Source: Prochlorococcus marinus CUG1438 (GTDB lineage: Bacteria; Cyanobacteriota; Cyanobacteriia; PCC-6307; Cyanobiaceae). From it: a stretch of 64,000 nucleotides of DNA. Shown in pieces: positions 1-64,000 of the stretch; within the stretch, counting starts at the first letter, position 1; each line of letters opens with the position of its first letter. The stretch is taken from assembly GCA_017644325.1 (NCBI GenBank), contig JAEPLS010000001.1:620001-684000 (forward strand), written 5' to 3'. Made by a program: the position numbers and the translations under genes. The notes under the pieces were generated by a model. That model was not told the origin of the DNA. It worked only from the letters and a program-made list of their open reading frames with translations, and made no database searches.

Positions 1-240
1 AATTTAAGCGTACTAATTACTGTATTAAAAATTACATTCTATATACTGTTCTAGTTTTAGTTGTTGTAACATAAATATAGTGTAACTATTAATTTGAATT
101 AGGATCTTTCAATTTGTCGATGGATTTATGAAATGATTTATTTCTTGATCTCTATTGAGTAGTCTTCATTTTTCGAATTATTAATAGTTAATTCAAAATG
201 TTTTTAGTAAAATAAGAATTATGGGTTAGAAAAAATTAAT

Positions 241-1134
241 TTGACTAATAATTCCAATAGTTTAATTTCCAAACCTGATTGGTTAAGAGTAAAAGCTCCG
301 CAAGTTGAGAGAATTGGAAATACTGCAAATTTGTTAAATGATTTAAATCTCAATACTGTATGTCAAGAGGCAAGTTGTCCAAATATTGGTGAATGTTTTG
401 CAAGTGGAACTGCAACTTTCCTCATAATGGGTCCTGGCTGTACTAGGGCATGTCCATACTGCGATATTGATTTTGATAGATCTAAAAGAGAATTAGATCC
501 AACAGAACCATATCGTCTAGCCGAAGCTGTTTATAGAATGCAACTCAGACATGTTGTAATTACATCAGTTAACAGAGACGATCTTGAGGATGGTGGCGCA
601 TCTCAATTTTTTGAATGTGTTTATCAAGTAAGAAAAAAATCTCCTGAAACTACCATTGAGCTTTTAATCCCTGATCTTTGTGGTAACTGGAAAGCGCTTG
701 AAAAAGTTCTTGATTCAAATCCAAATGTTTTAAACCATAATATCGAGACTGTGTCTTCGTTATATAAAAAAGTAAGACCTCAAGGTAAATATGAGAGAAC
801 TCTTGAGTTGCTTAAAAGGACTAGAGAATATTCCCCCAAAGTTTATACAAAGTCAGGCTTTATGCTTGGTTTAGGGGAAGAAGATGAGGAGGTCTTAAGT
901 CTTCTTAAGGATTTAAAAAGTAATTTTGTTGATATTGTTACTATTGGCCAATACTTATCTCCTGGCCCTAATCATTTACCTGTTCAAAGATTTGTTAGTC
1001 CCTCAAAATTTAATTATTTTAAAGTTTTTGGGGAAAAAGATTTGGACTTTATGCAAGTAGTTAGTTCTCCTTTAACTCGTAGCAGTTACCATGCTGAAGA
1101 AATTCAAAAACTTATGAAAAAGTATCCAAGATAA
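241..1134 (+). CDS. lipA: Lipoyl synthase (radical SAM)
   Basis: Lipoyl synthase inserts two sulfurs into protein-bound octanoyl groups to make the lipoyl cofactor of 2-oxoacid dehydrogenases and glycine cleavage. Both iron-sulfur cluster motifs are visible: the auxiliary cluster cysteines C41, C46 and C52, and the radical-SAM CX3CX2C at C67, C71 and C74. The C-terminal RSSYHAEE stretch supplies the conserved serine region of the family. The 297-residue length is normal. Translation appears to start at TTG 241, because no in-frame ATG precedes the conserved N-terminus and the family motif PDWLRVK follows directly. It converges on the YCII-like gene with no gap. Identification is very secure; only the start is somewhat open. 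Confidence 0.96.
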
Positions 1135-1434
1135 TCATCTACATTTATTTGAATCTACCCACTCATTTAATTTCCATTCAACTAGATCATTTTTAATCAT
1201 TGGATCATTCTTAATGATTTTTAGTGCATTTTTATAATTATTCATCTCAAGAATTAGTAATCCCCCCGCACCTGGCGTATTTAACTCATCTACCAGAAAA
1301 CCGCTTTTTATATTAATTCCTTCTTTTTTTAATTTTTTTATCCAATCAATATGTTCACTAATTATTTTTCGTTTTAAATCATTCTTGATTAAGTATTCTT
1401 TTTTTATAATTTCGGTTTTAACAAAGAAAGGCAT
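1135..1434 (-). CDS. YCII-like small protein
   Basis: This 99-residue protein resembles the YciI/YCII (dimeric alpha-beta barrel) family: an N-terminal strand followed by a helix carrying a conserved-type His (SEHIDWIKKL), then a GGLLILEMNNYKNALKIIKNDP segment typical of the fold. Family members are small enzymes or ligand-binding proteins, mostly uncharacterised. The start codon lies immediately downstream of the gltB stop with zero intervening bases, so it is almost certainly cotranscribed and perhaps translationally coupled with gltB. No specific function can be assigned. The family call is moderately sure and rests on fold-like pattern, not on a catalytic signature. Confidence 0.75.
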   Translation of the reverse strand: MPFFVKTEIIKKEYLIKNDLKRKIISEHIDWIKKLKKEGINIKSGFLVDELNTPGAGGLLILEMNNYKNALKIIKNDPMIKNDLVEWKLNEWVDSNKCR

Positions 1435-4400
1435 TTACATTTTCGTTATGCCAAGCATCTCCTCTTCGCTTGGGGGAACAATTAATTTAAACTTACTCTT
1501 GAAATGAGACCAATTTTCAATTATTTTGGCAGCTTTTAAGCTATTTGTTTTTGCTCGATATTCTCTAATAATTTCTAATAAAGTATCTTCCTGCTTTGAT
1601 GAAGTTATTTGATGAATGCTAACTATTTCTTTGTTAACTTTATTACTTAAATCATTATTCTCATCGATTATAAAAGCTATACCACCGGTCATGCCCGCAC
1701 CAATATTCCTTCCTATGGAACCTAGAATTACTACTTTTCCACCAGTCATATATTCACAGCAATGATCACCTGCTCCCTCTGTTACTGCTGTAGCACCACT
1801 ATTTCTTACTGCAAATCTTTCTCCCGATTTTCCTAATGCAAATAATTTCCCACCTGTTGCTCCATAAAGGCACGTATTTCCTAGTATGACTTGTTCAGAG
1901 GAGTTTTTATCTATTTTTGGTGGAATTATTGTAAGTATTCCTCCATTCATTCCTTTACAAACATAATCATTAGCTTCTCCGATTAATTGAACATTCATTC
2001 CCTTCAATAAAAAGGCACCAAAGCTTTGTCCTGCATAGCCTTTGAAATTTAAGTTGAGTTCGCCGTTGAAGCCAGTGTTGCCATAAAGTTCTGCGATTTC
2101 GCCGGATATTTTTGCACAAACACTTCTATCTGTATTTTTTATCTCGATTTCTTTGGTTAATTTTTTGTGGTTTTTAATTGAATCTATAAATTCAGTATCA
2201 GACAAAAACTCGTCTTCTAATACACAACCATTACTATGAGCATTTTTTGAATGTTCTAACCATGATCTATCAGTGGTTGAATGCTCATTATTTACTAAAG
2301 AAGAAAGATCGATATTAGAAGTTTTTGGAAGATGGATATTTCTTGCAGAAAGAAATTCCTGATTACCAATCAGTTCTCGCATATTAGAAACACCGATACT
2401 ACTCATTATCTGTCTAACTTCTTCAGCAATATACAAGAAAAAATTGACAACATTTTCTGGAATACCTTTAAATCTTTTTCTTAATTCTTCTTTTTGAGTG
2501 GCAACTCCAACAGGACACTTGTTTGTATGACAAACCCGAGCCATTATGCATCCTTCAGCTATCATCGCCACAGAACCAAAACCGTATTCTTCAGCACCAA
2601 GTAAAGCTGCAATCACTACATCCCAGCCTGTTTTAAGACCTCCATCAGTTCTCAAAATTACTCTTTCACGCAAGTTATTCTCTAAGAGCGATTTATGAAC
2701 CTCAGCAACACCTAGTTCCCATGGTAAACCTGCATGTTTAATAGAACTTAGGGGTGAAGCACCTGTGCCTCCGTCATGGCCTGAAATTTGAATTACATCT
2801 GCATTAGCTTTGCTTACTCCAGCAGCAATAGTACCTATACCAATTTCAGAAACGAGTTTAACGCTCACCTTCGCTTTTGGATGAACTTGATGTAAGTCAT
2901 GGATAAGTTGAGCTAAATCTTCAATTGAATAAATATCATGATGCGGGGGAGGAGATATTAGAGCTACTCCAGGTTTACTATTTCTTAGTTTTGCGATGTA
3001 AGAATCAACTTTTGGACCAGGCAATTGCCCCCCTTCTCCAGGTTTTGCACCTTGAGCCATTTTAATCTCGAGTTGTTTGCCACTTCTTAGATATTCAGGC
3101 GTAACTCCAAATCTACCTGATGCTATTTGTTTAATAGCTGAGCATGCAGTGTCTCCATTTTCGAGACCTCTAATAAATGGCAACGTCGCTGATTGAGTGT
3201 TTTCATCGATATCATTTAAAACATTAAAACGAGCTGGATCTTCTCCCCCTTCTCCACTATTACTTTTTCCACCAATTCTATTCATCGCAACTGCTAACAC
3301 TTCATGCGCTTCTCTTGATAAGGCACCTAAACTCATTCCTCCAGTGCAGAACCTTTTGCAAATTGATTCAACACTTTCAACTTCTTCTAATGGAATACTT
3401 TTTCTGTTTGAATTAATTGTTAGTAAATCTCTTAGAGATGTTGTGGGTCTATTACTAATGAGTTTTTTGTAAGTTTCAAAATGATCATATCCTGGACCTT
3501 GTTTGACAGCTGAATGTAATACTTTGGACATCTCAGGGTTATTGGAATGATATTCTCCATTATTTCTAAATTGTACAAATCCTAAAAATTCTAATTTCTT
3601 TAAATCGATCTCTGGATAGGCTTTAGTGTGTATTGAAAGTGTTTCATTAGTCAATTCTTTCAATGTTATGCCAGCTATACGGCTTGTTGTACCATCAAAA
3701 GCAATTTTTATTAAGTCAGATCCAAGGCCTACAGCTTCAAAAATTTGTGCTCCATGGTAACTAGATAAAAGTGAGATGCCTATTTTCGAAAGAATTTTTC
3801 TTAGACCGTCTTCTAAAGCTTTTTTAATATTTTCTTGAACATCAATTATTGATAATGAATTAATTTTATTGCTATCAATAAGTTTCTGTGTTTTTGGATG
3901 TTTTAACCAGTGTCTTCCTGCTTCGAAAGTTAACCAAGGGCAAACCGCGCTTGCACCATAGCCAATTAAACAAGCTAGGTGATGTGTGCTCCAACATTGA
4001 CCTGTTTCAATAATTAGAGAAGCTTTTAGCCTAATTTCTTTTTTTAGAAGATAATGATGAATTGCCCCAACAGCAAGTAAAGGAGGGATAAAAGTCTTTT
4101 TAGGACTAATTCCCTTATCAGAAATAATAATTAAAGAGCAACCTTCTTTTATAGAGAGCTCACTCTGTTTACAAATTGCTTTTAATTGGTTCTCTAACCC
4201 TTGAACACCTTCCTCAATATCAAACAAACTTGAAATTGTTTGAGATTTAATTTTTGAATTTTTAATAGAAATGAGTTCTTCCTCATTGAGAATTGGACTT
4301 TTTAAATGAACAAAAGGTTTAGGGTCTTTAATCTCAAATGTTGTACATCTTTCTCCAAGATGCATTTCTAAACTCATTACCAGTTTTTCTCTCAGAGGGT

Positions 4401-6009
4401 CAATGGGAGGATTTGTAACTTGCGCAAATCTTTGCTTGAAATAGTCGTATAAAATATGTGGTTTTGAAGAAAGCACTGCTAAAGGAATATCGTCGCCCAT
4501 ACAATAAGTAGGCTCTTTGGCTAATGAAGCCATTGAATCCAAAATAAGATCATTATCTTCTGCTGAAAAACCGTACGCAGTTTGTTGTTGTAACAACTCA
4601 AGATCTTTTAGTTTGCAGTCTTTAAACCATTCACTATTTTCAATTTTTATAGTTCTATTACTTAGGAGGTTTTTATAATCATGCCTTTGAGCTGCTTCAG
4701 ATTTAACCTCCCAATTTCTTAGGATTTCATTCTTATGAAAATCAACTGCCAACATTTGTCCTGGTCCTAAGCGACCTTTTTCTACTACTCTTTCCTCTTC
4801 AATATCTACTACTCCTGTTTCAGAACCCATGATTACAAAGCCATCTTTTGTTATTGAATATCTTGCTGGTCTTAAACCATTTCTATCAAGCGTTGCTCCT
4901 ACAAAATTTCCATCTGCAAAGACAAGAAGAGCAGGCCCATCCCAAGCTTCTTGTAGGCTCGCTGAATACTCATAAAATGCTTTAATGTCTTCCCTGTGTT
5001 TAAGTTCTGGTTGATCTCTAAATGCTTCAGGAACAAGTTTTAATAATGAATCAGTTATGGGTTGGCCTGAGCGAATATTAATTTCTAGGGTTGCATCTAG
5101 ATTTGATGAATCACTTTTATTTACATCTACAATAGGCTTGATGTCATTAGATAACTCTCCCCAAAAATCATCTATATGTGTTTCTGAAGCTTTAGCCCAA
5201 TTGATATTGCCTAAGAGTGTATTAATTTCGCCATTATGACCTAAAAATCTCATGGGCTGAGCTAGCGGCCATTTTGGAAGAGTATTGGTACTAAACCTAC
5301 GATGATAAACAGAAAATGAGACCTTAAAACTCTCTTCTTTTAGATCCTGATAAAATTCAGATAATACTTCAGAACGTACCATACCTTTATAAACAATTGT
5401 TTGAGAACTTAGTGAAGCAAAATAAAATTCACAATCCCCAACATTGTTTTTAAAAGTTTCTCTTATTTTTTTTTCAATTCTTTTTCTTAATTGGAATAAA
5501 AGTCTCTCAATATCCTGATGATCTTTTTTATCAAGATCTAAAATCCACTGACATATAAATGGAGCATTTGCCTTGGCTAAAGGGCCTAAAATTTCATTAT
5601 TAACTGGTACTGTTCTCCAAAATGTATTGTTTACTCTTAATTTATCTGCTTCTTGATCACAAATTGCTTTACATTCTTCAATTTTCTCTTTTCTGTTAGG
5701 CATAAAAACCATGCCTAAACCTCTATCTATATCTGGATTATTTTTCAGATCCATTTTTTCTGCTAGATACTCCCATGGAATTGAACATAAAATTCCTGCT
5801 CCATCTCCTGAGTCACTATCTCCTCCACAACCTCCTCTATGCTCCATGCAATTAAGGCCTTTTAGGGATTGTTTAAGAATCCAGTTGCTTTCTATGCCTT
5901 TTACATTTGCTATAAACCCAACTCCGCACGCATCTTTCTCACCAATTATTCCATTTGGGGAATAACTATCTTGATATGGCTCAACGATTCTTTTGATACT
6001 CTCTGCCAT
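1435..6009 (-). CDS. gltB: Ferredoxin-dependent glutamate synthase (Fd-GOGAT)
   Basis: Glutamate synthase converts glutamine and 2-oxoglutarate to two glutamates, the second step of ammonium assimilation. The 1524-residue chain has the full order: an N-terminal class-II glutamine amidotransferase domain whose nucleophile would be Cys28 (DACGVGF) after removal of a 27-residue propeptide, a central domain, an FMN-binding synthase barrel (about 850-1220) with the 3Fe-4S motif CX5CX4C (CIMARVCHTNKC, near residue 1155), and a C-terminal GXGXG beta-helix domain. No gltD-like small subunit lies next to it, consistent with the cyanobacterial ferredoxin-dependent single-chain enzyme (also called glsF). 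It is divergent from rpsL across 194 bp and is followed without gap by the YCII-like gene. Confidence 0.96.
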   Translation of the reverse strand: MAESIKRIVEPYQDSYSPNGIIGEKDACGVGFIANVKGIESNWILKQSLKGLNCMEHRGGCGGDSDSGDGAGILCSIPWEYLAEKMDLKNNPDIDRGLGMVFMPNRKEKIEECKAICDQEADKLRVNNTFWRTVPVNNEILGPLAKANAPFICQWILDLDKKDHQDIERLLFQLRKRIEKKIRETFKNNVGDCEFYFASLSSQTIVYKGMVRSEVLSEFYQDLKEESFKVSFSVYHRRFSTNTLPKWPLAQPMRFLGHNGEINTLLGNINWAKASETHIDDFWGELSNDIKPIVDVNKSDSSNLDATLEINIRSGQPITDSLLKLVPEAFRDQPELKHREDIKAFYEYSASLQEAWDGPALLVFADGNFVGATLDRNGLRPARYSITKDGFVIMGSETGVVDIEEERVVEKGRLGPGQMLAVDFHKNEILRNWEVKSEAAQRHDYKNLLSNRTIKIENSEWFKDCKLKDLELLQQQTAYGFSAEDNDLILDSMASLAKEPTYCMGDDIPLAVLSSKPHILYDYFKQRFAQVTNPPIDPLREKLVMSLEMHLGERCTTFEIKDPKPFVHLKSPILNEEELISIKNSKIKSQTISSLFDIEEGVQGLENQLKAICKQSELSIKEGCSLIIISDKGISPKKTFIPPLLAVGAIHHYLLKKEIRLKASLIIETGQCWSTHHLACLIGYGASAVCPWLTFEAGRHWLKHPKTQKLIDSNKINSLSIIDVQENIKKALEDGLRKILSKIGISLLSSYHGAQIFEAVGLGSDLIKIAFDGTTSRIAGITLKELTNETLSIHTKAYPEIDLKKLEFLGFVQFRNNGEYHSNNPEMSKVLHSAVKQGPGYDHFETYKKLISNRPTTSLRDLLTINSNRKSIPLEEVESVESICKRFCTGGMSLGALSREAHEVLAVAMNRIGGKSNSGEGGEDPARFNVLNDIDENTQSATLPFIRGLENGDTACSAIKQIASGRFGVTPEYLRSGKQLEIKMAQGAKPGEGGQLPGPKVDSYIAKLRNSKPGVALISPPPHHDIYSIEDLAQLIHDLHQVHPKAKVSVKLVSEIGIGTIAAGVSKANADVIQISGHDGGTGASPLSSIKHAGLPWELGVAEVHKSLLENNLRERVILRTDGGLKTGWDVVIAALLGAEEYGFGSVAMIAEGCIMARVCHTNKCPVGVATQKEELRKRFKGIPENVVNFFLYIAEEVRQIMSSIGVSNMRELIGNQEFLSARNIHLPKTSNIDLSSLVNNEHSTTDRSWLEHSKNAHSNGCVLEDEFLSDTEFIDSIKNHKKLTKEIEIKNTDRSVCAKISGEIAELYGNTGFNGELNLNFKGYAGQSFGAFLLKGMNVQLIGEANDYVCKGMNGGILTIIPPKIDKNSSEQVILGNTCLYGATGGKLFALGKSGERFAVRNSGATAVTEGAGDHCCEYMTGGKVVILGSIGRNIGAGMTGGIAFIIDENNDLSNKVNKEIVSIHQITSSKQEDTLLEIIREYRAKTNSLKAAKIIENWSHFKSKFKLIVPPSEEEMLGITKM

Positions 6010-6164
6010 AGATTATTTAATTCTATTTTGTTATTTGTGTATTTCTATTATAAAAATAAATATCAAAATAAATCTAAAAATAATTAATATTTACTAAACA
6101 ATTTTAATTTCACTAATTTTTAAAAAAATTTGATCAAAAACTTTAGTTGGTGCTCGTAAAAGGT

Positions 6165-6170
6165 TATGAT
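6165..6170 (+). promoter_or_regulatory. Candidate -10 box for the str operon
   Basis: A TATGAT hexamer ends 33 bases before the rpsL start codon, in the gltB/rpsL divergent spacer. The same hexamer occurs at a similar distance upstream of rpsT. No convincing -35 element is visible, which is common in Prochlorococcus. The assignment is inference from position and sequence only. Confidence 0.35.
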
Positions 6171-6203
6171 GGTTAAATGTTTATTTTTATTTAAAAATAA
6201 TAG

Positions 6204-6578
6204 ATGCCCACCATTTCACAATTAATAGGTTCAGAAAGAAAACGTCTGACTAGGAAAACAAAATCTCCTGCGCTTAAAGCTTGTCCTGAGAGAAGAGGAG
6301 TATGTACAAGGGTTTATACATCTACACCAAAAAAACCTAATTCAGCCTTGAGAAAAGTTGCAAGAGTAAGATTAACTTCAGGTTTCGAAGTCACGGCTTA
6401 TATTCCTGGAATTGGACATAATTTGCAAGAACACTCAGTAGTATTACTTAGGGGTGGAAGAGTTAAGGATTTACCAGGAGTCAGATATCATATAATAAGA
6501 GGAACTTTAGATACGGCTGGAGTCAAAGATAGACGTCAATCCAGATCTAAATATGGAGCAAAAGCTCCAAAAGATTAA
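6204..6578 (+). CDS. rpsL: 30S ribosomal protein S12 (uS12)
   Basis: S12 sits at the decoding centre of the small subunit. The 124-residue sequence shows the family's invariant segments [12 protein letters not shown], the CTRVYT and KKPNSALRK region, and the [10 protein letters not shown] and SRSKYGAK motifs near the C-terminus. The Lys of KKPNSALRK corresponds to the classical streptomycin-resistance position and is wild type. It is first in the rpsL-rpsG-fusA-tufA-rpsJ order and is followed by rpsG after 25 bp. Confidence 0.98.
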
Positions 6579-6603
6579 TTTGTAAACAGTACTTTTTTTA
6601 AAA

Positions 6604-7074
6604 ATGTCACGTCGTAATGCAGCAGTAAAAAGACCAGTTCTCCCTGATCCTCAATTTAATAGTCGTCTAGCTTCAATGATGATATCTAGATTGATGAAAC
6701 ATGGCAAAAAATCTACAGCTCAAAGAATATTGTCTGATGCTTTTTCTCTAATTAGTGAAAGAACTGGAGGTAATGCAGTCGAGTTGTTTGAAACAGCTGT
6801 AAAAAATGCAACTCCTTTAGTCGAAGTAAGAGCTAGGAGAGTTGGTGGTGCTACTTATCAAGTCCCAATGGAAGTGCGCCAAGAAAGGGGTACCGCTATG
6901 GCATTGAGATGGCTTGTAACATTCTCTCGAGCTAGAAATGGCAAAAGCATGTCCCAAAAACTTGCGGGTGAGTTGATGGATGCAGCAAATGAAACTGGTA
7001 GCTCAGTTAAAAAAAGAGAAGATACTCATAAAATGGCTGAAGCAAATAAAGCTTTTGCACATTACAGATATTAA
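6604..7074 (+). CDS. rpsG: 30S ribosomal protein S7 (uS7)
   Basis: S7 nucleates assembly of the 30S head and lines the E site. The 156-residue protein begins [15 protein letters not shown] and contains the diagnostic [16 protein letters not shown] segment and the C-terminal [15 protein letters not shown] end seen across bacteria. It lies 25 bp after rpsL and 97 bp before fusA. That spacer also contains a consensus -10 hexamer, so fusA may additionally be transcribed on its own. Confidence 0.98.
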
Positions 7075-7133
7075 TTTCATCAAAAAGGTACTTAAGTAGT
7101 TTATCATTATAAAAGTTTGCTTATCAGGTGAAC

Positions 7134-7139
7134 TATAAT
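7134..7139 (+). promoter_or_regulatory. Candidate -10 box upstream of fusA
   Basis: A perfect TATAAT lies in the rpsG-fusA spacer and ends 32 bases before the fusA TTG start, a spacing like that of the candidate rpsL promoter. There is no recognisable -35. A 10-bp palindrome (TACTTAAGTA, 7089-7098) lies further upstream. An internal promoter within the str operon is inferred. Confidence 0.35.
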
Positions 7140-7171
7140 TATTTTCAATTATTTTATTTGGAGTTTTAAAA

Positions 7172-9247
7172 TTGGCACGCGACTTTCCCCTAGAACGAGT
7201 AAGGAACATAGGTATAGCCGCTCATATTGACGCAGGGAAGACAACAACTACTGAAAGAATCTTGTTCTACTCAGGTGTAGTTCACAAGATAGGTGAGGTA
7301 CATGATGGTGCTGCTGTAACAGATTGGATGGATCAAGAAAGAGAAAGAGGGATAACTATCACTGCTGCTGCAATTTCTACTAGTTGGCAAGATCACAGAA
7401 TTAATATTATTGATACACCTGGACACGTTGACTTTACTATTGAAGTGGAAAGATCAATGAGAGTTTTGGATGGTGTAATAGCTGTATTTTGCGCAGTTGG
7501 TGGAGTTCAGCCTCAATCTGAAACAGTTTGGCGTCAAGCAGATAGATATTCCGTCCCTAGGATGGTTTTTGTTAACAAAATGGATAGAACTGGAGCAGAT
7601 TTCTTGAAGGTTAATAAGCAAATTAAAGATCGACTTAAAGCAAATGCTCTCCCAATTCAGTTACCTATTGGAGCTGAAGGAGATCTCACAGGAATTATTG
7701 ATTTAGTTGCCAACAAAGCATATCTCTATAAAAATGACTTAGGTACAGACATTGAAGAAGCATCAATCCCTCCTGAAATGAAGGAACAAGCAGATGAATG
7801 GAGACTCAAGTTAATGGAGAGTGTTGCAGAAAATGATGAAGAGTTGATAGAAATATTCTTAGAAACAGGCGAATTATCCGAAGAACAACTTAAAAAAGGA
7901 ATCAGAGAAGGAGTTTTAAAACATGGAATGGTTCCAGTATTGTGTGGCTCAGCTTTCAAGAATAAAGGAGTACAACTTGTTTTAGACGCAGTAGTTGACT
8001 ACTTGCCAGCTCCAGTTGATGTAAAACCAATACAAGGTGTTTTGCCAAGCGGAAAAGAAGATGTCAGGCCTTCGGATGATAATGCTCCTTTCAGTGCATT
8101 AGCTTTCAAAGTAATGTCTGATCCTTATGGAAAATTAACTTTTGTAAGAATGTATTCAGGTGTCCTCTCAAAGGGTAGCTACGTTATGAATTCTACTAAA
8201 GATGCAAAAGAGAGAATTTCGAGATTAGTAATTTTAAAAGCTGATGAAAGAGAGGAAGTTGATGAATTGAGGGCTGGAGATTTAGGTGCTGTATTAGGTC
8301 TTAAAAATACTACTACTGGTGATACTTTATGTAATACAGAAGATCCCATAGTATTAGAGACTTTATTTATTCCAGAACCAGTTATTTCTGTAGCAGTTGA
8401 GCCCAAAACTAAGGGGGATATGGAAAAATTGTCAAAAGCTTTAACGGCTTTGTCTGAGGAAGATCCAACTTTCAGGGTAAGTACTGATCCGGAAACTAAT
8501 CAAACTGTAATTGCGGGTATGGGTGAGTTGCATCTAGAGATTCTTGTTGACAGAATGTTAAGAGAATTTAAAGTTGAAGCCAATATTGGCGCTCCTCAGG
8601 TTTCTTATAGAGAGACCATCAGGTCTAGTTCTACTGGTGAAGGTAAATATGCAAGACAAACTGGAGGAAAAGGTCAATATGGGCATGTAATAATTGAAAT
8701 GGAACCTGCTGAAGTTGGTAAAGGTTTTGAATTTGTCAACAAAATTGTTGGCGGTGCTGTACCTAAAGAGTATATAGGTCCTGCGTCAAATGGTATGAAA
8801 GAAACCTGTGAATCTGGTGTTCTTGCCGGTTATCCCCTCATTGATGTAAAAGTAACACTAGTCGATGGTTCATTCCACGATGTAGACTCATCTGAAATGG
8901 CCTTTAAAATTGCAGGTTCCATGGCTTTTAAAGATGGGGTTAAAAAATGCAATCCTGTCCTGTTAGAGCCTATGATGAAAGTTGAGGTCGAAAGTCCTGA
9001 CGATTTTCTTGGATCTGTAATTGGTGATCTCTCCTCTAGAAGAGGTCAAGTTGAAGGGCAATCTGTTGACGATGGATTGTCTAAGGTACAGGCCAAAGTG
9101 CCCTTAGCCGAAATGTTCGGTTATGCAACACAACTCCGATCAATGACACAAGGTCGGGGTATATTTTCAATGGAGTTCGCAAATTATGAGGAAGTTCCAC
9201 GTAATGTTGCTGAAGCTATCATTTCCAAGAATCAGGGCAACTCCTGA
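7172..9247 (+). CDS. fusA: Elongation factor G
   Basis: EF-G is the GTPase that drives ribosomal translocation. The 691-residue chain carries the G1 motif AHIDAGKT, the G3 motif DTPGHVDF, the G4 motif NKMDR, and EF-G domains II-V, including the domain IV segment GGKGQYGHV. The start is TTG 7172 (product [14 protein letters not shown]), preceded by a GGAG ribosome-binding site at 7160-7163. The normal bacterial length is retained. It stands between rpsG and tufA in the canonical str order. Confidence 0.98.
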
Positions 9248-9292
9248 TCTCTAAACCAAAACACTCTTAAACCCTCGATTCTTTAATTCAAA

Positions 9293-10492
9293 ATGGCTCG
9301 CGAGAAGTTCGAAAGGAACAAACCACATGTCAACATTGGTACTATTGGCCACGTTGATCATGGAAAAACAACACTAACTGCTGCTATTACAAATGTATTA
9401 GCAAAAAAAGGTCAAGCTCAAGCTCAAGACTATGGAGACATTGATGGTGCTCCTGAAGAAAGAGAGCGTGGCATCACTATTAATACTGCTCACGTCGAAT
9501 ATGAAACTGAAGGCAGACATTACGCTCATGTCGATTGCCCTGGTCATGCTGATTATGTAAAAAACATGATTACAGGAGCTGCCCAAATGGACGGAGCTAT
9601 TTTAGTTTGTGCCGCGACAGATGGTCCGATGGCGCAAACTAAAGAGCATATTCTTCTGGCTAAACAGGTTGGAGTTCCTGCTCTAGTAGTTGCTCTCAAC
9701 AAGTGCGATATGGTCGACGATGAAGAAATTATTGAACTCGTCGAAATGGAAATAAGAGAACTTTTAGATAGTTACGACTTCCCTGGAGACGATATACCTA
9801 TTGTTCAAGTTTCAGGTTTAAAAGCTCTTGAAGGTGATTCTACTTGGGAATCAAAAATCGAAGAATTAATGAAAGCAGTTGATGCTAGCATTCCTGAACC
9901 AGAGAGAGAAGTTGACAAACCATTCTTGATGGCTGTTGAAGACGTTTTCTCAATCACTGGTAGAGGAACAGTAGCTACAGGAAGAATTGAGAGAGGTAAA
10001 GTTAAGGTTGGAGAAGAAGTTGAAATTGTTGGAATAAGAGATACCAGATTAACTACTGTTACTGGAGTTGAAATGTTCCGCAAACTTCTTGATGAAGGAA
10101 TGGCTGGTGATAATGTTGGACTACTGTTACGTGGTGTTCAGAAAGAAGATATCGAGAGAGGAATGGTGCTTGTTAAGAAAGGGTCTATTACACCTCATAC
10201 TCAGTTTGAAGGAGAAGTTTATGTCCTCAAAAAAGAAGAGGGAGGTAGACATACGCCTTTCTTCGCTGGTTATAGACCTCAATTTTATATCAGAACAACT
10301 GATGTGACTGGTCAAATTACAGCTTTCACCTCGGATGATGGCTCTAATGTTGAAATGGTTATGCCTGGCGACAGAATCAAAATGACTGGAGAATTAATTT
10401 GTCCAGTAGCTATCGAACAAGGTATGCGATTCGCAATCCGCGAAGGTGGACGAACTATTGGTGCTGGAGTTGTATCTAAGATTCTCAAATAA
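9293..10492 (+). CDS. tufA: Elongation factor Tu
   Basis: EF-Tu delivers aminoacyl-tRNA to the ribosome as a ternary complex with GTP. The 399 residues contain the P-loop GHVDHGKT, the switch-[14 protein letters not shown], the G3 DCPGHADY, the G4 NKCD and the domain II/III signatures, ending AGVVSKILK. It follows fusA after 45 bp. Codon choice includes more C-ending codons than nearby genes, as expected for a highly expressed gene, although I have not calculated this. A strong hairpin follows before rpsJ. Confidence 0.99.
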
Positions 10493-10540
10493 TATTTTGA
10501 ATTTTAAGAATTTAACCCCAGTCGCTTAATATAAATATAT

Positions 10541-10576
10541 TGATCAGGGTCATTGCTGTTCAATGACCCTCCATCA
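10541..10576 (+). terminator. Strong hairpin in the tufA-rpsJ spacer
   Basis: A perfect 10-bp inverted repeat, AGGGTCATTG at 10546-10555 and CAATGACCCT at 10561-10570, encloses a five-base loop (CTGTT). After a short internal bulge it is extended by TGAT at 10541-10544 pairing with ATCA at 10573-10576. No T-run follows, so it does not look like a classic intrinsic terminator. It ends 17 bases before the rpsJ start and could act in termination, mRNA processing, stabilisation of tuf mRNA or control of rpsJ translation. The structure is certain; the role is not. Confidence 0.6.
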
Positions 10577-10593
10577 GTAATTAATTTGAAATT

Positions 10594-10914
10594 ATGACTG
10601 CATCAATCGCACAACAAAAAATAAGAATAAGACTAAAAGCTTTCGATAGAAGAATGCTGGATTTGTCTTGTGATAAAATAATCCAGACTGCTGATACCAC
10701 AGCTGCCTCTGCAATTGGACCAATACCTTTACCCACAAAAAGGAAAATTTATTGTGTTCTAAGATCACCACATGTTGATAAAGATTCCAGAGAACATTTT
10801 GAAACAAGAACTCACAGGAGAATTATAGATATCTATAGCCCCTCTGCAAAGACTATTGATGCATTAATGAAGTTGGATCTTCCTAGTGGTGTAGATATAG
10901 AAGTTAAACTTTAA
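10594..10914 (+). CDS. rpsJ: 30S ribosomal protein S10 (uS10, NusE)
   Basis: S10 is a 30S head protein that also acts as the antitermination factor NusE. The 106-residue sequence has the family features [36 protein letters not shown], and the [12 protein letters not shown] end. Its position at the 3' end of the str cluster, separate from the other S10-operon genes, is the known cyanobacterial arrangement. The upstream hairpin leaves only 17 bases before the ATG. Confidence 0.98.
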
Positions 10915-10970
10915 GAAATCCCGAAAATAACTTAAATTGATTAATATAAATAGATATAGATGAGGTTTAA

Positions 10971-11627
10971 ATGGGAGAGCTCTCAGTAAGGGAATTGCCT
11001 TTATTTCCTTTGCCAGAGGTAGTTCTTTTTCCTCAAGAAGTATTGCCTTTACATATTTTTGAATCAAGATATAGAATCATGCTTCAATCTGTTTTGGAAA
11101 CTGATTCTATGTTTGGAGTTATAAAGTGGGATCCAACTTCTAAAACTATGGCTAACGTAGGATGCTGTGCCCAAATAATAAAACATCAAACTGCTGAAGA
11201 CGGAAGAAGTAATATTATCACTCTCGGACAACAAAGATTTCAAGTTTTAGAAATCATTCGTTCAACTCCATTTTGTTCAGCTATGGTAAGTTGGATTAAT
11301 GATGAAAATATTGAAAATCTTCAAAAATTAGATTCTCTAAAAGATTTAGTTACAGAGGCACTCAACGATGTAATTAATCTAACAAGTAAATTAACAAATA
11401 CCAAGAAAAGTCTTCCAGATAAATTACCTGACAACCCTATGGAATTATCTTTTTGGATAGGAGCTCATTTGGGAGGCCCCGTTGCTGAGGAACAACAAAG
11501 ACTTCTAGAAGAAAGAAATACTCATACTCGTTTGCAAAGAGAGTATGAAATGCTTGATCACACAAGGAAACAACTTGCGGCAAGAACAGCCTTGAAAGAA
11601 AGTTTTCCTGATACAAAAGAAAATTAA
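10971..11627 (+). CDS. LON N-terminal-domain protein
   Basis: The 218-residue protein matches the stand-alone LON substrate-binding (PUA-like) domain family. It shows the opening LPLFPLPEVVLFPQEVLPLHIFE and the later RYRIM and GQQRFQV segments. It has neither the AAA+ nor the Ser-Lys protease domain of true Lon, so it is not a protease. A helical C-terminus (about 160-210) may form a short coiled coil. Such proteins are conserved in cyanobacteria with no settled function. It ends one base before the methyltransferase ATG, so the two are probably cotranscribed. Confidence 0.85.
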   Translation: MGELSVRELPLFPLPEVVLFPQEVLPLHIFESRYRIMLQSVLETDSMFGVIKWDPTSKTMANVGCCAQIIKHQTAEDGRSNIITLGQQRFQVLEIIRSTPFCSAMVSWINDENIENLQKLDSLKDLVTEALNDVINLTSKLTNTKKSLPDKLPDNPMELSFWIGAHLGGPVAEEQQRLLEERNTHTRLQREYEMLDHTRKQLAARTALKESFPDTKEN

Positions 11628-11628
11628 A

Positions 11629-12564
11629 ATGATTGAGTTCGTATTACCTCTTTTTATAATTTTTTCTTTTTTATTATCTTTATTTACTATTTGGAGGCTT
11701 AATGCCAGAAAATATATTTCTTCTGGCACTGTAGCATCAGCATATGATTCTTGGACACAGGATAAATTACTTGAGAGATTGTGGGGAGAGCATATACATT
11801 TAGGCTTTTATACCTCAGGAAAAAAAAATATTGATTTTAGAGAGGCTAAAGTTCAATTTGTTCATAAATTAGTTGAGTGGAGTGGTTTAGATAAATTACC
11901 TAAAGGGTCAAGAATACTTGATGTTGGTTGTGGAATTGGGGGGAGTTCTAGGATTCTTGCTAAATATTATGGGTTTAATGTAACTGGGGTTACAATTAGT
12001 CCTGCTCAAGTAAAAAGAGCCAGAGAGCTTACTCCATCTGGACTAAATTGCAATTTTCAAGTAATGGATGCATTGGATTTAAAATTTGAGGATGGTTCAT
12101 TTGATGGAGTGTGGAGTGTTGAGGCTGGTGCACATATGAATGATAAGAACAAGTTTGCGGATGAACTGTTGAGAACTTTGAGGCCAGGAGGATATTTGGC
12201 ATTGGCTGATTGGAACTCAAGAGATCTCAGGAAACACCCGCCATCTTTTTTTGAAAAATTGGTTCTTAAACAATTACTTGAACAATGGGTACATCCTCAA
12301 TTTATTAGTATTAATGAATTCAGTTATATTCTTAGAACTAATAAAAATAGTGCAGGAAAAGTTATTGATGGCAATTGGAATATTTATACAAATCCCTCTT
12401 GGTACGACTCTATTATTGAAGGTTTTCGAAGACCTTTTGTGATTTTGTCTCTTGGCCCTTTAGCGATAGTAAAGTCAATTAGAGAGATCCCAACAATACT
12501 TCTAATGAATTGGGCATTTAGAAAAGGCTTAATGGAATTTGGAGTTTACAAATGCAGGGGATAA
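11629..12564 (+). CDS. MPBQ/MSBQ methyltransferase (plastoquinone/tocopherol pathway)
   Basis: The protein resembles the cyanobacterial 2-methyl-6-phytyl/solanesyl-benzoquinone methyltransferase (Synechocystis Slr0418 type), which methylates the quinone ring. It has one N-terminal membrane anchor (about residues 3-23), the SAM-binding motif I LDVGCGIGGSSRILA, the family stretches NVTGVTISPAQVKRA and VWSVEAGAHM, and the C-terminal REIPTILLMNWAF. The 311-residue length fits. The expected location is the thylakoid or cytoplasmic membrane face. I recognise it from memory of the Slr0418 sequence; the substrate (phytyl or solanesyl) cannot be read from sequence. Confidence 0.82.
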   Translation: MIEFVLPLFIIFSFLLSLFTIWRLNARKYISSGTVASAYDSWTQDKLLERLWGEHIHLGFYTSGKKNIDFREAKVQFVHKLVEWSGLDKLPKGSRILDVGCGIGGSSRILAKYYGFNVTGVTISPAQVKRARELTPSGLNCNFQVMDALDLKFEDGSFDGVWSVEAGAHMNDKNKFADELLRTLRPGGYLALADWNSRDLRKHPPSFFEKLVLKQLLEQWVHPQFISINEFSYILRTNKNSAGKVIDGNWNIYTNPSWYDSIIEGFRRPFVILSLGPLAIVKSIREIPTILLMNWAFRKGLMEFGVYKCRG

Positions 12565-12565
12565 A

Positions 12566-13411
12566 TTAATCTAACGCAATATTTTCAGATGAATAATGTC
12601 CAAAATCTACAAAGTTGTTACATAAGGGTTTAAGTTGATTTTTTAGTTCAATAAAATTTTCAATATTGTTTTGATTATTTATTTCTAAATCAATATAAAT
12701 GATATATTCTCCTAATTCTCTTTTTGAAGGTCTAGACTCAATTTTACTCATATTAAATCCATAATCTGCAATAGATTTTATGGCTTTAAGTAAAGCACCT
12801 GGTTTATTTGAAATTAATGAGAAAGCAAAACTGACAATATTAGCTGAATTATAATTAGACTCTTTGCTCAATAACACAAATCTAGTACAATTGCCTGGAA
12901 CATCATTAATAGGAAATGCTAATTCTTTAAGTCCTTCAATTTGAATTAATGATTTTGAACCAATAGCCGCCCTAAACTTACTCCCCTTTACCATATTGAC
13001 TGCTTCTGATGTTGAATTCGTTGGAAGAGGGATTGCAGCTGGAAGATTTACAGATAGCCATTCTGAACATTGAGCTAATGCTTGAGGATGAGATAATACT
13101 TCAGATATGCTTGAAAGTTCTCCTTCACTAATTAATGCATGTTTTATGGGTAAAACAATTGCTTTATTGATAAATATTTCAGGAAATTTCCAAAGAGCAT
13201 CTAAAGTGGATGTCACTCCGCCCTCTACAGAATTTTCAATGGGGACGACAGCAGCATCACAATTTTTGTAGGCTATCGATTTAATGACCGAATGTAACCC
13301 ATTACATGGTACAAATATAGGTGTCTGAAAATTGGCAAGCTTTGATAATATATGAGCTGCTTTTTCTGCGTATGTCCCTTTAGGACCTAAATATGCAACT
13401 TGTTTGCGCAT
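12566..13411 (-). CDS. pheA: Prephenate dehydratase
   Basis: This enzyme converts prephenate to phenylpyruvate in phenylalanine synthesis. The 281 residues comprise the periplasmic-binding-like catalytic domain (AYLGPKGTYAEKAA at the start, then the VPIENSVEGGV and the conserved TRFVLLS segment) and a C-terminal ACT domain for feedback inhibition (ISNKPGALLKAIKSI and IESRPSKRELGEY). There is no chorismate mutase domain, so it is the monofunctional form. It converges on the methyltransferase gene with a one-base gap and is divergent from the DUF1997 gene. Confidence 0.96.
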   Translation of the reverse strand: MRKQVAYLGPKGTYAEKAAHILSKLANFQTPIFVPCNGLHSVIKSIAYKNCDAAVVPIENSVEGGVTSTLDALWKFPEIFINKAIVLPIKHALISEGELSSISEVLSHPQALAQCSEWLSVNLPAAIPLPTNSTSEAVNMVKGSKFRAAIGSKSLIQIEGLKELAFPINDVPGNCTRFVLLSKESNYNSANIVSFAFSLISNKPGALLKAIKSIADYGFNMSKIESRPSKRELGEYIIYIDLEINNQNNIENFIELKNQLKPLCNNFVDFGHYSSENIALD

Positions 13412-13463
13412 GATTAATCGTAAGAAAAAAAGAGATCAAATAAGCATTGGAGAGGTATAGAAA

Positions 13464-13982
13464 ATGTTATTGTCTTTTGATGCTAAACAGAAATTAAAGC
13501 TTTCTGTAACGCGAAATAAAGAATATCTTTCTAAATATCTTTTGGAAGAAGAAAGAGTAGTTGGAGCAATGCTGGACTCCAAAAAATTAGTGCCCGAAGG
13601 AAAAGGTAGATATAAGTATACAGTAACAAGTTTTAAGGTCTTTCAACTAGATATTAATCCAGTTGTCTCAATTGCGGTAGAGAATAATGATGGAATTTTA
13701 AGAATGAGTGCTCTTGAAAGTACATTGGATGGTTTGGGGATAGTAGATGATTTTAATCTTGTTTTGAAAGCAAATTTGGAAGCAACTGATATTGGATTAG
13801 AAGGAGAGGCGCTTCTAGGGGTATCTGTAAGTCAACCCCCTTTATTGAAACTGATACCCAAGAAAATTTTGGAATCTACCGGCCATTCTGTATTAAATGG
13901 GATTTTGTTAGGTATAAAGTCAAGAGTACAACAACAATTAGTTAAAGATTTTTTAGAATGGTGCGAATCAAATAAGATTTGA
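13464..13982 (+). CDS. DUF1997 family protein
   Basis: The 172-residue protein matches the DUF1997 family found in cyanobacteria and plastid-bearing eukaryotes. It has a central beta-rich region ([20 protein letters not shown]) and a C-terminal helix ([17 protein letters not shown]). I see no signal peptide, membrane segment or catalytic motif. The fold is probably a lipid- or ligand-binding START/SRPBCC-like type, but that is inference. Its 3' end overlaps the convergent rnhB gene by 15 bp. Function is unknown. Confidence 0.75.
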
Positions 13983-14585
13983 TTTTTCTAGAAAACTTTT
14001 TCTATGTAGATTAGTTATTCCATTTTTTTTGATAAGTGAAAGATGCTGGAGAGTACCATAACCTTTATTTTTAAATATCAAGTAACCTGGGTATTTTTTT
14101 TCTAACCTTTCCATTAGATTGTCTCTAAATACTTTCGCAACTATGCTTGCTGAGGCGATTGATGTAAATTTGGAGTCTCCCGAAACTATATTTTTCTGAA
14201 TGCCATTCCAGGGTCTTAACAATAAAGGACCATCAATTATCAGTTCAGATGGTTTTTCTTTTAATTTCTTTAAAGCTCTTATCATTGAAATTTCCGTTGC
14301 CATTCTAATCCCAAGCTTTTCAATCTCTCTGACTGATGATTGCCCAATTCCATAATCTGAAGCAAGCAATAAAATCTTTGGCAAAAGTAAGTGTCTTTTT
14401 TTTGGAGTTAATTTTTTACTATCTATTACTCCAAATTCTTTTAAGGTGACTTTATTTACTTGATTTAATACTACAACTGCTGAAAATACTGGACCAAAAA
14501 CTGCTCCTTTTCCAACTTCATCTACTCCAGCTTCGTATGCTCTATTCAATATTTGCGGAAGATCTTCTTCTTTTTTTTCTGGCAT
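13968..14585 (-). CDS. rnhB: Ribonuclease HII
   Basis: RNase HII cleaves the RNA strand of RNA-DNA hybrids and removes single ribonucleotides from DNA. The 205-residue sequence has the family's [14 protein letters not shown] opening, where Asp and Glu bind metal, then [10 protein letters not shown], the third acidic residue in LIIDGP, and the SIVAKVFRD helix. The chosen start ([11 protein letters not shown]) overlaps the 3' end of the RNase E gene by 44 bp. A later start would cut into the conserved [10 protein letters not shown] segment, so a long overlap is real. The convergent DUF1997 gene overlaps its stop by 15 bp. Confidence 0.95.
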
Positions 14586-16362
14586 TGTTTATCTCATCTG
14601 CAAATTCAATTTCGCCCTCTTTTTCTAAAAACTCAACTTGTTTGTTTTCATCGGAATTTTTTGTTGATTTATCCTGGTAATTAGCATCTACTTCAATATT
14701 AACCTTCAACACTTCTGCGTCTTTAGATCCTGTAATTTTTTTAGTTTTTTTAGTGGTTTTTTTATTACTTAAAGTTTTTTCTTTTTCAATATCGCTATTC
14801 TTTAAAGTTACAAAATTATTGCTAGTAAGATATTCCTTACCTAATTTTATTAATGGATTAATACCTAATTGACTGAAAACAATTTTTTCGTCATTAGTAA
14901 GATCAACAGTTATTATATTTTTTTCATTAGATTTTAATGTATTCGAATCATCATTATTAATTTCTTTTTTGTAAGAGGAATCTTCCCTATTGAGGTTCTT
15001 GGGGTTTACTAATTCCTTTTCAGTTATTTTTTCTTCTTTTTCAGTTGATTGAGTAGTATCTATATCTGCAGTTTTTTTAATGTTTGATTTATTTGTTTTA
15101 TCTTCAACATTTTTAATTTGTGGATTAGAAATTTCAAAGTTCAATTTATTTTCTACATGCCCTGTACCATTGCATGAAGAACATTTTTTACCAAATAATT
15201 CATATATATTTTGCCCTTGTCTTTTTCTGGTTAACTCAACTAAACCTAGTTCAGTGAGCTGAGCTATCTGAGGTCTAGCAGAGTCATCTTTTATTGCTGA
15301 GGTAAAATGTTCAAGTAACTGGAATTGATCTCTTCTAGATTCCATATCAATAAAATCTACTACTATTACCCCACCAATATTTCTTAATTTTATTTGTCTT
15401 GAGATTTCAACCGCTGCTTCGCAATTCGTCCACAAAACTGTTTGTCGTGAGTTGGCTGATCTGGTAAATGATCCAGAGTTAACATCAATTACTGTTAGAG
15501 CTTCAGTTGGTTCAATAATTATATAACCTCCTGAAGGAAGATCTACTCTCGGTTGAAGAGCTTTCTGAATTGTTTTCTTTATGTCGTATTTTTCTAAAAT
15601 ATGTTGGCTTAAATCGTTATCGTGAAATTCAATATTTAAATTAGATTCATAATCAATTAGGAAATCTTTTGCTTTTTCTACTGAAATTCTACTATCAATA
15701 ATTACGTTTTTAGTTGATGATTTAATATGATCTCTCAAAATTTTGAGAGAGAAATCATCATCTCTTTTTATTAAATAAGGTGGATTATGAGTCTCAGAAA
15801 CTTTTAAAATATCCTCCCATTGTTGAATTAAATTTTCTAAATCTTCAATAAGTAGTTCTTCTTTTATTTGTTCTGCCTCAGTTCTAAATAGTAAACCCGT
15901 ACAAGGTGGTTTTATTAAAACCCCAAGCGCTTTTAAACGGTTTCTTTCCGTTTCGGTATTTATTTTTCTGGAAATATTTACTCCTTGACCATATGGCTGA
16001 AGTATCATGTATTTCCCAGGTATTGATATACTCCCTGTGAGTCTAGGTCCTTTAGATCCTGTGGGCTCCTTTATTACCTGTACTAAAACTTTTTGTTTTG
16101 GATCGAGTAATTCAGTTATTCCTAATATTCCTTTTTTGAGTCTTAATGGACCAAGATCTGATACATGAATAAATCCATTTTTATCACTTTCACCAATATC
16201 AATAAAAGCCGCATCAATCCCAGGTAGAACATTTTCTACTGTTCCTAAAAATATATCACCAATTTGGTACTGACCTTGTGCGACAATTAATTCATCAACT
16301 CGATCATCTGTGAGTAGTGCTGCAATTCGAGCCTGCTCAGCTATGATAATTTGCTGAGACAT
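14542..16362 (-). CDS. rne: Ribonuclease E/G
   Basis: RNase E is the main single-strand endoribonuclease of mRNA decay and rRNA processing. The 606 residues hold an S1 domain (about 30-115), the 5'-sensor/RNase H-like region, the DNase I-like catalytic site with metal ligands in [11 protein letters not shown] and [13 protein letters not shown], and the Zn-link CSSCNGTG. The tail (about 400-600) is acidic and Ser/Asn/Lys-rich, ending in [13 protein letters not shown]. That resembles the terminal arginine-rich patch reported to bind PNPase in cyanobacterial RNase E. The gene overlaps rnhB by 44 bp. Its 271-bp upstream spacer is AT-rich and may hold the long autoregulatory leader known for cyanobacterial rne. 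Confidence 0.95.
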
Positions 16363-16633
16363 ATGTTTGTTTATGAATGGTTTGAATTTTGAAAAATCAT
16401 CTAAAGAAAAAAGTTAAATTCTTATATTTTAAGAAAGCAATTGTTTAAAATTGATATTATTCACTTTTAGAATTAAAGTTAATAGCAATTAGATTCTGCT
16501 ATATATAAAGCTTTAGACGACTCTTAAACTATTTGAAATTGAATTCATAGCCATGATTATCTCTTGGAAATCATAACTACAATAATATTAACATCTAATC
16601 ACCACTAAAGCACGTTGATACATTATCCTAATA
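16363..16633. other. Divergent rne/dapL spacer
   Basis: These 271 bases separate the divergent RNase E and DapL genes. No ORF of convincing coding character is present. A modest inverted repeat (ATGATT at 16553-16558 with AATCAT downstream) is visible. The minus-strand side is the expected place for a long rne 5' leader. I cannot define a promoter with confidence. Confidence 0.5.
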
Positions 16634-17881
16634 ATGGTGAAATTCTTTTCTAAAGTGGTTCAAGTAAACGAAAATTATTTAAAACTCAAAGCTGGTTATT
16701 TATTTCCTGAGATTGCCAAAAGGGTAAAGTTATATTCTCAATCAAATAAGAGTTCTAACATAATCAAGCTTGGTATAGGAGACGTCACAGAGCCTTTACC
16801 TAAAGCATGTAGAGATGCAATGGCTAAAGCTTTAAATGAAATGGGAACTACTGAAGGTTTCAAAGGCTATGGACCAGAACAAGGTTATTCCTGGCTGAGA
16901 GAAAAAATATCTGAGCATGATTTTATTTCTCGAGGCTGTCAAATTTCACCTGAAGAAATCTTTGTTTCAGATGGTTCTAAATGCGATAGTAGTAATATTT
17001 TAGATATTCTTGGCAAAGATAATTCAATTGCTGTAACAGATCCTGTTTATCCTGTTTATGTAGATAGTAACGTCATGACAGGTAGAACTGGAGAAGCTCT
17101 CGAAAATGGTACTTATCAAGGGTTAACATATTTAGCAATAAACGAGGGAAACAACTTTTTGCCAAAACTACCTGAAAAAAAAGTTGATATTTTATATCTT
17201 TGTTTTCCAAATAATCCGACTGGAGCAACTATCACAAAAAAAGAATTGAAAAAGTGGGTTGACTATGCGCTCCAAAACAAATCTCTGATACTTTTTGATG
17301 CAGCTTATGAAGCATTTATCCAAGATAATGATATTCCACATTCAATATATGAGATTGAGGGGGCAAAGGATTGTGCTATTGAATTTAGATCTTTTTCAAA
17401 GAATGCAGGATTCACTGGAGTTAGATGTGCTTTTACAGTAATACCTAAAGGGCTCAAAGGTTTGAGTTCAACAAATAAGGAAATAGAGTTATGGCCTCTT
17501 TGGAATAGGCGACAATCTACAAAGTTCAATGGAGTAAGTTACGTGGTTCAGAAAGGTGCAGAGGCTGTTTATTCTCCTGAAGGGAAAAAACAAGTGAGAG
17601 GTTTAATTGATTTTTATATGGAAAATGCAAAAATTATGAAAAATAAACTTCAGAATTCAGGGTATAAAGTTTACGGTGGGGACAATGCTCCTTATATTTG
17701 GATTAAAGTTCCAGATCAAATGACATCTTGGGACTTTTTTGATTTCCTTCTCCAAAAAGTTAGTGTAGTGGGAACACCTGGGAGCGGATTTGGATTAGCA
17801 GGAGAGGGTTATTTTCGCTTGTCAGCATTTAACTCACGATCAAACGTCCTTGATGCAATGGAAAGAATAATTAATATATAA
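16634..17881 (+). CDS. dapL: LL-diaminopimelate aminotransferase
   Basis: DapL converts tetrahydrodipicolinate directly to LL-diaminopimelate for lysine and peptidoglycan synthesis, the route used by cyanobacteria and plants. The fold-type I PLP site is visible, with the Schiff-base Lys in [21 protein letters not shown] and DAAYEAF. The family start [20 protein letters not shown] is clear. ATG 16634 gives 415 residues. The in-frame GTG at 16655 gives 408 residues beginning [11 protein letters not shown] and better matches the usual N-terminus, so it is the likelier true start. The spacer to clpS is 32 bp. Confidence 0.95.
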
Positions 17882-17913
17882 TTATTAGTACAACTTAAAC
17901 TCTAATAAATGTA

Positions 17914-18231
17914 ATGCTATCTATAAAATTAGAACAAAGTGCAAATAATAATTCAGCAGTGATTGAAAAGAAACCTGCAGAATTAAAAAATAAATCTCCA
18001 AAATATAAGGTTTTACTTCATAATGACCCAGTTAATTCTATGGAGTATGTCACTATTACACTGCGAGAAGTTGTTCCGCAATTAAGTGAACAAGATGCTG
18101 TTGCAATAATGCTTGAAGCACACAATACGGGTGTGGGTTTAGTAATTGTTTGTGATTTAGAGCCAGCAGAATTCTACTCAGAATCATTAAAGTCTAAAGG
18201 AATTTCTAGTTCAATTGAGAAAGAGGATTAA
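17914..18231 (+). CDS. clpS: ATP-dependent Clp protease adaptor ClpS
   Basis: ClpS delivers N-degron proteins to the ClpA/ClpC-ClpP protease. The 105-residue protein has a flexible N-terminal extension of about 30 residues and then the core: YKVLLHNDPVNSMEYV, where the Asn-Asp pair belongs to the binding pocket, and MLEAHNTGVGLV. The length suits the canonical ClpS1 form. It follows dapL closely on the same strand and converges on the radical-SAM gene 15 bp downstream. Confidence 0.95.
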   Translation: MLSIKLEQSANNNSAVIEKKPAELKNKSPKYKVLLHNDPVNSMEYVTITLREVVPQLSEQDAVAIMLEAHNTGVGLVIVCDLEPAEFYSESLKSKGISSSIEKED

Positions 18232-18246
18232 TAAAAGTTGAATTTA

Positions 18247-19896
18247 TTATTTAGAGTGAGCTAATTTCCTTTCTGATAAAGGACGGACTTTTAGAGATTC
18301 TTTTAAGGAAGACTTTCCATATTCCCTCTCAAGAATGTCAATTACTGTTTTACCAAATTCGTCTTCTGGATTATCAAAAGCTTCTAAGCAAACCTGACCT
18401 AGTTTCTTTCCTAGTGACCCTGGATTCCATAGAAGTTTTCTCGCTGTCCATGGCATCATGCTCATTGGATTGTAATTTGGCTTCAAAATTTTATGCTCCA
18501 AAGCGTACTTCTCAAGAAGAGTATGAGGTTGCAAACCTATAAAGAATATAGCTGGATCAACTAAGCCTTTACCAAAAATATTTTCTAATTCTCTATGGTA
18601 AGCAATTGTTTGTCTTATGGTGCTGGGCGTTTCATCAAAAACATTAAATGAATAATTGACTGAAACATGATTCTTGAAACCTGATTTGACTAGCATTCTG
18701 CAATTATTTAATACAGTTTCCAGGTCATATGCTAATCTCATTTTTCTAACAAGTTCTTGAGATCCAGAGGTGATACCTATTTCAAAATAGCTCATACCTG
18801 TATCAACCATAAGCTGAGCTAGCTCAGAATCAATATTATCTGCTCTAATGTATGCAGCCCAATTAATATCGTCCCAACCTTGGTCCTTAATTGCTTGCAA
18901 AAGTGTTTTTGCATCTTCAATATGTTTTTTGGCTGGAATAAACTGTGCATCTGTAAACCAAAATCCCCTTACTCCAAGATCATATAATTGTTTCATTTCT
19001 TTGATTACTTCGTTAACAGGATTAACGCGAACCTGCTTCCCTTCCACAACTGTGTAAACACAGAAACAACAATTATGAGGACAACCTCTTTTTGTTTGTA
19101 CCCCTACGTAATAATCGCCACCTTCTATATACCAATCGAATTCAGGCCATATTGATTTAATATATTTATAGTTGCAAGCAGTTTTAACAGTGCCTGAAGG
19201 TTGTTCATGTATTAATTTGTTCCGAGGTTTTTGTCCAGCAACGTAACATCTTTCTTCTTCTATTGAATCTCCCTTAATGATTTTTTCTATGAGATTTTCT
19301 CCCTCTCCAACTGAAATAACAGTTCCTTTTGGGAGTAGATTTCCTAATTGTTCATAGAAGACACTAACAGCCCCACCTCCTAAAATTACTTTTACATTTT
19401 TATTGTATTTTTTTGCTCTTTTTAGTCCCATCTTGACTAAAGAAGTATTTCTATATATTTCTCCATAATGAGATGCAATCAATTTTAATCCTCCCCAGGA
19501 ACCTCTAATTTTTTTAAGGATATTTTTTGAGTAGAAAACTTCAAAAGAGTTTTGTAGGGGATTTCCACTTCTACCATCAACAGGTGCATAAATTTGTATA
19601 TCTCTCCATGAAAAAATGATTATATGGGGTCTAAATTGATCAATTTTTCTTATTAAATATTTGGAAACTTTATTAGAGGGAATTATTGCTAGATCGATAA
19701 ATTGCTGCTCGATACTTGGGAAACATTTATGAATATGGTCTGCTATGTAAATCGGACCTATTGGAAATATTGGGTTACATGGAAGTCTTACAGTAAGAAT
19801 TTTTCCATAGTTCTTTCTGTGAATATCTTTTTTATTTAATTTTTTGAACTCGAAATTAAAATTCATGACATAAAATTCTAATGAATTTATCTTCAT
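18247..19896 (-). CDS. B12-binding-type radical SAM protein
   Basis: The 549-residue protein has an N-terminal Rossmann-like region (about 30-205) of the B12-binding type, with ILGGGAVSVF and VGEGENLI motifs, followed by a radical-SAM barrel carrying CX3CX2C at C272, C276 and C279 (CPHNCCFC). The segment GVRGFWFTDAQFIPAK is typical of the BchE/Elp3-like superfamily. No DXHXXG motif is seen, so cobalamin may be bound base-off or not at all. The substrate is unknown: methyltransfer, cyclisation and lipid modification are all possible. An alternative start at Met11 (19866) would remove ten residues. It lies upstream-to-downstream after the GT2 and GT39 genes on the same strand. Confidence 0.82.
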   Translation of the reverse strand: MKINSLEFYVMNFNFEFKKLNKKDIHRKNYGKILTVRLPCNPIFPIGPIYIADHIHKCFPSIEQQFIDLAIIPSNKVSKYLIRKIDQFRPHIIIFSWRDIQIYAPVDGRSGNPLQNSFEVFYSKNILKKIRGSWGGLKLIASHYGEIYRNTSLVKMGLKRAKKYNKNVKVILGGGAVSVFYEQLGNLLPKGTVISVGEGENLIEKIIKGDSIEEERCYVAGQKPRNKLIHEQPSGTVKTACNYKYIKSIWPEFDWYIEGGDYYVGVQTKRGCPHNCCFCVYTVVEGKQVRVNPVNEVIKEMKQLYDLGVRGFWFTDAQFIPAKKHIEDAKTLLQAIKDQGWDDINWAAYIRADNIDSELAQLMVDTGMSYFEIGITSGSQELVRKMRLAYDLETVLNNCRMLVKSGFKNHVSVNYSFNVFDETPSTIRQTIAYHRELENIFGKGLVDPAIFFIGLQPHTLLEKYALEHKILKPNYNPMSMMPWTARKLLWNPGSLGKKLGQVCLEAFDNPEDEFGKTVIDILEREYGKSSLKESLKVRPLSERKLAHSK

Positions 19897-19973
19897 TTAG
19901 AATCTAACTACTTTATTACTAATTTGGCGAAATTAAAAATCTGTAGAAAATGTAACTGAAAATTTTCTTAAAT

Positions 19974-21065
19974 TCAAAGATCAGAAATCATATAAATCCA
20001 GCAAACTCTAAGAAGTTTTAATCCATCGATCCATCTAGATATATTTGGTGCACCACTTTTCCTTGCATAATATCTAACTGGATAATTAAGTATTTTGATA
20101 TTATTGTTTGCAGCTTCAAATATTATTGTGAAGTCTCCAAATGGATCAGACTTTGAATCCCAACTTCCATTTTGTTTCATGAGTTTAAAGAATTTTCTCG
20201 AAAAAACTTTTGTTCCACAAAGTGAATCCGATACTGGCTTATTTATGAGAATTGATAAAAATATTGCGAAAAGTCTGTTTCCTATATAGTTAGCCCACCT
20301 CATTGCATCTTTTTCCATCGGGAAGGTTGTACGGGAACAATTAATTAAGATATTCTCATTTTTGGTTGATTCCATAATAGCTGCAATACTGTCATCAATA
20401 TCTACAGTAAAATCACTATCAATTATGGCGAGAGTTTCACCTGAAGAAATATTAAATCCTTCAACTACAGCATTTTTCTTGCCTTTGGAAGTTTGTTTTA
20501 AAAGAGATATTTTGAAGAAATTTGAGAAATTTTCTTTTAATTCTTGAAGTATTTGATAAGTATTATCCTTACTATTTCCCTCTACAAATATAATTTCTAA
20601 TTTGTTGGGTATACTTTTAAACTTGTTTAATGCATTTATTAAAAGTTCTTTATTTCCTGCTTCGTTTCTTGCAGGAATTACTATAGAAATTAAGTGGTTG
20701 GAATTATTTTCATTATATTTATAAAATACTATTTCAAGTTCATAAGCAAGTTGTTTAACAATTGGAAGTTTGCGAAAAATATTTTTTAACGATTGTGGAA
20801 TTATTTTGGTTGGCAAAGGTGTTAATTTTTTTGCTTTCCATCTAATGGATCTGTAGTTATAAATTTCTGCAAGAGATTCAATATCGCATAATGTTATTCT
20901 TGCTTTACTAGTAGTTTCTTTGAAGATTCTTGAATCTAATTTTAGCCATCTAGTAATTGGCTCCCAAGTATTACCCCTAACTTTAATCGCAATAAATTCT
21001 TTATTATTTTTGAATAATTGATGAAGTTTATTATTCGTTAAATTCCATGAATTTACTGATTCCAT
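19974..21065 (-). CDS. Family 2 glycosyltransferase (DPM/undecaprenyl type)
   Basis: A GT2 catalytic domain occupies about residues 124-340: LISIVIPARNEAGNKELL, IIFVEGNSKDNTYQIL, and the metal-binding DXD-type motif in LAIIDSDFTVDIDD. The family includes dolichol- and undecaprenyl-phosphate sugar synthases. The first 115 residues are not part of the GT2 fold and I do not recognise them; they may be a remnant or a separate binding domain. No clear multi-pass membrane tail is present. The neighbouring GT39 enzyme uses polyprenyl-phosphate sugars, so this GT2 could make its donor, which is inference. Confidence 0.85.
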   Translation of the reverse strand: MESVNSWNLTNNKLHQLFKNNKEFIAIKVRGNTWEPITRWLKLDSRIFKETTSKARITLCDIESLAEIYNYRSIRWKAKKLTPLPTKIIPQSLKNIFRKLPIVKQLAYELEIVFYKYNENNSNHLISIVIPARNEAGNKELLINALNKFKSIPNKLEIIFVEGNSKDNTYQILQELKENFSNFFKISLLKQTSKGKKNAVVEGFNISSGETLAIIDSDFTVDIDDSIAAIMESTKNENILINCSRTTFPMEKDAMRWANYIGNRLFAIFLSILINKPVSDSLCGTKVFSRKFFKLMKQNGSWDSKSDPFGDFTIIFEAANNNIKILNYPVRYYARKSGAPNISRWIDGLKLLRVCWIYMISDL

Positions 21066-21110
21066 TACTGCATAAAGTTTATAAAAGACAATTTAATTGA
21101 TCTAGATTAT

Positions 21111-22664
21111 TTACTTTTTTAATATTAATTTCCAGGGTTTTAAAATATCATTTTCATATATGACTTCGTAAGAATTATTATTGTTTTTTATTCTTTTAGA
21201 TTCAGTTGACCAAGCTAATTCAGATTCTTTTAAAAGATCTATGCTTTCTAAACCTTTACCTAGTTTAGGGGTTAATAACGAAATTTGTATAATTTTTGAT
21301 TGAGATAGAGAGTCGTCTATGCCTGTTTTATCAACCTCTATAAGTTGATCTTTTACTATATCAATAGTGGATACATATTCCATTGTTTCTCTAAGCTCTC
21401 TTGATCTATCAGTAAATAATCCCGATTGCAATAGAAATGAAGTGAACAAGTAAGGTCCTATTAAAAGAGTTATTAATATTTCTTTAAATGAGAATTTATG
21501 TTTTATGAATGACCAAGAGAATCCGAAAAATAATAATCCAAGAATCAGAAATGTATTTTCCTTTAAGTTTAAGTTACTTATATTTTTAAAGAAAAAATAA
21601 TATATGAAAGTTATTGAGAGTATAAGTAATGGAATTATTTTTGAAGTAATAAATATAAAAATTGGTTTGTATCTTTTAGAGTTAAATAAATATTTTATCC
21701 CTATGTAAGAATTGAGTGTCAAAATAGATGAGATTTGTAGATTATAGTAAGGCGTCTTCGTAGAAAAAAAACTTTGAATAGTTATTAATATTAAGGGAAA
21801 AAAGGTTAGTAAATATTTATTCTCTTTACCTTTATAAAGGTTGCATACCGTACCAATAATTGCAAAAAAACTCCATGGAAGGAATGTTACTGGAATATTC
21901 CAAAAATAATAATAGAAAGGATTTGTAAAAGTATTGTTATTAGAGAGAATGTAAAACTTTTCAGTTAAGTAAAAAAGAATATTTTTATCTAAGTAAGGGT
22001 TAATAGAGAATGACCATAATAAAAATGGAATAAATCCAATGAATAATCCAAACCAAAAAAATTTACTGAATATAAGATTTCTTTTAATATATAAAAAAGG
22101 CAAGAGTGATAATAAAGGGACAAATACAAGAAAAGTTTTCATCATAAAAGATAAGCCAATCCAAATACCAAAAAGCAAAATATAGAATTTGTTATCTTTT
22201 CTTTTTATTTTGACTAAAGAAAATACCCCAATAGTTACTAAACATGAATAAATGATATCTTGAGTGGCTAAGTGTGAGTAGTCAAACCATAAATATGTTG
22301 TAGATAGAATTAGTGGAGATATAATTGCATATTGTTTATTAAAAAATTCTTCATGTAGTTTGTAAGTTATGAAAAGCATTAATATTGCAGCAGCTGTTGT
22401 AGGCAGGTATGCAGAAAACATATTTCTTCCAAAGATTTCTTGAGATTTTGCAATTAAAAACTGTATACCTATAGTTCTGTCTAAGACATATTCATCCCAC
22501 CAAAGAGGAATTGACCAGTTACCTTTATCTAATATCCATCTAGCTTGTAATGCATAAAATCCTTCATCAAAAGCGATATAACTTCTTTTGCCAAAATAAA
22601 ATACAAGAGGGATAAAAATAAATAGTTTATAAAGAGATTTTAATTTCAAAATTCTGCTAATCAT
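21111..22664 (-). CDS. ArnT/PMT-like GT39 family membrane glycosyltransferase
   Basis: This 517-residue protein is a multi-pass membrane protein with about ten to twelve hydrophobic segments, starting near residue 12. It carries the acidic first-loop motif FDEGFYALQARWIL and the later PLWWDEYVLDRT, characteristic of the GT-C dolichyl-phosphate-mannose/ArnT class. Such enzymes transfer a sugar from a polyprenyl phosphate to lipid A or protein on the outer face of the membrane. The C-terminal soluble part is short and unrecognised. It sits 45 bp upstream of the GT2 gene on the same strand. Acceptor and sugar are unknown. Confidence 0.83.
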   Translation of the reverse strand: MISRILKLKSLYKLFIFIPLVFYFGKRSYIAFDEGFYALQARWILDKGNWSIPLWWDEYVLDRTIGIQFLIAKSQEIFGRNMFSAYLPTTAAAILMLFITYKLHEEFFNKQYAIISPLILSTTYLWFDYSHLATQDIIYSCLVTIGVFSLVKIKRKDNKFYILLFGIWIGLSFMMKTFLVFVPLLSLLPFLYIKRNLIFSKFFWFGLFIGFIPFLLWSFSINPYLDKNILFYLTEKFYILSNNNTFTNPFYYYFWNIPVTFLPWSFFAIIGTVCNLYKGKENKYLLTFFPLILITIQSFFSTKTPYYNLQISSILTLNSYIGIKYLFNSKRYKPIFIFITSKIIPLLILSITFIYYFFFKNISNLNLKENTFLILGLLFFGFSWSFIKHKFSFKEILITLLIGPYLFTSFLLQSGLFTDRSRELRETMEYVSTIDIVKDQLIEVDKTGIDDSLSQSKIIQISLLTPKLGKGLESIDLLKESELAWSTESKRIKNNNNSYEVIYENDILKPWKLILKK

Positions 22665-22687
22665 ACTTCTTTAAATTTGCTTTTAAA

Positions 22688-22759
22688 TGCCGATAATTGG
22701 AATTGAACCAATGACCTACTGTTTACGAAACAGTTGCTCTACCGCTAAGCTATACCGGC
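22688..22759 (-). tRNA. tRNA-Thr (anticodon CGU)
   Basis: The minus strand folds into a full 72-base cloverleaf: acceptor GCCGGTA with TATCGGC (one G-U pair), a D arm with AGCGGTAGA, an anticodon stem ACTGT/ACAGT with the loop TTCGTAA, and a T arm ATTGG/CCAAT with TTCAATT. The anticodon CGU reads ACG, so the identity is threonine. The CCA end is not encoded. It lies just upstream of the GT39 gene on the same strand. Confidence 0.95.
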
Positions 22760-22812
22760 AATATAAAAATTAATATTTTTGTATAGACTTAATTTTATAA
22801 TTGAAAGAATTT

Positions 22813-23049
22813 ATGTCAAAAATAGATCCTGAATTAAAAAAGAAATTATTAAAGGAATCCCAGTCCCCTTTCAAGGGATTAAGGAGAATACTTTGGATTG
22901 CTTTTAGTGGCTCTGCATTTTTGGGACTTCTAATAATGCTTTCTAAAATTGCGAGTGGGAGTGAATTTCAGCTAAATAACCTTCTCATACAAATTTGTGC
23001 TTGTATACTATTTCCTACTTTATTATTTTTTGATAGGAATAAAGATTAA
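22813..23049 (+). CDS. DUF3493 family membrane protein
   Basis: The 78-residue protein has two predicted membrane segments (about 25-45 and 53-72) after a basic N-terminal stretch, PELKKKLLKESQSPFKGLRR, that is typical of DUF3493. The family is conserved in cyanobacteria and related to the plant/algal LPA1/REP27 domain implicated in photosystem II assembly. I chose ATG 22813 because the product then starts MSKIDPELKKK; an in-frame TTG at 22801 would add four residues. Its end lies 16 bp from the convergent infB stop. Confidence 0.8.
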   Translation: MSKIDPELKKKLLKESQSPFKGLRRILWIAFSGSAFLGLLIMLSKIASGSEFQLNNLLIQICACILFPTLLFFDRNKD

Positions 23050-23065
23050 CAGGCTCAATATTTAT

Positions 23066-26000
23066 TTATTGCGTTAATGTTCTTTTCTTAGTAACAAATT
23101 TAAATGCTTCGATTATGTCTCCTTCTTTCCACGAAGAGAATTTATCACAGCCAACTCCACATTCAAATCCAGTATTTACCTCTTTTACATCATCTTTAGA
23201 TCTTTTAAGAGAATTTAAATCCCCTTCAAAAATTACTTTCTCTGATCTTAAAACTCTTAGAGAGCAATTCCTTTGTAATTTACCAGTTTGTATATAACAG
23301 CCAGCTATGGCTCCCTTACCAACTGCGAAAATTGCTCTAACTTCGGCTTTGCCTAACGACTCTTCTACGAGATCAGGTTCCAGCAGGCCTTCCATAGCTA
23401 ATTGAATATCCTCTAGGAGTTTATAGATTACTTCATATTCTCTTATGTCAACATCATTTGCATCAGCTGCTTTCTTGGCTCCAGATGCCAATGAGGTGTT
23501 AAATCCAATAATTACTGACCCTGATGCAGCGGCGAGATCTATATCTGTTTCTGTTATTTCTCCAGGAGCAGAGAGTAAAACTCTAACTTGAACTTCATTT
23601 TTAGGTAATTGTTCCAGTGATCCCAATATGGCTTCAACGCTACCTTGAACATCAGCTTTGAGAATTAAGTTTAACTCTTTTAGTTCCCCATCATTTGCTT
23701 GAGTCGATACAGATGATAAACTGACTCTCCTCGAGGCCATTTGCTGAGCTAATTTTGTTGCACGAGCATCCGTAGCTCTATCTCCGACAATAGTTCTAGC
23801 AATTTTTTCATCAGGGTAGACTTCAAATTCATCACCTGCCGTTGGCACTTCACTGAATCCTAGAGCTTCTACTGGGTATGACGGCCCTGCTTCTTTGATT
23901 CTATTTCCATGTTCATCAACCATTGCTCTAATTTTTCCGAGAACTGACCCTGCAGCCAAAACATCTCCTGATTTTAAGGTACCGTTTTGCACTAATAAAG
24001 TAGCTACAGGACCTTTTGCTTTATCTAGGTGGGCTTCAATTACAGTTCCTTTAGCAGCTCTATTGGGGTTAGCTTGCAAATCTTCAACTTCTGAAACTAA
24101 TAAAATCATTTCGAGCAGTTTATCAATATTTTGTTTTTTAATTGCACTTACAGGAACCATTACAGTATCACCTCCCCAATCTTCAGCAATCAAATCTTTT
24201 TCCGATAGTTCCTGCTTGACTTTGTCCGGAGATGCACCTTCTTTATCAATTTTATTTATTGCAACCACAATTGGTACTTTTGCAGCTCTTGCATGACTAA
24301 TTGCTTCAAGTGTTTGGGGTCTGCAACCATCATCTGCAGCTACGACTAAAACAGCCACGTCTGTGACTTTTGTACCCCTTGCTCTCATAGCTGTAAAGGC
24401 TTCATGCCCAGGGGTATCTAGAAAAGTCAATTTTTTATTTTTAGATTCATGTTCAAATTCAACTTGATAAGCCCCAATATGTTGTGTAATACCTCCTGCC
24501 TCCCCGGAAGCTACTCTTGATTGTCTTATAGCATCTAAAAGACTTGTTTTGCCATGATCTACATGACCCATTACTGTAATAACAGGTGGCCTTTTTATTA
24601 AATTATCAATATCCTCAGATTCAATCATATTAACTGTTTTCTCAGCAGCCTCTTGGATATCATCTTGCAAAACAGGTACTCCAAATTCTTCAGCTACTGT
24701 TTCGATAGTTGCCAAGTCAAGTGATTGAGTTACTGTTGCCGTTATTCCTTTAAAGAAGAGAGATTTGATTATTTCAGAACTTTCAAGACTTAATTTATCA
24801 GCTAATTCTTGAACTGTTAAATTATCTTCAGGAACGATTATCATTTCCGGCCTCACTTGTTTAGCTTCTTTAGCAGCCTTTAATTCCATCGCCCTTCTTT
24901 TTTGCCTTTGTCTTGTAGTTTCTTTTTTCTTCTTCTTAAATTGTTTTATGGATTTTTGAGATTTAGTATCTTCAGAATTTTCTCTCTTAGGGCGAGCTAG
25001 ACTAGCCGAAAGTATTGAAATTTTTTCTCCTGAGTATCCACTAGTCTCAGATGTTAATGAATCATCGTTCTCACCAATAATATGAACTTTTTGTCTTTGT
25101 TTTTGGGGATTTTTATTTCTTAAAGCATCTAATTTTGCGCTATCATCCCAATCTCGATTTCCTGGTTTTTTTGAATTATTTGAAAATGTCCTATGTTGTG
25201 GTTTTTTGGAACCCAAGCCAGTATTTGGTCTAGTATTCGGAGCTTTGACCTTCTGCTTAGGTGACTCAACATTTTGTTTTTCGTTGTTATTTAAACTTGG
25301 TTTATCCTTCTCAAATTTATTAGTTTTTTGAAGTTGTAAAAGCTCATTAGGTGATACTGGTTTCCTTATCATGTTGGGCTTTTGGCCATTGAATTTAGTA
25401 TTTGGTCTGTTAGGAGTACCAGCTCTATTTGTATTGGCTTGTCTATTAAATGTGCCAGGTCTACCTTGATCAGATGGTTTGTTTCTTAATCCAGGTCTAT
25501 TAAAACCTTGCCTGTTAGGAGTACCAGCTCTATTTGTATTGGCTTGTCTATTAAATGTGCCAGGTCTACCTTGATCAGATGATTTGTTTTTTAATCCAGG
25601 TCTATTAGGTAAACCTGGTCTATTGGGAGATCCAGGTTTATTAGTGAGGGTTTGTTTAAAAGAATTGTTTGGTTTATTATTATTTTGCTTATTAAGAACT
25701 TCTCTCCTTATCGGAGCTCCTACGAGCTCAGGGGTATTTTTTTTATTAATAAAGTTTGTTTTATTTGGTTTAGTGGGATTTTGATTAGGTTCATCAGATA
25801 ATTGTCTTTTCCCTCCTGAATTTTGAATGTTCCTAGGAGATTCATTAGATTTAAGATTATTATTTATATTTTTAGGCCTTGCAATTAGTTGAATAGGCGG
25901 TTTTGCTGGGCTTTTGATAGGTGGTGGAGTTATATTATCTTTGGACTGTTTTTTATCTTGGTTAAAGTTTTGTGAGGATTTTCCCTTAGTATTTTGATTT

Positions 26001-26407
26001 GTAAGATTTATTTGAGATTGTGAGCTGTTTATAATATTTGGTTTATTCGGGTTTTTAGCTTGATTTGAGTTTGTTTTAAGACTATCAGTCTGATTAAGAG
26101 GTTTTATTAATAATGGCTTTTTGTTTGAATTATCTTTTAGGGGTTTGACTTCGAAAGGAGATTCTTCCTTTTTGCTTGGTTTGTAGTTATTTTTTTCAAA
26201 TGATGGTTTATTAATAGAAAGAATTTTTTTATCGGAATTTTTTTTATTAATTAGATTTCTTATTTTTTTTGCATCCTCTGCACTAATAGAACTGCTATGA
26301 CTTTTTACTGAAATTGAAAGTTTTTGAGCGGCATTCAATATATCCTTATTTTCCAGATTTAAGTCTCTGGAAAGTTCGTAAATTCTGATTTTATCGCTGA
26401 TAGTCAT
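23066..26407 (-). CDS. infB: Translation initiation factor IF-2
   Basis: IF-2 recruits initiator tRNA to the 30S subunit. The 1113-residue chain has a small IF2-N domain at the start ([17 protein letters not shown]), a long low-complexity basic N-terminus rich in Asn, Lys, Pro and Gln (about 60-500), a second IF2-N-like segment, then the GTPase with [16 protein letters not shown] and NKIDK (about 610-780), and the C-terminal initiator-tRNA-binding domains. The low-complexity part contains a 35-residue tandem repeat. The length is typical of cyanobacterial IF-2. It is last in the rimP-nusA-ylxR-infB order. Confidence 0.97.
25398..25607 (-). repeat. 105-bp in-frame tandem repeat within infB
   Basis: Two adjacent, nearly identical 105-bp units lie inside infB. 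For example, the same run beginning CTGTTAGGAGTACC occurs at 25407 and again at 25512. Each unit encodes 35 residues that include [19 protein letters not shown]. The outer boundaries are approximate. The few differences between copies (such as KNKSSD versus RNKPSD) suggest a fairly recent duplication. The repeat adds to the basic, disordered arm. Confidence 0.85.
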
Positions 26408-26463
26408 TTAATCTGATTTGTACTCTTTTGAAATTAAAGAGGATGTAGTTTAATTATATTCCC

Positions 26464-26736
26464 TTATTGGGATAGTCCATTGAAGCTTATAATTTCTTCT
26501 TCAAGAATATCAATAAATTCAGGTTCTAAAGATGTTTTTAAAGCTTTTTGAAGCTTTTTTTTTATCTTGGAATCTAAGTAACATTTTTTTGACTTACAAA
26601 TGTAAGCTGATCGTCCCATTCCCTTTTGAAACATGATGCCTTGCTTATGATCTTTTGTAATCTTTAAAAGATGATTCCTATCATACGTTTTCCTACATGA
26701 AATGCATATCCGCATAACAGGTGATTGTCTTGTCAC
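26464..26736 (-). CDS. ylxR: YlxR family RNA-binding protein
   Basis: This 90-residue basic protein matches the YlxR/DUF448 family. It shows the opening RICISCRKTYDRNHLLKI with its CXXC and the later GRSAYICKSKKCYLDSKIKKKLQKALK. Related proteins bind RNA and, in Bacillus, RnpM/YlxR modulates RNase P. It overlaps the end of nusA by 4 bp and precedes infB by 56 bp, the conserved nusA-ylxR-infB order, so cotranscription and translational coupling are likely. Confidence 0.92.
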   Translation of the reverse strand: MTRQSPVMRICISCRKTYDRNHLLKITKDHKQGIMFQKGMGRSAYICKSKKCYLDSKIKKKLQKALKTSLEPEFIDILEEEIISFNGLSQ

Positions 26737-28136
26737 CGTTTTCTCTCCTCAGTTGTCGATATTTCACTTTCTTGGGCAGTCTCTAATTGATCATTCTTTA
26801 AATATTCTTCTCTTTGGTATTGCTCTTCTTCAAACTCTTGTTCATCTTCAGGCAATGGGTAAAGCTCTCTTAATCTTGCATCCTCAGCAGCACGCTCAGC
26901 TTGTTCTGCTTCTAATCTTAGCTCAGCTTCTCGCTGGAGTTTCTCTTCATCTTCCCTCTGAATGATTAATTCAGAGACTGCGGCATCTTCTGTTTCCTGA
27001 TCATATTCATGTGAGTTTTTAACGTCAATCTTCCAACCAGTTAACCTCGCGGCAAGTCTTACATTTTGACCTTCTCTGCCAATCGCAAGACTTAATTGAT
27101 CAGGAGGAACTAGTACATGAGCATGTTGCCCTTCTGGGTCAACTAACCTTACAAGATCTACTTTCGCAGGACTTAAAGAATTTAAAATATACTGTATGGG
27201 ATCTGATGACCATTTGATAACATCAATTTTTTCCCCTCTTAATTCATTAACGACTTGTTGAATTCTTGCTCCTCTAGCTCCAATACAGGCACCCACGGGG
27301 TCAACTTCTTGTTCCACACTATCAACGGCTACTTTTGTTCTTGGCCCAACTGCTCTTGAAGGAGGGTTAGCCTCTCTTGAAACTGCAACAATTTTAACTG
27401 TCCCTTCTTGGATTTCTGGCACTTCATTTTCAAATAGATAAACAACCAAACCAGCATTGGCTCTACTTACAAAAAGTTGGGGACCTTTTCTGGCTACTTC
27501 GCTAACTTCTTTCAAAAAAACTTTGAAGGTTGCATTTGCTCTGTAATTATCATTTGGTAATTGATCTCTCTTGGGAAGTTCGGCTTCTACTTCAGGCCTA
27601 CCAATGCCTGAACTAACTCCCATAATCACTGATTGTCTTTCAAATCTTATAACTCTTGCAGTTAAAACAGGATCTTCTAAATCTGCAAATTCTTCCTGGA
27701 TCATTTTTCGTTGTTGATCTCTTAATTTTTGAGCTAACACTTGCTTTGTTGTTGAAGCAGCCATTCGCCCAAAATCCTCTTTTTCAGGAGTAACGTCTAA
27801 AACTACTGTGTCACCTATTTGTGCATCATCTGCGACTTGTTTGACCTCAACTAGAGATATTTGATGATCTTCACTCTCGACTTCTTCAACAATGATTTTA
27901 CTTGATAAGATCCTATACCCCTCTTCATCTAAATCTAGTCCAACATCAAAATTACTAAAATATTCTTCATCGAATGGATCTTCGCTAACTCCAATGTAAA
28001 AAGTCCTTCTATATTTTTCGTATCCTTTTAATAAAGCTTCGCGTAAGGCTGCTTCCACGATATTAGGAGGTAACTTTTTTTCCTCACTAATATCTTCAAT
28101 GAGATTGTTTAAACCTGGGAGAATAACTAATGCCAT
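26733..28136 (-). CDS. nusA: Transcription termination/antitermination factor NusA
   Basis: NusA binds RNA polymerase and modulates pausing, termination and antitermination. The 467-residue protein has the N-terminal polymerase-binding domain (EAALREALLKGYEKYRR), an S1 domain (about 130-200) and two KH domains (DPVGACIGARGARIQQVVNEL and SLAIGREGQNVRLAARLTGWKIDV). The C-terminus is an acidic Glu/Gln/Arg-rich tail in place of the acidic repeats of E. coli NusA. It follows rimP by 36 bp and overlaps ylxR by 4 bp. Confidence 0.97.
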   Translation of the reverse strand: MALVILPGLNNLIEDISEEKKLPPNIVEAALREALLKGYEKYRRTFYIGVSEDPFDEEYFSNFDVGLDLDEEGYRILSSKIIVEEVESEDHQISLVEVKQVADDAQIGDTVVLDVTPEKEDFGRMAASTTKQVLAQKLRDQQRKMIQEEFADLEDPVLTARVIRFERQSVIMGVSSGIGRPEVEAELPKRDQLPNDNYRANATFKVFLKEVSEVARKGPQLFVSRANAGLVVYLFENEVPEIQEGTVKIVAVSREANPPSRAVGPRTKVAVDSVEQEVDPVGACIGARGARIQQVVNELRGEKIDVIKWSSDPIQYILNSLSPAKVDLVRLVDPEGQHAHVLVPPDQLSLAIGREGQNVRLAARLTGWKIDVKNSHEYDQETEDAAVSELIIQREDEEKLQREAELRLEAEQAERAAEDARLRELYPLPEDEQEFEEEQYQREEYLKNDQLETAQESEISTTEERKR

Positions 28137-28172
28137 CTATGATGGGAAATTTGAATAATGGTTGAAAAATAA

Positions 28173-28640
28173 TTAATCTTTTAATGTACAAAGACTAATC
28201 TTTAGTACTTCATCAAAAGGGATTTTTTTTATTTTACCTTTTATGTTAATGGCTAAATAATCTTTAGACTTTTCATAAAGTAAACCATGCAGAAATTTTA
28301 TTTTTGATTTCTTCTGGTTTAACTCAACATTAACTGGAAAACCCTTAAAAGTTTTGAAGTCTCTTTCTGAGGTTAATTCATCACTGACCCCTTGACTACT
28401 AATTTCTAGAACATATGAACAATTTAAAAGATTTGAATTTTCTATTTCTTTAGATGCAGGGGTATTAAATGTTGCACAATCATTAAGTGAAATATCATCA
28501 CCATTAAGTTTTTTAATAATGATTTTGATAACAATTGGACTTTGATTTGTTTGTATTTTGATACTGCAGATTTCCAAACCACTTAAATTGGCAACTTTTC
28601 GTAATAAATTTTCCAGTTTACTTGCGTTTTCTTTATCCAA
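28173..28640 (-). CDS. rimP: Ribosome maturation factor RimP
   Basis: RimP assists late 30S assembly. The 155 residues include the family stretch [23 protein letters not shown], the [35 protein letters not shown] core (VEISSPG-like motif) and the C-terminal SH3-like domain. The canonical ISSPGxxRPL motif is diverged here. It heads the rimP-nusA-ylxR-infB operon, divergent from the HtrA gene across a 157-bp spacer. Confidence 0.93.
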
Positions 28641-28680
28641 ATTTATTTACATAAATTAATTTAAGGTAATTTTCACATAT

Positions 28681-28696
28681 AGAAAAAGTTTTTTCT
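28681..28696. promoter_or_regulatory. Near-palindrome in the rimP/htrA divergent spacer
   Basis: The 16-base sequence AGAAAAAGTTTTTTCT is symmetrical except at its centre and lies between the divergent rimP and HtrA genes. It could be an operator or part of a promoter. AT-rich DNA produces such palindromes by chance, so support is weak. Confidence 0.2.
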
Positions 28697-28797
28697 ACGG
28701 GAATGAAAAAATTTGTATTTTATGGATGTAAACAAATAAACAACGAATACATATTTCTTCAATTAGATTTACCGAATATATAAAAAATATTAAATAA

Positions 28798-29928
<1,131 letters not shown>

Positions 29929-29975
29929 ATCACCCATTGAAATTTAATAATCTATTAAGTTAGGAAAAAAAGATT

Positions 29976-30689
29976 TTGGATTCACAAACTCAGATGAAAC
30001 AAATAGTTGCTGATGCAGCAATTAAAGAAGTAGAAAGTGACATGATTCTTGGCTTAGGATCTGGATCTACAGCCGCTCTTATGATAAAGAGTCTCGGTGA
30101 TGAAATTCGTTCTGGAAAACTGCAAAATATAAGAGGTGTTGCCACTTCCTTTCAGTCGGAAGTTTTAGCGCTAGAACTCGATATCCCGCTTATTGACTTA
30201 GCATCTGTTTCTGAAATAGATTTAGCTATAGATGGAGCAGATGAAGTTGATCCTGGATTTCAATTAATAAAGGGAGGGGGAGCATGCCATGTAAGAGAAA
30301 AGTTAGTTGCATCTAAAGCTAATAAATTGCTGATAGTTGTTGACGAAACTAAACTTGTACAAAATTTAAATAAATCATTTCCTTTACCTGTAGAGGTGCT
30401 TCCAAATGCTTGGAAGCAGGTTCAAGACGTAATTACAGAAATGAATGGTACTTCTACTTTAAGAATGGCTAGTAAAAAAGCTGGCCCAGTTGTTACGGAC
30501 CAAGGCAATTTAATAATAGATGTATTGTTTAATGACGGTATTAAGAATCCAAAAGATATTGAAAAGAATATAAATAATATTCCGGGTGTATTAGAAAACG
30601 GATTATTCGTTGATCTTACTGATAAAGTATTGGTTGGTAAAATTGAAAACAATATTCCAATTGTTTACTCTCTCTCAAAAATTGATTAA
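29976..30689 (+). CDS. rpiA: Ribose-5-phosphate isomerase A
   Basis: RpiA interconverts ribose 5-phosphate and ribulose 5-phosphate in the Calvin and pentose phosphate cycles. The 237 residues carry the signatures [33 protein letters not shown] and [13 protein letters not shown] 29976 is preferred as start because an AGGA at 29962-29965 lies ten bases upstream; the in-frame ATG at 29994 has no similarly placed site. The last four bases overlap the convergent hisD gene. Confidence 0.97.
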
Positions 30690-31972
30690 TCTTCAAATCT
30701 TATTTGTACTGAGTTAGCGTGACTATATAAACCCTCACTCTCTGCAAGATTTATAATATCAGTACTGTTAGCTTTTAAACTTTCTTCGTTAAATTCAATT
30801 ACAGAGGTGTTTTTCATGAAAGTTTCAACTCCAAGAGAACCGCTAAATCTAGAATTACCTGATGTGGGTAAAGTATGATTTGGCCCAGCCAGATAATCTC
30901 CTACAGCTTCTGGGGTCCATTTCCCTAAAAATATAGCTCCTGCATTCTCTATGTTTTTGAGAATCTTTCTTGAATCAAAAGTTAAAATTTCCAAGTGTTC
31001 TGGTGCAAAGTTATTGCTAAGTTCTATGCATGATTCGTAATTCTCGCATATAACAATTAATCCCCAATTAGTTATTGATTGCAAGCAAATTTCTTTTCTT
31101 GGATGATTATCTATTTTTTTGTAAATTTCTTCTAAAACTTCTTTTGCCTGGTTCTTAGACGTAGTTAGAAGTATTGAAGAAGCCAAAGGATCATGTTCTG
31201 CCTGTGCTAGTAGATCAGACGCTATGTGTGAACTTTGAGCTGTTTCATCAGCAATAATTAATATTTCGCTTGGTCCAGCTAAAGAGTCAATTCCTGTTGA
31301 GCCATAAATGAGTTTCTTAGCAGTAGTTACAAAGATATTCCCTGGGCCAGTAATAACATCGACTTTATTGATTTGATTCGTGCCAAATGCTAAAGCACCA
31401 ATTGCTTGGGCTCCTCCAATTCTAAAAACTTTATGTATCCCTGATAAGTAGGCTGCAGCTAAAACAGTTTTGTTTATGTTCCCCTCTTTATTTCCAGGGG
31501 ATACCATTATTATTTCTTCTACTCCTGCTACTTTGGCGGGTATTGCATTCATTAATACAGTGCTTGGATAAGCGGCTCTGCCTCCTGGAATATAAATTCC
31601 TGCATTTTTTACTGGTCTCCATTTCCTTTGGACTGTATCACCATACTCACCTTTTATAGTGAAAGATACAGGAATTTCTTTTTCGTGGAATTTTTTAATT
31701 CTTTTGTGGGCCACTTCAAGTGAGTGCTTTAAGTTGCTATCAATTTCATCCCATGCATCTTTTAAGTCTTTCGCAGAAACTTGCATAGGATCTGGGTTGA
31801 AACCATCAAATTTCTTTGTATATTTTTTTACAGCTATGTCTCCAAAAATTTTCACCTCTTGAAGAATTTCTTCTACAATTGAATTTATTTTATTATTGTT
31901 TTCTGAATTAGTTCGTGTAGAAATCCTTTTTAATTCTGCAATAGCATCCTTTTTATTATTTATAATCTTCAT
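30686..31972 (-). CDS. hisD: Histidinol dehydrogenase
   Basis: HisD performs the last two oxidations of histidine synthesis, from histidinol to histidine. The 428-residue sequence has the family hallmarks: [52 protein letters not shown], the zinc-site segment [12 protein letters not shown], and the C-terminal [15 protein letters not shown]. The length matches the family. It has a short divergent region toward rpsT and overlaps rpiA tail to tail by four bases. Confidence 0.97.
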
Positions 31973-32057
31973 ATTTTTAATTTTATAAATTGAAAGGTTT
32001 GAGACTCAATTTAATACTTTTTTAAATTATATATGATTGATTAGTAGTCGATCTATT

Positions 32058-32066
32058 TGTTATGAT
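32058..32066 (+). promoter_or_regulatory. Candidate extended -10 box for rpsT
   Basis: The sequence TGTTATGAT gives an extended -10 pattern (TG-N-TATGAT). It ends 26 bases upstream of the rpsT GTG start. The same TATGAT core is found at a similar position before rpsL. It is a positional prediction only. Confidence 0.4.
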
Positions 32067-32092
32067 GATTAACTTCTATATATATATCCTCT

Positions 32093-32386
32093 GTGGCCAA
32101 TAACAAATCAGCAAAAAAGAGAATACAAATTGCCGAAAGAAATCGATTAATTAATAAGTCCTATAAATCTACAGTAAGAACTTTGATTAAAAAGACTTTA
32201 GAGAATTGTGAAAAATACAAAAAGGAACCTAATGATGAAAATAAGAATTTAGTGACAACAAGCCTTAATAATGCTTTTAGTCTAATTGATAAAGCAGTTA
32301 AGAAAAATGTTCTCCACAAGAATAATGGGGCTAATAGAAAATCAAAAATTAATAAATTTGTAAAAGATACCATCACCACAAAGTAA
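32093..32386 (+). CDS. rpsT: 30S ribosomal protein S20 (bS20)
   Basis: S20 is a primary 16S rRNA binding protein. The 97-residue, Lys/Asn-rich helical product begins MANNKSAKKRIQIAERNRL and ends with GANRKSKINKFVKDTI, as in other bacteria. Translation starts at GTG 32093. A non-ATG start for S20 is known to limit expression in other bacteria. The gene ends 17 bp before tatD. Confidence 0.97.
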   Translation: MANNKSAKKRIQIAERNRLINKSYKSTVRTLIKKTLENCEKYKKEPNDENKNLVTTSLNNAFSLIDKAVKKNVLHKNNGANRKSKINKFVKDTITTK

Positions 32387-32403
32387 AAAGGCAGATCATC
32401 ATT

Positions 32404-33198
32404 ATGAGCGATATTGAACTCATAGACTCTCACTGTCATTTGATATTTGAAAATTTTGAAAAAGATCTTGCAGATGTTGTTTTAAGATTGCGTTCGAGAG
32501 GTGTAAAAAAGTTAGTCCATGCTTGTTGTGAGTTATCAGAAATTCCTAAGTTAAAAAAAATATCCCATGAATTTGATGAAATTTATTATTCAGTTGGTTT
32601 GCATCCGCTAGAAGCAAAAAAATGGGAATTAAGTTCCAAATATCTTTTAAAAAAATCAGCTAAAGAAGATAGAAAAGTCGTAGCTATTGGGGAATTAGGT
32701 TTGGATTTTTTCAAAAATGAAAATAAAAATCAGCAAATCGATGCTCTTATTCCTCAAATGGAGCTAGCGCACGAACTTGAATTGCCTGTAATTATTCATT
32801 GCAGAGATGCCGCGAATGAAATGATAGAGATATGTAATGATCTTTCTAAAAAAGGGAAATGCCCTAAAGGGGTACTTCACTGTTGGACAGGAACCCCAAG
32901 AGAAATGAAAAAATTCTTGGATTTTGGTTTTTATATTAGTTTTAGTGGAATAGTAACTTTTCCAAAAGCGCATGAAATTCATGAGTGTGCCAAAATAGTT
33001 CCTAATGATAAATACCTTATTGAAACTGACGCACCTTTCTTAGCCCCTGTCCCTCACAGAGGAAAAAGAAATGAGCCGGCTTTTGTTGAAAATGTAGCAA
33101 AATTTTTGGCAGATTTAAGATCTACTGATTTATTTACAATTGCTAAAGAGTCGTCCAATAATGCTGAAGATTTGTTTAAATTTGACTTGATAAGTTGA
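32404..33198 (+). CDS. tatD: TatD-family metal-dependent DNase
   Basis: TatD proteins are TIM-barrel, metal-dependent nucleases. All metal-binding motifs are in order in this 264-residue protein: DSHCHL at the N-terminus, AIGELGLDF, VIIHCRDA, VLHCWTG and LIETDAPFLAP. Cellular roles proposed for the family include DNA repair and tRNA or DNA 3'-end trimming. In many cyanobacteria it lies between rpsT and rpoB, as here. The 230-bp spacer to rpoB begins just after its stop. Confidence 0.94.
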   Translation: MSDIELIDSHCHLIFENFEKDLADVVLRLRSRGVKKLVHACCELSEIPKLKKISHEFDEIYYSVGLHPLEAKKWELSSKYLLKKSAKEDRKVVAIGELGLDFFKNENKNQQIDALIPQMELAHELELPVIIHCRDAANEMIEICNDLSKKGKCPKGVLHCWTGTPREMKKFLDFGFYISFSGIVTFPKAHEIHECAKIVPNDKYLIETDAPFLAPVPHRGKRNEPAFVENVAKFLADLRSTDLFTIAKESSNNAEDLFKFDLIS

Positions 33199-33428
33199 CA
33201 CTACAGCTGTTATTATTAGGAATTACTTGAAATTTTTTCTTAATTTTTTAGTTTTAGCTTTTAATTAATGGTTTTATGGCTGTTAAACTAAATTTTAGTT
33301 TTTGTTAAATCAATTTTTTTGAAATTCAGATTTAATGTTTGAATTTAACTAAAAAGAGGAGTTAAACAACTAATTATTAAGTAGATTATAAGTAAATAGT
33401 AATCTCACATAATCGCAGGTTTTCTTGC
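33199..33428 (+). promoter_or_regulatory. tatD-rpoB spacer, probable rpoB leader/promoter region
   Basis: These 230 AT-rich bases contain no convincing ORF. A weak inverted repeat, AAACTAAA at 33285-33292 with TTTAGTTT at 33294-33301 followed by Ts, may be a poor terminator. A TTATAA-like tract near 33387 is the nearest -10 candidate to rpoB. I can assign no element firmly. Confidence 0.3.
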
Positions 33429-36400
33429 ATGAGCAGTAGCGCTTTACAGGTAGCAAAAACAGCTACTTATCTACCAGATTTAGTTGAAGTACAAAGAGCA
33501 AGCTTTAAATGGTTTTTGGAAAAAGGTCTAATAGAGGAACTGCAAAACTTTTCTCCCATTTCTGATTACACAGGTAAATTAGAATTGCATTTTATAGGTG
33601 AAGAGTACAGATTAAAAAGACCTAGGCATGATGTTGAAGAGGCAAAAAGGAGAGATGCAACATTTGCTTCTCAAATGTATGTGACTTGCAGGTTAATAAA
33701 TAAGGAAACAGGAGAAATTAAAGAACAAGAAGTATTTATTGGAGAATTACCACTAATGACTGAAAGAGGAACTTTCATCATTAATGGAGCTGAAAGAGTA
33801 ATTGTTAATCAAATTGTTCGAAGCCCTGGTGTATATTTCAAAGATGAACAGGATAAAAACGGCCGAAGAACTTACAATGCTAGTGTTATACCAAATAGAG
33901 GCGCATGGCTAAAATTTGAGACTGATAAAAATAACTTACTCTATGTAAGAGTCGATAAAACAAGAAAAATTAATGCTCATGTTCTCATGAGAGCAATGGG
34001 CCTCAGCGATAATGACGTCGTGGATAAGCTTAGGCATCCCGAATTTTATCAAAGTTCAATCGATTCAGCCAATGAAGAGGGTATAAATTCAGAAGATCAA
34101 GCTTTACTAGAGCTTTACAAGAAGCTACGTCCTGGTGAACCCCCTTCTGTTTCTGGGGGGCAACAACTATTACATAGTAGATTTTTTGATCCCAAAAGAT
34201 ATGATTTAGGCCGAGTTGGTAGATATAAAATAAACAATAAATTGAGGCTTACTGTACCAGATGAAATTAGAACACTTACCCATGAAGATGTTCTTTCCAC
34301 TATTGATTATTTAATCAACCTTGAATTGGATGTTGGCGGTGCTAGTTTAGATGACATTGACCACCTTGGTAACAGAAGAGTTAGATCTGTGGGGGAACTT
34401 CTTCAAAATCAAGTAAGGGTTGGCCTTAACCGTTTAGAGAGAATTATTAAAGAGAGAATGACTGTTGGAGAAACAGATTCTCTTACTCCTGCTCAACTAG
34501 TTAATCCTAAACCTTTGGTGGCGGCAATAAAAGAGTTTTTTGGCTCCAGTCAATTAAGTCAATTTATGGATCAAACTAATCCTTTGGCTGAATTGACACA
34601 TAAGAGAAGGATTTCGGCCCTTGGTCCTGGTGGTCTAACACGAGAAAGAGCAGGCTTTGCAGTAAGAGACATTCATCCATCACATTACGGTAGATTATGT
34701 CCTATTGAGACTCCTGAAGGTCCTAATGCAGGACTTATAAATTCTTTAGCTACCCATGCAAGAGTCAATGAATATGGTTTCATTGAAACTCCTTTTTGGG
34801 AAGTTAAAAATGGTAGAGTTAATAAAGAAGGAGATCCTGTCTACCTTTCTGCCGATTTAGAAGATGAGTGCAGGGTAGCTCCAGGAGATGTGGCCACCGA
34901 TAAAGATGGAAATATACTCGCAAATCTAATACCGGTACGATATAGACAAGATTTTGAAAAAGTACCTCCTTATCAAGTTGATTATGTTCAGCTGTCACCC
35001 GTACAAGTAATTTCAGTTGCCACTTCACTAATTCCTTTTTTAGAACATGATGATGCGAATAGAGCCCTGATGGGATCTAATATGCAGCGACAGGCAGTTC
35101 CATTGCTTAGGCCAGAACGCCCTTTGGTTGGGACAGGTTTAGAGTCTCAAGTAGCCAGAGATTCTGGGATGGTACCCATAACAAAAGTTAGTGGCACTGT
35201 CTCTTATGTAGACGCTAATGAGATTGTAGTTAAAGATGATGATGGTAATGAACATTTTCATTATCTTCAAAAATACCAAAGATCAAATCAAGATACTTGT
35301 CTAAACCAAAGACCTATAGTAAAGATCGGCGATCATGTTATATCTGGGCAAGTTTTAGCAGATGGTTCGGCATGTGAAGGAGGAGAAATCGCCTTAGGTC
35401 AGAATGTCTTAATTGCTTATATGCCATGGGAAGGCTACAACTACGAGGATGCAATTCTTGTAAGCGAGAGGATGGTTACTGATGATTTATACACATCAGT
35501 ACATATTGAAAAATATGAAATTGAGGCAAGACAAACAAAATTAGGGCCTGAAGAAATCACAAGAGAAATACCTAATATTTCTGAAGAAAGTTTAAATAAT
35601 CTCGATGAAATGGGCATAATTAGAATTGGTGCTTTTGTCGAGAGTGGGGATATTCTTGTAGGTAAAGTTACTCCAAAAGGGGAATCTGACCAGCCACCTG
35701 AAGAGAAACTTTTGAGGGCCATATTTGGCGAAAAAGCTAGAGATGTTAGAGACAACTCTCTCAGGGTTCCAAAGACTGAAAAGGGAAGAGTTTTGGATGT
35801 TCGTATTTACACAAGAGAACAAGGTGATGAACTACCTCCCGGGGCTAACATGGTTGTTAGGGTTTATGTGGCTCAAAGAAGAAAGATTCAAGTAGGGGAT
35901 AAAATGGCTGGAAGGCATGGTAACAAAGGTATTATTAGTAGAATCTTGCCCAGAGAAGATATGCCATATCTACCTGATGGAACCCCTGTAGATATAGTTC
36001 TTAACCCGCTAGGTGTTCCAAGTAGGATGAATGTTGGCCAAGTTTTTGAATTATTAATGGGCTGGGCAGCATCTAACTTAAATTGCAGGGTTAAAGTTGT
36101 TCCATTTGATGAAATGTATGGTGCTGAAAAATCACATCAGACTGTTCAAGCATTTTTAGAGGAAGCCTCAAAACAGCCAGGGAAAGCATGGGTTTACAAT
36201 CCTGATGATCCTGGAAAATTATTGCTTAAAGATGGCAGAACAGGCGAACCCTTTGACCAGCCAGTTGCAGTTGGCTACTCCCACTTCCTTAAGTTAGTAC
36301 ATTTGGTGGATGATAAAATTCATGCCAGATCTACAGGCCCTTACTCTTTGGTTACACAGCAACCATTGGGTGGTAAAGCTCAACAAGGTGGCCAAAGACT

Positions 36401-36722
36401 TGGGGAAATGGAAGTATGGGCTCTTGAGGCATATGGAGCGGCTTATACTCTTCAAGAACTATTAACCGTTAAATCTGATGATATGCAAGGAAGGAACGAA
36501 GCCTTAAATGCAATCGTTAAAGGTAAACCTATTCCAAGGCCAGGCACTCCTGAGTCATTCAAAGTTCTTATGAGAGAATTACAATCTCTCGGATTAGATA
36601 TTGGAGTTTACACAGATGAAGGTAAGGAGGTAGATCTCATGCAAGATGTAAATCCAAGAAGGAATACTCCGTCAAGACCGACTTACGAATCACTAGGAAC
36701 CTCTGAATATGAGGAAGATTAA
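33429..36722 (+). CDS. rpoB: RNA polymerase beta subunit
   Basis: RpoB forms half of the RNA polymerase active-site cleft. The 1097-residue chain includes [22 protein letters not shown], the rifampicin-pocket region [18 protein letters not shown] (wild type at the classical positions as far as I can see), [12 protein letters not shown], the GRHGNKG lobe motif and the C-terminal [26 protein letters not shown]. The length is typical of cyanobacterial RpoB, which lacks the large E. coli insertions. It is first in rpoB-rpoC1-rpoC2. Confidence 0.98.
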
Positions 36723-36750
36723 ATACCCAACTAAAAAACTTCTAATTTAA

Positions 36751-38664
<1,914 letters not shown>

Positions 38665-38671
38665 TCTTTAA

Positions 38672-42799
<4,128 letters not shown>

Positions 42800-42850
42800 A
42801 TATTTTCTATTTTCATTTTTAGTGACTAGAATGAAATCTTTAATTTATAG

Positions 42851-43006
<156 letters not shown>

Positions 43007-43022
43007 GTATAGTTTGAAATAA

Positions 43023-44081
<1,059 letters not shown>

Positions 44082-44150
44082 TATTATCCAAAAATAATTT
44101 TTTAAAAATCTCTTAAACAGGTTATTATTGTCTTAATTCATATTGTATCT

Positions 44151-44276
44151 TTGAGTTTTATTAAGACAAAAATTTTACCTTTTGCTATAGTTACGCTTTT
44201 TGGAATTGCTTTTCTTGCAGTTAGCGCAAGAATTTGGTTGCCAGGGGATATGATGTCCCCTGCTCCCTTAAATTAA
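44151..44276 (+). CDS. Small single-helix membrane protein, function unknown
   Basis: A 41-codon ORF starts at TTG 44151 (AGT TTT ATT) and ends at TAA 44274-44276, between rlmN and the HEAT-repeat gene. The product has a Lys-flanked helix, KILPFAIVTLFGIAFLAVSARIWL, and a short PGDMMSPAPLN tail, a layout typical of conserved one-helix thylakoid proteins. I cannot name a family. Start choice is uncertain, because the frame stays open upstream without a better start. The coding look of the tail and the membrane helix argue that the ORF is real. Confidence 0.65.
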   Translation: MSFIKTKILPFAIVTLFGIAFLAVSARIWLPGDMMSPAPLN

Positions 44277-44291
44277 ATTTTAATTTGTGAA

Positions 44292-45059
44292 ATGACAAAT
44301 AATAAGGATCCTAAGAAAGATAGCCTAGCCGAAATAGCTGTTGACCCTGATGTTTTGGCAAAAGAATTAGCTTTAGAGCTTGAAATAGATCCTTTAGAAC
44401 AAATTGATGAGGATGCTTTTTCAAAAGGTTTAAATATAACTCAAGAATGCAATCAAGCTTTGAAAATGCTTAAAGGTAACAGAGAAGAAAGAATACAGGG
44501 ATTAAGAATATTTTGTGAATATAGAGATCAAAGATCATTCCCTTTTTTATTGCCATTACTTGATCAATCTTGTCCTGTTGAAAGAATGAGTGCGGTATAT
44601 GCTCTAGGCCGTAATCCATGTCCTAGTGCAGTAAAAAAACTTGTTAGTCTTTTGGAGACTGATGATAATGCCTATGTAAGGAGAGCGACTGCATGGAGTC
44701 TAGCTAACTATGATGATCAGATTGTTTTAAAGCCATTAATAAATGCTTTGAAGAATGATGTTGCTGCAGTAAGGTTATGGTCATCAAGTTCGTTAGCCGA
44801 AATTGGTAATGTTTCTTTGGAAAACGCTCAATTAGCAGCAGAACAACTTTTAGTAAGCTTAAAGATAGATAACGAATCGGGCGTGAGGAGTAATTGTATT
44901 TGGTCATTATGTAGATTGTATGAAAAATTGGACAACTCATTTCAAGAAAATTTTATTGATGAATGTACAAAGATAGCCCTTTTTGATAAAGAACCCTCTG
45001 TTATGGAAGAAGCAAAAACTGCTTTAGATTCCATGGGAATGCAAGGTTTTTATAATTAA
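44292..45059 (+). CDS. HEAT-repeat protein
   Basis: The 255-residue protein contains HEAT/PBS-lyase-like helical repeats from about 95 to 230: MSAVYALGRNPCPSAVKKLVSLL, YVRRATAWSLANYDDQIVLKPLINAL and VRLWSSSSLAEIGN. The first 90 residues are acidic. HEAT proteins of this kind act in cyanobacteria as scaffolds or as bilin lyase subunits; the latter is unlikely here, with no phycobilisome genes nearby. It precedes the DUF2997-Ycf35-ferredoxin set in the same direction. Function unknown. Confidence 0.85.
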   Translation: MTNNKDPKKDSLAEIAVDPDVLAKELALELEIDPLEQIDEDAFSKGLNITQECNQALKMLKGNREERIQGLRIFCEYRDQRSFPFLLPLLDQSCPVERMSAVYALGRNPCPSAVKKLVSLLETDDNAYVRRATAWSLANYDDQIVLKPLINALKNDVAAVRLWSSSSLAEIGNVSLENAQLAAEQLLVSLKIDNESGVRSNCIWSLCRLYEKLDNSFQENFIDECTKIALFDKEPSVMEEAKTALDSMGMQGFYN

Positions 45060-45205
45060 GTACATAATTTTTAACTTCAATTCAATAGAACAAAATGAAT
45101 TTATTTGATATTCCAAATAAAATTAAAATTAATTAACCTGTACCAACTGAAACAAAAAATTTTCGTTATCCTATATAAAGTTAAAGTACTCAATACCTGA
45201 ATTTA

Positions 45206-45421
45206 ATGCCTCAAAAAACTTTGAGATTCAAAATTCATCAAGACGGAAGAGTTGAAGAGACTGTTGAGGGGTTTAATGGAGATTCATGTAATGAAGCTAC
45301 AAAAAATCTCGAAGAAGCACTTGGTAAAGTAACAGTTAAAAATAAAACATCTGATGCTTTCATCTCTATTCAAAACGAAAATTTAAAACAATTAAACAAC
45401 GAATCTAATGTCACATTTTAG
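45206..45421 (+). CDS. DUF2997 family protein
   Basis: The 71-residue product is a DUF2997-type small protein: KTLRFKIHQDGRVEETVEGFNGDSCNEATKNLEEALGKV, a beta-hairpin followed by a helix. The Cys in GDSCNEAT is a conserved-looking position. In cyanobacteria this gene is regularly next to ycf35 and a ferredoxin. Its 3' end overlaps ycf35 by 14 bp, which points to coupled translation. The function is not known. Confidence 0.8.
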   Translation: MPQKTLRFKIHQDGRVEETVEGFNGDSCNEATKNLEEALGKVTVKNKTSDAFISIQNENLKQLNNESNVTF

Positions 45422-45800
45422 TACCATTAAAACCCATCTTAAAGAAGCTGAGCCTTTAATTAAAGCTTTAAGCTCGCTTGGCTATAACGTTAACCAAGAA
45501 GAAAAGTTTATCAGAGGTTATAGAGGCATACTTACCGATGTTGATATAAGTATGAATTTGCCTGGGGATACTAAAGTAGGATTTAAATGGAACAATAATT
45601 CTAGCTCATATGAATTAGTAGCTGATCTAGATCTATGGAAATTTGAACTACCGGTAGAAAGATTTATTTCTAAAGTTACTCAAATGTATGCTTATCAAAC
45701 TATTATTTCCACAACAAAAAATGATGGTTATCAACTCGTAGAACAAAAAAATAAAAATGATGGCTCTATAGAGTTGGTTTTAACTAAGTGGGATAATTAA
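45408..45800 (+). CDS. ycf35: Ycf35 (DUF1257)
   Basis: The 130-residue protein matches Ycf35/DUF1257, conserved in cyanobacteria and in red-algal and other plastid genomes. Recognisable parts are MSHFSTIKTHLKEAEPLIKALSSLGY, DTKVGFKWNNNSSSYELVADLDLWKFELPVERFISKVTQMYAY and a basic mid-segment. No enzyme motif is present. Overlap with DUF2997 upstream and the nine-base gap to the ferredoxin gene indicate one transcript. Function has not been settled in the literature I know. Confidence 0.86.
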   Translation: MSHFSTIKTHLKEAEPLIKALSSLGYNVNQEEKFIRGYRGILTDVDISMNLPGDTKVGFKWNNNSSSYELVADLDLWKFELPVERFISKVTQMYAYQTIISTTKNDGYQLVEQKNKNDGSIELVLTKWDN

Positions 45801-45809
45801 TGAAAGAAT

Positions 45810-46169
45810 ATGGATTTCACCGATCCATTTAATAATGCTGAAGAAAATATAGAAATTACAGGTTGGGAACCAGTTCTTGGTGGTCAGTTAGCCGACAAAG
45901 CTGTATGGGTTGATGAAGCTAAATGTATTGGGTGTAAATACTGTGTACACGTTGCTTCGAATACTTTCATAGTTGATGAATTTCATGGCAGAAGTCGAGC
46001 AATTAGACAAGATGGAGATAGTGTTGATGTTATACAAGAAGCAATAGATACCTGCCCTGTTGATTGCATTCACTGGGTCAAGTTTGAAGAATTGGATAAT
46101 TTAGAAAATAGCCTCAATAGGGATATGTTTCAAACATTTGGAAAACCGCCAAGAATGAATAAATATTGA
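45810..46169 (+). CDS. 4Fe-4S ferredoxin
   Basis: The 119-residue protein is a bacterial-type ferredoxin with a partly degenerate second cluster. One cluster can be built from C39, C42, C45 and C82; C86 is a further cysteine in CPVDC. A second complete four-Cys set is absent. The rest is a conserved cyanobacterial extension (WVKFEELDNLE). Electron transfer to the adjacent aldo/keto reductase is plausible because their genes overlap by four bases (TTGA). Confidence 0.88.
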   Translation: MDFTDPFNNAEENIEITGWEPVLGGQLADKAVWVDEAKCIGCKYCVHVASNTFIVDEFHGRSRAIRQDGDSVDVIQEAIDTCPVDCIHWVKFEELDNLENSLNRDMFQTFGKPPRMNKY

Positions 46170-46177
46170 TTTCAAAT

Positions 46178-47371
46178 ATGCAATATCGTAGATTTGGCCG
46201 AACCAATATAAAGATTCCTATTTTATCTTTGGGTGGAATGAGATTTCAAAAAAGTTGGGATCAACTAGATTTTTCTGAGATTTCATATCAAGAACAAAAT
46301 AAGGTAGAAACTATATTAAATCTGGCAAGTAAATATGGCTTAAGTCATATAGAAACTGCTAAATACTATGGAACCTCAGAAGTGCAATTAGGAGTGGCCT
46401 TCAAAAATAATAATAAAATCCCAAATATTATTCAAACTAAGATTCCTCCAAGTAGTGATCCAAAAATCTTTGAGAGAGATGTTATGACGAGCATTGAAAA
46501 ATTGAATGTTAAAAAAATTGATTTACTAGCAATACATGGTATTAATACAGCTGAACATTTACATCAGGCTATTAGAAGTGGAGGTTGCATTGACATTCTG
46601 AGAAATTTACAAAAAAAAAATTTAATTGGATCTATTGGATTCTCTACTCATGGAAAATCTTCCCTCATTAGGAAGGCCATATCAACAAACTTTTTTGATT
46701 ATGTAAATTTGCACTGGTATTTTATCAATCAAGAAAATACAAAGGTTATTAATTTAGCCAAAAAGTATGACCTTGGAGTTTTCATTATAAGTCCAACCGA
46801 TAAAGGGGGACATCTTCATACTCCCTCAACAAAAATGATTGAACTTTGTAGTCCATTGCATCCAATAGTTTTTAATGATCTTTTTTGCTTAAGTAATAAA
46901 AACGTTCATACTCTTAGTGTGGGCATTGCAAAAGAGACGGATTTTGATTTACATTTAAAAGCTGTCTCTTTATTATCAGAATCTGAGCAATATCTTCCAA
47001 AGATAATAAACAGATTAATGCAGGAATCTATTAATACTTTAGGTTTAGAGTGGTATCAAAATTGGAATAGAAATCTACCGAGCTGGGAACATACACCAGG
47101 AAATATTAATATTCCAATTCTGCTTTGGCTTTCAAATTTAATAGATTGGTTGGACATGGAAGGGTTTGCAAAAGCTAGATATCAATTACTTGGTAATGGA
47201 AGTCACTGGTTTCCTGGATGTAACGCTAATTTATTAGATGTAGAAGTTTCTGAAAGGCAATTAATGAAAGTTTTAGAAGGTCACATAAATCCAAATAAAG
47301 TTATAAATAAATTGAGAACTTTAAAAGAAAAGTTTGGAGATAATGTTGTTACAAGATTATCAAATAAATAA
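46178..47371 (+). CDS. Aldo/keto reductase family protein
   Basis: This protein of about 397 residues (starting at ATG 46178, MQYRRFGRTNIKIP) has the aldo/keto reductase TIM barrel: LSLGGMRF, THIETAKYYG-type Tyr region (HIETAKYYGTSE), the DLLAIHGI strand, and IGFSTHGKSS. The catalytic Asp of the family is replaced by Glu in ET-AKYYG. The C-terminal 120 residues are an extra helical region with Cys (HWFPGCN), as in cyanobacterial members linked to 4Fe-4S ferredoxins. A TTG at 46166 overlapping the ferredoxin stop would add four residues. Substrate unknown. Confidence 0.85.
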   Translation: MQYRRFGRTNIKIPILSLGGMRFQKSWDQLDFSEISYQEQNKVETILNLASKYGLSHIETAKYYGTSEVQLGVAFKNNNKIPNIIQTKIPPSSDPKIFERDVMTSIEKLNVKKIDLLAIHGINTAEHLHQAIRSGGCIDILRNLQKKNLIGSIGFSTHGKSSLIRKAISTNFFDYVNLHWYFINQENTKVINLAKKYDLGVFIISPTDKGGHLHTPSTKMIELCSPLHPIVFNDLFCLSNKNVHTLSVGIAKETDFDLHLKAVSLLSESEQYLPKIINRLMQESINTLGLEWYQNWNRNLPSWEHTPGNINIPILLWLSNLIDWLDMEGFAKARYQLLGNGSHWFPGCNANLLDVEVSERQLMKVLEGHINPNKVINKLRTLKEKFGDNVVTRLSNK

Positions 47372-47373
47372 TT

Positions 47374-48129
47374 TTATAATGGATTTTTCTCTGCCTTGCC
47401 AACTTTTCTTGGATAAATTGTTGGGCAAACATTTTTTGGTTGAATAAGAATAATATTTCGGGTACCTTTACTTCTCGGTAACAGAATCTTCTTTTTTTCT
47501 TTAAATTTTCCTCCTAATATTTCTAAAGTTTTTTCTAGATTTTTACTTTCTTCATCAGTCCATTTGCCACAGTATAAAACTCCTAAACCTTCTTTCTTTA
47601 GCATTGGTAATATATATTCTGAAACTGTTGATGGATTACTCACTGCTCTTGTGGTAGCTATATTGAAGCTATTTCTCATTGATGATTGATGTGCCACGTT
47701 TTCAATGCGATCATTAATTACATGAATATTGTTTTGGAAATTGATCTCTTTAATAAGACTTCTTAACGCATCTGTTTTCTTTTTGGAAGAATCAATCAGA
47801 TATATTTCTGAATTAGGATGAATTATGGCATAAGCTATACCAGGGAAGCCACAGCCAGATCCAATATCTAAAAATTTCTGATTATCAAAATTAATATTCG
47901 GAAAAGCTTTAAATGGCCAAATACTGTCAAAAACTTGAGATACCCAATAATCATCTCCATTAATTAATCTCGTTAAATTGGTTTTTTTATTTAATTCTTC
48001 AATTTTCATTTGCAATTCTTGAAACATAATTATTTCTTCTTTAGTTAGTAAGGTTGAAATCTCTTTGGGAATGTTTTGTTTTTTCATTTCGTTATAAATA
48101 TAAAATTCTTTACTAATTATTAAATACAT
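47374..48129 (-). CDS. rsmG: 16S rRNA (G527-N7) methyltransferase RsmG
   Basis: RsmG (GidB) methylates G527 of 16S rRNA. The SAM motif FLDIGSGCGFPGIAYAI and the later ATTRAVSNPST mark it clearly. The largest ORF has 251 residues, but the first 14 (MYLIISKEFYIYNE) look non-native; starting at Met15 (minus strand, 48087) gives MKKQNIPKEIS and a normal length. It ends 2 bp from the convergent aldo/keto reductase gene. Confidence 0.93.
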   Translation of the reverse strand: MYLIISKEFYIYNEMKKQNIPKEISTLLTKEEIIMFQELQMKIEELNKKTNLTRLINGDDYWVSQVFDSIWPFKAFPNINFDNQKFLDIGSGCGFPGIAYAIIHPNSEIYLIDSSKKKTDALRSLIKEINFQNNIHVINDRIENVAHQSSMRNSFNIATTRAVSNPSTVSEYILPMLKKEGLGVLYCGKWTDEESKNLEKTLEILGGKFKEKKKILLPRSKGTRNIILIQPKNVCPTIYPRKVGKAEKNPL

Positions 48130-48178
48130 TCTATTTAGTAAAAATTTATTAGAATTGCATTATTAATAAAAGATTATT

Positions 48179-48619
48179 TTGAAACGGAAAATTTCTTATT
48201 ACAAAATTTTAGGTGTAAATGAAAATGCATCAAATCATGAATTAAGAAAGGCATTTTGTAAACTCTCTATTGAGTTGCATCCTGATACAACTTCACTAGA
48301 TATTGAAGACGCGAAGGGTAAATTCCAAGAAGTTTTAGAAGCTTATGAAAATCTAAATAATAGTAATTTGAGGAAGAAATATGATAATAAAATGAAGGAA
48401 AAGTCCAGAAGTAAAAATAATTCTAATTTTTTGAATAATTTAATAATCGATTCTAATAATCAAAATATTGTGGGTAATAGAAGACCTTTTTCAAATGGAG
48501 AATTGTTTTCATTATTTCTTTTAATTATTATCATATCTATATGTTTGATCTGTTCAATTTTAATCGCATCATTTACAGGTAAAGAATTAGATACAATTCC
48601 AATCTGGCTAATCAAATGA
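48179..48619 (+). CDS. J-domain membrane protein (DnaJ-like)
   Basis: A type III J-protein of 146 residues. The J-domain covers about 6-68, with the HPD triad at H34-P35-D36, which stimulates Hsp70 ATPase. It lacks the G/F-rich, zinc-finger and substrate-binding domains of DnaJ. The C-terminus has one membrane helix (about 107-132). The start is TTG 48179. It probably recruits DnaK to a membrane. A DUF3143 gene follows after 14 bp, so the two may be cotranscribed. Confidence 0.88.
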   Translation: MKRKISYYKILGVNENASNHELRKAFCKLSIELHPDTTSLDIEDAKGKFQEVLEAYENLNNSNLRKKYDNKMKEKSRSKNNSNFLNNLIIDSNNQNIVGNRRPFSNGELFSLFLLIIIISICLICSILIASFTGKELDTIPIWLIK

Positions 48620-48633
48620 TTACTTAAAAATCT

Positions 48634-48891
48634 GTGAGTCTATCAAAAAAACCTATCAATCAAAATTCACTTCAATCTCTGGAATTATGGCTAACAGATT
48701 TGGGTGCTGTGAAGGATATTAATGATCCATCAAAATGGTATCTACTATTGTCTAATTGGAATGCCACTATTCTTTTTGAACAAGAAGATTTAAGTGTTAT
48801 CTGGGAAAGCGAGGGAAAAGAAACCAAAAGACTATTTTCATATTGCATTAACAGAGAAGATGTAGAAAATGCAATTCTCCAGGGACCTTAA
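48634..48891 (+). CDS. DUF3143 family protein
   Basis: The 85-residue protein matches DUF3143, a small cyanobacterial family often beside a J-domain gene. Distinguishing segments are LQSLELWLTDLGAVKDINDPSKWYLLLSNWNATI and SYCINREDVENAILQGP. No motif indicates catalysis. The start is GTG 48634. It converges on bioA with an eight-base gap. Function unknown. Confidence 0.8.
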   Translation: MSLSKKPINQNSLQSLELWLTDLGAVKDINDPSKWYLLLSNWNATILFEQEDLSVIWESEGKETKRLFSYCINREDVENAILQGP

Positions 48892-48899
48892 ATATGAAT

Positions 48900-50201
48900 T
48901 TAAATATTATCTAAGATTTGCCTTATTACCCAGTAACTTTTTTCTAATTGATCATCGGTTATACAAAGAGGCGGCAAAAGATAAATAACATTTCCAAGGG
49001 GCCTAATAAATAAACCTTTTTCCATTGCAAGATTCTTTATTTCTTTTCCAATCTTATTAAGATAACCTTTATTATTACCAATTTCTATATCGAAGGCAGC
49101 AATGGTACCTGTGACTCTAATCTTTTTTATGTAGGGTGATTTTCTAAATTTTATTAAATGAGATAAATGTTTTTCTTCGAGTGAAAGGTATTTTTGAGGT
49201 TCTTTTTCTAATAAATCAAGGCTAGCGTTAGCCGCGGCACAACCTAAAGGATTGGCCGTAAAACTATGTCCATGCCAAAAAGTTTTTCTTGGGGAATCAT
49301 CAATAAAAGATTGAAAAATATTTTCTTGACATAAGGTAATTCCCATCGGCAAAAACCCACCAGTTAAGCCTTTTGAAATACTTATTAAATCAGGAATGAT
49401 TTCTGCTTTTTGAAACGCAAAAAGTGTTCCACATCTCCCAAAACCAGTTAATACTTCATCGACAATTAATAAAGAATTATTATTTTTTATAGTTTCAGAA
49501 ACTTTTTTAATAAACTGGGGTCTAACCATATTCATCCCGCCTGCGCCTTGAACAAGAGGCTCAAGGATAACTGCAACTGTAGGAGTTTTAAGTAGATTTT
49601 CTAACTTTTGAATTGCCTCTTTTTCTTTGTTTTCTACTTTTTCATCATTCATCCAAGTAGATGGCCATGAGACTCTCCTAACTGGGAACATAAGATCATC
49701 GAAATTCTCATTAAAAATGTTTCTCTCACCTAAAGCCATTGCTCCGAACGTATCACCATGATATGCACCATCAAAGGCCACGATTTGAGATCTTGTTTCA
49801 CCTCTATTTTGCCATGATTGGAAGGCAATTTTTAACGCCACTTCGACTGCAGTAGAACCGTTGTCAGAAAAGAATAATCTTTCTAGTTTAGTTAATTTAC
49901 TAAGCCTTTCTGCCAATTTTTTTGCCTGCGGATGTAAGAAATCGGCAAAGATAACTTGTTCAAGATTTTTTGCTTGATTGAAAATGGCATCCGCAATATA
50001 TTCGTTACTATGACCATGAAGAGTTACCCACCAACTACTTATTCCGTCTATAAGTTCTTTTTTAGGATCTTTAGTGAATAAAAGGGCATCTTTACCATGA
50101 GTTACTTCTATTTGCGGTTTGCTGGTATTGATTTGTGTAAAAGGTGGCCAAATATTTGGGTGCCAATCTTGATTTGGAGCTTTTGAATCCAAAGATTTCA
50201 T
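48900..50201 (-). CDS. bioA: Adenosylmethionine-8-amino-7-oxononanoate aminotransferase
   Basis: BioA aminates KAPA to DAPA with SAM as amino donor, the penultimate stage of biotin synthesis. The 433-residue fold-type I PLP enzyme shows ISSWWVTLHGHSNEYI, GSTAVEVALKIAFQ, FDGAYHGDT, LIVDEVLTGFGRCG and the PLP lysine in SISKGLTGGFLP. It ends the bioF-bioK-bioC-bioD-bioA operon and overlaps bioD by four bases. Confidence 0.97.
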   Translation of the reverse strand: MKSLDSKAPNQDWHPNIWPPFTQINTSKPQIEVTHGKDALLFTKDPKKELIDGISSWWVTLHGHSNEYIADAIFNQAKNLEQVIFADFLHPQAKKLAERLSKLTKLERLFFSDNGSTAVEVALKIAFQSWQNRGETRSQIVAFDGAYHGDTFGAMALGERNIFNENFDDLMFPVRRVSWPSTWMNDEKVENKEKEAIQKLENLLKTPTVAVILEPLVQGAGGMNMVRPQFIKKVSETIKNNNSLLIVDEVLTGFGRCGTLFAFQKAEIIPDLISISKGLTGGFLPMGITLCQENIFQSFIDDSPRKTFWHGHSFTANPLGCAAANASLDLLEKEPQKYLSLEEKHLSHLIKFRKSPYIKKIRVTGTIAAFDIEIGNNKGYLNKIGKEIKNLAMEKGLFIRPLGNVIYLLPPLCITDDQLEKSYWVIRQILDNI

Positions 50202-50866
50202 TTAACTATTTTTGAATTTATGAGTGAGATCAACTTATTTTTAATGTCAAGTTCTTTCCATAATATATCTAAATTATTTGAGTCCATTTTTTTGATGTAA
50301 GGAAATTCAGTAATTAACGGAATACCACTAAATTCAACTAGAGTTTTTGGATTATCCAAGTGTTTTTCGCCGTTGACTACTAAACCTAAAATCTCAATAT
50401 TTCTTCGTTTTAAGGCCTCAATACTAAGAAGGGTATGATTAAGAGTACCAAGTGAGCTCTTACATACAAGTATTACCGGAAGATTCCATTGTTTTATTTG
50501 ATCTATTTGCAAAAAATTGCGTGTTATTGGAACCATTAATCCACCTGCAGTTTCTACAATTAATGAGCCTTTTACTTTTGGCAATCGCAACTTGTCAAAG
50601 TTAATAGTTTTTTGATCTATTTCAGCAGCCCAATGAGGAGATAGAGGTTTTGTAAAAACATAAGCTTCTTTAACTATTTTCTCTTTGCTCACTTGTGTAA
50701 GTTTTTGAACAGTTTGACTATCGGTTTGCGATTCAATACCACTTTGAATAGGCTTCCAATAAAAGGAATTTAACCCTTTAACGAAAAAAGAGCTTATTAA
50801 AGTTTTCCCAATATCAGTATCTGTTCCACAAATTATAAATTTGAAAATACTATCCTGAATACTCAT
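50198..50866 (-). CDS. bioD: Dethiobiotin synthetase
   Basis: BioD carboxylates DAPA and closes the ureido ring to give dethiobiotin. The 222-residue protein has the P-loop FIICGTDTDIGKTLIS, VETAGGLMVPI and LPVILVCKSSLGTLNHTLLS. It overlaps bioA and bioC by four bases each. Biotin synthase (bioB) itself does not appear in this window. Confidence 0.96.
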   Translation of the reverse strand: MSIQDSIFKFIICGTDTDIGKTLISSFFVKGLNSFYWKPIQSGIESQTDSQTVQKLTQVSKEKIVKEAYVFTKPLSPHWAAEIDQKTINFDKLRLPKVKGSLIVETAGGLMVPITRNFLQIDQIKQWNLPVILVCKSSLGTLNHTLLSIEALKRRNIEILGLVVNGEKHLDNPKTLVEFSGIPLITEFPYIKKMDSNNLDILWKELDIKNKLISLINSKIVK

Positions 50867-51633
50867 AATTTCTTCATAATTTGAATCTCAATTTGCCATG
50901 AAAGGTTCACTGTATTATTGTAATTCTTTGGCCAAGACTTTTGAATTGCTTTTAACTCTCTCACTGTTTTTCGTTTACAGTTTGTTGATTGTGCCCCTAC
51001 ATTTTTAATGCTTCTAAAAAGCTTATATACATCTTCAAAATTTTCAAGATAATTAAACTTTTCTGAATAATGTATTTCAGTTGATTTGAAATCTTTTAAT
51101 AATTCTTTAGAGCAAAGGAAATTAAGACCACTATATTCAATATCAATTTTTCTGCAAGTATCTTTCCATTCAGGAAAACAATCTTTTGTTGGATATGAAA
51201 TGATTAAAAAACCTCCAGGTGTTAATTTACTAAACCAATTTTTTATTATCTTTTCTGGGTTGTTTAACCAATGTACGCAAAAGTTGGATGTTAATAGAGA
51301 ACAGTTATTGATTTCAGGAGGTAAATCATTATTCAAATCCCATAGAATCTTTTTACTAGATAATTTATTCTCCAGAAGCATTTTTTTGCTGAAATCAATT
51401 CTGCATACTTTTTGGGAAGAAAATTTTTTTTCTATTTCATCAGCTAATAGTCCAGGACCTGATCCTAGATCTATCCATTCACCTTTTTTGGGAAGATTTA
51501 ATTCATTTATAAATTGAACAATCTTTTCTGCAAAACACTTCTGAATATTTGAATACTCTAAATACCGATATGCAGCATCATTGAAATTATTTTTTATTTT
51601 CTCATTCCACTTTTTTTTATCCATTTCAATCAT
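50863..51633 (-). CDS. bioC: Malonyl-[acyl-carrier protein] O-methyltransferase
   Basis: BioC methylates malonyl-ACP so it can enter fatty acid synthesis as a disguised primer for pimeloyl-ACP. The 256-residue protein carries the SAM motif WIDLGSGPGLLADEIE, LLTSNFCVHWL and the TPGGFLIISYPT segment typical of BioC. Its N-terminus FNDAAYRYLEYSNIQKCFAEKI agrees with the family. It overlaps bioK by eight bases and bioD by four. Confidence 0.92.
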   Translation of the reverse strand: MIEMDKKKWNEKIKNNFNDAAYRYLEYSNIQKCFAEKIVQFINELNLPKKGEWIDLGSGPGLLADEIEKKFSSQKVCRIDFSKKMLLENKLSSKKILWDLNNDLPPEINNCSLLTSNFCVHWLNNPEKIIKNWFSKLTPGGFLIISYPTKDCFPEWKDTCRKIDIEYSGLNFLCSKELLKDFKSTEIHYSEKFNYLENFEDVYKLFRSIKNVGAQSTNCKRKTVRELKAIQKSWPKNYNNTVNLSWQIEIQIMKKL

Positions 51634-52330
51634 TAAATTTATTAAGTAAAATCTCGTATAAATTTATATTATTCAAGCAATGACCTTGCTGAGCTAATTT
51701 AATTAAAATTGGTTTCTTATCAAATGTTTTATTTAAATAATCTAAAAAGTTATTATTTGATTCGTTGTCAAGAATCAAATCATTTTCTGATTTTATAAAA
51801 ATAAATTTGCAATCTTTTTTTAAAAATACTGGAAAATCTCTATTGATGTAAAGTTGTTTTAAATCACTTAAAAGAATAGTTTTATTTATACTATCTAAAC
51901 TTTTATAAAACATATTTTTAAAACTATTATTTATATCATTTGGCAAAAATGATCTACATATAAATTCTCTCAACATATCCTTAGGTTCATCTTTTATGAT
52001 TTTTTTTTCCATTCTTTTTAGAGATCTCAAAATAAATTTTCTCTTATTACTTTTAGGAAGAAAATTATTAAAAGAATTGATAAGAACAATATGAGTCGCT
52101 TCTTTTAAAATTTTTTTTGGCATTAAATGAAAACCATAAGAATGGCATAAAGTCATTCTGATTTGTTTTATAGAGTCGCTTTTAATCCATTTTGCTTGAT
52201 AATTATTTGCCGAAAAATAGCCTCTTTCATTATCTTGCCAATGCCAATTATTTTTTAAAAAATCAACTTTATAATCATCCCAGAAATGTTTATTTAGTCC
52301 CCATCCATGTTGAGTAATAATTTGTTTCAT
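51626..52330 (-). CDS. bioK: BioK-type pimeloyl-ACP methyl ester esterase
   Basis: The 234-residue protein sits between bioF and bioC, where the methyl-ester-cleaving hydrolase is expected. The start QIITQHGWGLNKHFW is alpha/beta-hydrolase-like. The nucleophile elbow is LCHSYGFH with Ser64 in place of canonical GXSXG, with His217 (QQGHCLNN) and Asp184 or Asp188 (KSENDLILD) as the other triad members. Picocyanobacteria use BioK in place of BioH, and this fits in position and length. The sequence is diverged, so the call rests partly on context. It overlaps bioF by four bases. Confidence 0.82.
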   Translation of the reverse strand: MKQIITQHGWGLNKHFWDDYKVDFLKNNWHWQDNERGYFSANNYQAKWIKSDSIKQIRMTLCHSYGFHLMPKKILKEATHIVLINSFNNFLPKSNKRKFILRSLKRMEKKIIKDEPKDMLREFICRSFLPNDINNSFKNMFYKSLDSINKTILLSDLKQLYINRDFPVFLKKDCKFIFIKSENDLILDNESNNNFLDYLNKTFDKKPILIKLAQQGHCLNNINLYEILLNKFND

Positions 52331-53466
52331 TTAAACTCTTTTAATACTGCAATGAAATTTTTTAGCAGATTAAAATCTAAATTTCTTCTTATTGTTATTC
52401 TGATTCTAGATTGTCCCACTGGCACAGTTGGAGGTCTTATAGCAATTGCTAAAAACCCATTTTCTTCAAGATATTTTTGTAGATAAATCGCCTTCTCTTC
52501 TTGGCCAACAATAATTGATAAAATGTGAGAATCTCCTTGAACTGGAAAACTAAAATTTTTAATAATTTCATCTTTCCATACCTTCGTAGAAGATAACAAT
52601 TCACTGCCCCATTCTTTATTTTCTAAAATTTTTTTCAAACCTTCTAGAGCCCCAGCAGCTAAAGATGGAGCAAGCGCGGTTGTGTACCTAAATGCCCCAC
52701 TTGTTTGGATAATATATTCACCAACTTCTGAATTTGAAGCAATGAAAGCTCCCCCGCTGCCAAATGCTTTTCCAAAAGTTCCAGTAATCATAGTTATATC
52801 CGAACGGCAATTAAAACTTAAACCCCTGCCTTCAGGCCCTAAGATTCCAATAGCATGAGCTTCGTCAACTAATAATTGAACACTATATTTTTTGCAAATT
52901 TCTGATATCTCTTTGAGCGGAGCAATCGAGCCCTCCATGCTATAAAGAGATTCAACAACAACTAAAATGGAATTTTTTGTAGTGTGAGATTTAATAATTT
53001 TATCTTCTAAATCTTTTAAATTATTGTGTGAAAATCGGACCAGTTTTGCTTGAGCAGCTTTGACTCCAACTAATAAAGAGTTATGGATCAATTTATCTGC
53101 TATTACGATACTATTTCTGTTCGCTAAAGCCTGGATAGCGGCTATGTTTGCTTGAAATCCGCTTGGGAAAAGTAGTACTTTTTGTTGATCAAGCCATTTT
53201 GCAAGTTCATTCTCTAACAATTTATGTATTGGTCTTGAACCGGTAATAAACCTAGAACTTCCTGAACCAATACCTTCTAAAAGGCTTATTTCGTAAGCAG
53301 CTTTTATTAAATCCTTGTCTCTACTTAATCCAAAATAGTCATTGCTGCATAAGTCTATAAGTTTTTTATTATGTGAATTTGAACTTAGAAGTTCGAATGG
53401 TTTTTTACCTAAAGAAAATGTTTTTAATTTACGGATTCTATTTTTTGGAATTTTTATTTTTTTCAT
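52327..53466 (-). CDS. bioF: 8-amino-7-oxononanoate synthase
   Basis: BioF condenses pimeloyl-ACP with alanine to give KAPA. The 379-residue PLP enzyme contains LCSNDYFGLSRD, GSGSSRFITGSRPIHKLLE, LLVDEAHAIGILGPEGRG and the PLP lysine in TGTFGKAFGSGGAF. It is the first gene of the operon. The 140-bp divergent spacer to the helicase gene must hold the promoters of both. Confidence 0.97.
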   Translation of the reverse strand: MKKIKIPKNRIRKLKTFSLGKKPFELLSSNSHNKKLIDLCSNDYFGLSRDKDLIKAAYEISLLEGIGSGSSRFITGSRPIHKLLENELAKWLDQQKVLLFPSGFQANIAAIQALANRNSIVIADKLIHNSLLVGVKAAQAKLVRFSHNNLKDLEDKIIKSHTTKNSILVVVESLYSMEGSIAPLKEISEICKKYSVQLLVDEAHAIGILGPEGRGLSFNCRSDITMITGTFGKAFGSGGAFIASNSEVGEYIIQTSGAFRYTTALAPSLAAGALEGLKKILENKEWGSELLSSTKVWKDEIIKNFSFPVQGDSHILSIIVGQEEKAIYLQKYLEENGFLAIAIRPPTVPVGQSRIRITIRRNLDFNLLKNFIAVLKEFK

Positions 53467-53606
53467 TTTGGCAAAATAAAATATAATGGATTTAATTAAA
53501 AAGATTTAGATTTACTATTAAAGTTTGCAAGGTATTTTTTGTTTATTTAATATCTATATAGATCATATATTAAGAAGTTAACTCATCCTCTCTTCAATCA
53601 CAATTA

Positions 53607-56333
53607 TTGCTTAATTTAGAGGAATATTTCCCCTTTCCGCTAGATGATTTCCAATTAGAGGCAATACGAGCTATTAATAGCGGAAATTCTGTTGTTTTAA
53701 CGGCACCAACTGGTTCGGGTAAAACATTGATAGGTGAATTTGCTATATATAGAGGTTTAGCTCATGAAAGCAGAGTTTTTTATACAACACCTTTAAAGGC
53801 CTTATCAAATCAAAAGTTTAGAGATTTTGCTAATCAATATGGTGAGAATAAAGTTGGTCTTTTAACTGGAGATATAAGTATTAATAGAGAAGCACCAATC
53901 TTAGTCATGACGACTGAGATTTTTAGGAACATGCTTTATGGCGAATTTGATGAATTTGATGATCCCTTAGGAAATCTAGAATCTGTAATTCTTGATGAAT
54001 GTCATTACATGAATGACCCCCAAAGAGGCACAGTTTGGGAGGAAACTATAATCCATTGCCCTACTAGAACTCAAATAATAGCTTTATCAGCAACAATATC
54101 TAATGCAGATCAACTACAAAATTGGATAGAAAAAGTTCATGGACCCACAATATTAATTAATAGTGATAAGAGACCAGTCCCACTTGATTTTATTTTTTGT
54201 AGTGTTAAAGGCCTCCATCCACTTTTAAATAATAAGGGTAATGGAATTCATCCAAACTGTAAGATTTGGAGAGCTCCTAAAGGGCAGAAAAGGAGAGGAA
54301 AAGTAGGTAGGATAATGCAACCAAAGTCCCCCTCAATTGGCTTTGTGATCTCGAAACTAGCTGAACGAAATATGTTGCCTGCTATTTATTTTATTTTTAG
54401 TAGAAGAGGATGTGACAAGGCTATTGAAAATATAAAAGATTTAACTTTAGTAAGTTATGTAGAAGCTAATATGATATCCCAAAAATTAGATGTTTATCTT
54501 AAAAATAATCAAGAGGCAATTAAAGATAAATCACAATGCGAGGCATTAAAGCGCGGTATTGCATCTCATCATGCTGGATTATTGCCTGCATGGAAAGAAT
54601 TGGTTGAGGAATTATTTCAGCAAGGTTTGATAAAAGTTGTTTTTGCAACTGAAACTCTAGCTGCAGGAATTAATATGCCCGCAAGAACAACCGTTATTTC
54701 CTCTTTATCAAAAAGGACAGAAGATGGGCATAGATTATTATTTAGTAGTGAATTTTTGCAAATGTCAGGAAGAGCTGGAAGAAGAGGAAAAGATACCCAA
54801 GGATATGTTGTTACATTACAAACAAGATTTGAAGGCGCTAAAGAAGCAAGTGCACTAGCTATTAGTAAACCAAATTCTTTAGAGAGTCAATTTACTCCAA
54901 GCTATGGAATGGTACTTAATCTTTTACAAAGTTATACTTTAGAAAAGTCTAAAGAATTAATTAAAAGGAGTTTTGGTAGTTTTTTGTATTTAGGTCAATC
55001 CTCAGGCGAGAATATAATTCTTGAAAATTTAGATAAAGATTTAACTAAATTAAAAAAAATTACATCTGACGTCTCATGGAAAGATTTTGATGACTACGAA
55101 AAATTAAAAAATCGTCTTAAAGAAGAGAGAAGGCTCTTGAAAATTTTAGAAAAACAAGCAGCAGAAAAATTATCAGAAGAGATCACTCATGCGCTCCCAT
55201 ATATTAAAGATGGAAGCCTAATTTTAATCAAAGCTCCTCAAATTAAAAGAAAAATTGTTCCAGGTTTAATTTGTAGGAAAATATATGAATCCCGAAAAAT
55301 TAAGAGTATATTGTGTTTGACAATGGATAATTTATTTATTCTTATAAAACCATCATGCATAGTAAGTATTTTTAATGATTTGGATGTAATTGATGTCTTA
55401 GGACTTGAAGCACCAAATATGTATTTTTCTGGAGAGGTTGTTAGGGGAGATGAGATGTCGCAGTGTTTCGCGGATCAAATTTTAGAAGTTTCTAGAAAAA
55501 ATGATTTACAAACTCCACAATATGATCTGACAACGGAAGTTTTGGCACAACAGCAACAAATTAATAATCTAGAAGAAGAAGTCACTGATCATCGCGCACA
55601 TAGATTCGGAGACTCCAGGAAATTAAAGAAATATAGAAAAAGAATTGTTGATGTTGAACAAGAAATAAATATGAGAAAAAAACTTCTTGAAGATAAAGAA
55701 AATCATAACTGGAGAACTTTTACCGATTTGATTAAAATTTTGATTCATTTTGGTTGTTTAAATGATTTGGAATTGACAGAAGTTGGACAAACAGTAGGTG
55801 CAATCAGAAGTGAAAATGAATTATGGATTGGTCTTGTTTTAGTTAGTGGTTATTTGGACGATTTAGATCCTCCTGAGTTGGCTGCAATTGTTCAAGCTAT
55901 ATGCGTTGATGTAAGGAGGCCTAATCTTTGGTGTAATTTCAAGCCTTCTTTAAAGGTAATAGATGTTTTTAATGAATTAGATGGTTTAAGAAAATTAGTC
56001 GCTTCTCAACAAAATAAGTTTCATATTGAAATTCCTATCTATTTAGAAACAGATTTGACTGGAATTATTTCTGAATGGGCAAGGGGAAAAAAATGGAAAG
56101 ATTTGGTTTTTAATACTTCATTAGACGAAGGTGATGTAGTAAGGATTATTAGAAGAACTATTGATGTCCTTTCACAAGTGCAATATTGTATTGGTGTTAG
56201 TAATAAATTAAAAAGCAAAGCAAAGCTAGCATTAAAAGCTATTAATCGTTTTCCTGTTTCTGAATCTAATGATCTTATAAAAGTCTCTGAAGATATTAAT
56301 CCTGCAACTAAAAGAATTGACAATAATTCTTAA
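53607..56333 (+). CDS. Ski2/Mtr4-like DExH RNA helicase
   Basis: A superfamily 2 helicase of 908 residues. Motifs seen are the Q-like PFPLDDFQLEAI, Walker A TAPTGSGKTLIGEFA, DECHYMNDPQRG (DExH), ALSATISN, the helicase C segment FATETLAAGINMPARTTV and the QMSGRAGRRGKD motif VI. A C-terminal rRNA-processing arch/DSHCT domain occupies about 700-880. The family member in cyanobacteria is a candidate RNA-decay or ribosome-maturation helicase. TTG 53607 is the only standard start in the frame, although the frame is open upstream to 53574. Confidence 0.93.
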   Translation: MLNLEEYFPFPLDDFQLEAIRAINSGNSVVLTAPTGSGKTLIGEFAIYRGLAHESRVFYTTPLKALSNQKFRDFANQYGENKVGLLTGDISINREAPILVMTTEIFRNMLYGEFDEFDDPLGNLESVILDECHYMNDPQRGTVWEETIIHCPTRTQIIALSATISNADQLQNWIEKVHGPTILINSDKRPVPLDFIFCSVKGLHPLLNNKGNGIHPNCKIWRAPKGQKRRGKVGRIMQPKSPSIGFVISKLAERNMLPAIYFIFSRRGCDKAIENIKDLTLVSYVEANMISQKLDVYLKNNQEAIKDKSQCEALKRGIASHHAGLLPAWKELVEELFQQGLIKVVFATETLAAGINMPARTTVISSLSKRTEDGHRLLFSSEFLQMSGRAGRRGKDTQGYVVTLQTRFEGAKEASALAISKPNSLESQFTPSYGMVLNLLQSYTLEKSKELIKRSFGSFLYLGQSSGENIILENLDKDLTKLKKITSDVSWKDFDDYEKLKNRLKEERRLLKILEKQAAEKLSEEITHALPYIKDGSLILIKAPQIKRKIVPGLICRKIYESRKIKSILCLTMDNLFILIKPSCIVSIFNDLDVIDVLGLEAPNMYFSGEVVRGDEMSQCFADQILEVSRKNDLQTPQYDLTTEVLAQQQQINNLEEEVTDHRAHRFGDSRKLKKYRKRIVDVEQEINMRKKLLEDKENHNWRTFTDLIKILIHFGCLNDLELTEVGQTVGAIRSENELWIGLVLVSGYLDDLDPPELAAIVQAICVDVRRPNLWCNFKPSLKVIDVFNELDGLRKLVASQQNKFHIEIPIYLETDLTGIISEWARGKKWKDLVFNTSLDEGDVVRIIRRTIDVLSQVQYCIGVSNKLKSKAKLALKAINRFPVSESNDLIKVSEDINPATKRIDNNS

Positions 56334-56341
56334 ATTTTTAT

Positions 56342-57727
56342 TCAAATCATTGAATTAATATTCATTGCTTTATCAAATTCATCTTCGTTTAAATAACCTA
56401 ACTTAAGTGTGGCCTCTTTTAAATTTAATGACTCTTTGAAGGCAAGGTTTGCAATTTCAGCTGCTTTTTCATAACCAACTTTTGGCACTATGGCTGTAAC
56501 TAACATTAGTGAATTTTCTAAATTTAACTTCATTTTCTTTTGATTAGGTTCCATCCCATCAACTAATTTTATTCTGAAGTTTTCTATTGCATTTTTAAGT
56601 AATTTTAAACTTGTAAGAATATTAAATCCAATAAGAGGCTTATATTCATTCATCTGTAAAGTGCCGCTAGAATTTGCTATTGAAACTGCATATTCAAGAC
56701 CCATTATCTGAGTGCAAACCATTGATAAGGCTTCGCATTGAGTCGGATTCACTTTGCCCGGCATGATAGAACTTCCAGGTTCATTTTGAGGGATTATTAA
56801 TTCATATATTCCTGATCTTGGACCAGATGATAAAATTTTTATATCATTTGAAATTTTAAATAATGCGCCTGCTAATATTTTTATCTGACTCATTACTTGA
56901 GCTAGACGATCATGCGATGCCATTATAGAAAAATTATTTTTTGATTTATAGAACATTAGATTAGTATCATCGGAAATTGATTTTATAGACTCTTCACAAA
57001 ATCCTTTTGGACAATTTATCCCTGTACCAACTGCAGTTCCTCCCAGAGGTAAGAAATATAATTCATTAAGACTCATAATAATTGCATTCTCAGCGTCTTT
57101 AAGTTGAGCAGACCATCCTGATATTTCTTGCCCAAAAGTAAGGGGTACTGCATCTTGAAAATGGGTTCTTCCTATCTTTATAAGGTCTTTCCATTCTTCA
57201 CTTTTTTTATCAAGGATCTTCGTGATTTCTCTTATAGTTGGAACCAAATTTTTGATTATTTCATTAACAACAGATATTTGAATGGCAGCAGGAAAAGTAT
57301 CATTAGTTGACTGAGATTTATTTACATCATCATTCGGATGAATTGGTTGATGACTACCAAGCACTGAATTTGTTTTTAATGCTGCAATATTTGAAATTAC
57401 CTCATTAACATTCATATTTGTTTGAGTACCACTACCTGTTTGCCAAACCTTTAAGGGGAACTGTGAATCATGAAGCCCATCAAGAATCTCTGTACATGCC
57501 TCTACAATCAAATCTTTTTTTCTTTTATCTATTAAACCCAAATTGAAATTCGCAATTGAAGCAGCTTTTTTTATAAGGGTGAGTGAATAAATTAACTCAA
57601 TTGGAATTAATTCCTCTCCAATAGAAAAATTTATTATCGATCTTTGTGTTTGAGCACCCCACAAAGCTTCAATGGGAACCTCTATTGTTCCCATACTATC
57701 TTTTTCGATCCTAAAGTTTTTTGTCAT
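56342..57727 (-). CDS. fumC: Fumarate hydratase class II
   Basis: FumC catalyses fumarate to malate in the incomplete TCA cycle and recycles fumarate from purine and arginine synthesis. The 461-residue sequence has GSGTQTNMNVNEV, the TFPAAIQISV and the signature GSSIMPGKVNPTQCE. It lies on the same strand as purB, 49 bp away, so fumarate released by adenylosuccinate lyase has a close gene partner. It converges on the helicase with an eight-base gap. Confidence 0.97.
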   Translation of the reverse strand: MTKNFRIEKDSMGTIEVPIEALWGAQTQRSIINFSIGEELIPIELIYSLTLIKKAASIANFNLGLIDKRKKDLIVEACTEILDGLHDSQFPLKVWQTGSGTQTNMNVNEVISNIAALKTNSVLGSHQPIHPNDDVNKSQSTNDTFPAAIQISVVNEIIKNLVPTIREITKILDKKSEEWKDLIKIGRTHFQDAVPLTFGQEISGWSAQLKDAENAIIMSLNELYFLPLGGTAVGTGINCPKGFCEESIKSISDDTNLMFYKSKNNFSIMASHDRLAQVMSQIKILAGALFKISNDIKILSSGPRSGIYELIIPQNEPGSSIMPGKVNPTQCEALSMVCTQIMGLEYAVSIANSSGTLQMNEYKPLIGFNILTSLKLLKNAIENFRIKLVDGMEPNQKKMKLNLENSLMLVTAIVPKVGYEKAAEIANLAFKESLNLKEATLKLGYLNEDEFDKAMNINSMI

Positions 57728-57776
57728 TATTCCTCTGAAAACACTGGTTTAACTTAGATAAGGTTTTCAGTAAATC

Positions 57777-59072
57777 CTAGATACCTAACTTCTCCCATAT
57801 TACACTTAAATTATTGAGATGAATTGAAGGATTAAAACATTCTTCTAATTCACTTTGATCAATAAAATTCATTATTTCATTATCTCTCTCTATGTTTTGT
57901 TTGAAATTCCCATTCTGAGTATTCCAGGCCTGATGCGCATTTTTTTGTACTAGGCTATAAGCCTTTTCTCTAGACAAGCCCTTCTCTACAAGCAAAAGTA
58001 AAACTTTCTGACTAAAGATTACACCACCATATATATTTAAATTTTTAAGCATATTTTTTGGATAAACTTCCAAATTGCTAACTATATCTTTCATCTCCCT
58101 GAGCATAAAATGCAAACAGATTGATACATCAGGCAACATGATTCGTTCATTTGAACTATGGCTTATATCTCTTTCGTGCCAAAGTGGAACATTTTCCAGT
58201 GCTGTTAAGACGTAACTCCTCAAAATTCTTGCTAAACCGCTTACTCTTTCACTTCGAATAGGATTTCTTTTATGAGGCATGGCAGAACTTCCTTTTTGCC
58301 CTTTTGTAAAGCCCTCCTCAACTTCTAAAACATCAGTTCTTTGTAAATTCCTTATTTCAGTAGCGAATCGATCTAGAGAAGCTCCAACTAGTGCAATAGT
58401 TTGCACATATTCTGCATGTCTGTCTCTTGATATAACCTGCGTACTTGCTGTATCTGGTTTTAAGCCGAGTAAATCACAAGTGATTTGTTCTACTTTGGGA
58501 TTCGTATTAGCGTAAGTTCCCATTGCACCACTTATTTGTCCAATAGCTACAGATTCTTTAAGTGCTAACAATCTTTTTTTGTTCCTTATAATTTCTGCTA
58601 ACCATCCAGCAAGTTTAAAACCGAAGGAAATTGGCTCACCATGAATTGCATGAGATCTGCCAATCATTAATGTATTTTTATGCTTCCTTGCTAATAATCT
58701 GACTTCATTTTCTAGGCTCTCAATTTCCCCTAATAATAATTCGCAAGAATCTTTTAACTGAAGAGATAAGCCAGTATCAAGAACATCACTACTGGTCATA
58801 CCAACATGTATGTATCTTCCAGAATCTCCTACAAATTCATTAACGTTTGTAAGAAATGCTATTACATCATGTTTAACTTCTTTCTCAATTTCTGTAATTC
58901 TAGATTCTTCAAATTTTGCATTTGAACGTATCTCTTTCATAGCACTCTCAGGAATTTTCCCAAGGGAAAAATTTGCTTCACATGCAGCTATTTCAACCTT
59001 AAGCCAACTCTGGAATTTTGCGCTTTCAGTCCAGATTTTCCCCATTTCGGGTAATGTGTAACGCTCGATCAC
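57777..59072 (-). CDS. purB: Adenylosuccinate lyase
   Basis: PurB performs two beta-eliminations in purine synthesis, each releasing fumarate. The 431 residues carry IERYTLPEMGKIW, the VGMTSSDVLDTG segment, the signature GSSAMPHKRNPIRSE and the SHSSNERIMLPD region. Length and motifs are standard. It is followed by fumC on the same strand. Confidence 0.97.
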   Translation of the reverse strand: MIERYTLPEMGKIWTESAKFQSWLKVEIAACEANFSLGKIPESAMKEIRSNAKFEESRITEIEKEVKHDVIAFLTNVNEFVGDSGRYIHVGMTSSDVLDTGLSLQLKDSCELLLGEIESLENEVRLLARKHKNTLMIGRSHAIHGEPISFGFKLAGWLAEIIRNKKRLLALKESVAIGQISGAMGTYANTNPKVEQITCDLLGLKPDTASTQVISRDRHAEYVQTIALVGASLDRFATEIRNLQRTDVLEVEEGFTKGQKGSSAMPHKRNPIRSERVSGLARILRSYVLTALENVPLWHERDISHSSNERIMLPDVSICLHFMLREMKDIVSNLEVYPKNMLKNLNIYGGVIFSQKVLLLLVEKGLSREKAYSLVQKNAHQAWNTQNGNFKQNIERDNEIMNFIDQSELEECFNPSIHLNNLSVIWEKLGI

Positions 59073-59354
59073 AATTTTTATTAATTATCAATTTAAACTT
59101 TATAACCAAAATCACATTATTGCCTTATACCCTAAAGATGTACTTGCCATTGAACATATTTGCCTGATTATTATTTTCTTATGTAACATTTTTATGGCTA
59201 AAAAAGAAAGCTTTAATACAAAAATGTTTGCATTTATTCCTTTCATTAAAAATGGGTAATTTTTTAGTTCTAATTTAAAATTGGAATGTATTAAGGAATT
59301 TGGATCTTAATCTTGTAGGAGTTCATTATTAAGTCTTTTTTTATTGATTTATAG
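59073..59354. other. purB/tlyA divergent spacer
   Basis: This 282-bp AT-rich spacer holds no convincing gene. A 21-codon ORF (59194-59259) is the only notable frame. No tRNA, hairpin or strong promoter element is evident to me. Confidence 0.5.
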
Positions 59355-60167
59355 ATGATTAAAAAAATTAGATTAGACCTTTATCTTCTAAATAAAGGCT
59401 TATGTGAAACACGTCAAAAAGCCCAAGCTTTAATTCTTGCCGGCAAGGTTAGAGATGTCAATGGAAAAGTATTTGATAAACCCGGTCAGCAAATATTAAT
59501 TGAATCTGAATTTTTTATAGATTCCGAACCTATTTTCGTATCAAGGGGCGGCGAAAAATTATTGGAGGCATTTAAAAAACTTGAAATTAAAGTAAAAGAT
59601 AAAATATGTATTGACGCAGGAATCTCAACTGGAGGATTTACTGATTGCTTATTACAACAAGGAGCAAAGTTAGTTTATGGGATAGATGTTGGTTATGGAC
59701 AGACTGCATGGAAGATTAGAAATAACCCAAAAGTCATACTTTTTGAAAGAACAAATATTCGAAATTTGAAACTAAATGATCTTTTATCTAGAAATGGTGA
59801 ATTACCAAATTTTGTGGTCGCGGATTTGTCTTTTATTTCATTAAGGTTAGTTTTCGAATCTATTAGTAATTTACTAGTAGGTGATTATATAGAGGGTATA
59901 TTTTTAATTAAACCTCAATTTGAGGTCGGTAAAGATAAAGTCAGTAAAGGTGGCGTGGTGCGTAATCCTAAATTCCACACCGAGGCGATAGAGTCTGTTA
60001 TTTGTACTGCCAAAAATTTTCAATGGAATATAAAGGATTTAATAGCTTCTCCCTTAGTAGGACCTGCAGGTAATCATGAATATCTTGCATGGATGTGTCT
60101 AAATGGGGAATCAAATCCAATTATTGATGGTAAATATATACAAAATTTAGTAAGTGAAACTCTTTAA
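59355..60167 (+). CDS. tlyA: TlyA-family rRNA 2'-O-methyltransferase / hemolysin-like
   Basis: The 270-residue protein has an N-terminal S4 RNA-binding domain (about 4-65: RLDLYLLNKGLCETRQKAQALILAGKV) and an FtsJ/RrmJ-type methyltransferase domain (about 80-260) with ICIDAGISTGGFTDCLLQQGA, VVADLSFISL and the IKPQFEVGK motif. TlyA methylates 16S and 23S rRNA in actinobacteria; "hemolysin" names in databases are doubtful. It ends immediately before the convergent glnB stop with no gap. Confidence 0.93.
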   Translation: MIKKIRLDLYLLNKGLCETRQKAQALILAGKVRDVNGKVFDKPGQQILIESEFFIDSEPIFVSRGGEKLLEAFKKLEIKVKDKICIDAGISTGGFTDCLLQQGAKLVYGIDVGYGQTAWKIRNNPKVILFERTNIRNLKLNDLLSRNGELPNFVVADLSFISLRLVFESISNLLVGDYIEGIFLIKPQFEVGKDKVSKGGVVRNPKFHTEAIESVICTAKNFQWNIKDLIASPLVGPAGNHEYLAWMCLNGESNPIIDGKYIQNLVSETL

Positions 60168-60530
<363 letters not shown>

Positions 60531-60776
60531 TTAATTGTTTTTTGGGAAAACATCCAACATTGAAATATCAGAAAAACATTTAATATTGAGGCCTGCATCC
60601 GTCGCGTCTTCAATTAATAATTCGGAATTTTCCTTAGAAATAATTACTGAACTATTTGATAATGCTTCCCACTGATGATTTTCAAAGTGTGTCTGAAGCC
60701 ATAACATTCCAATTGCACTTTTTGGTTGAAGGGATTTATTTAAGTTGTTATCGATAGTTATCAAACAAATGTCCAT
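60531..60776 (-). CDS. Conserved-context hypothetical protein upstream of glnB
   Basis: The 81-residue acidic protein (MDICLITIDNNLNKSLQPKSAIGMLWLQTHFE) has no recognised domain, signal peptide or membrane segment. Its middle, LSNSSVIISKENSELLIEDATDAGLNI, suggests an alpha/beta fold. The ORF is in frame, ends 24 bp before glnB and has an NtcA-like motif upstream, so the pair is likely nitrogen-regulated. Function is unknown. Confidence 0.75.
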   Translation of the reverse strand: MDICLITIDNNLNKSLQPKSAIGMLWLQTHFENHQWEALSNSSVIISKENSELLIEDATDAGLNIKCFSDISMLDVFPKNN

Positions 60777-60827
60777 TAATTTTCCTTTGAACTAAACACA
60801 TATAAACCTTTAGAATGACATTATGAA

Positions 60828-60843
60828 TGTTACTGTTGATACA
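60828..60843 (-). promoter_or_regulatory. NtcA-like operator upstream of the 81-aa gene and glnB
   Basis: On the minus strand the 16-base motif TGTATCAACAGTAACA fits TGT-N10-ACA and GTA-N8-AAC, one base off the NtcA consensus GTA-N8-TAC. A -10-like TTATAT follows after 22 bases, the spacing expected of a class II NtcA-activated promoter. NtcA is the global nitrogen activator of cyanobacteria. The match is close but not perfect, and binding is untested. Confidence 0.55.
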
Positions 60844-60954
60844 TTAATAGGATTTTATTGTCTTTGACTTAGTCAATTGTAATACTTAGGCTTGTTTAGA
60901 TTTTTGCGAATTTTTATCATTTTATATACGTTTAGTAAATAAGTTCTACTAAAA

Positions 60955-61365
60955 ATGAATACAGCTAGATTAGATGATTCAACTCAAAGACCACTATATG
61001 GAGAGAGAATTATTGAAGAATCAAAAATAATTTGTTTCGAGAATCCAAATAAGAAAAGAATTTATGAAATTTCTATCCAATTGCCTGAATTCACATGTAA
61101 ATGCCCCTTTTCTGGTTATCCAGATTTTGCAAAGCTAAATATTATATATCAACCTAATTTGAGAGTCTATGAATTGAAGTCTTTAAAGCTCTATATCAAT
61201 AATTTTAGAGATATGAAAATATCACATGAGGAAGTTGTGAATAGGATTATGGATGATTTGGTGCATGCAGGCTTACCCCATTGGATACATTTAAATGCTG
61301 CATTCAACCCCAGAGGGAATGTTTCTATGCAGTTAGATATTTTTAATGGAGAGAAAAAAAATTAA
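60955..61365 (+). CDS. queF: NADPH-dependent 7-cyano-7-deazaguanine reductase
   Basis: QueF reduces preQ0 to preQ1 in queuosine synthesis. The 136-residue (unimodular, YkvM-type) protein has the reactive-cysteine segment [14 protein letters not shown], with Cys50 as the likely thioimide nucleophile, Asp57 as its partner, and the QueF motif [13 protein letters not shown], which binds NADPH. The length matches the short class of bacterial and plant-type enzymes. Its last four bases overlap the convergent ccs1 gene. Confidence 0.95.
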
Positions 61366-62648
61366 AAATTTTTAATTTCTTCTGATAATTTTAAAAATTC
61401 TTTTTTAAAACCAACCAAATTTTTATTGCTTAAACCTCCAATGGATAATTTTTTTGATTCTTGATTTACGAGAATCCATAATTGCTTTGTTGGTATAAGA
61501 CTTATTATTGTTCCAAAAATTATTAAAATGAAAGAGAAGTAAATAAACGGTATAGAGGGATCATTTTTAATTATTAATCCACTACTGGGTATTATTTTTT
61601 TCAAAGATAATTTTGAAGAGTTAATTTCTTGGGGGTCTCCATTGGTATAGAGAATGTTTTCGGAGAAATTTTCTACATCAGTAATCTTGAGTGGACCATT
61701 TTCGTTATTTATGGTTAAAAGGAAATTTTTTTTTGTCTCTGAACCTAATTCAACTAAAACCCCCCAAGTTTGATTAGCGATCTCTGGAATCTCCTTTAAT
61801 TTTAATTGATAAAGGATATCATCTATTTCTAAAACTATATTTGATATTGCCCAATCAGCTTGATATATAGTTAATCCTTTAAACCTTATTGGGTGATTAA
61901 CTTTGGCAGTTTTTAATGTATTTGATTTTAAATCTTTTGAAGAAAAATCTAATTTTGAAATGAACTGTTTTGGTATTCCATCACTTTCTCTTTCTATAGA
62001 AAAATCGACTAATCTTACTTGAGCTTTTGAGTTTGTGACCTCATTTATAAGATCTAGACTTTCTCCAGTCAGCAAATATTGTTCTTTTGATTGACTTGTA
62101 AAGCTCCCATATGCTGAACCTATAAGTAAGGTTATTAATCCAATATGTACAACTAAAGGACCGACTTTTCCAATTAAACCCCTTCTTGCGGAAATATGAC
62201 TTCTAAATTTGAACGTTTTCCATCCTCTTTTCTCAAGTAACAAATTAACTTTTGATATAAGGTCTTTATCTTTATTAATTGTGTGACTTGAGGTTAATTG
62301 CAGTTTTTTAAATTTTTTTTCGTTCTTATATTCAATCCATTTTAATGAAGCGTTTAAGGAGGGAATTTGCCTTCTTAAACTACAAGCTGCGAGAGAAATG
62401 CAAAGAAGAATTAATGTAAATAAAAACCAAAAGCTTGTGTATATATGATCTAATTGAAGTTTTAAAACTTTTTCTCCATTTAAAAATCCTAAAATTGGAG
62501 CATCATCAAATATATCAATATAGAATTTTTTACTATTACCTTGAGGTATGAATGTTCCAATGCCACTTGAAACGGCTATGAAAATTATGAGTGATATAGC
62601 GAATCTTAAACTTGATATTTTTAAAATTAAATTCCTAAAAATAATCAT
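61362..62648 (-). CDS. ccs1: Cytochrome c biogenesis protein Ccs1 (ResB)
   Basis: Ccs1/ResB is part of System II heme attachment, with CcsA, for cytochromes f and c6. The 428-residue protein has three N-terminal membrane segments (about 7-33, 70-92 and 157-178) with [14 protein letters not shown] and a large lumenal region with a further C-terminal segment near 368-390. The segments [33 protein letters not shown] and [19 protein letters not shown] are diagnostic. It directly follows ccdA with no intervening base. Confidence 0.94.
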
Positions 62649-63311
62649 TTAAATCCAATTTGAAAATAAATTTAATAACCCCAGGGAAATTAAAAAAATC
62701 CCACTTAATGTAGGAATGAGTTGACTAAATTTTCTAAGCTCCAAAAATTTTTTTAAGTTTTCTGCAGTAGCTCCTGCAACAATTAATGGAATTACTTGAC
62801 CTATTCCAAAGAAAAATAAAAAAATAATAGAGATTGCGGGGTTTTTAGCTTGTGATACCCAAGCCAGAAGAGTTGCCAAAACTGGAGTAATGCAAGGTGA
62901 AGAGGCTAGTCCAAAAGTAGTTCCTATTGCAAAAGGTCCCAGAAATGATGGTATTTTATCTTCAATTATTCTTAAATCAGGTCCATTTGGGAACTGAAAC
63001 TTAAGAATTCCTAGTAAATTTAAACCCATTATTATTGCTATCAAGGCAACAAACGAGGAGTAATAAGATGGAATTTGTCCGTATATTTTACCTAATAATC
63101 CACTGACAGCACCAAGTGTAACTAGTGAAAAAACGATACCTCCTGAAAAACTAATGAGTTTAAATTTATTGTTCTCGGTTCCTCCTATATAAGCAATTGT
63201 GACTGGAAGTAATGACAATGAACATGGTCCAAGACTGGTTAAAAGTCCTGCGCTAAAAACCAAAAATATAGTAAATGGACCTGGATTAATAAGACCATTT
63301 TGCATAATCAA
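62649..63311 (-). CDS. ccdA: Thiol-disulfide carrier CcdA
   Basis: CcdA passes reducing equivalents across the membrane to keep apocytochrome c cysteines reduced. The 220-residue protein has six membrane helices, and the two redox cysteines are in LGPCSLSLLPV and SSPCITPVLATL, at the expected helices 1 and 4. The N-terminus PGPFTIFLVFSAGLLTS places the first helix early. It directly abuts ccs1, forming the System II pair, and the upstream gene is ftsW. Confidence 0.95.
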   Translation of the reverse strand: MIMQNGLINPGPFTIFLVFSAGLLTSLGPCSLSLLPVTIAYIGGTENNKFKLISFSGGIVFSLVTLGAVSGLLGKIYGQIPSYYSSFVALIAIIMGLNLLGILKFQFPNGPDLRIIEDKIPSFLGPFAIGTTFGLASSPCITPVLATLLAWVSQAKNPAISIIFLFFFGIGQVIPLIVAGATAENLKKFLELRKFSQLIPTLSGIFLISLGLLNLFSNWI

Positions 63312-63386
63312 ATTACCTCTTTGAGATAATTCTGAAATAACTAAATTTAATGATTCGATAGCTTGATTTAATTTTTTAAATTCTAA

Positions 63387-64000
63387 CTAATTAAGAGTCT
63401 TTCGTGTACTAATCATCCCTATGAATCCCGTAGACTCAAGTGAACATCTTAGCAACATACCTGCAATAAAAAAGGAAGCGATCAATGAATTTCCACCATA
63501 ACTAATAAAAGGTAATGGTAAGCCTGTGGTAGGCATTGAACCTGTTGCTACAGCAATATGCATTATTGATTGGCCTATTAACAATACACCACATCCGATA
63601 GCAACTAATTTTGTATAGTTATTTCTGCATTTAAGAGCAATTCTTAAGGTGATATAAGAGAAAACCACTAAAAATCCTAAATACAAAGTACATCCTAATA
63701 AGCCAAATTCCTCTGCAAAAATAGCGAAAATAAAATCTGTATACATGAATGGAAGGTATTGTAATTTCTGTATAGAGAGCCCAAATCCTTGTCCGAATAA
63801 ACCACCTGAACCTATAGCTAATAAACTCTGAACTAATTGAAAACCATTGCCTTGCTGATCTTTCCAGGGATCAATAAAGGAGGTAACTCTTAGTTTTTGA
63901 TATTCGTTTGTTAATATACTCATACACCCAGTCATGAAGCCCAATGAGGCAAATGTAAATAGAGAACTAAGTCTTACGCCCCCACATAAACCCATTATCC
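63387..64000 (-). CDS. ftsW: Cell division protein FtsW (5' end outside window)
   Basis: The C-terminal part of a SEDS-family glycan polymerase, which works with its partner PBP in septal peptidoglycan synthesis. Visible family segments are IDPWKDQQGNGFQLVQSLLAIGSGGLFGQGFGLS, YTDFIFAIFAEEFGL and TTGLPLPFISYGGNSLIASF. I chose FtsW over RodA because of these motifs, with moderate certainty. The frame remains open through the window edge, so the N-terminus lies beyond 64000; the Met at 63995 is internal. Several membrane helices are visible. Confidence 0.9.
   Translation of the reverse strand, partial: IMGLCGGVRLSSLFTFASLGFMTGCMSILTNEYQKLRVTSFIDPWKDQQGNGFQLVQSLLAIGSGGLFGQGFGLSIQKLQYLPFMYTDFIFAIFAEEFGLLGCTLYLGFLVVFSYITLRIALKCRNNYTKLVAIGCGVLLIGQSIMHIAVATGSMPTTGLPLPFISYGGNSLIASFFIAGMLLRCSLESTGFIGMISTRKTLN

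Follow-up and report, generated by a model that had tools for sequence, protein, structure and literature searches.

Gene neighborhood of DUF2997, Ycf35 and the ferredoxin Fed7 in Prochlorococcus marinus CUG1438, and a possible link of the DUF2997/Ycf35 pair to Ycf46-class AAA+ ATPases

Locus organization and gene products

The window, a stretch of 64,000 nucleotides from the genome of P. marinus CUG1438, contains the following genes in the region of interest:

44292..45059, + strand: HEAT-repeat protein, 255 aa (Pfam HEAT_2, 1.6e-21)
45206..45421, + strand: DUF2997 protein, 71 aa, with the invariant Cys28 (Pfam PF11211, 5.8e-18)
45408..45800, + strand: Ycf35 (DUF1257), 130 aa, without cysteine, N-terminal MSHF (Pfam PF06868, 4.8e-30)
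45810..46169, + strand: Fed7-type [4Fe-4S] ferredoxin with a single cluster, 119 aa (Pfam Fer4_13, 2.3e-14)
46166..47371, + strand: aldo/keto reductase (AKR), likely start ATG 46178 (Pfam PF00248, 1.5e-18)
47374..48129, - strand: rsmG, which closes the gene run (NCBIfam TIGR00138, above cut-off)
48179..48619, + strand: DnaJ-domain protein of the DUF3143-linked kind

A sequence-only reading of this DNA had described five open reading frames on one strand, the last four overlapping or nearly abutting, and both statements agree with the coordinates. All five lie on the + strand with Pfam matches above cut-off; a 146-bp gap separates the HEAT and DUF2997 genes, followed by a 14-bp overlap (DUF2997/ycf35), a 9-bp gap (ycf35/fed7) and, at the AKR gene, either a 4-bp overlap with fed7 (start TTG 46166) or an 8-bp gap (in-frame ATG 46178, MQYRRFGRT...), the ATG being the likelier start. 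No Rfam matches were found in 42700-48200, and promoter- or terminator-like sites in 44050-47500 were no commoner than in the shuffled background.

The DUF2997 cysteine is invariant in every intact copy checked: Cys28 is present in 51/51 aligned sequences, and the cysteine was found in 170/170 distinct ORFs (167 by motif, three by eye) as well as in phages SM1 and HJ05. The N-terminal motif MSH[FIL] occurs in 96 of 97 DUF1257 rows, the single miss being cut by a contig end; only rows found by profile or tblastn were counted, since one relatives search itself used the MSHF pattern. The copies of the Pseudomonas and Aeromonas phages begin with MSHT, which for SM1 requires the choice of an upstream start. 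The AlphaFold2 single-chain model of Ycf35 reached a mean pLDDT of 89.4, that of DUF2997 was poor (mean pLDDT 61). The Ycf35 fold search yielded no Foldseek match with E <= 0.001 and no informative relative; the best match to a KA1-like fold (AMPK alpha C-terminal type) had a Z of 6.7 over 76 residues at 3.0 Å, in tied rows and within the range common for the tool. Among PDB sequence profiles the best E was 0.76 for Ycf35 and 0.042 for DUF2997; the PDB relatives of the AKR and of the ferredoxin were ordinary. Cys39, Cys42, Cys45, Cys82 and Cys86 of the ferredoxin correspond, at a constant offset of 14, to C53, C56, C59, C96 and C100 of Synechocystis Fed7 (sll0662), the five cysteines tested there by mutation (PMC4284462).

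Conserved core and local neighbors

Genes for DUF2997, DUF1257 and the [4Fe-4S] ferredoxin stand adjacent, in this order and on the same strand, in the window, and this trio has been published as the cyanobacterial 'cluster g' (Cassier-Chauvat and Chauvat 2014, PMC4284462). Among the 30 Fed7 loci fetched (53 were found), Ycf35 adjoins Fed7 in all 30 and DUF2997 in 29. Since this core recurs across cyanobacteria and all five genes occur together in 13/13 genomes of the window genome's family (12 loci plus the window), the grouping is more than chance. The corresponding Synechocystis genes ssl1263, fed7 and ycf35 are jointly SigD-dependent under standard conditions (PMC8875361).

The near-abutting arrangement, its presence throughout the family and the proximity of AKR and fed7 genes in two genomes from a second family would fit the single redox module proposed in the sequence-only reading, in which Fed7 would pass electrons to the AKR and the other proteins would act as regulators. 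AKRs use NAD(P)H, and the one in the window has four scattered cysteines but no CxxCxxC-type Fe-S motif. An AKR match is present in 59/59 genomes of the class, yet among the 53 of them that encode Fed7 it adjoins fed7 in only 7 (counted by hand from coordinates; about 10 of these 53 had no better AKR match than a weaker or truncated one), and in locus L028 a methyltransferase gene intervenes. The AKR thus occurs independently of the other genes, and a five-gene module appears highly improbable. The HEAT gene accompanies the core also in L028 and L101; HEAT and AKR are local additions outside the conserved core, probably acquired by the locus on the branch of marine picocyanobacteria and their near relatives. 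The gene-order survey that had been recommended therefore retains DUF2997, Ycf35 and the ferredoxin as a recurring unit in cyanobacteria, but places the AKR mostly elsewhere and finds the pair without Fed7 on viral contigs and plasmids.

The version linked to Fed7 accompanies oxygenic photosynthesis: ten Cyanobacteriota genomes without psbA-type genes gave no clear Fed7 match (a single one at 2.5e-5 contains a stop), and Fed7 was not found in two reduced congeners of a photosynthetic genome, which have photosystem II genes broken or missing. In these two, not only Fed7 but also DUF2997 and Ycf46 are either missing or broken, DUF1257 is missing or weak, and psbA-type genes are likewise affected, a pattern in favor of the adaptor reading proposed below. 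Within the window's class Fed7 is missing from 6/59 genomes, and in one of the six (G177) both fetched DUF1257 genes are of non-Fed7 types (L153, L168).

The strict linkage of the trio would also be expected if DUF2997 and Ycf35 served Fed7 as accessory or maturation proteins that insert, protect or hand off its [4Fe-4S] cluster, the AAA+ neighbors of their paralogues having no bearing on this version. The joint SigD dependence of the trio, the induction of fed7 by iron starvation and the sensitivity of the fed7 mutant to iron limitation (PMC4284462) all favor this explanation. So does the lack of Ycf46 near Fed7-linked loci, in 0/42 rows of the census described below (30 of them with only ~1.5-kb flanks) and in 0/48 named loci (mostly 5-kb flanks; an Hsp70-like gene in 1/48); the Fed7-linked pair may therefore have another partner.

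The pair beside Ycf46-class AAA+ genes in Cyanobacteriota

A census of 88 chosen, profile-found DUF1257 loci from Cyanobacteriota comprised 30 of the profile matches (all Fed7-linked), loci from 12 other genomes of family f1, all type-B and type-D and 22 type-C loci from among the matches listed, and three non-photosynthetic ones; genes were labelled by phmmer with seed proteins (E 1e-4), supplemented by Pfam on representatives (not every gene). Fed7 lay within 400 bp in 42 of the 88 loci, all 42 with DUF2997 within the same distance. The other 46 had a same-strand Ycf46-class AAA+ gene within 5 kb in 38 cases and within 400 bp in 34, and, on either strand, an Hsp70-like gene in 12, a GrpE-like gene in 12 and Fed7 in none. 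The order AAA+-DUF1257-DUF2997-GrpE-like-Hsp70 was found in L058, L059 (AAA+ in two pieces), L061 and L143, whereas a Pseudanabaena plasmid has grpE-Hsp70-DUF1257-ATPase-unknown-DUF2997-AAA. In all 22 fetched type-C loci a DUF1257 gene follows ycf46. The AAA+ partners, taken from seven sources, can be aligned with one another over 489-537 residues and with the Ycf46 of the window genome over 489-510, as compared with 187-251 for an FtsH. PADLOC gave only generic AAA matches (IetA, TRIP13) and a weak Hsp70-like match.

Several observations count against an adaptor function of the pair. No AAA+ gene was nearby in 8 of the 46 non-Fed7 rows and 12 of 32 named ones (several on short contigs). Ycf46-class ATPases also occur with no pair detected, e.g., in mycobacteriophage Catdawg, where five neighbors were scanned. 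One study reports the Synechocystis gene slr0376, which follows ycf46, to be mainly monocistronic (PMC7283877). DUF2997 is present in eight, and a strong Ycf46-class match in nine, of the ten non-photosynthetic genomes of Cyanobacteriota that carry DUF1257. This co-occurrence favors the adaptor reading, but DUF1257 was seen at 0/9 AAA+ loci (~1.5-kb flanks), and DUF1257 together with AAA+ beside DUF2997 at 1/8 loci (G016, L355). Because co-location fails in most of these genomes, the adaptor reading becomes slightly weaker and a service function for Fed7 slightly stronger.

The pair outside cyanobacteria

The AAA+ gene and the DUF1257/DUF2997 pair were found together on three Bacillus/Paenibacillus plasmids, in the Chloroflexi locus L088 and in Pseudomonas phage SM1 and Aeromonas phage HJ05 (DUF1257 and DUF2997 above Pfam cut-offs); the Chloroflexi loci L093 and L299 have the pair with an Hsp70-like gene. 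DUF1257 is rare in Chloroflexota, as it was found in 2 of 151 genomes, one of which is the centre genome chosen for having it. A tblastn search of the phage collection with the Bacillus DUF1257 gave no match.

Among marine viral contigs (the best 80 of 536 relatives), DUF2997 directly precedes Ycf35 in 75, and Fed7 was found in 0/80 within the stretch examined. Three of the five exceptions are contig-end cases; in L288 the DUF2997 ORF overlaps further, and in L218 no such ORF was seen. The tree was calculated from 88 hand-chosen sequences and 129 columns and has many open forks (the row N_L355 carries an unlikely N-terminal extension, and SM1 lacks its N-terminus), so only two clades are used: 17 of the 18 viral rows form one clade (support 100/98) inside the Prochlorococcus/Synechococcus clade (100/98), and the Fed7-linked and viral sequences together form a clade with support of 98/96. 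The remaining viral row, L218, falls near the Chloroflexi copies.

The DUF2997/Ycf35 pair is accordingly far wider than photosynthesis, which is apparently new. Ycf35 had been assigned a photosynthetic-lineage role from its presence in plastid genomes; this describes one branch of DUF1257, while most of the other copies examined lie by AAA+ ATPase genes, some of them in non-photosynthetic bacteria and in Pseudomonas and Aeromonas phages. The viral pairs, and the pairs of plasmids and phages with no Fed7 in the stretches examined, also speak against a maturation role for Fed7, as does the DUF2997 cysteine, which is kept in Fed7-less copies too; we regard that role as possible but rather unlikely. 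It could further be argued that these are small stress genes without shared function which stay adjacent because they are regulated in common (iron, high light), and that the same holds for DUF1257 by AAA+ genes. The fed7 and ycf46 operons do both respond to iron and light stress (PMC4284462, PMC7496141), but such regulons are unexpected on Bacillus/Paenibacillus plasmids and in Pseudomonas/Aeromonas phages, and the same partners are kept across different arrangements; this explanation is considered improbable.

Proposed role of the pair

The reading preferred here, to which we give close to an even chance, is that DUF2997 and Ycf35 act together as adaptors of a Ycf46-class AAA+/Hsp70 machine and, in oxygenic phototrophs, have been wired to a ferredoxin. 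The two proteins would be small adaptor subunits serving the ATPase in client-protein remodelling, forming a physical complex with it, and some versions would add a dedicated Hsp70/GrpE. One such pair is encoded in the same operon as the redox ferredoxin Fed7 in oxygenic cyanobacteria, and we therefore propose that light-driven electrons can switch it, the most plausible route being from Fed7 to the invariant DUF2997 cysteine. Clients may be photosynthesis or CO2-uptake proteins; deletion of ycf46 lowers the activity of the carbonic anhydrase EcaB, and the ycf46 operon is responsive to iron and light as well as to oxidative stress (PMC7496141). The accessible parts of the literature examined yielded no physical interaction among Ycf35, DUF2997, Ycf46 and Fed7, which counts against the adaptor reading.

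More tentatively, these genes may belong to an undescribed, widespread remodelling machine of three to five parts (Ycf46-class AAA+, the adaptors DUF1257 and DUF2997, often Hsp70-like and GrpE-like proteins) in cyanobacteria, Chloroflexi, Bacilli plasmids and phages, one copy of which would be under ferredoxin control via the DUF2997 cysteine in oxygenic phototrophs, while marine cyanophages would have acquired the pair from their hosts and use it to direct the machine of the cell they infect. Should the pair indeed be a set of helper genes that cyanophages obtained from their hosts, it would rank with psbA and hli among the functions that phages maintain in the marine cyanobacteria they infect, and would point to a chaperone-type step, besides electron transport, as a control point. 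Both ycf35 and ycf46 are plastid-encoded in many red algae, and their concordance with marine or freshwater habitat was 81.8% and 87.9%, respectively, in 127 plastid genomes (PMC5940233). Tying Ycf35 to DUF2997 and a Ycf46-class AAA+ protein would give two plastid 'ycf' proteins a concrete, testable role, and would put a name to a module carried by plasmids and phages far removed from photosynthesis. The trio DUF2997-Ycf35-Fed7 was known already; the width of the pair and its AAA+ association appear to be new, as the accessible parts of the literature searched contained no paper linking DUF2997, Ycf35/DUF1257 and Ycf46/AAA/Hsp70, or reporting cyanophages with ycf35.

Comparison with known systems

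With the AAA+/DUF1257/DUF2997 module the window shares the pair, its DUF1257 and DUF2997 genes lying together. The single Ycf46 of the genome is encoded elsewhere (G000:C1:902633-904078) with no DUF1257 detected beside it, and the only DUF1257 copy is the redox-linked one; by gene order the locus is therefore no member of the module, and only its pair is a relative. The Synechocystis operon slr0373-slr0374-slr0376, in which slr0374 is ycf46, differs from the window genome in the same respect. The DUF1257 gene after ycf46 in type-C loci holds the position of slr0376, and slr0376 is, judging from this order, probably a DUF1257 gene. Cys269 of Slr0374 is more reduced in light than in the dark (91.6% vs. 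78.3%, PMC13214033), and a Walker-A cysteine stands at the matching place in 22/22 type-C Ycf46 proteins, both points in favor of the adaptor reading; the Ycf46 of the window genome has Thr there, a further point against it.

Compared with the Synechocystis Fed7 pathway (Fed1-FtrC-Fed7-glutaredoxin 2 and Fed7-DnaJ), the window ferredoxin keeps all five cysteines with identical spacing, including the equivalent of the extra C100 needed for FtrC binding. Synechocystis Fed7 interacts with FtrC and with DnaJ Sll1384 (PMC4284462); cluster c of that review and the gene numbers suggest that Sll1384 is the HisZ-linked DnaJ. The DnaJ gene 2 kb downstream in the window is probably not this partner but a member of the DUF3143-linked group (DnaJ labelled beside DUF3143 in 26/30 DUF3143 loci), with E values of 3e-22 to 3e-15 against DUF3143-linked DnaJ and 9e-9 at best against ORFs near HisZ, the latter picked by a crude HPD filter and including HisZ itself in one row (HISZ_L300).

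The closest known counterpart is cluster g, for which the available part of the review proposes neither a function of DUF2997 or Ycf35 nor a link to an AAA+ ATPase (PMC4284462). Its three genes stand in the window in unchanged order, and the review marks Prochlorococcus strains as g'; the window differs from cluster g by the HEAT gene added upstream and the AKR gene added downstream.

Organization and local neighbourhood of the locus

The HEAT, DUF2997, ycf35 (DUF1257), fed7 ([4Fe-4S] ferredoxin) and AKR (aldo/keto reductase) genes of the window (44292-47371, + strand; genome size 1.63 Mb) are all real and stand in the order assigned to them by the sequence-only reading. There is a 14-bp overlap between DUF2997 and ycf35 and a 9-bp gap between ycf35 and fed7, and HEAT lies 146 bp upstream of DUF2997. 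One candidate start of AKR overlaps fed7 by 4 bp; the ATG at 46178 is more likely. The proposal that the five genes form a single redox module was not supported: AKR adjoins fed7 in seven of the 53 genomes with Fed7 (an AKR match itself occurs in 59/59 genomes of the class), and HEAT and AKR are local additions to the locus. The five genes lie in one place with rsmG and a DnaJ gene in 13/13 sampled genomes of the window's family (12 loci plus the window), and L124, a named Prochlorococcus relative, has the same gene run as the window. Outside the family, AKR was near fed7 in two genomes, both of one other family, one of them with a methyltransferase gene between fed7 and AKR. The nearby DnaJ is probably not the published Fed7 partner, being of a kind that does not match that partner's presumed context. 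In most family genomes outside the window's genus, and in L124, rlmN and HEAT are separated by a gene (about 580-590 aa) resembling, by eye, one for a membrane transporter; it was not seen in the five genomes of the window's genus.

Transporter-like gene (by eye)
L048: 6766-8532
L042: 6691-8463
Also in L049, L160, L161, L162, L164 and L124

Conservation of DUF2997, ycf35 and fed7

Fed7 is present in 53/59 genomes of the class. Among the 30 Fed7 loci fetched out of these 53, Ycf35 accompanied all 30 and DUF2997 29; in the named Fed7-linked loci (n=48), Fed7 was present in 48 and DUF2997 in 47. The window ferredoxin has cysteines at 39, 42, 45, 82 and 86, exactly 14 less than the mutant-tested cysteines of Synechocystis Fed7, and keeps the counterpart of C100, which is described as required for the FtrC interaction in a Synechocystis ferredoxin review (PMC4284462). 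The same review designates the conserved trio 'cluster g', with Prochlorococcus strains marked g', and reports induction of fed7 by low iron and high light. Elsewhere, ssl1263, fed7 and ycf35 are reported as SigD-dependent together under standard conditions (PMC8875361), the Ycf35 protein is listed among those up-regulated upon copper/iron deduction (PMC8141849), and a preprint on predicting high- versus low-light ecotype in Prochlorococcus counts Ycf35 and a DUF2997 protein as predictors (PMC13131479).

A DUF2997 cysteine (Cys28 in the window) was identical in 51/51 aligned sequences and occurred in 170/170 distinct ORFs (167 by motif, three by eye). It is also kept in Pseudomonas phage SM1 and Aeromonas phage HJ05, and in ORFs from non-photosynthetic genomes (n=8, the sequence of two ending before the site). 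The DUF1257 N-terminus read MSH[FIL] in 96 of 97 rows unselected for it, the remaining row being cut; SM1 and HJ05 have MSHT. Ycf35 was modelled confidently as an alpha/beta domain (pLDDT 89.4), for which no informative structural relatives were found. DUF2997 modelled singly gave a poor model, which would fit a subunit folding on its partner and proves nothing.

DUF1257 loci and AAA+ genes in Cyanobacteriota

A profile search found DUF1257 in 98/194 Cyanobacteriota genomes. Two to four copies occur in 74 of the 75 DUF1257-bearing genomes of the same class outside the window's family, and a single copy in all five genomes of the window's genus. Regarding the 88 fetched loci, 42 had Fed7 within 400 bp, all 42 with DUF2997 within the same distance; Fed7 was absent from the other 46. 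Those 46 had a gene for a Ycf46-class AAA+ ATPase on the same strand within 5 kb in 38 cases and within 400 bp in 34, and Hsp70-like and GrpE-like genes on either strand in 12 each. The run AAA+, DUF1257, DUF2997, GrpE-like, Hsp70-like occurs in L058, L059 (AAA+ gene in two pieces), L061 and L143, and a Pseudanabaena plasmid shows the Pfam order grpE, Hsp70, DUF1257, ATPase, unknown gene, DUF2997, AAA. All 22 fetched type-C loci have ycf46 followed by DUF1257. Among the named non-Fed7 loci (n=32), AAA+ was present in 20, DUF2997 in nine, Hsp70-like in nine, and all four including GrpE-like in six.

Some type-B DUF1257 genes, with no AAA+ gene nearby, adjoin WD40-like and PAS histidine-kinase-like genes (by eye). 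At one type-D locus, as on the Pseudanabaena plasmid, the DUF1257/DUF2997/AAA+ set is joined by an AbiEii-like AAA_21 ATPase gene.

L062: 3499-4695, L150: 5715-6905, type-B DUF1257 with WD40-like/PAS-kinase-like neighbours (by eye)
L036: 6187-7065, L361: 3170-4234, AbiEii-like AAA_21 ATPase gene

Relation to photosynthesis

Ten Cyanobacteriota genomes with DUF1257 and no psbA-type gene were taken. DUF2997 was present in eight and a strong Ycf46-class match in nine (one partial), so DUF1257, DUF2997 and the Ycf46-class AAA+ do not need photosynthesis. In these genomes the three co-occur more than they co-locate: they stand side by side in one (G016), and DUF1257 was found at 0/9 fetched AAA+ loci (flanks of about 1.5 kb). 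Clear Fed7 was found in 0/10, the single hit (2.5e-5) having an internal stop. Fed7 was likewise absent from G147 and G183, two reduced genomes in which photosystem II genes (psbA-type) are broken or missing and whose congener G143 is intact; G147 has no DUF1257 and G183 weak matches only. The Fed7-linked version therefore goes with photosynthesis.

G147, C1: 1077925-1078038, broken DUF2997 remnant (cysteine lost)
G183, C1: 761205-761765, broken ycf46 remnant

Plasmids, Chloroflexi and phages

The order AAA-x-DUF1257-(x)-DUF2997 occurs on plasmids of Bacillus licheniformis, B. halotolerans and Paenibacillus urinalis. DUF1257 is rare in Chloroflexi (2/151 genomes), where the pair was found with AAA+ (L088) or with Hsp70-like genes (L093, L299). 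In SM1 and HJ05, one or two unknown genes separate a gene for a Ycf46-class AAA+ from DUF1257 and DUF2997 downstream, both above Pfam cut-offs. The AAA+ proteins of Bacillus, Paenibacillus, Chloroflexi, cyanobacteria and a Planktothrix plasmid match the Ycf46 of the window genome along their whole length (32-45% identity, 489-510 residues), whereas an FtsH aligns with them over 187-251 residues only. Ycf46-class ATPases without a detected pair exist, e.g. in mycobacteriophage Catdawg, and Ycf46 matches are common on enterobacterial plasmids. A Treponema plasmid carries DUF1257 amid contractile-tail genes, with DUF2997 elsewhere on the plasmid.

A viral scan yielded 536 relatives. Among the best 80, DUF2997 lay directly upstream in 75 contigs, and Fed7, Ycf46 and Hsp70-like genes occurred in none over the stretch examined. 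A tree built from 88 DUF1257 proteins placed 17 of the 18 viral copies in one clade (100/98) inside a Prochlorococcus/Synechococcus clade (100/98), itself within the Fed7-linked clade (98/96). These marine cyanophages, of which P-SSM2 and P-SSM7 are named examples, thus carry a pair like that of their hosts but not the ferredoxin. No paper joining 'cyanophage' and 'ycf35' was found in the literature searched. The P-SSM2 and P-SSM7 records annotate the pair only as hypothetical proteins; in P-SSM7 it lies near psbA, hli and ferredoxin genes.

L331: 2441-6300 (SM1), L332: 2477-5582 (HJ05), Ycf46-class AAA+, DUF1257, DUF2997 set
L055: 6001-6408, Treponema-plasmid DUF1257
L051: 4802-5381 (P-SSM2), L052: 4832-5384 (P-SSM7), viral loci L218-L297, overlapping DUF2997-ycf35

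Functional interpretation

On the best-supported reading, DUF2997 and Ycf35 would act as an adaptor pair of a Ycf46-class AAA+ machine, to which Fed7 would supply redox input in oxygenic phototrophs. Published stress and redox data on Ycf46, Fed7 and Ycf35 fit this reading and do not prove it. Inactivation of ycf46 is reported to lower EcaB activity, and the ycf46 operon to answer iron, light and oxidative stress (PMC7496141); Cys269 of Slr0374, the Synechocystis Ycf46, is described as being in a more reduced state in the light than in the dark (PMC13214033). Walker A is GVPGCGKS in 22/22 type-C Ycf46 proteins, its cysteine being residue 270 in L037, so the light-sensitive cysteine probably sits in the ATP-binding loop. 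Some findings speak against carrying this reading straight over to the window: the Ycf46 of the window genome has GAQGTGKS, no Ycf46 gene lay beside the Fed7-linked loci examined, and slr0376, the gene after ycf46 in Synechocystis, is mainly monocistronic according to one study (PMC7283877). The DUF2997-ycf35-fed7 trio is already known; what appears to be new is that the family of its DUF2997/Ycf35 pair usually occurs together with a set of AAA+ and Hsp70 genes, on bacterial, plasmid and phage DNA.
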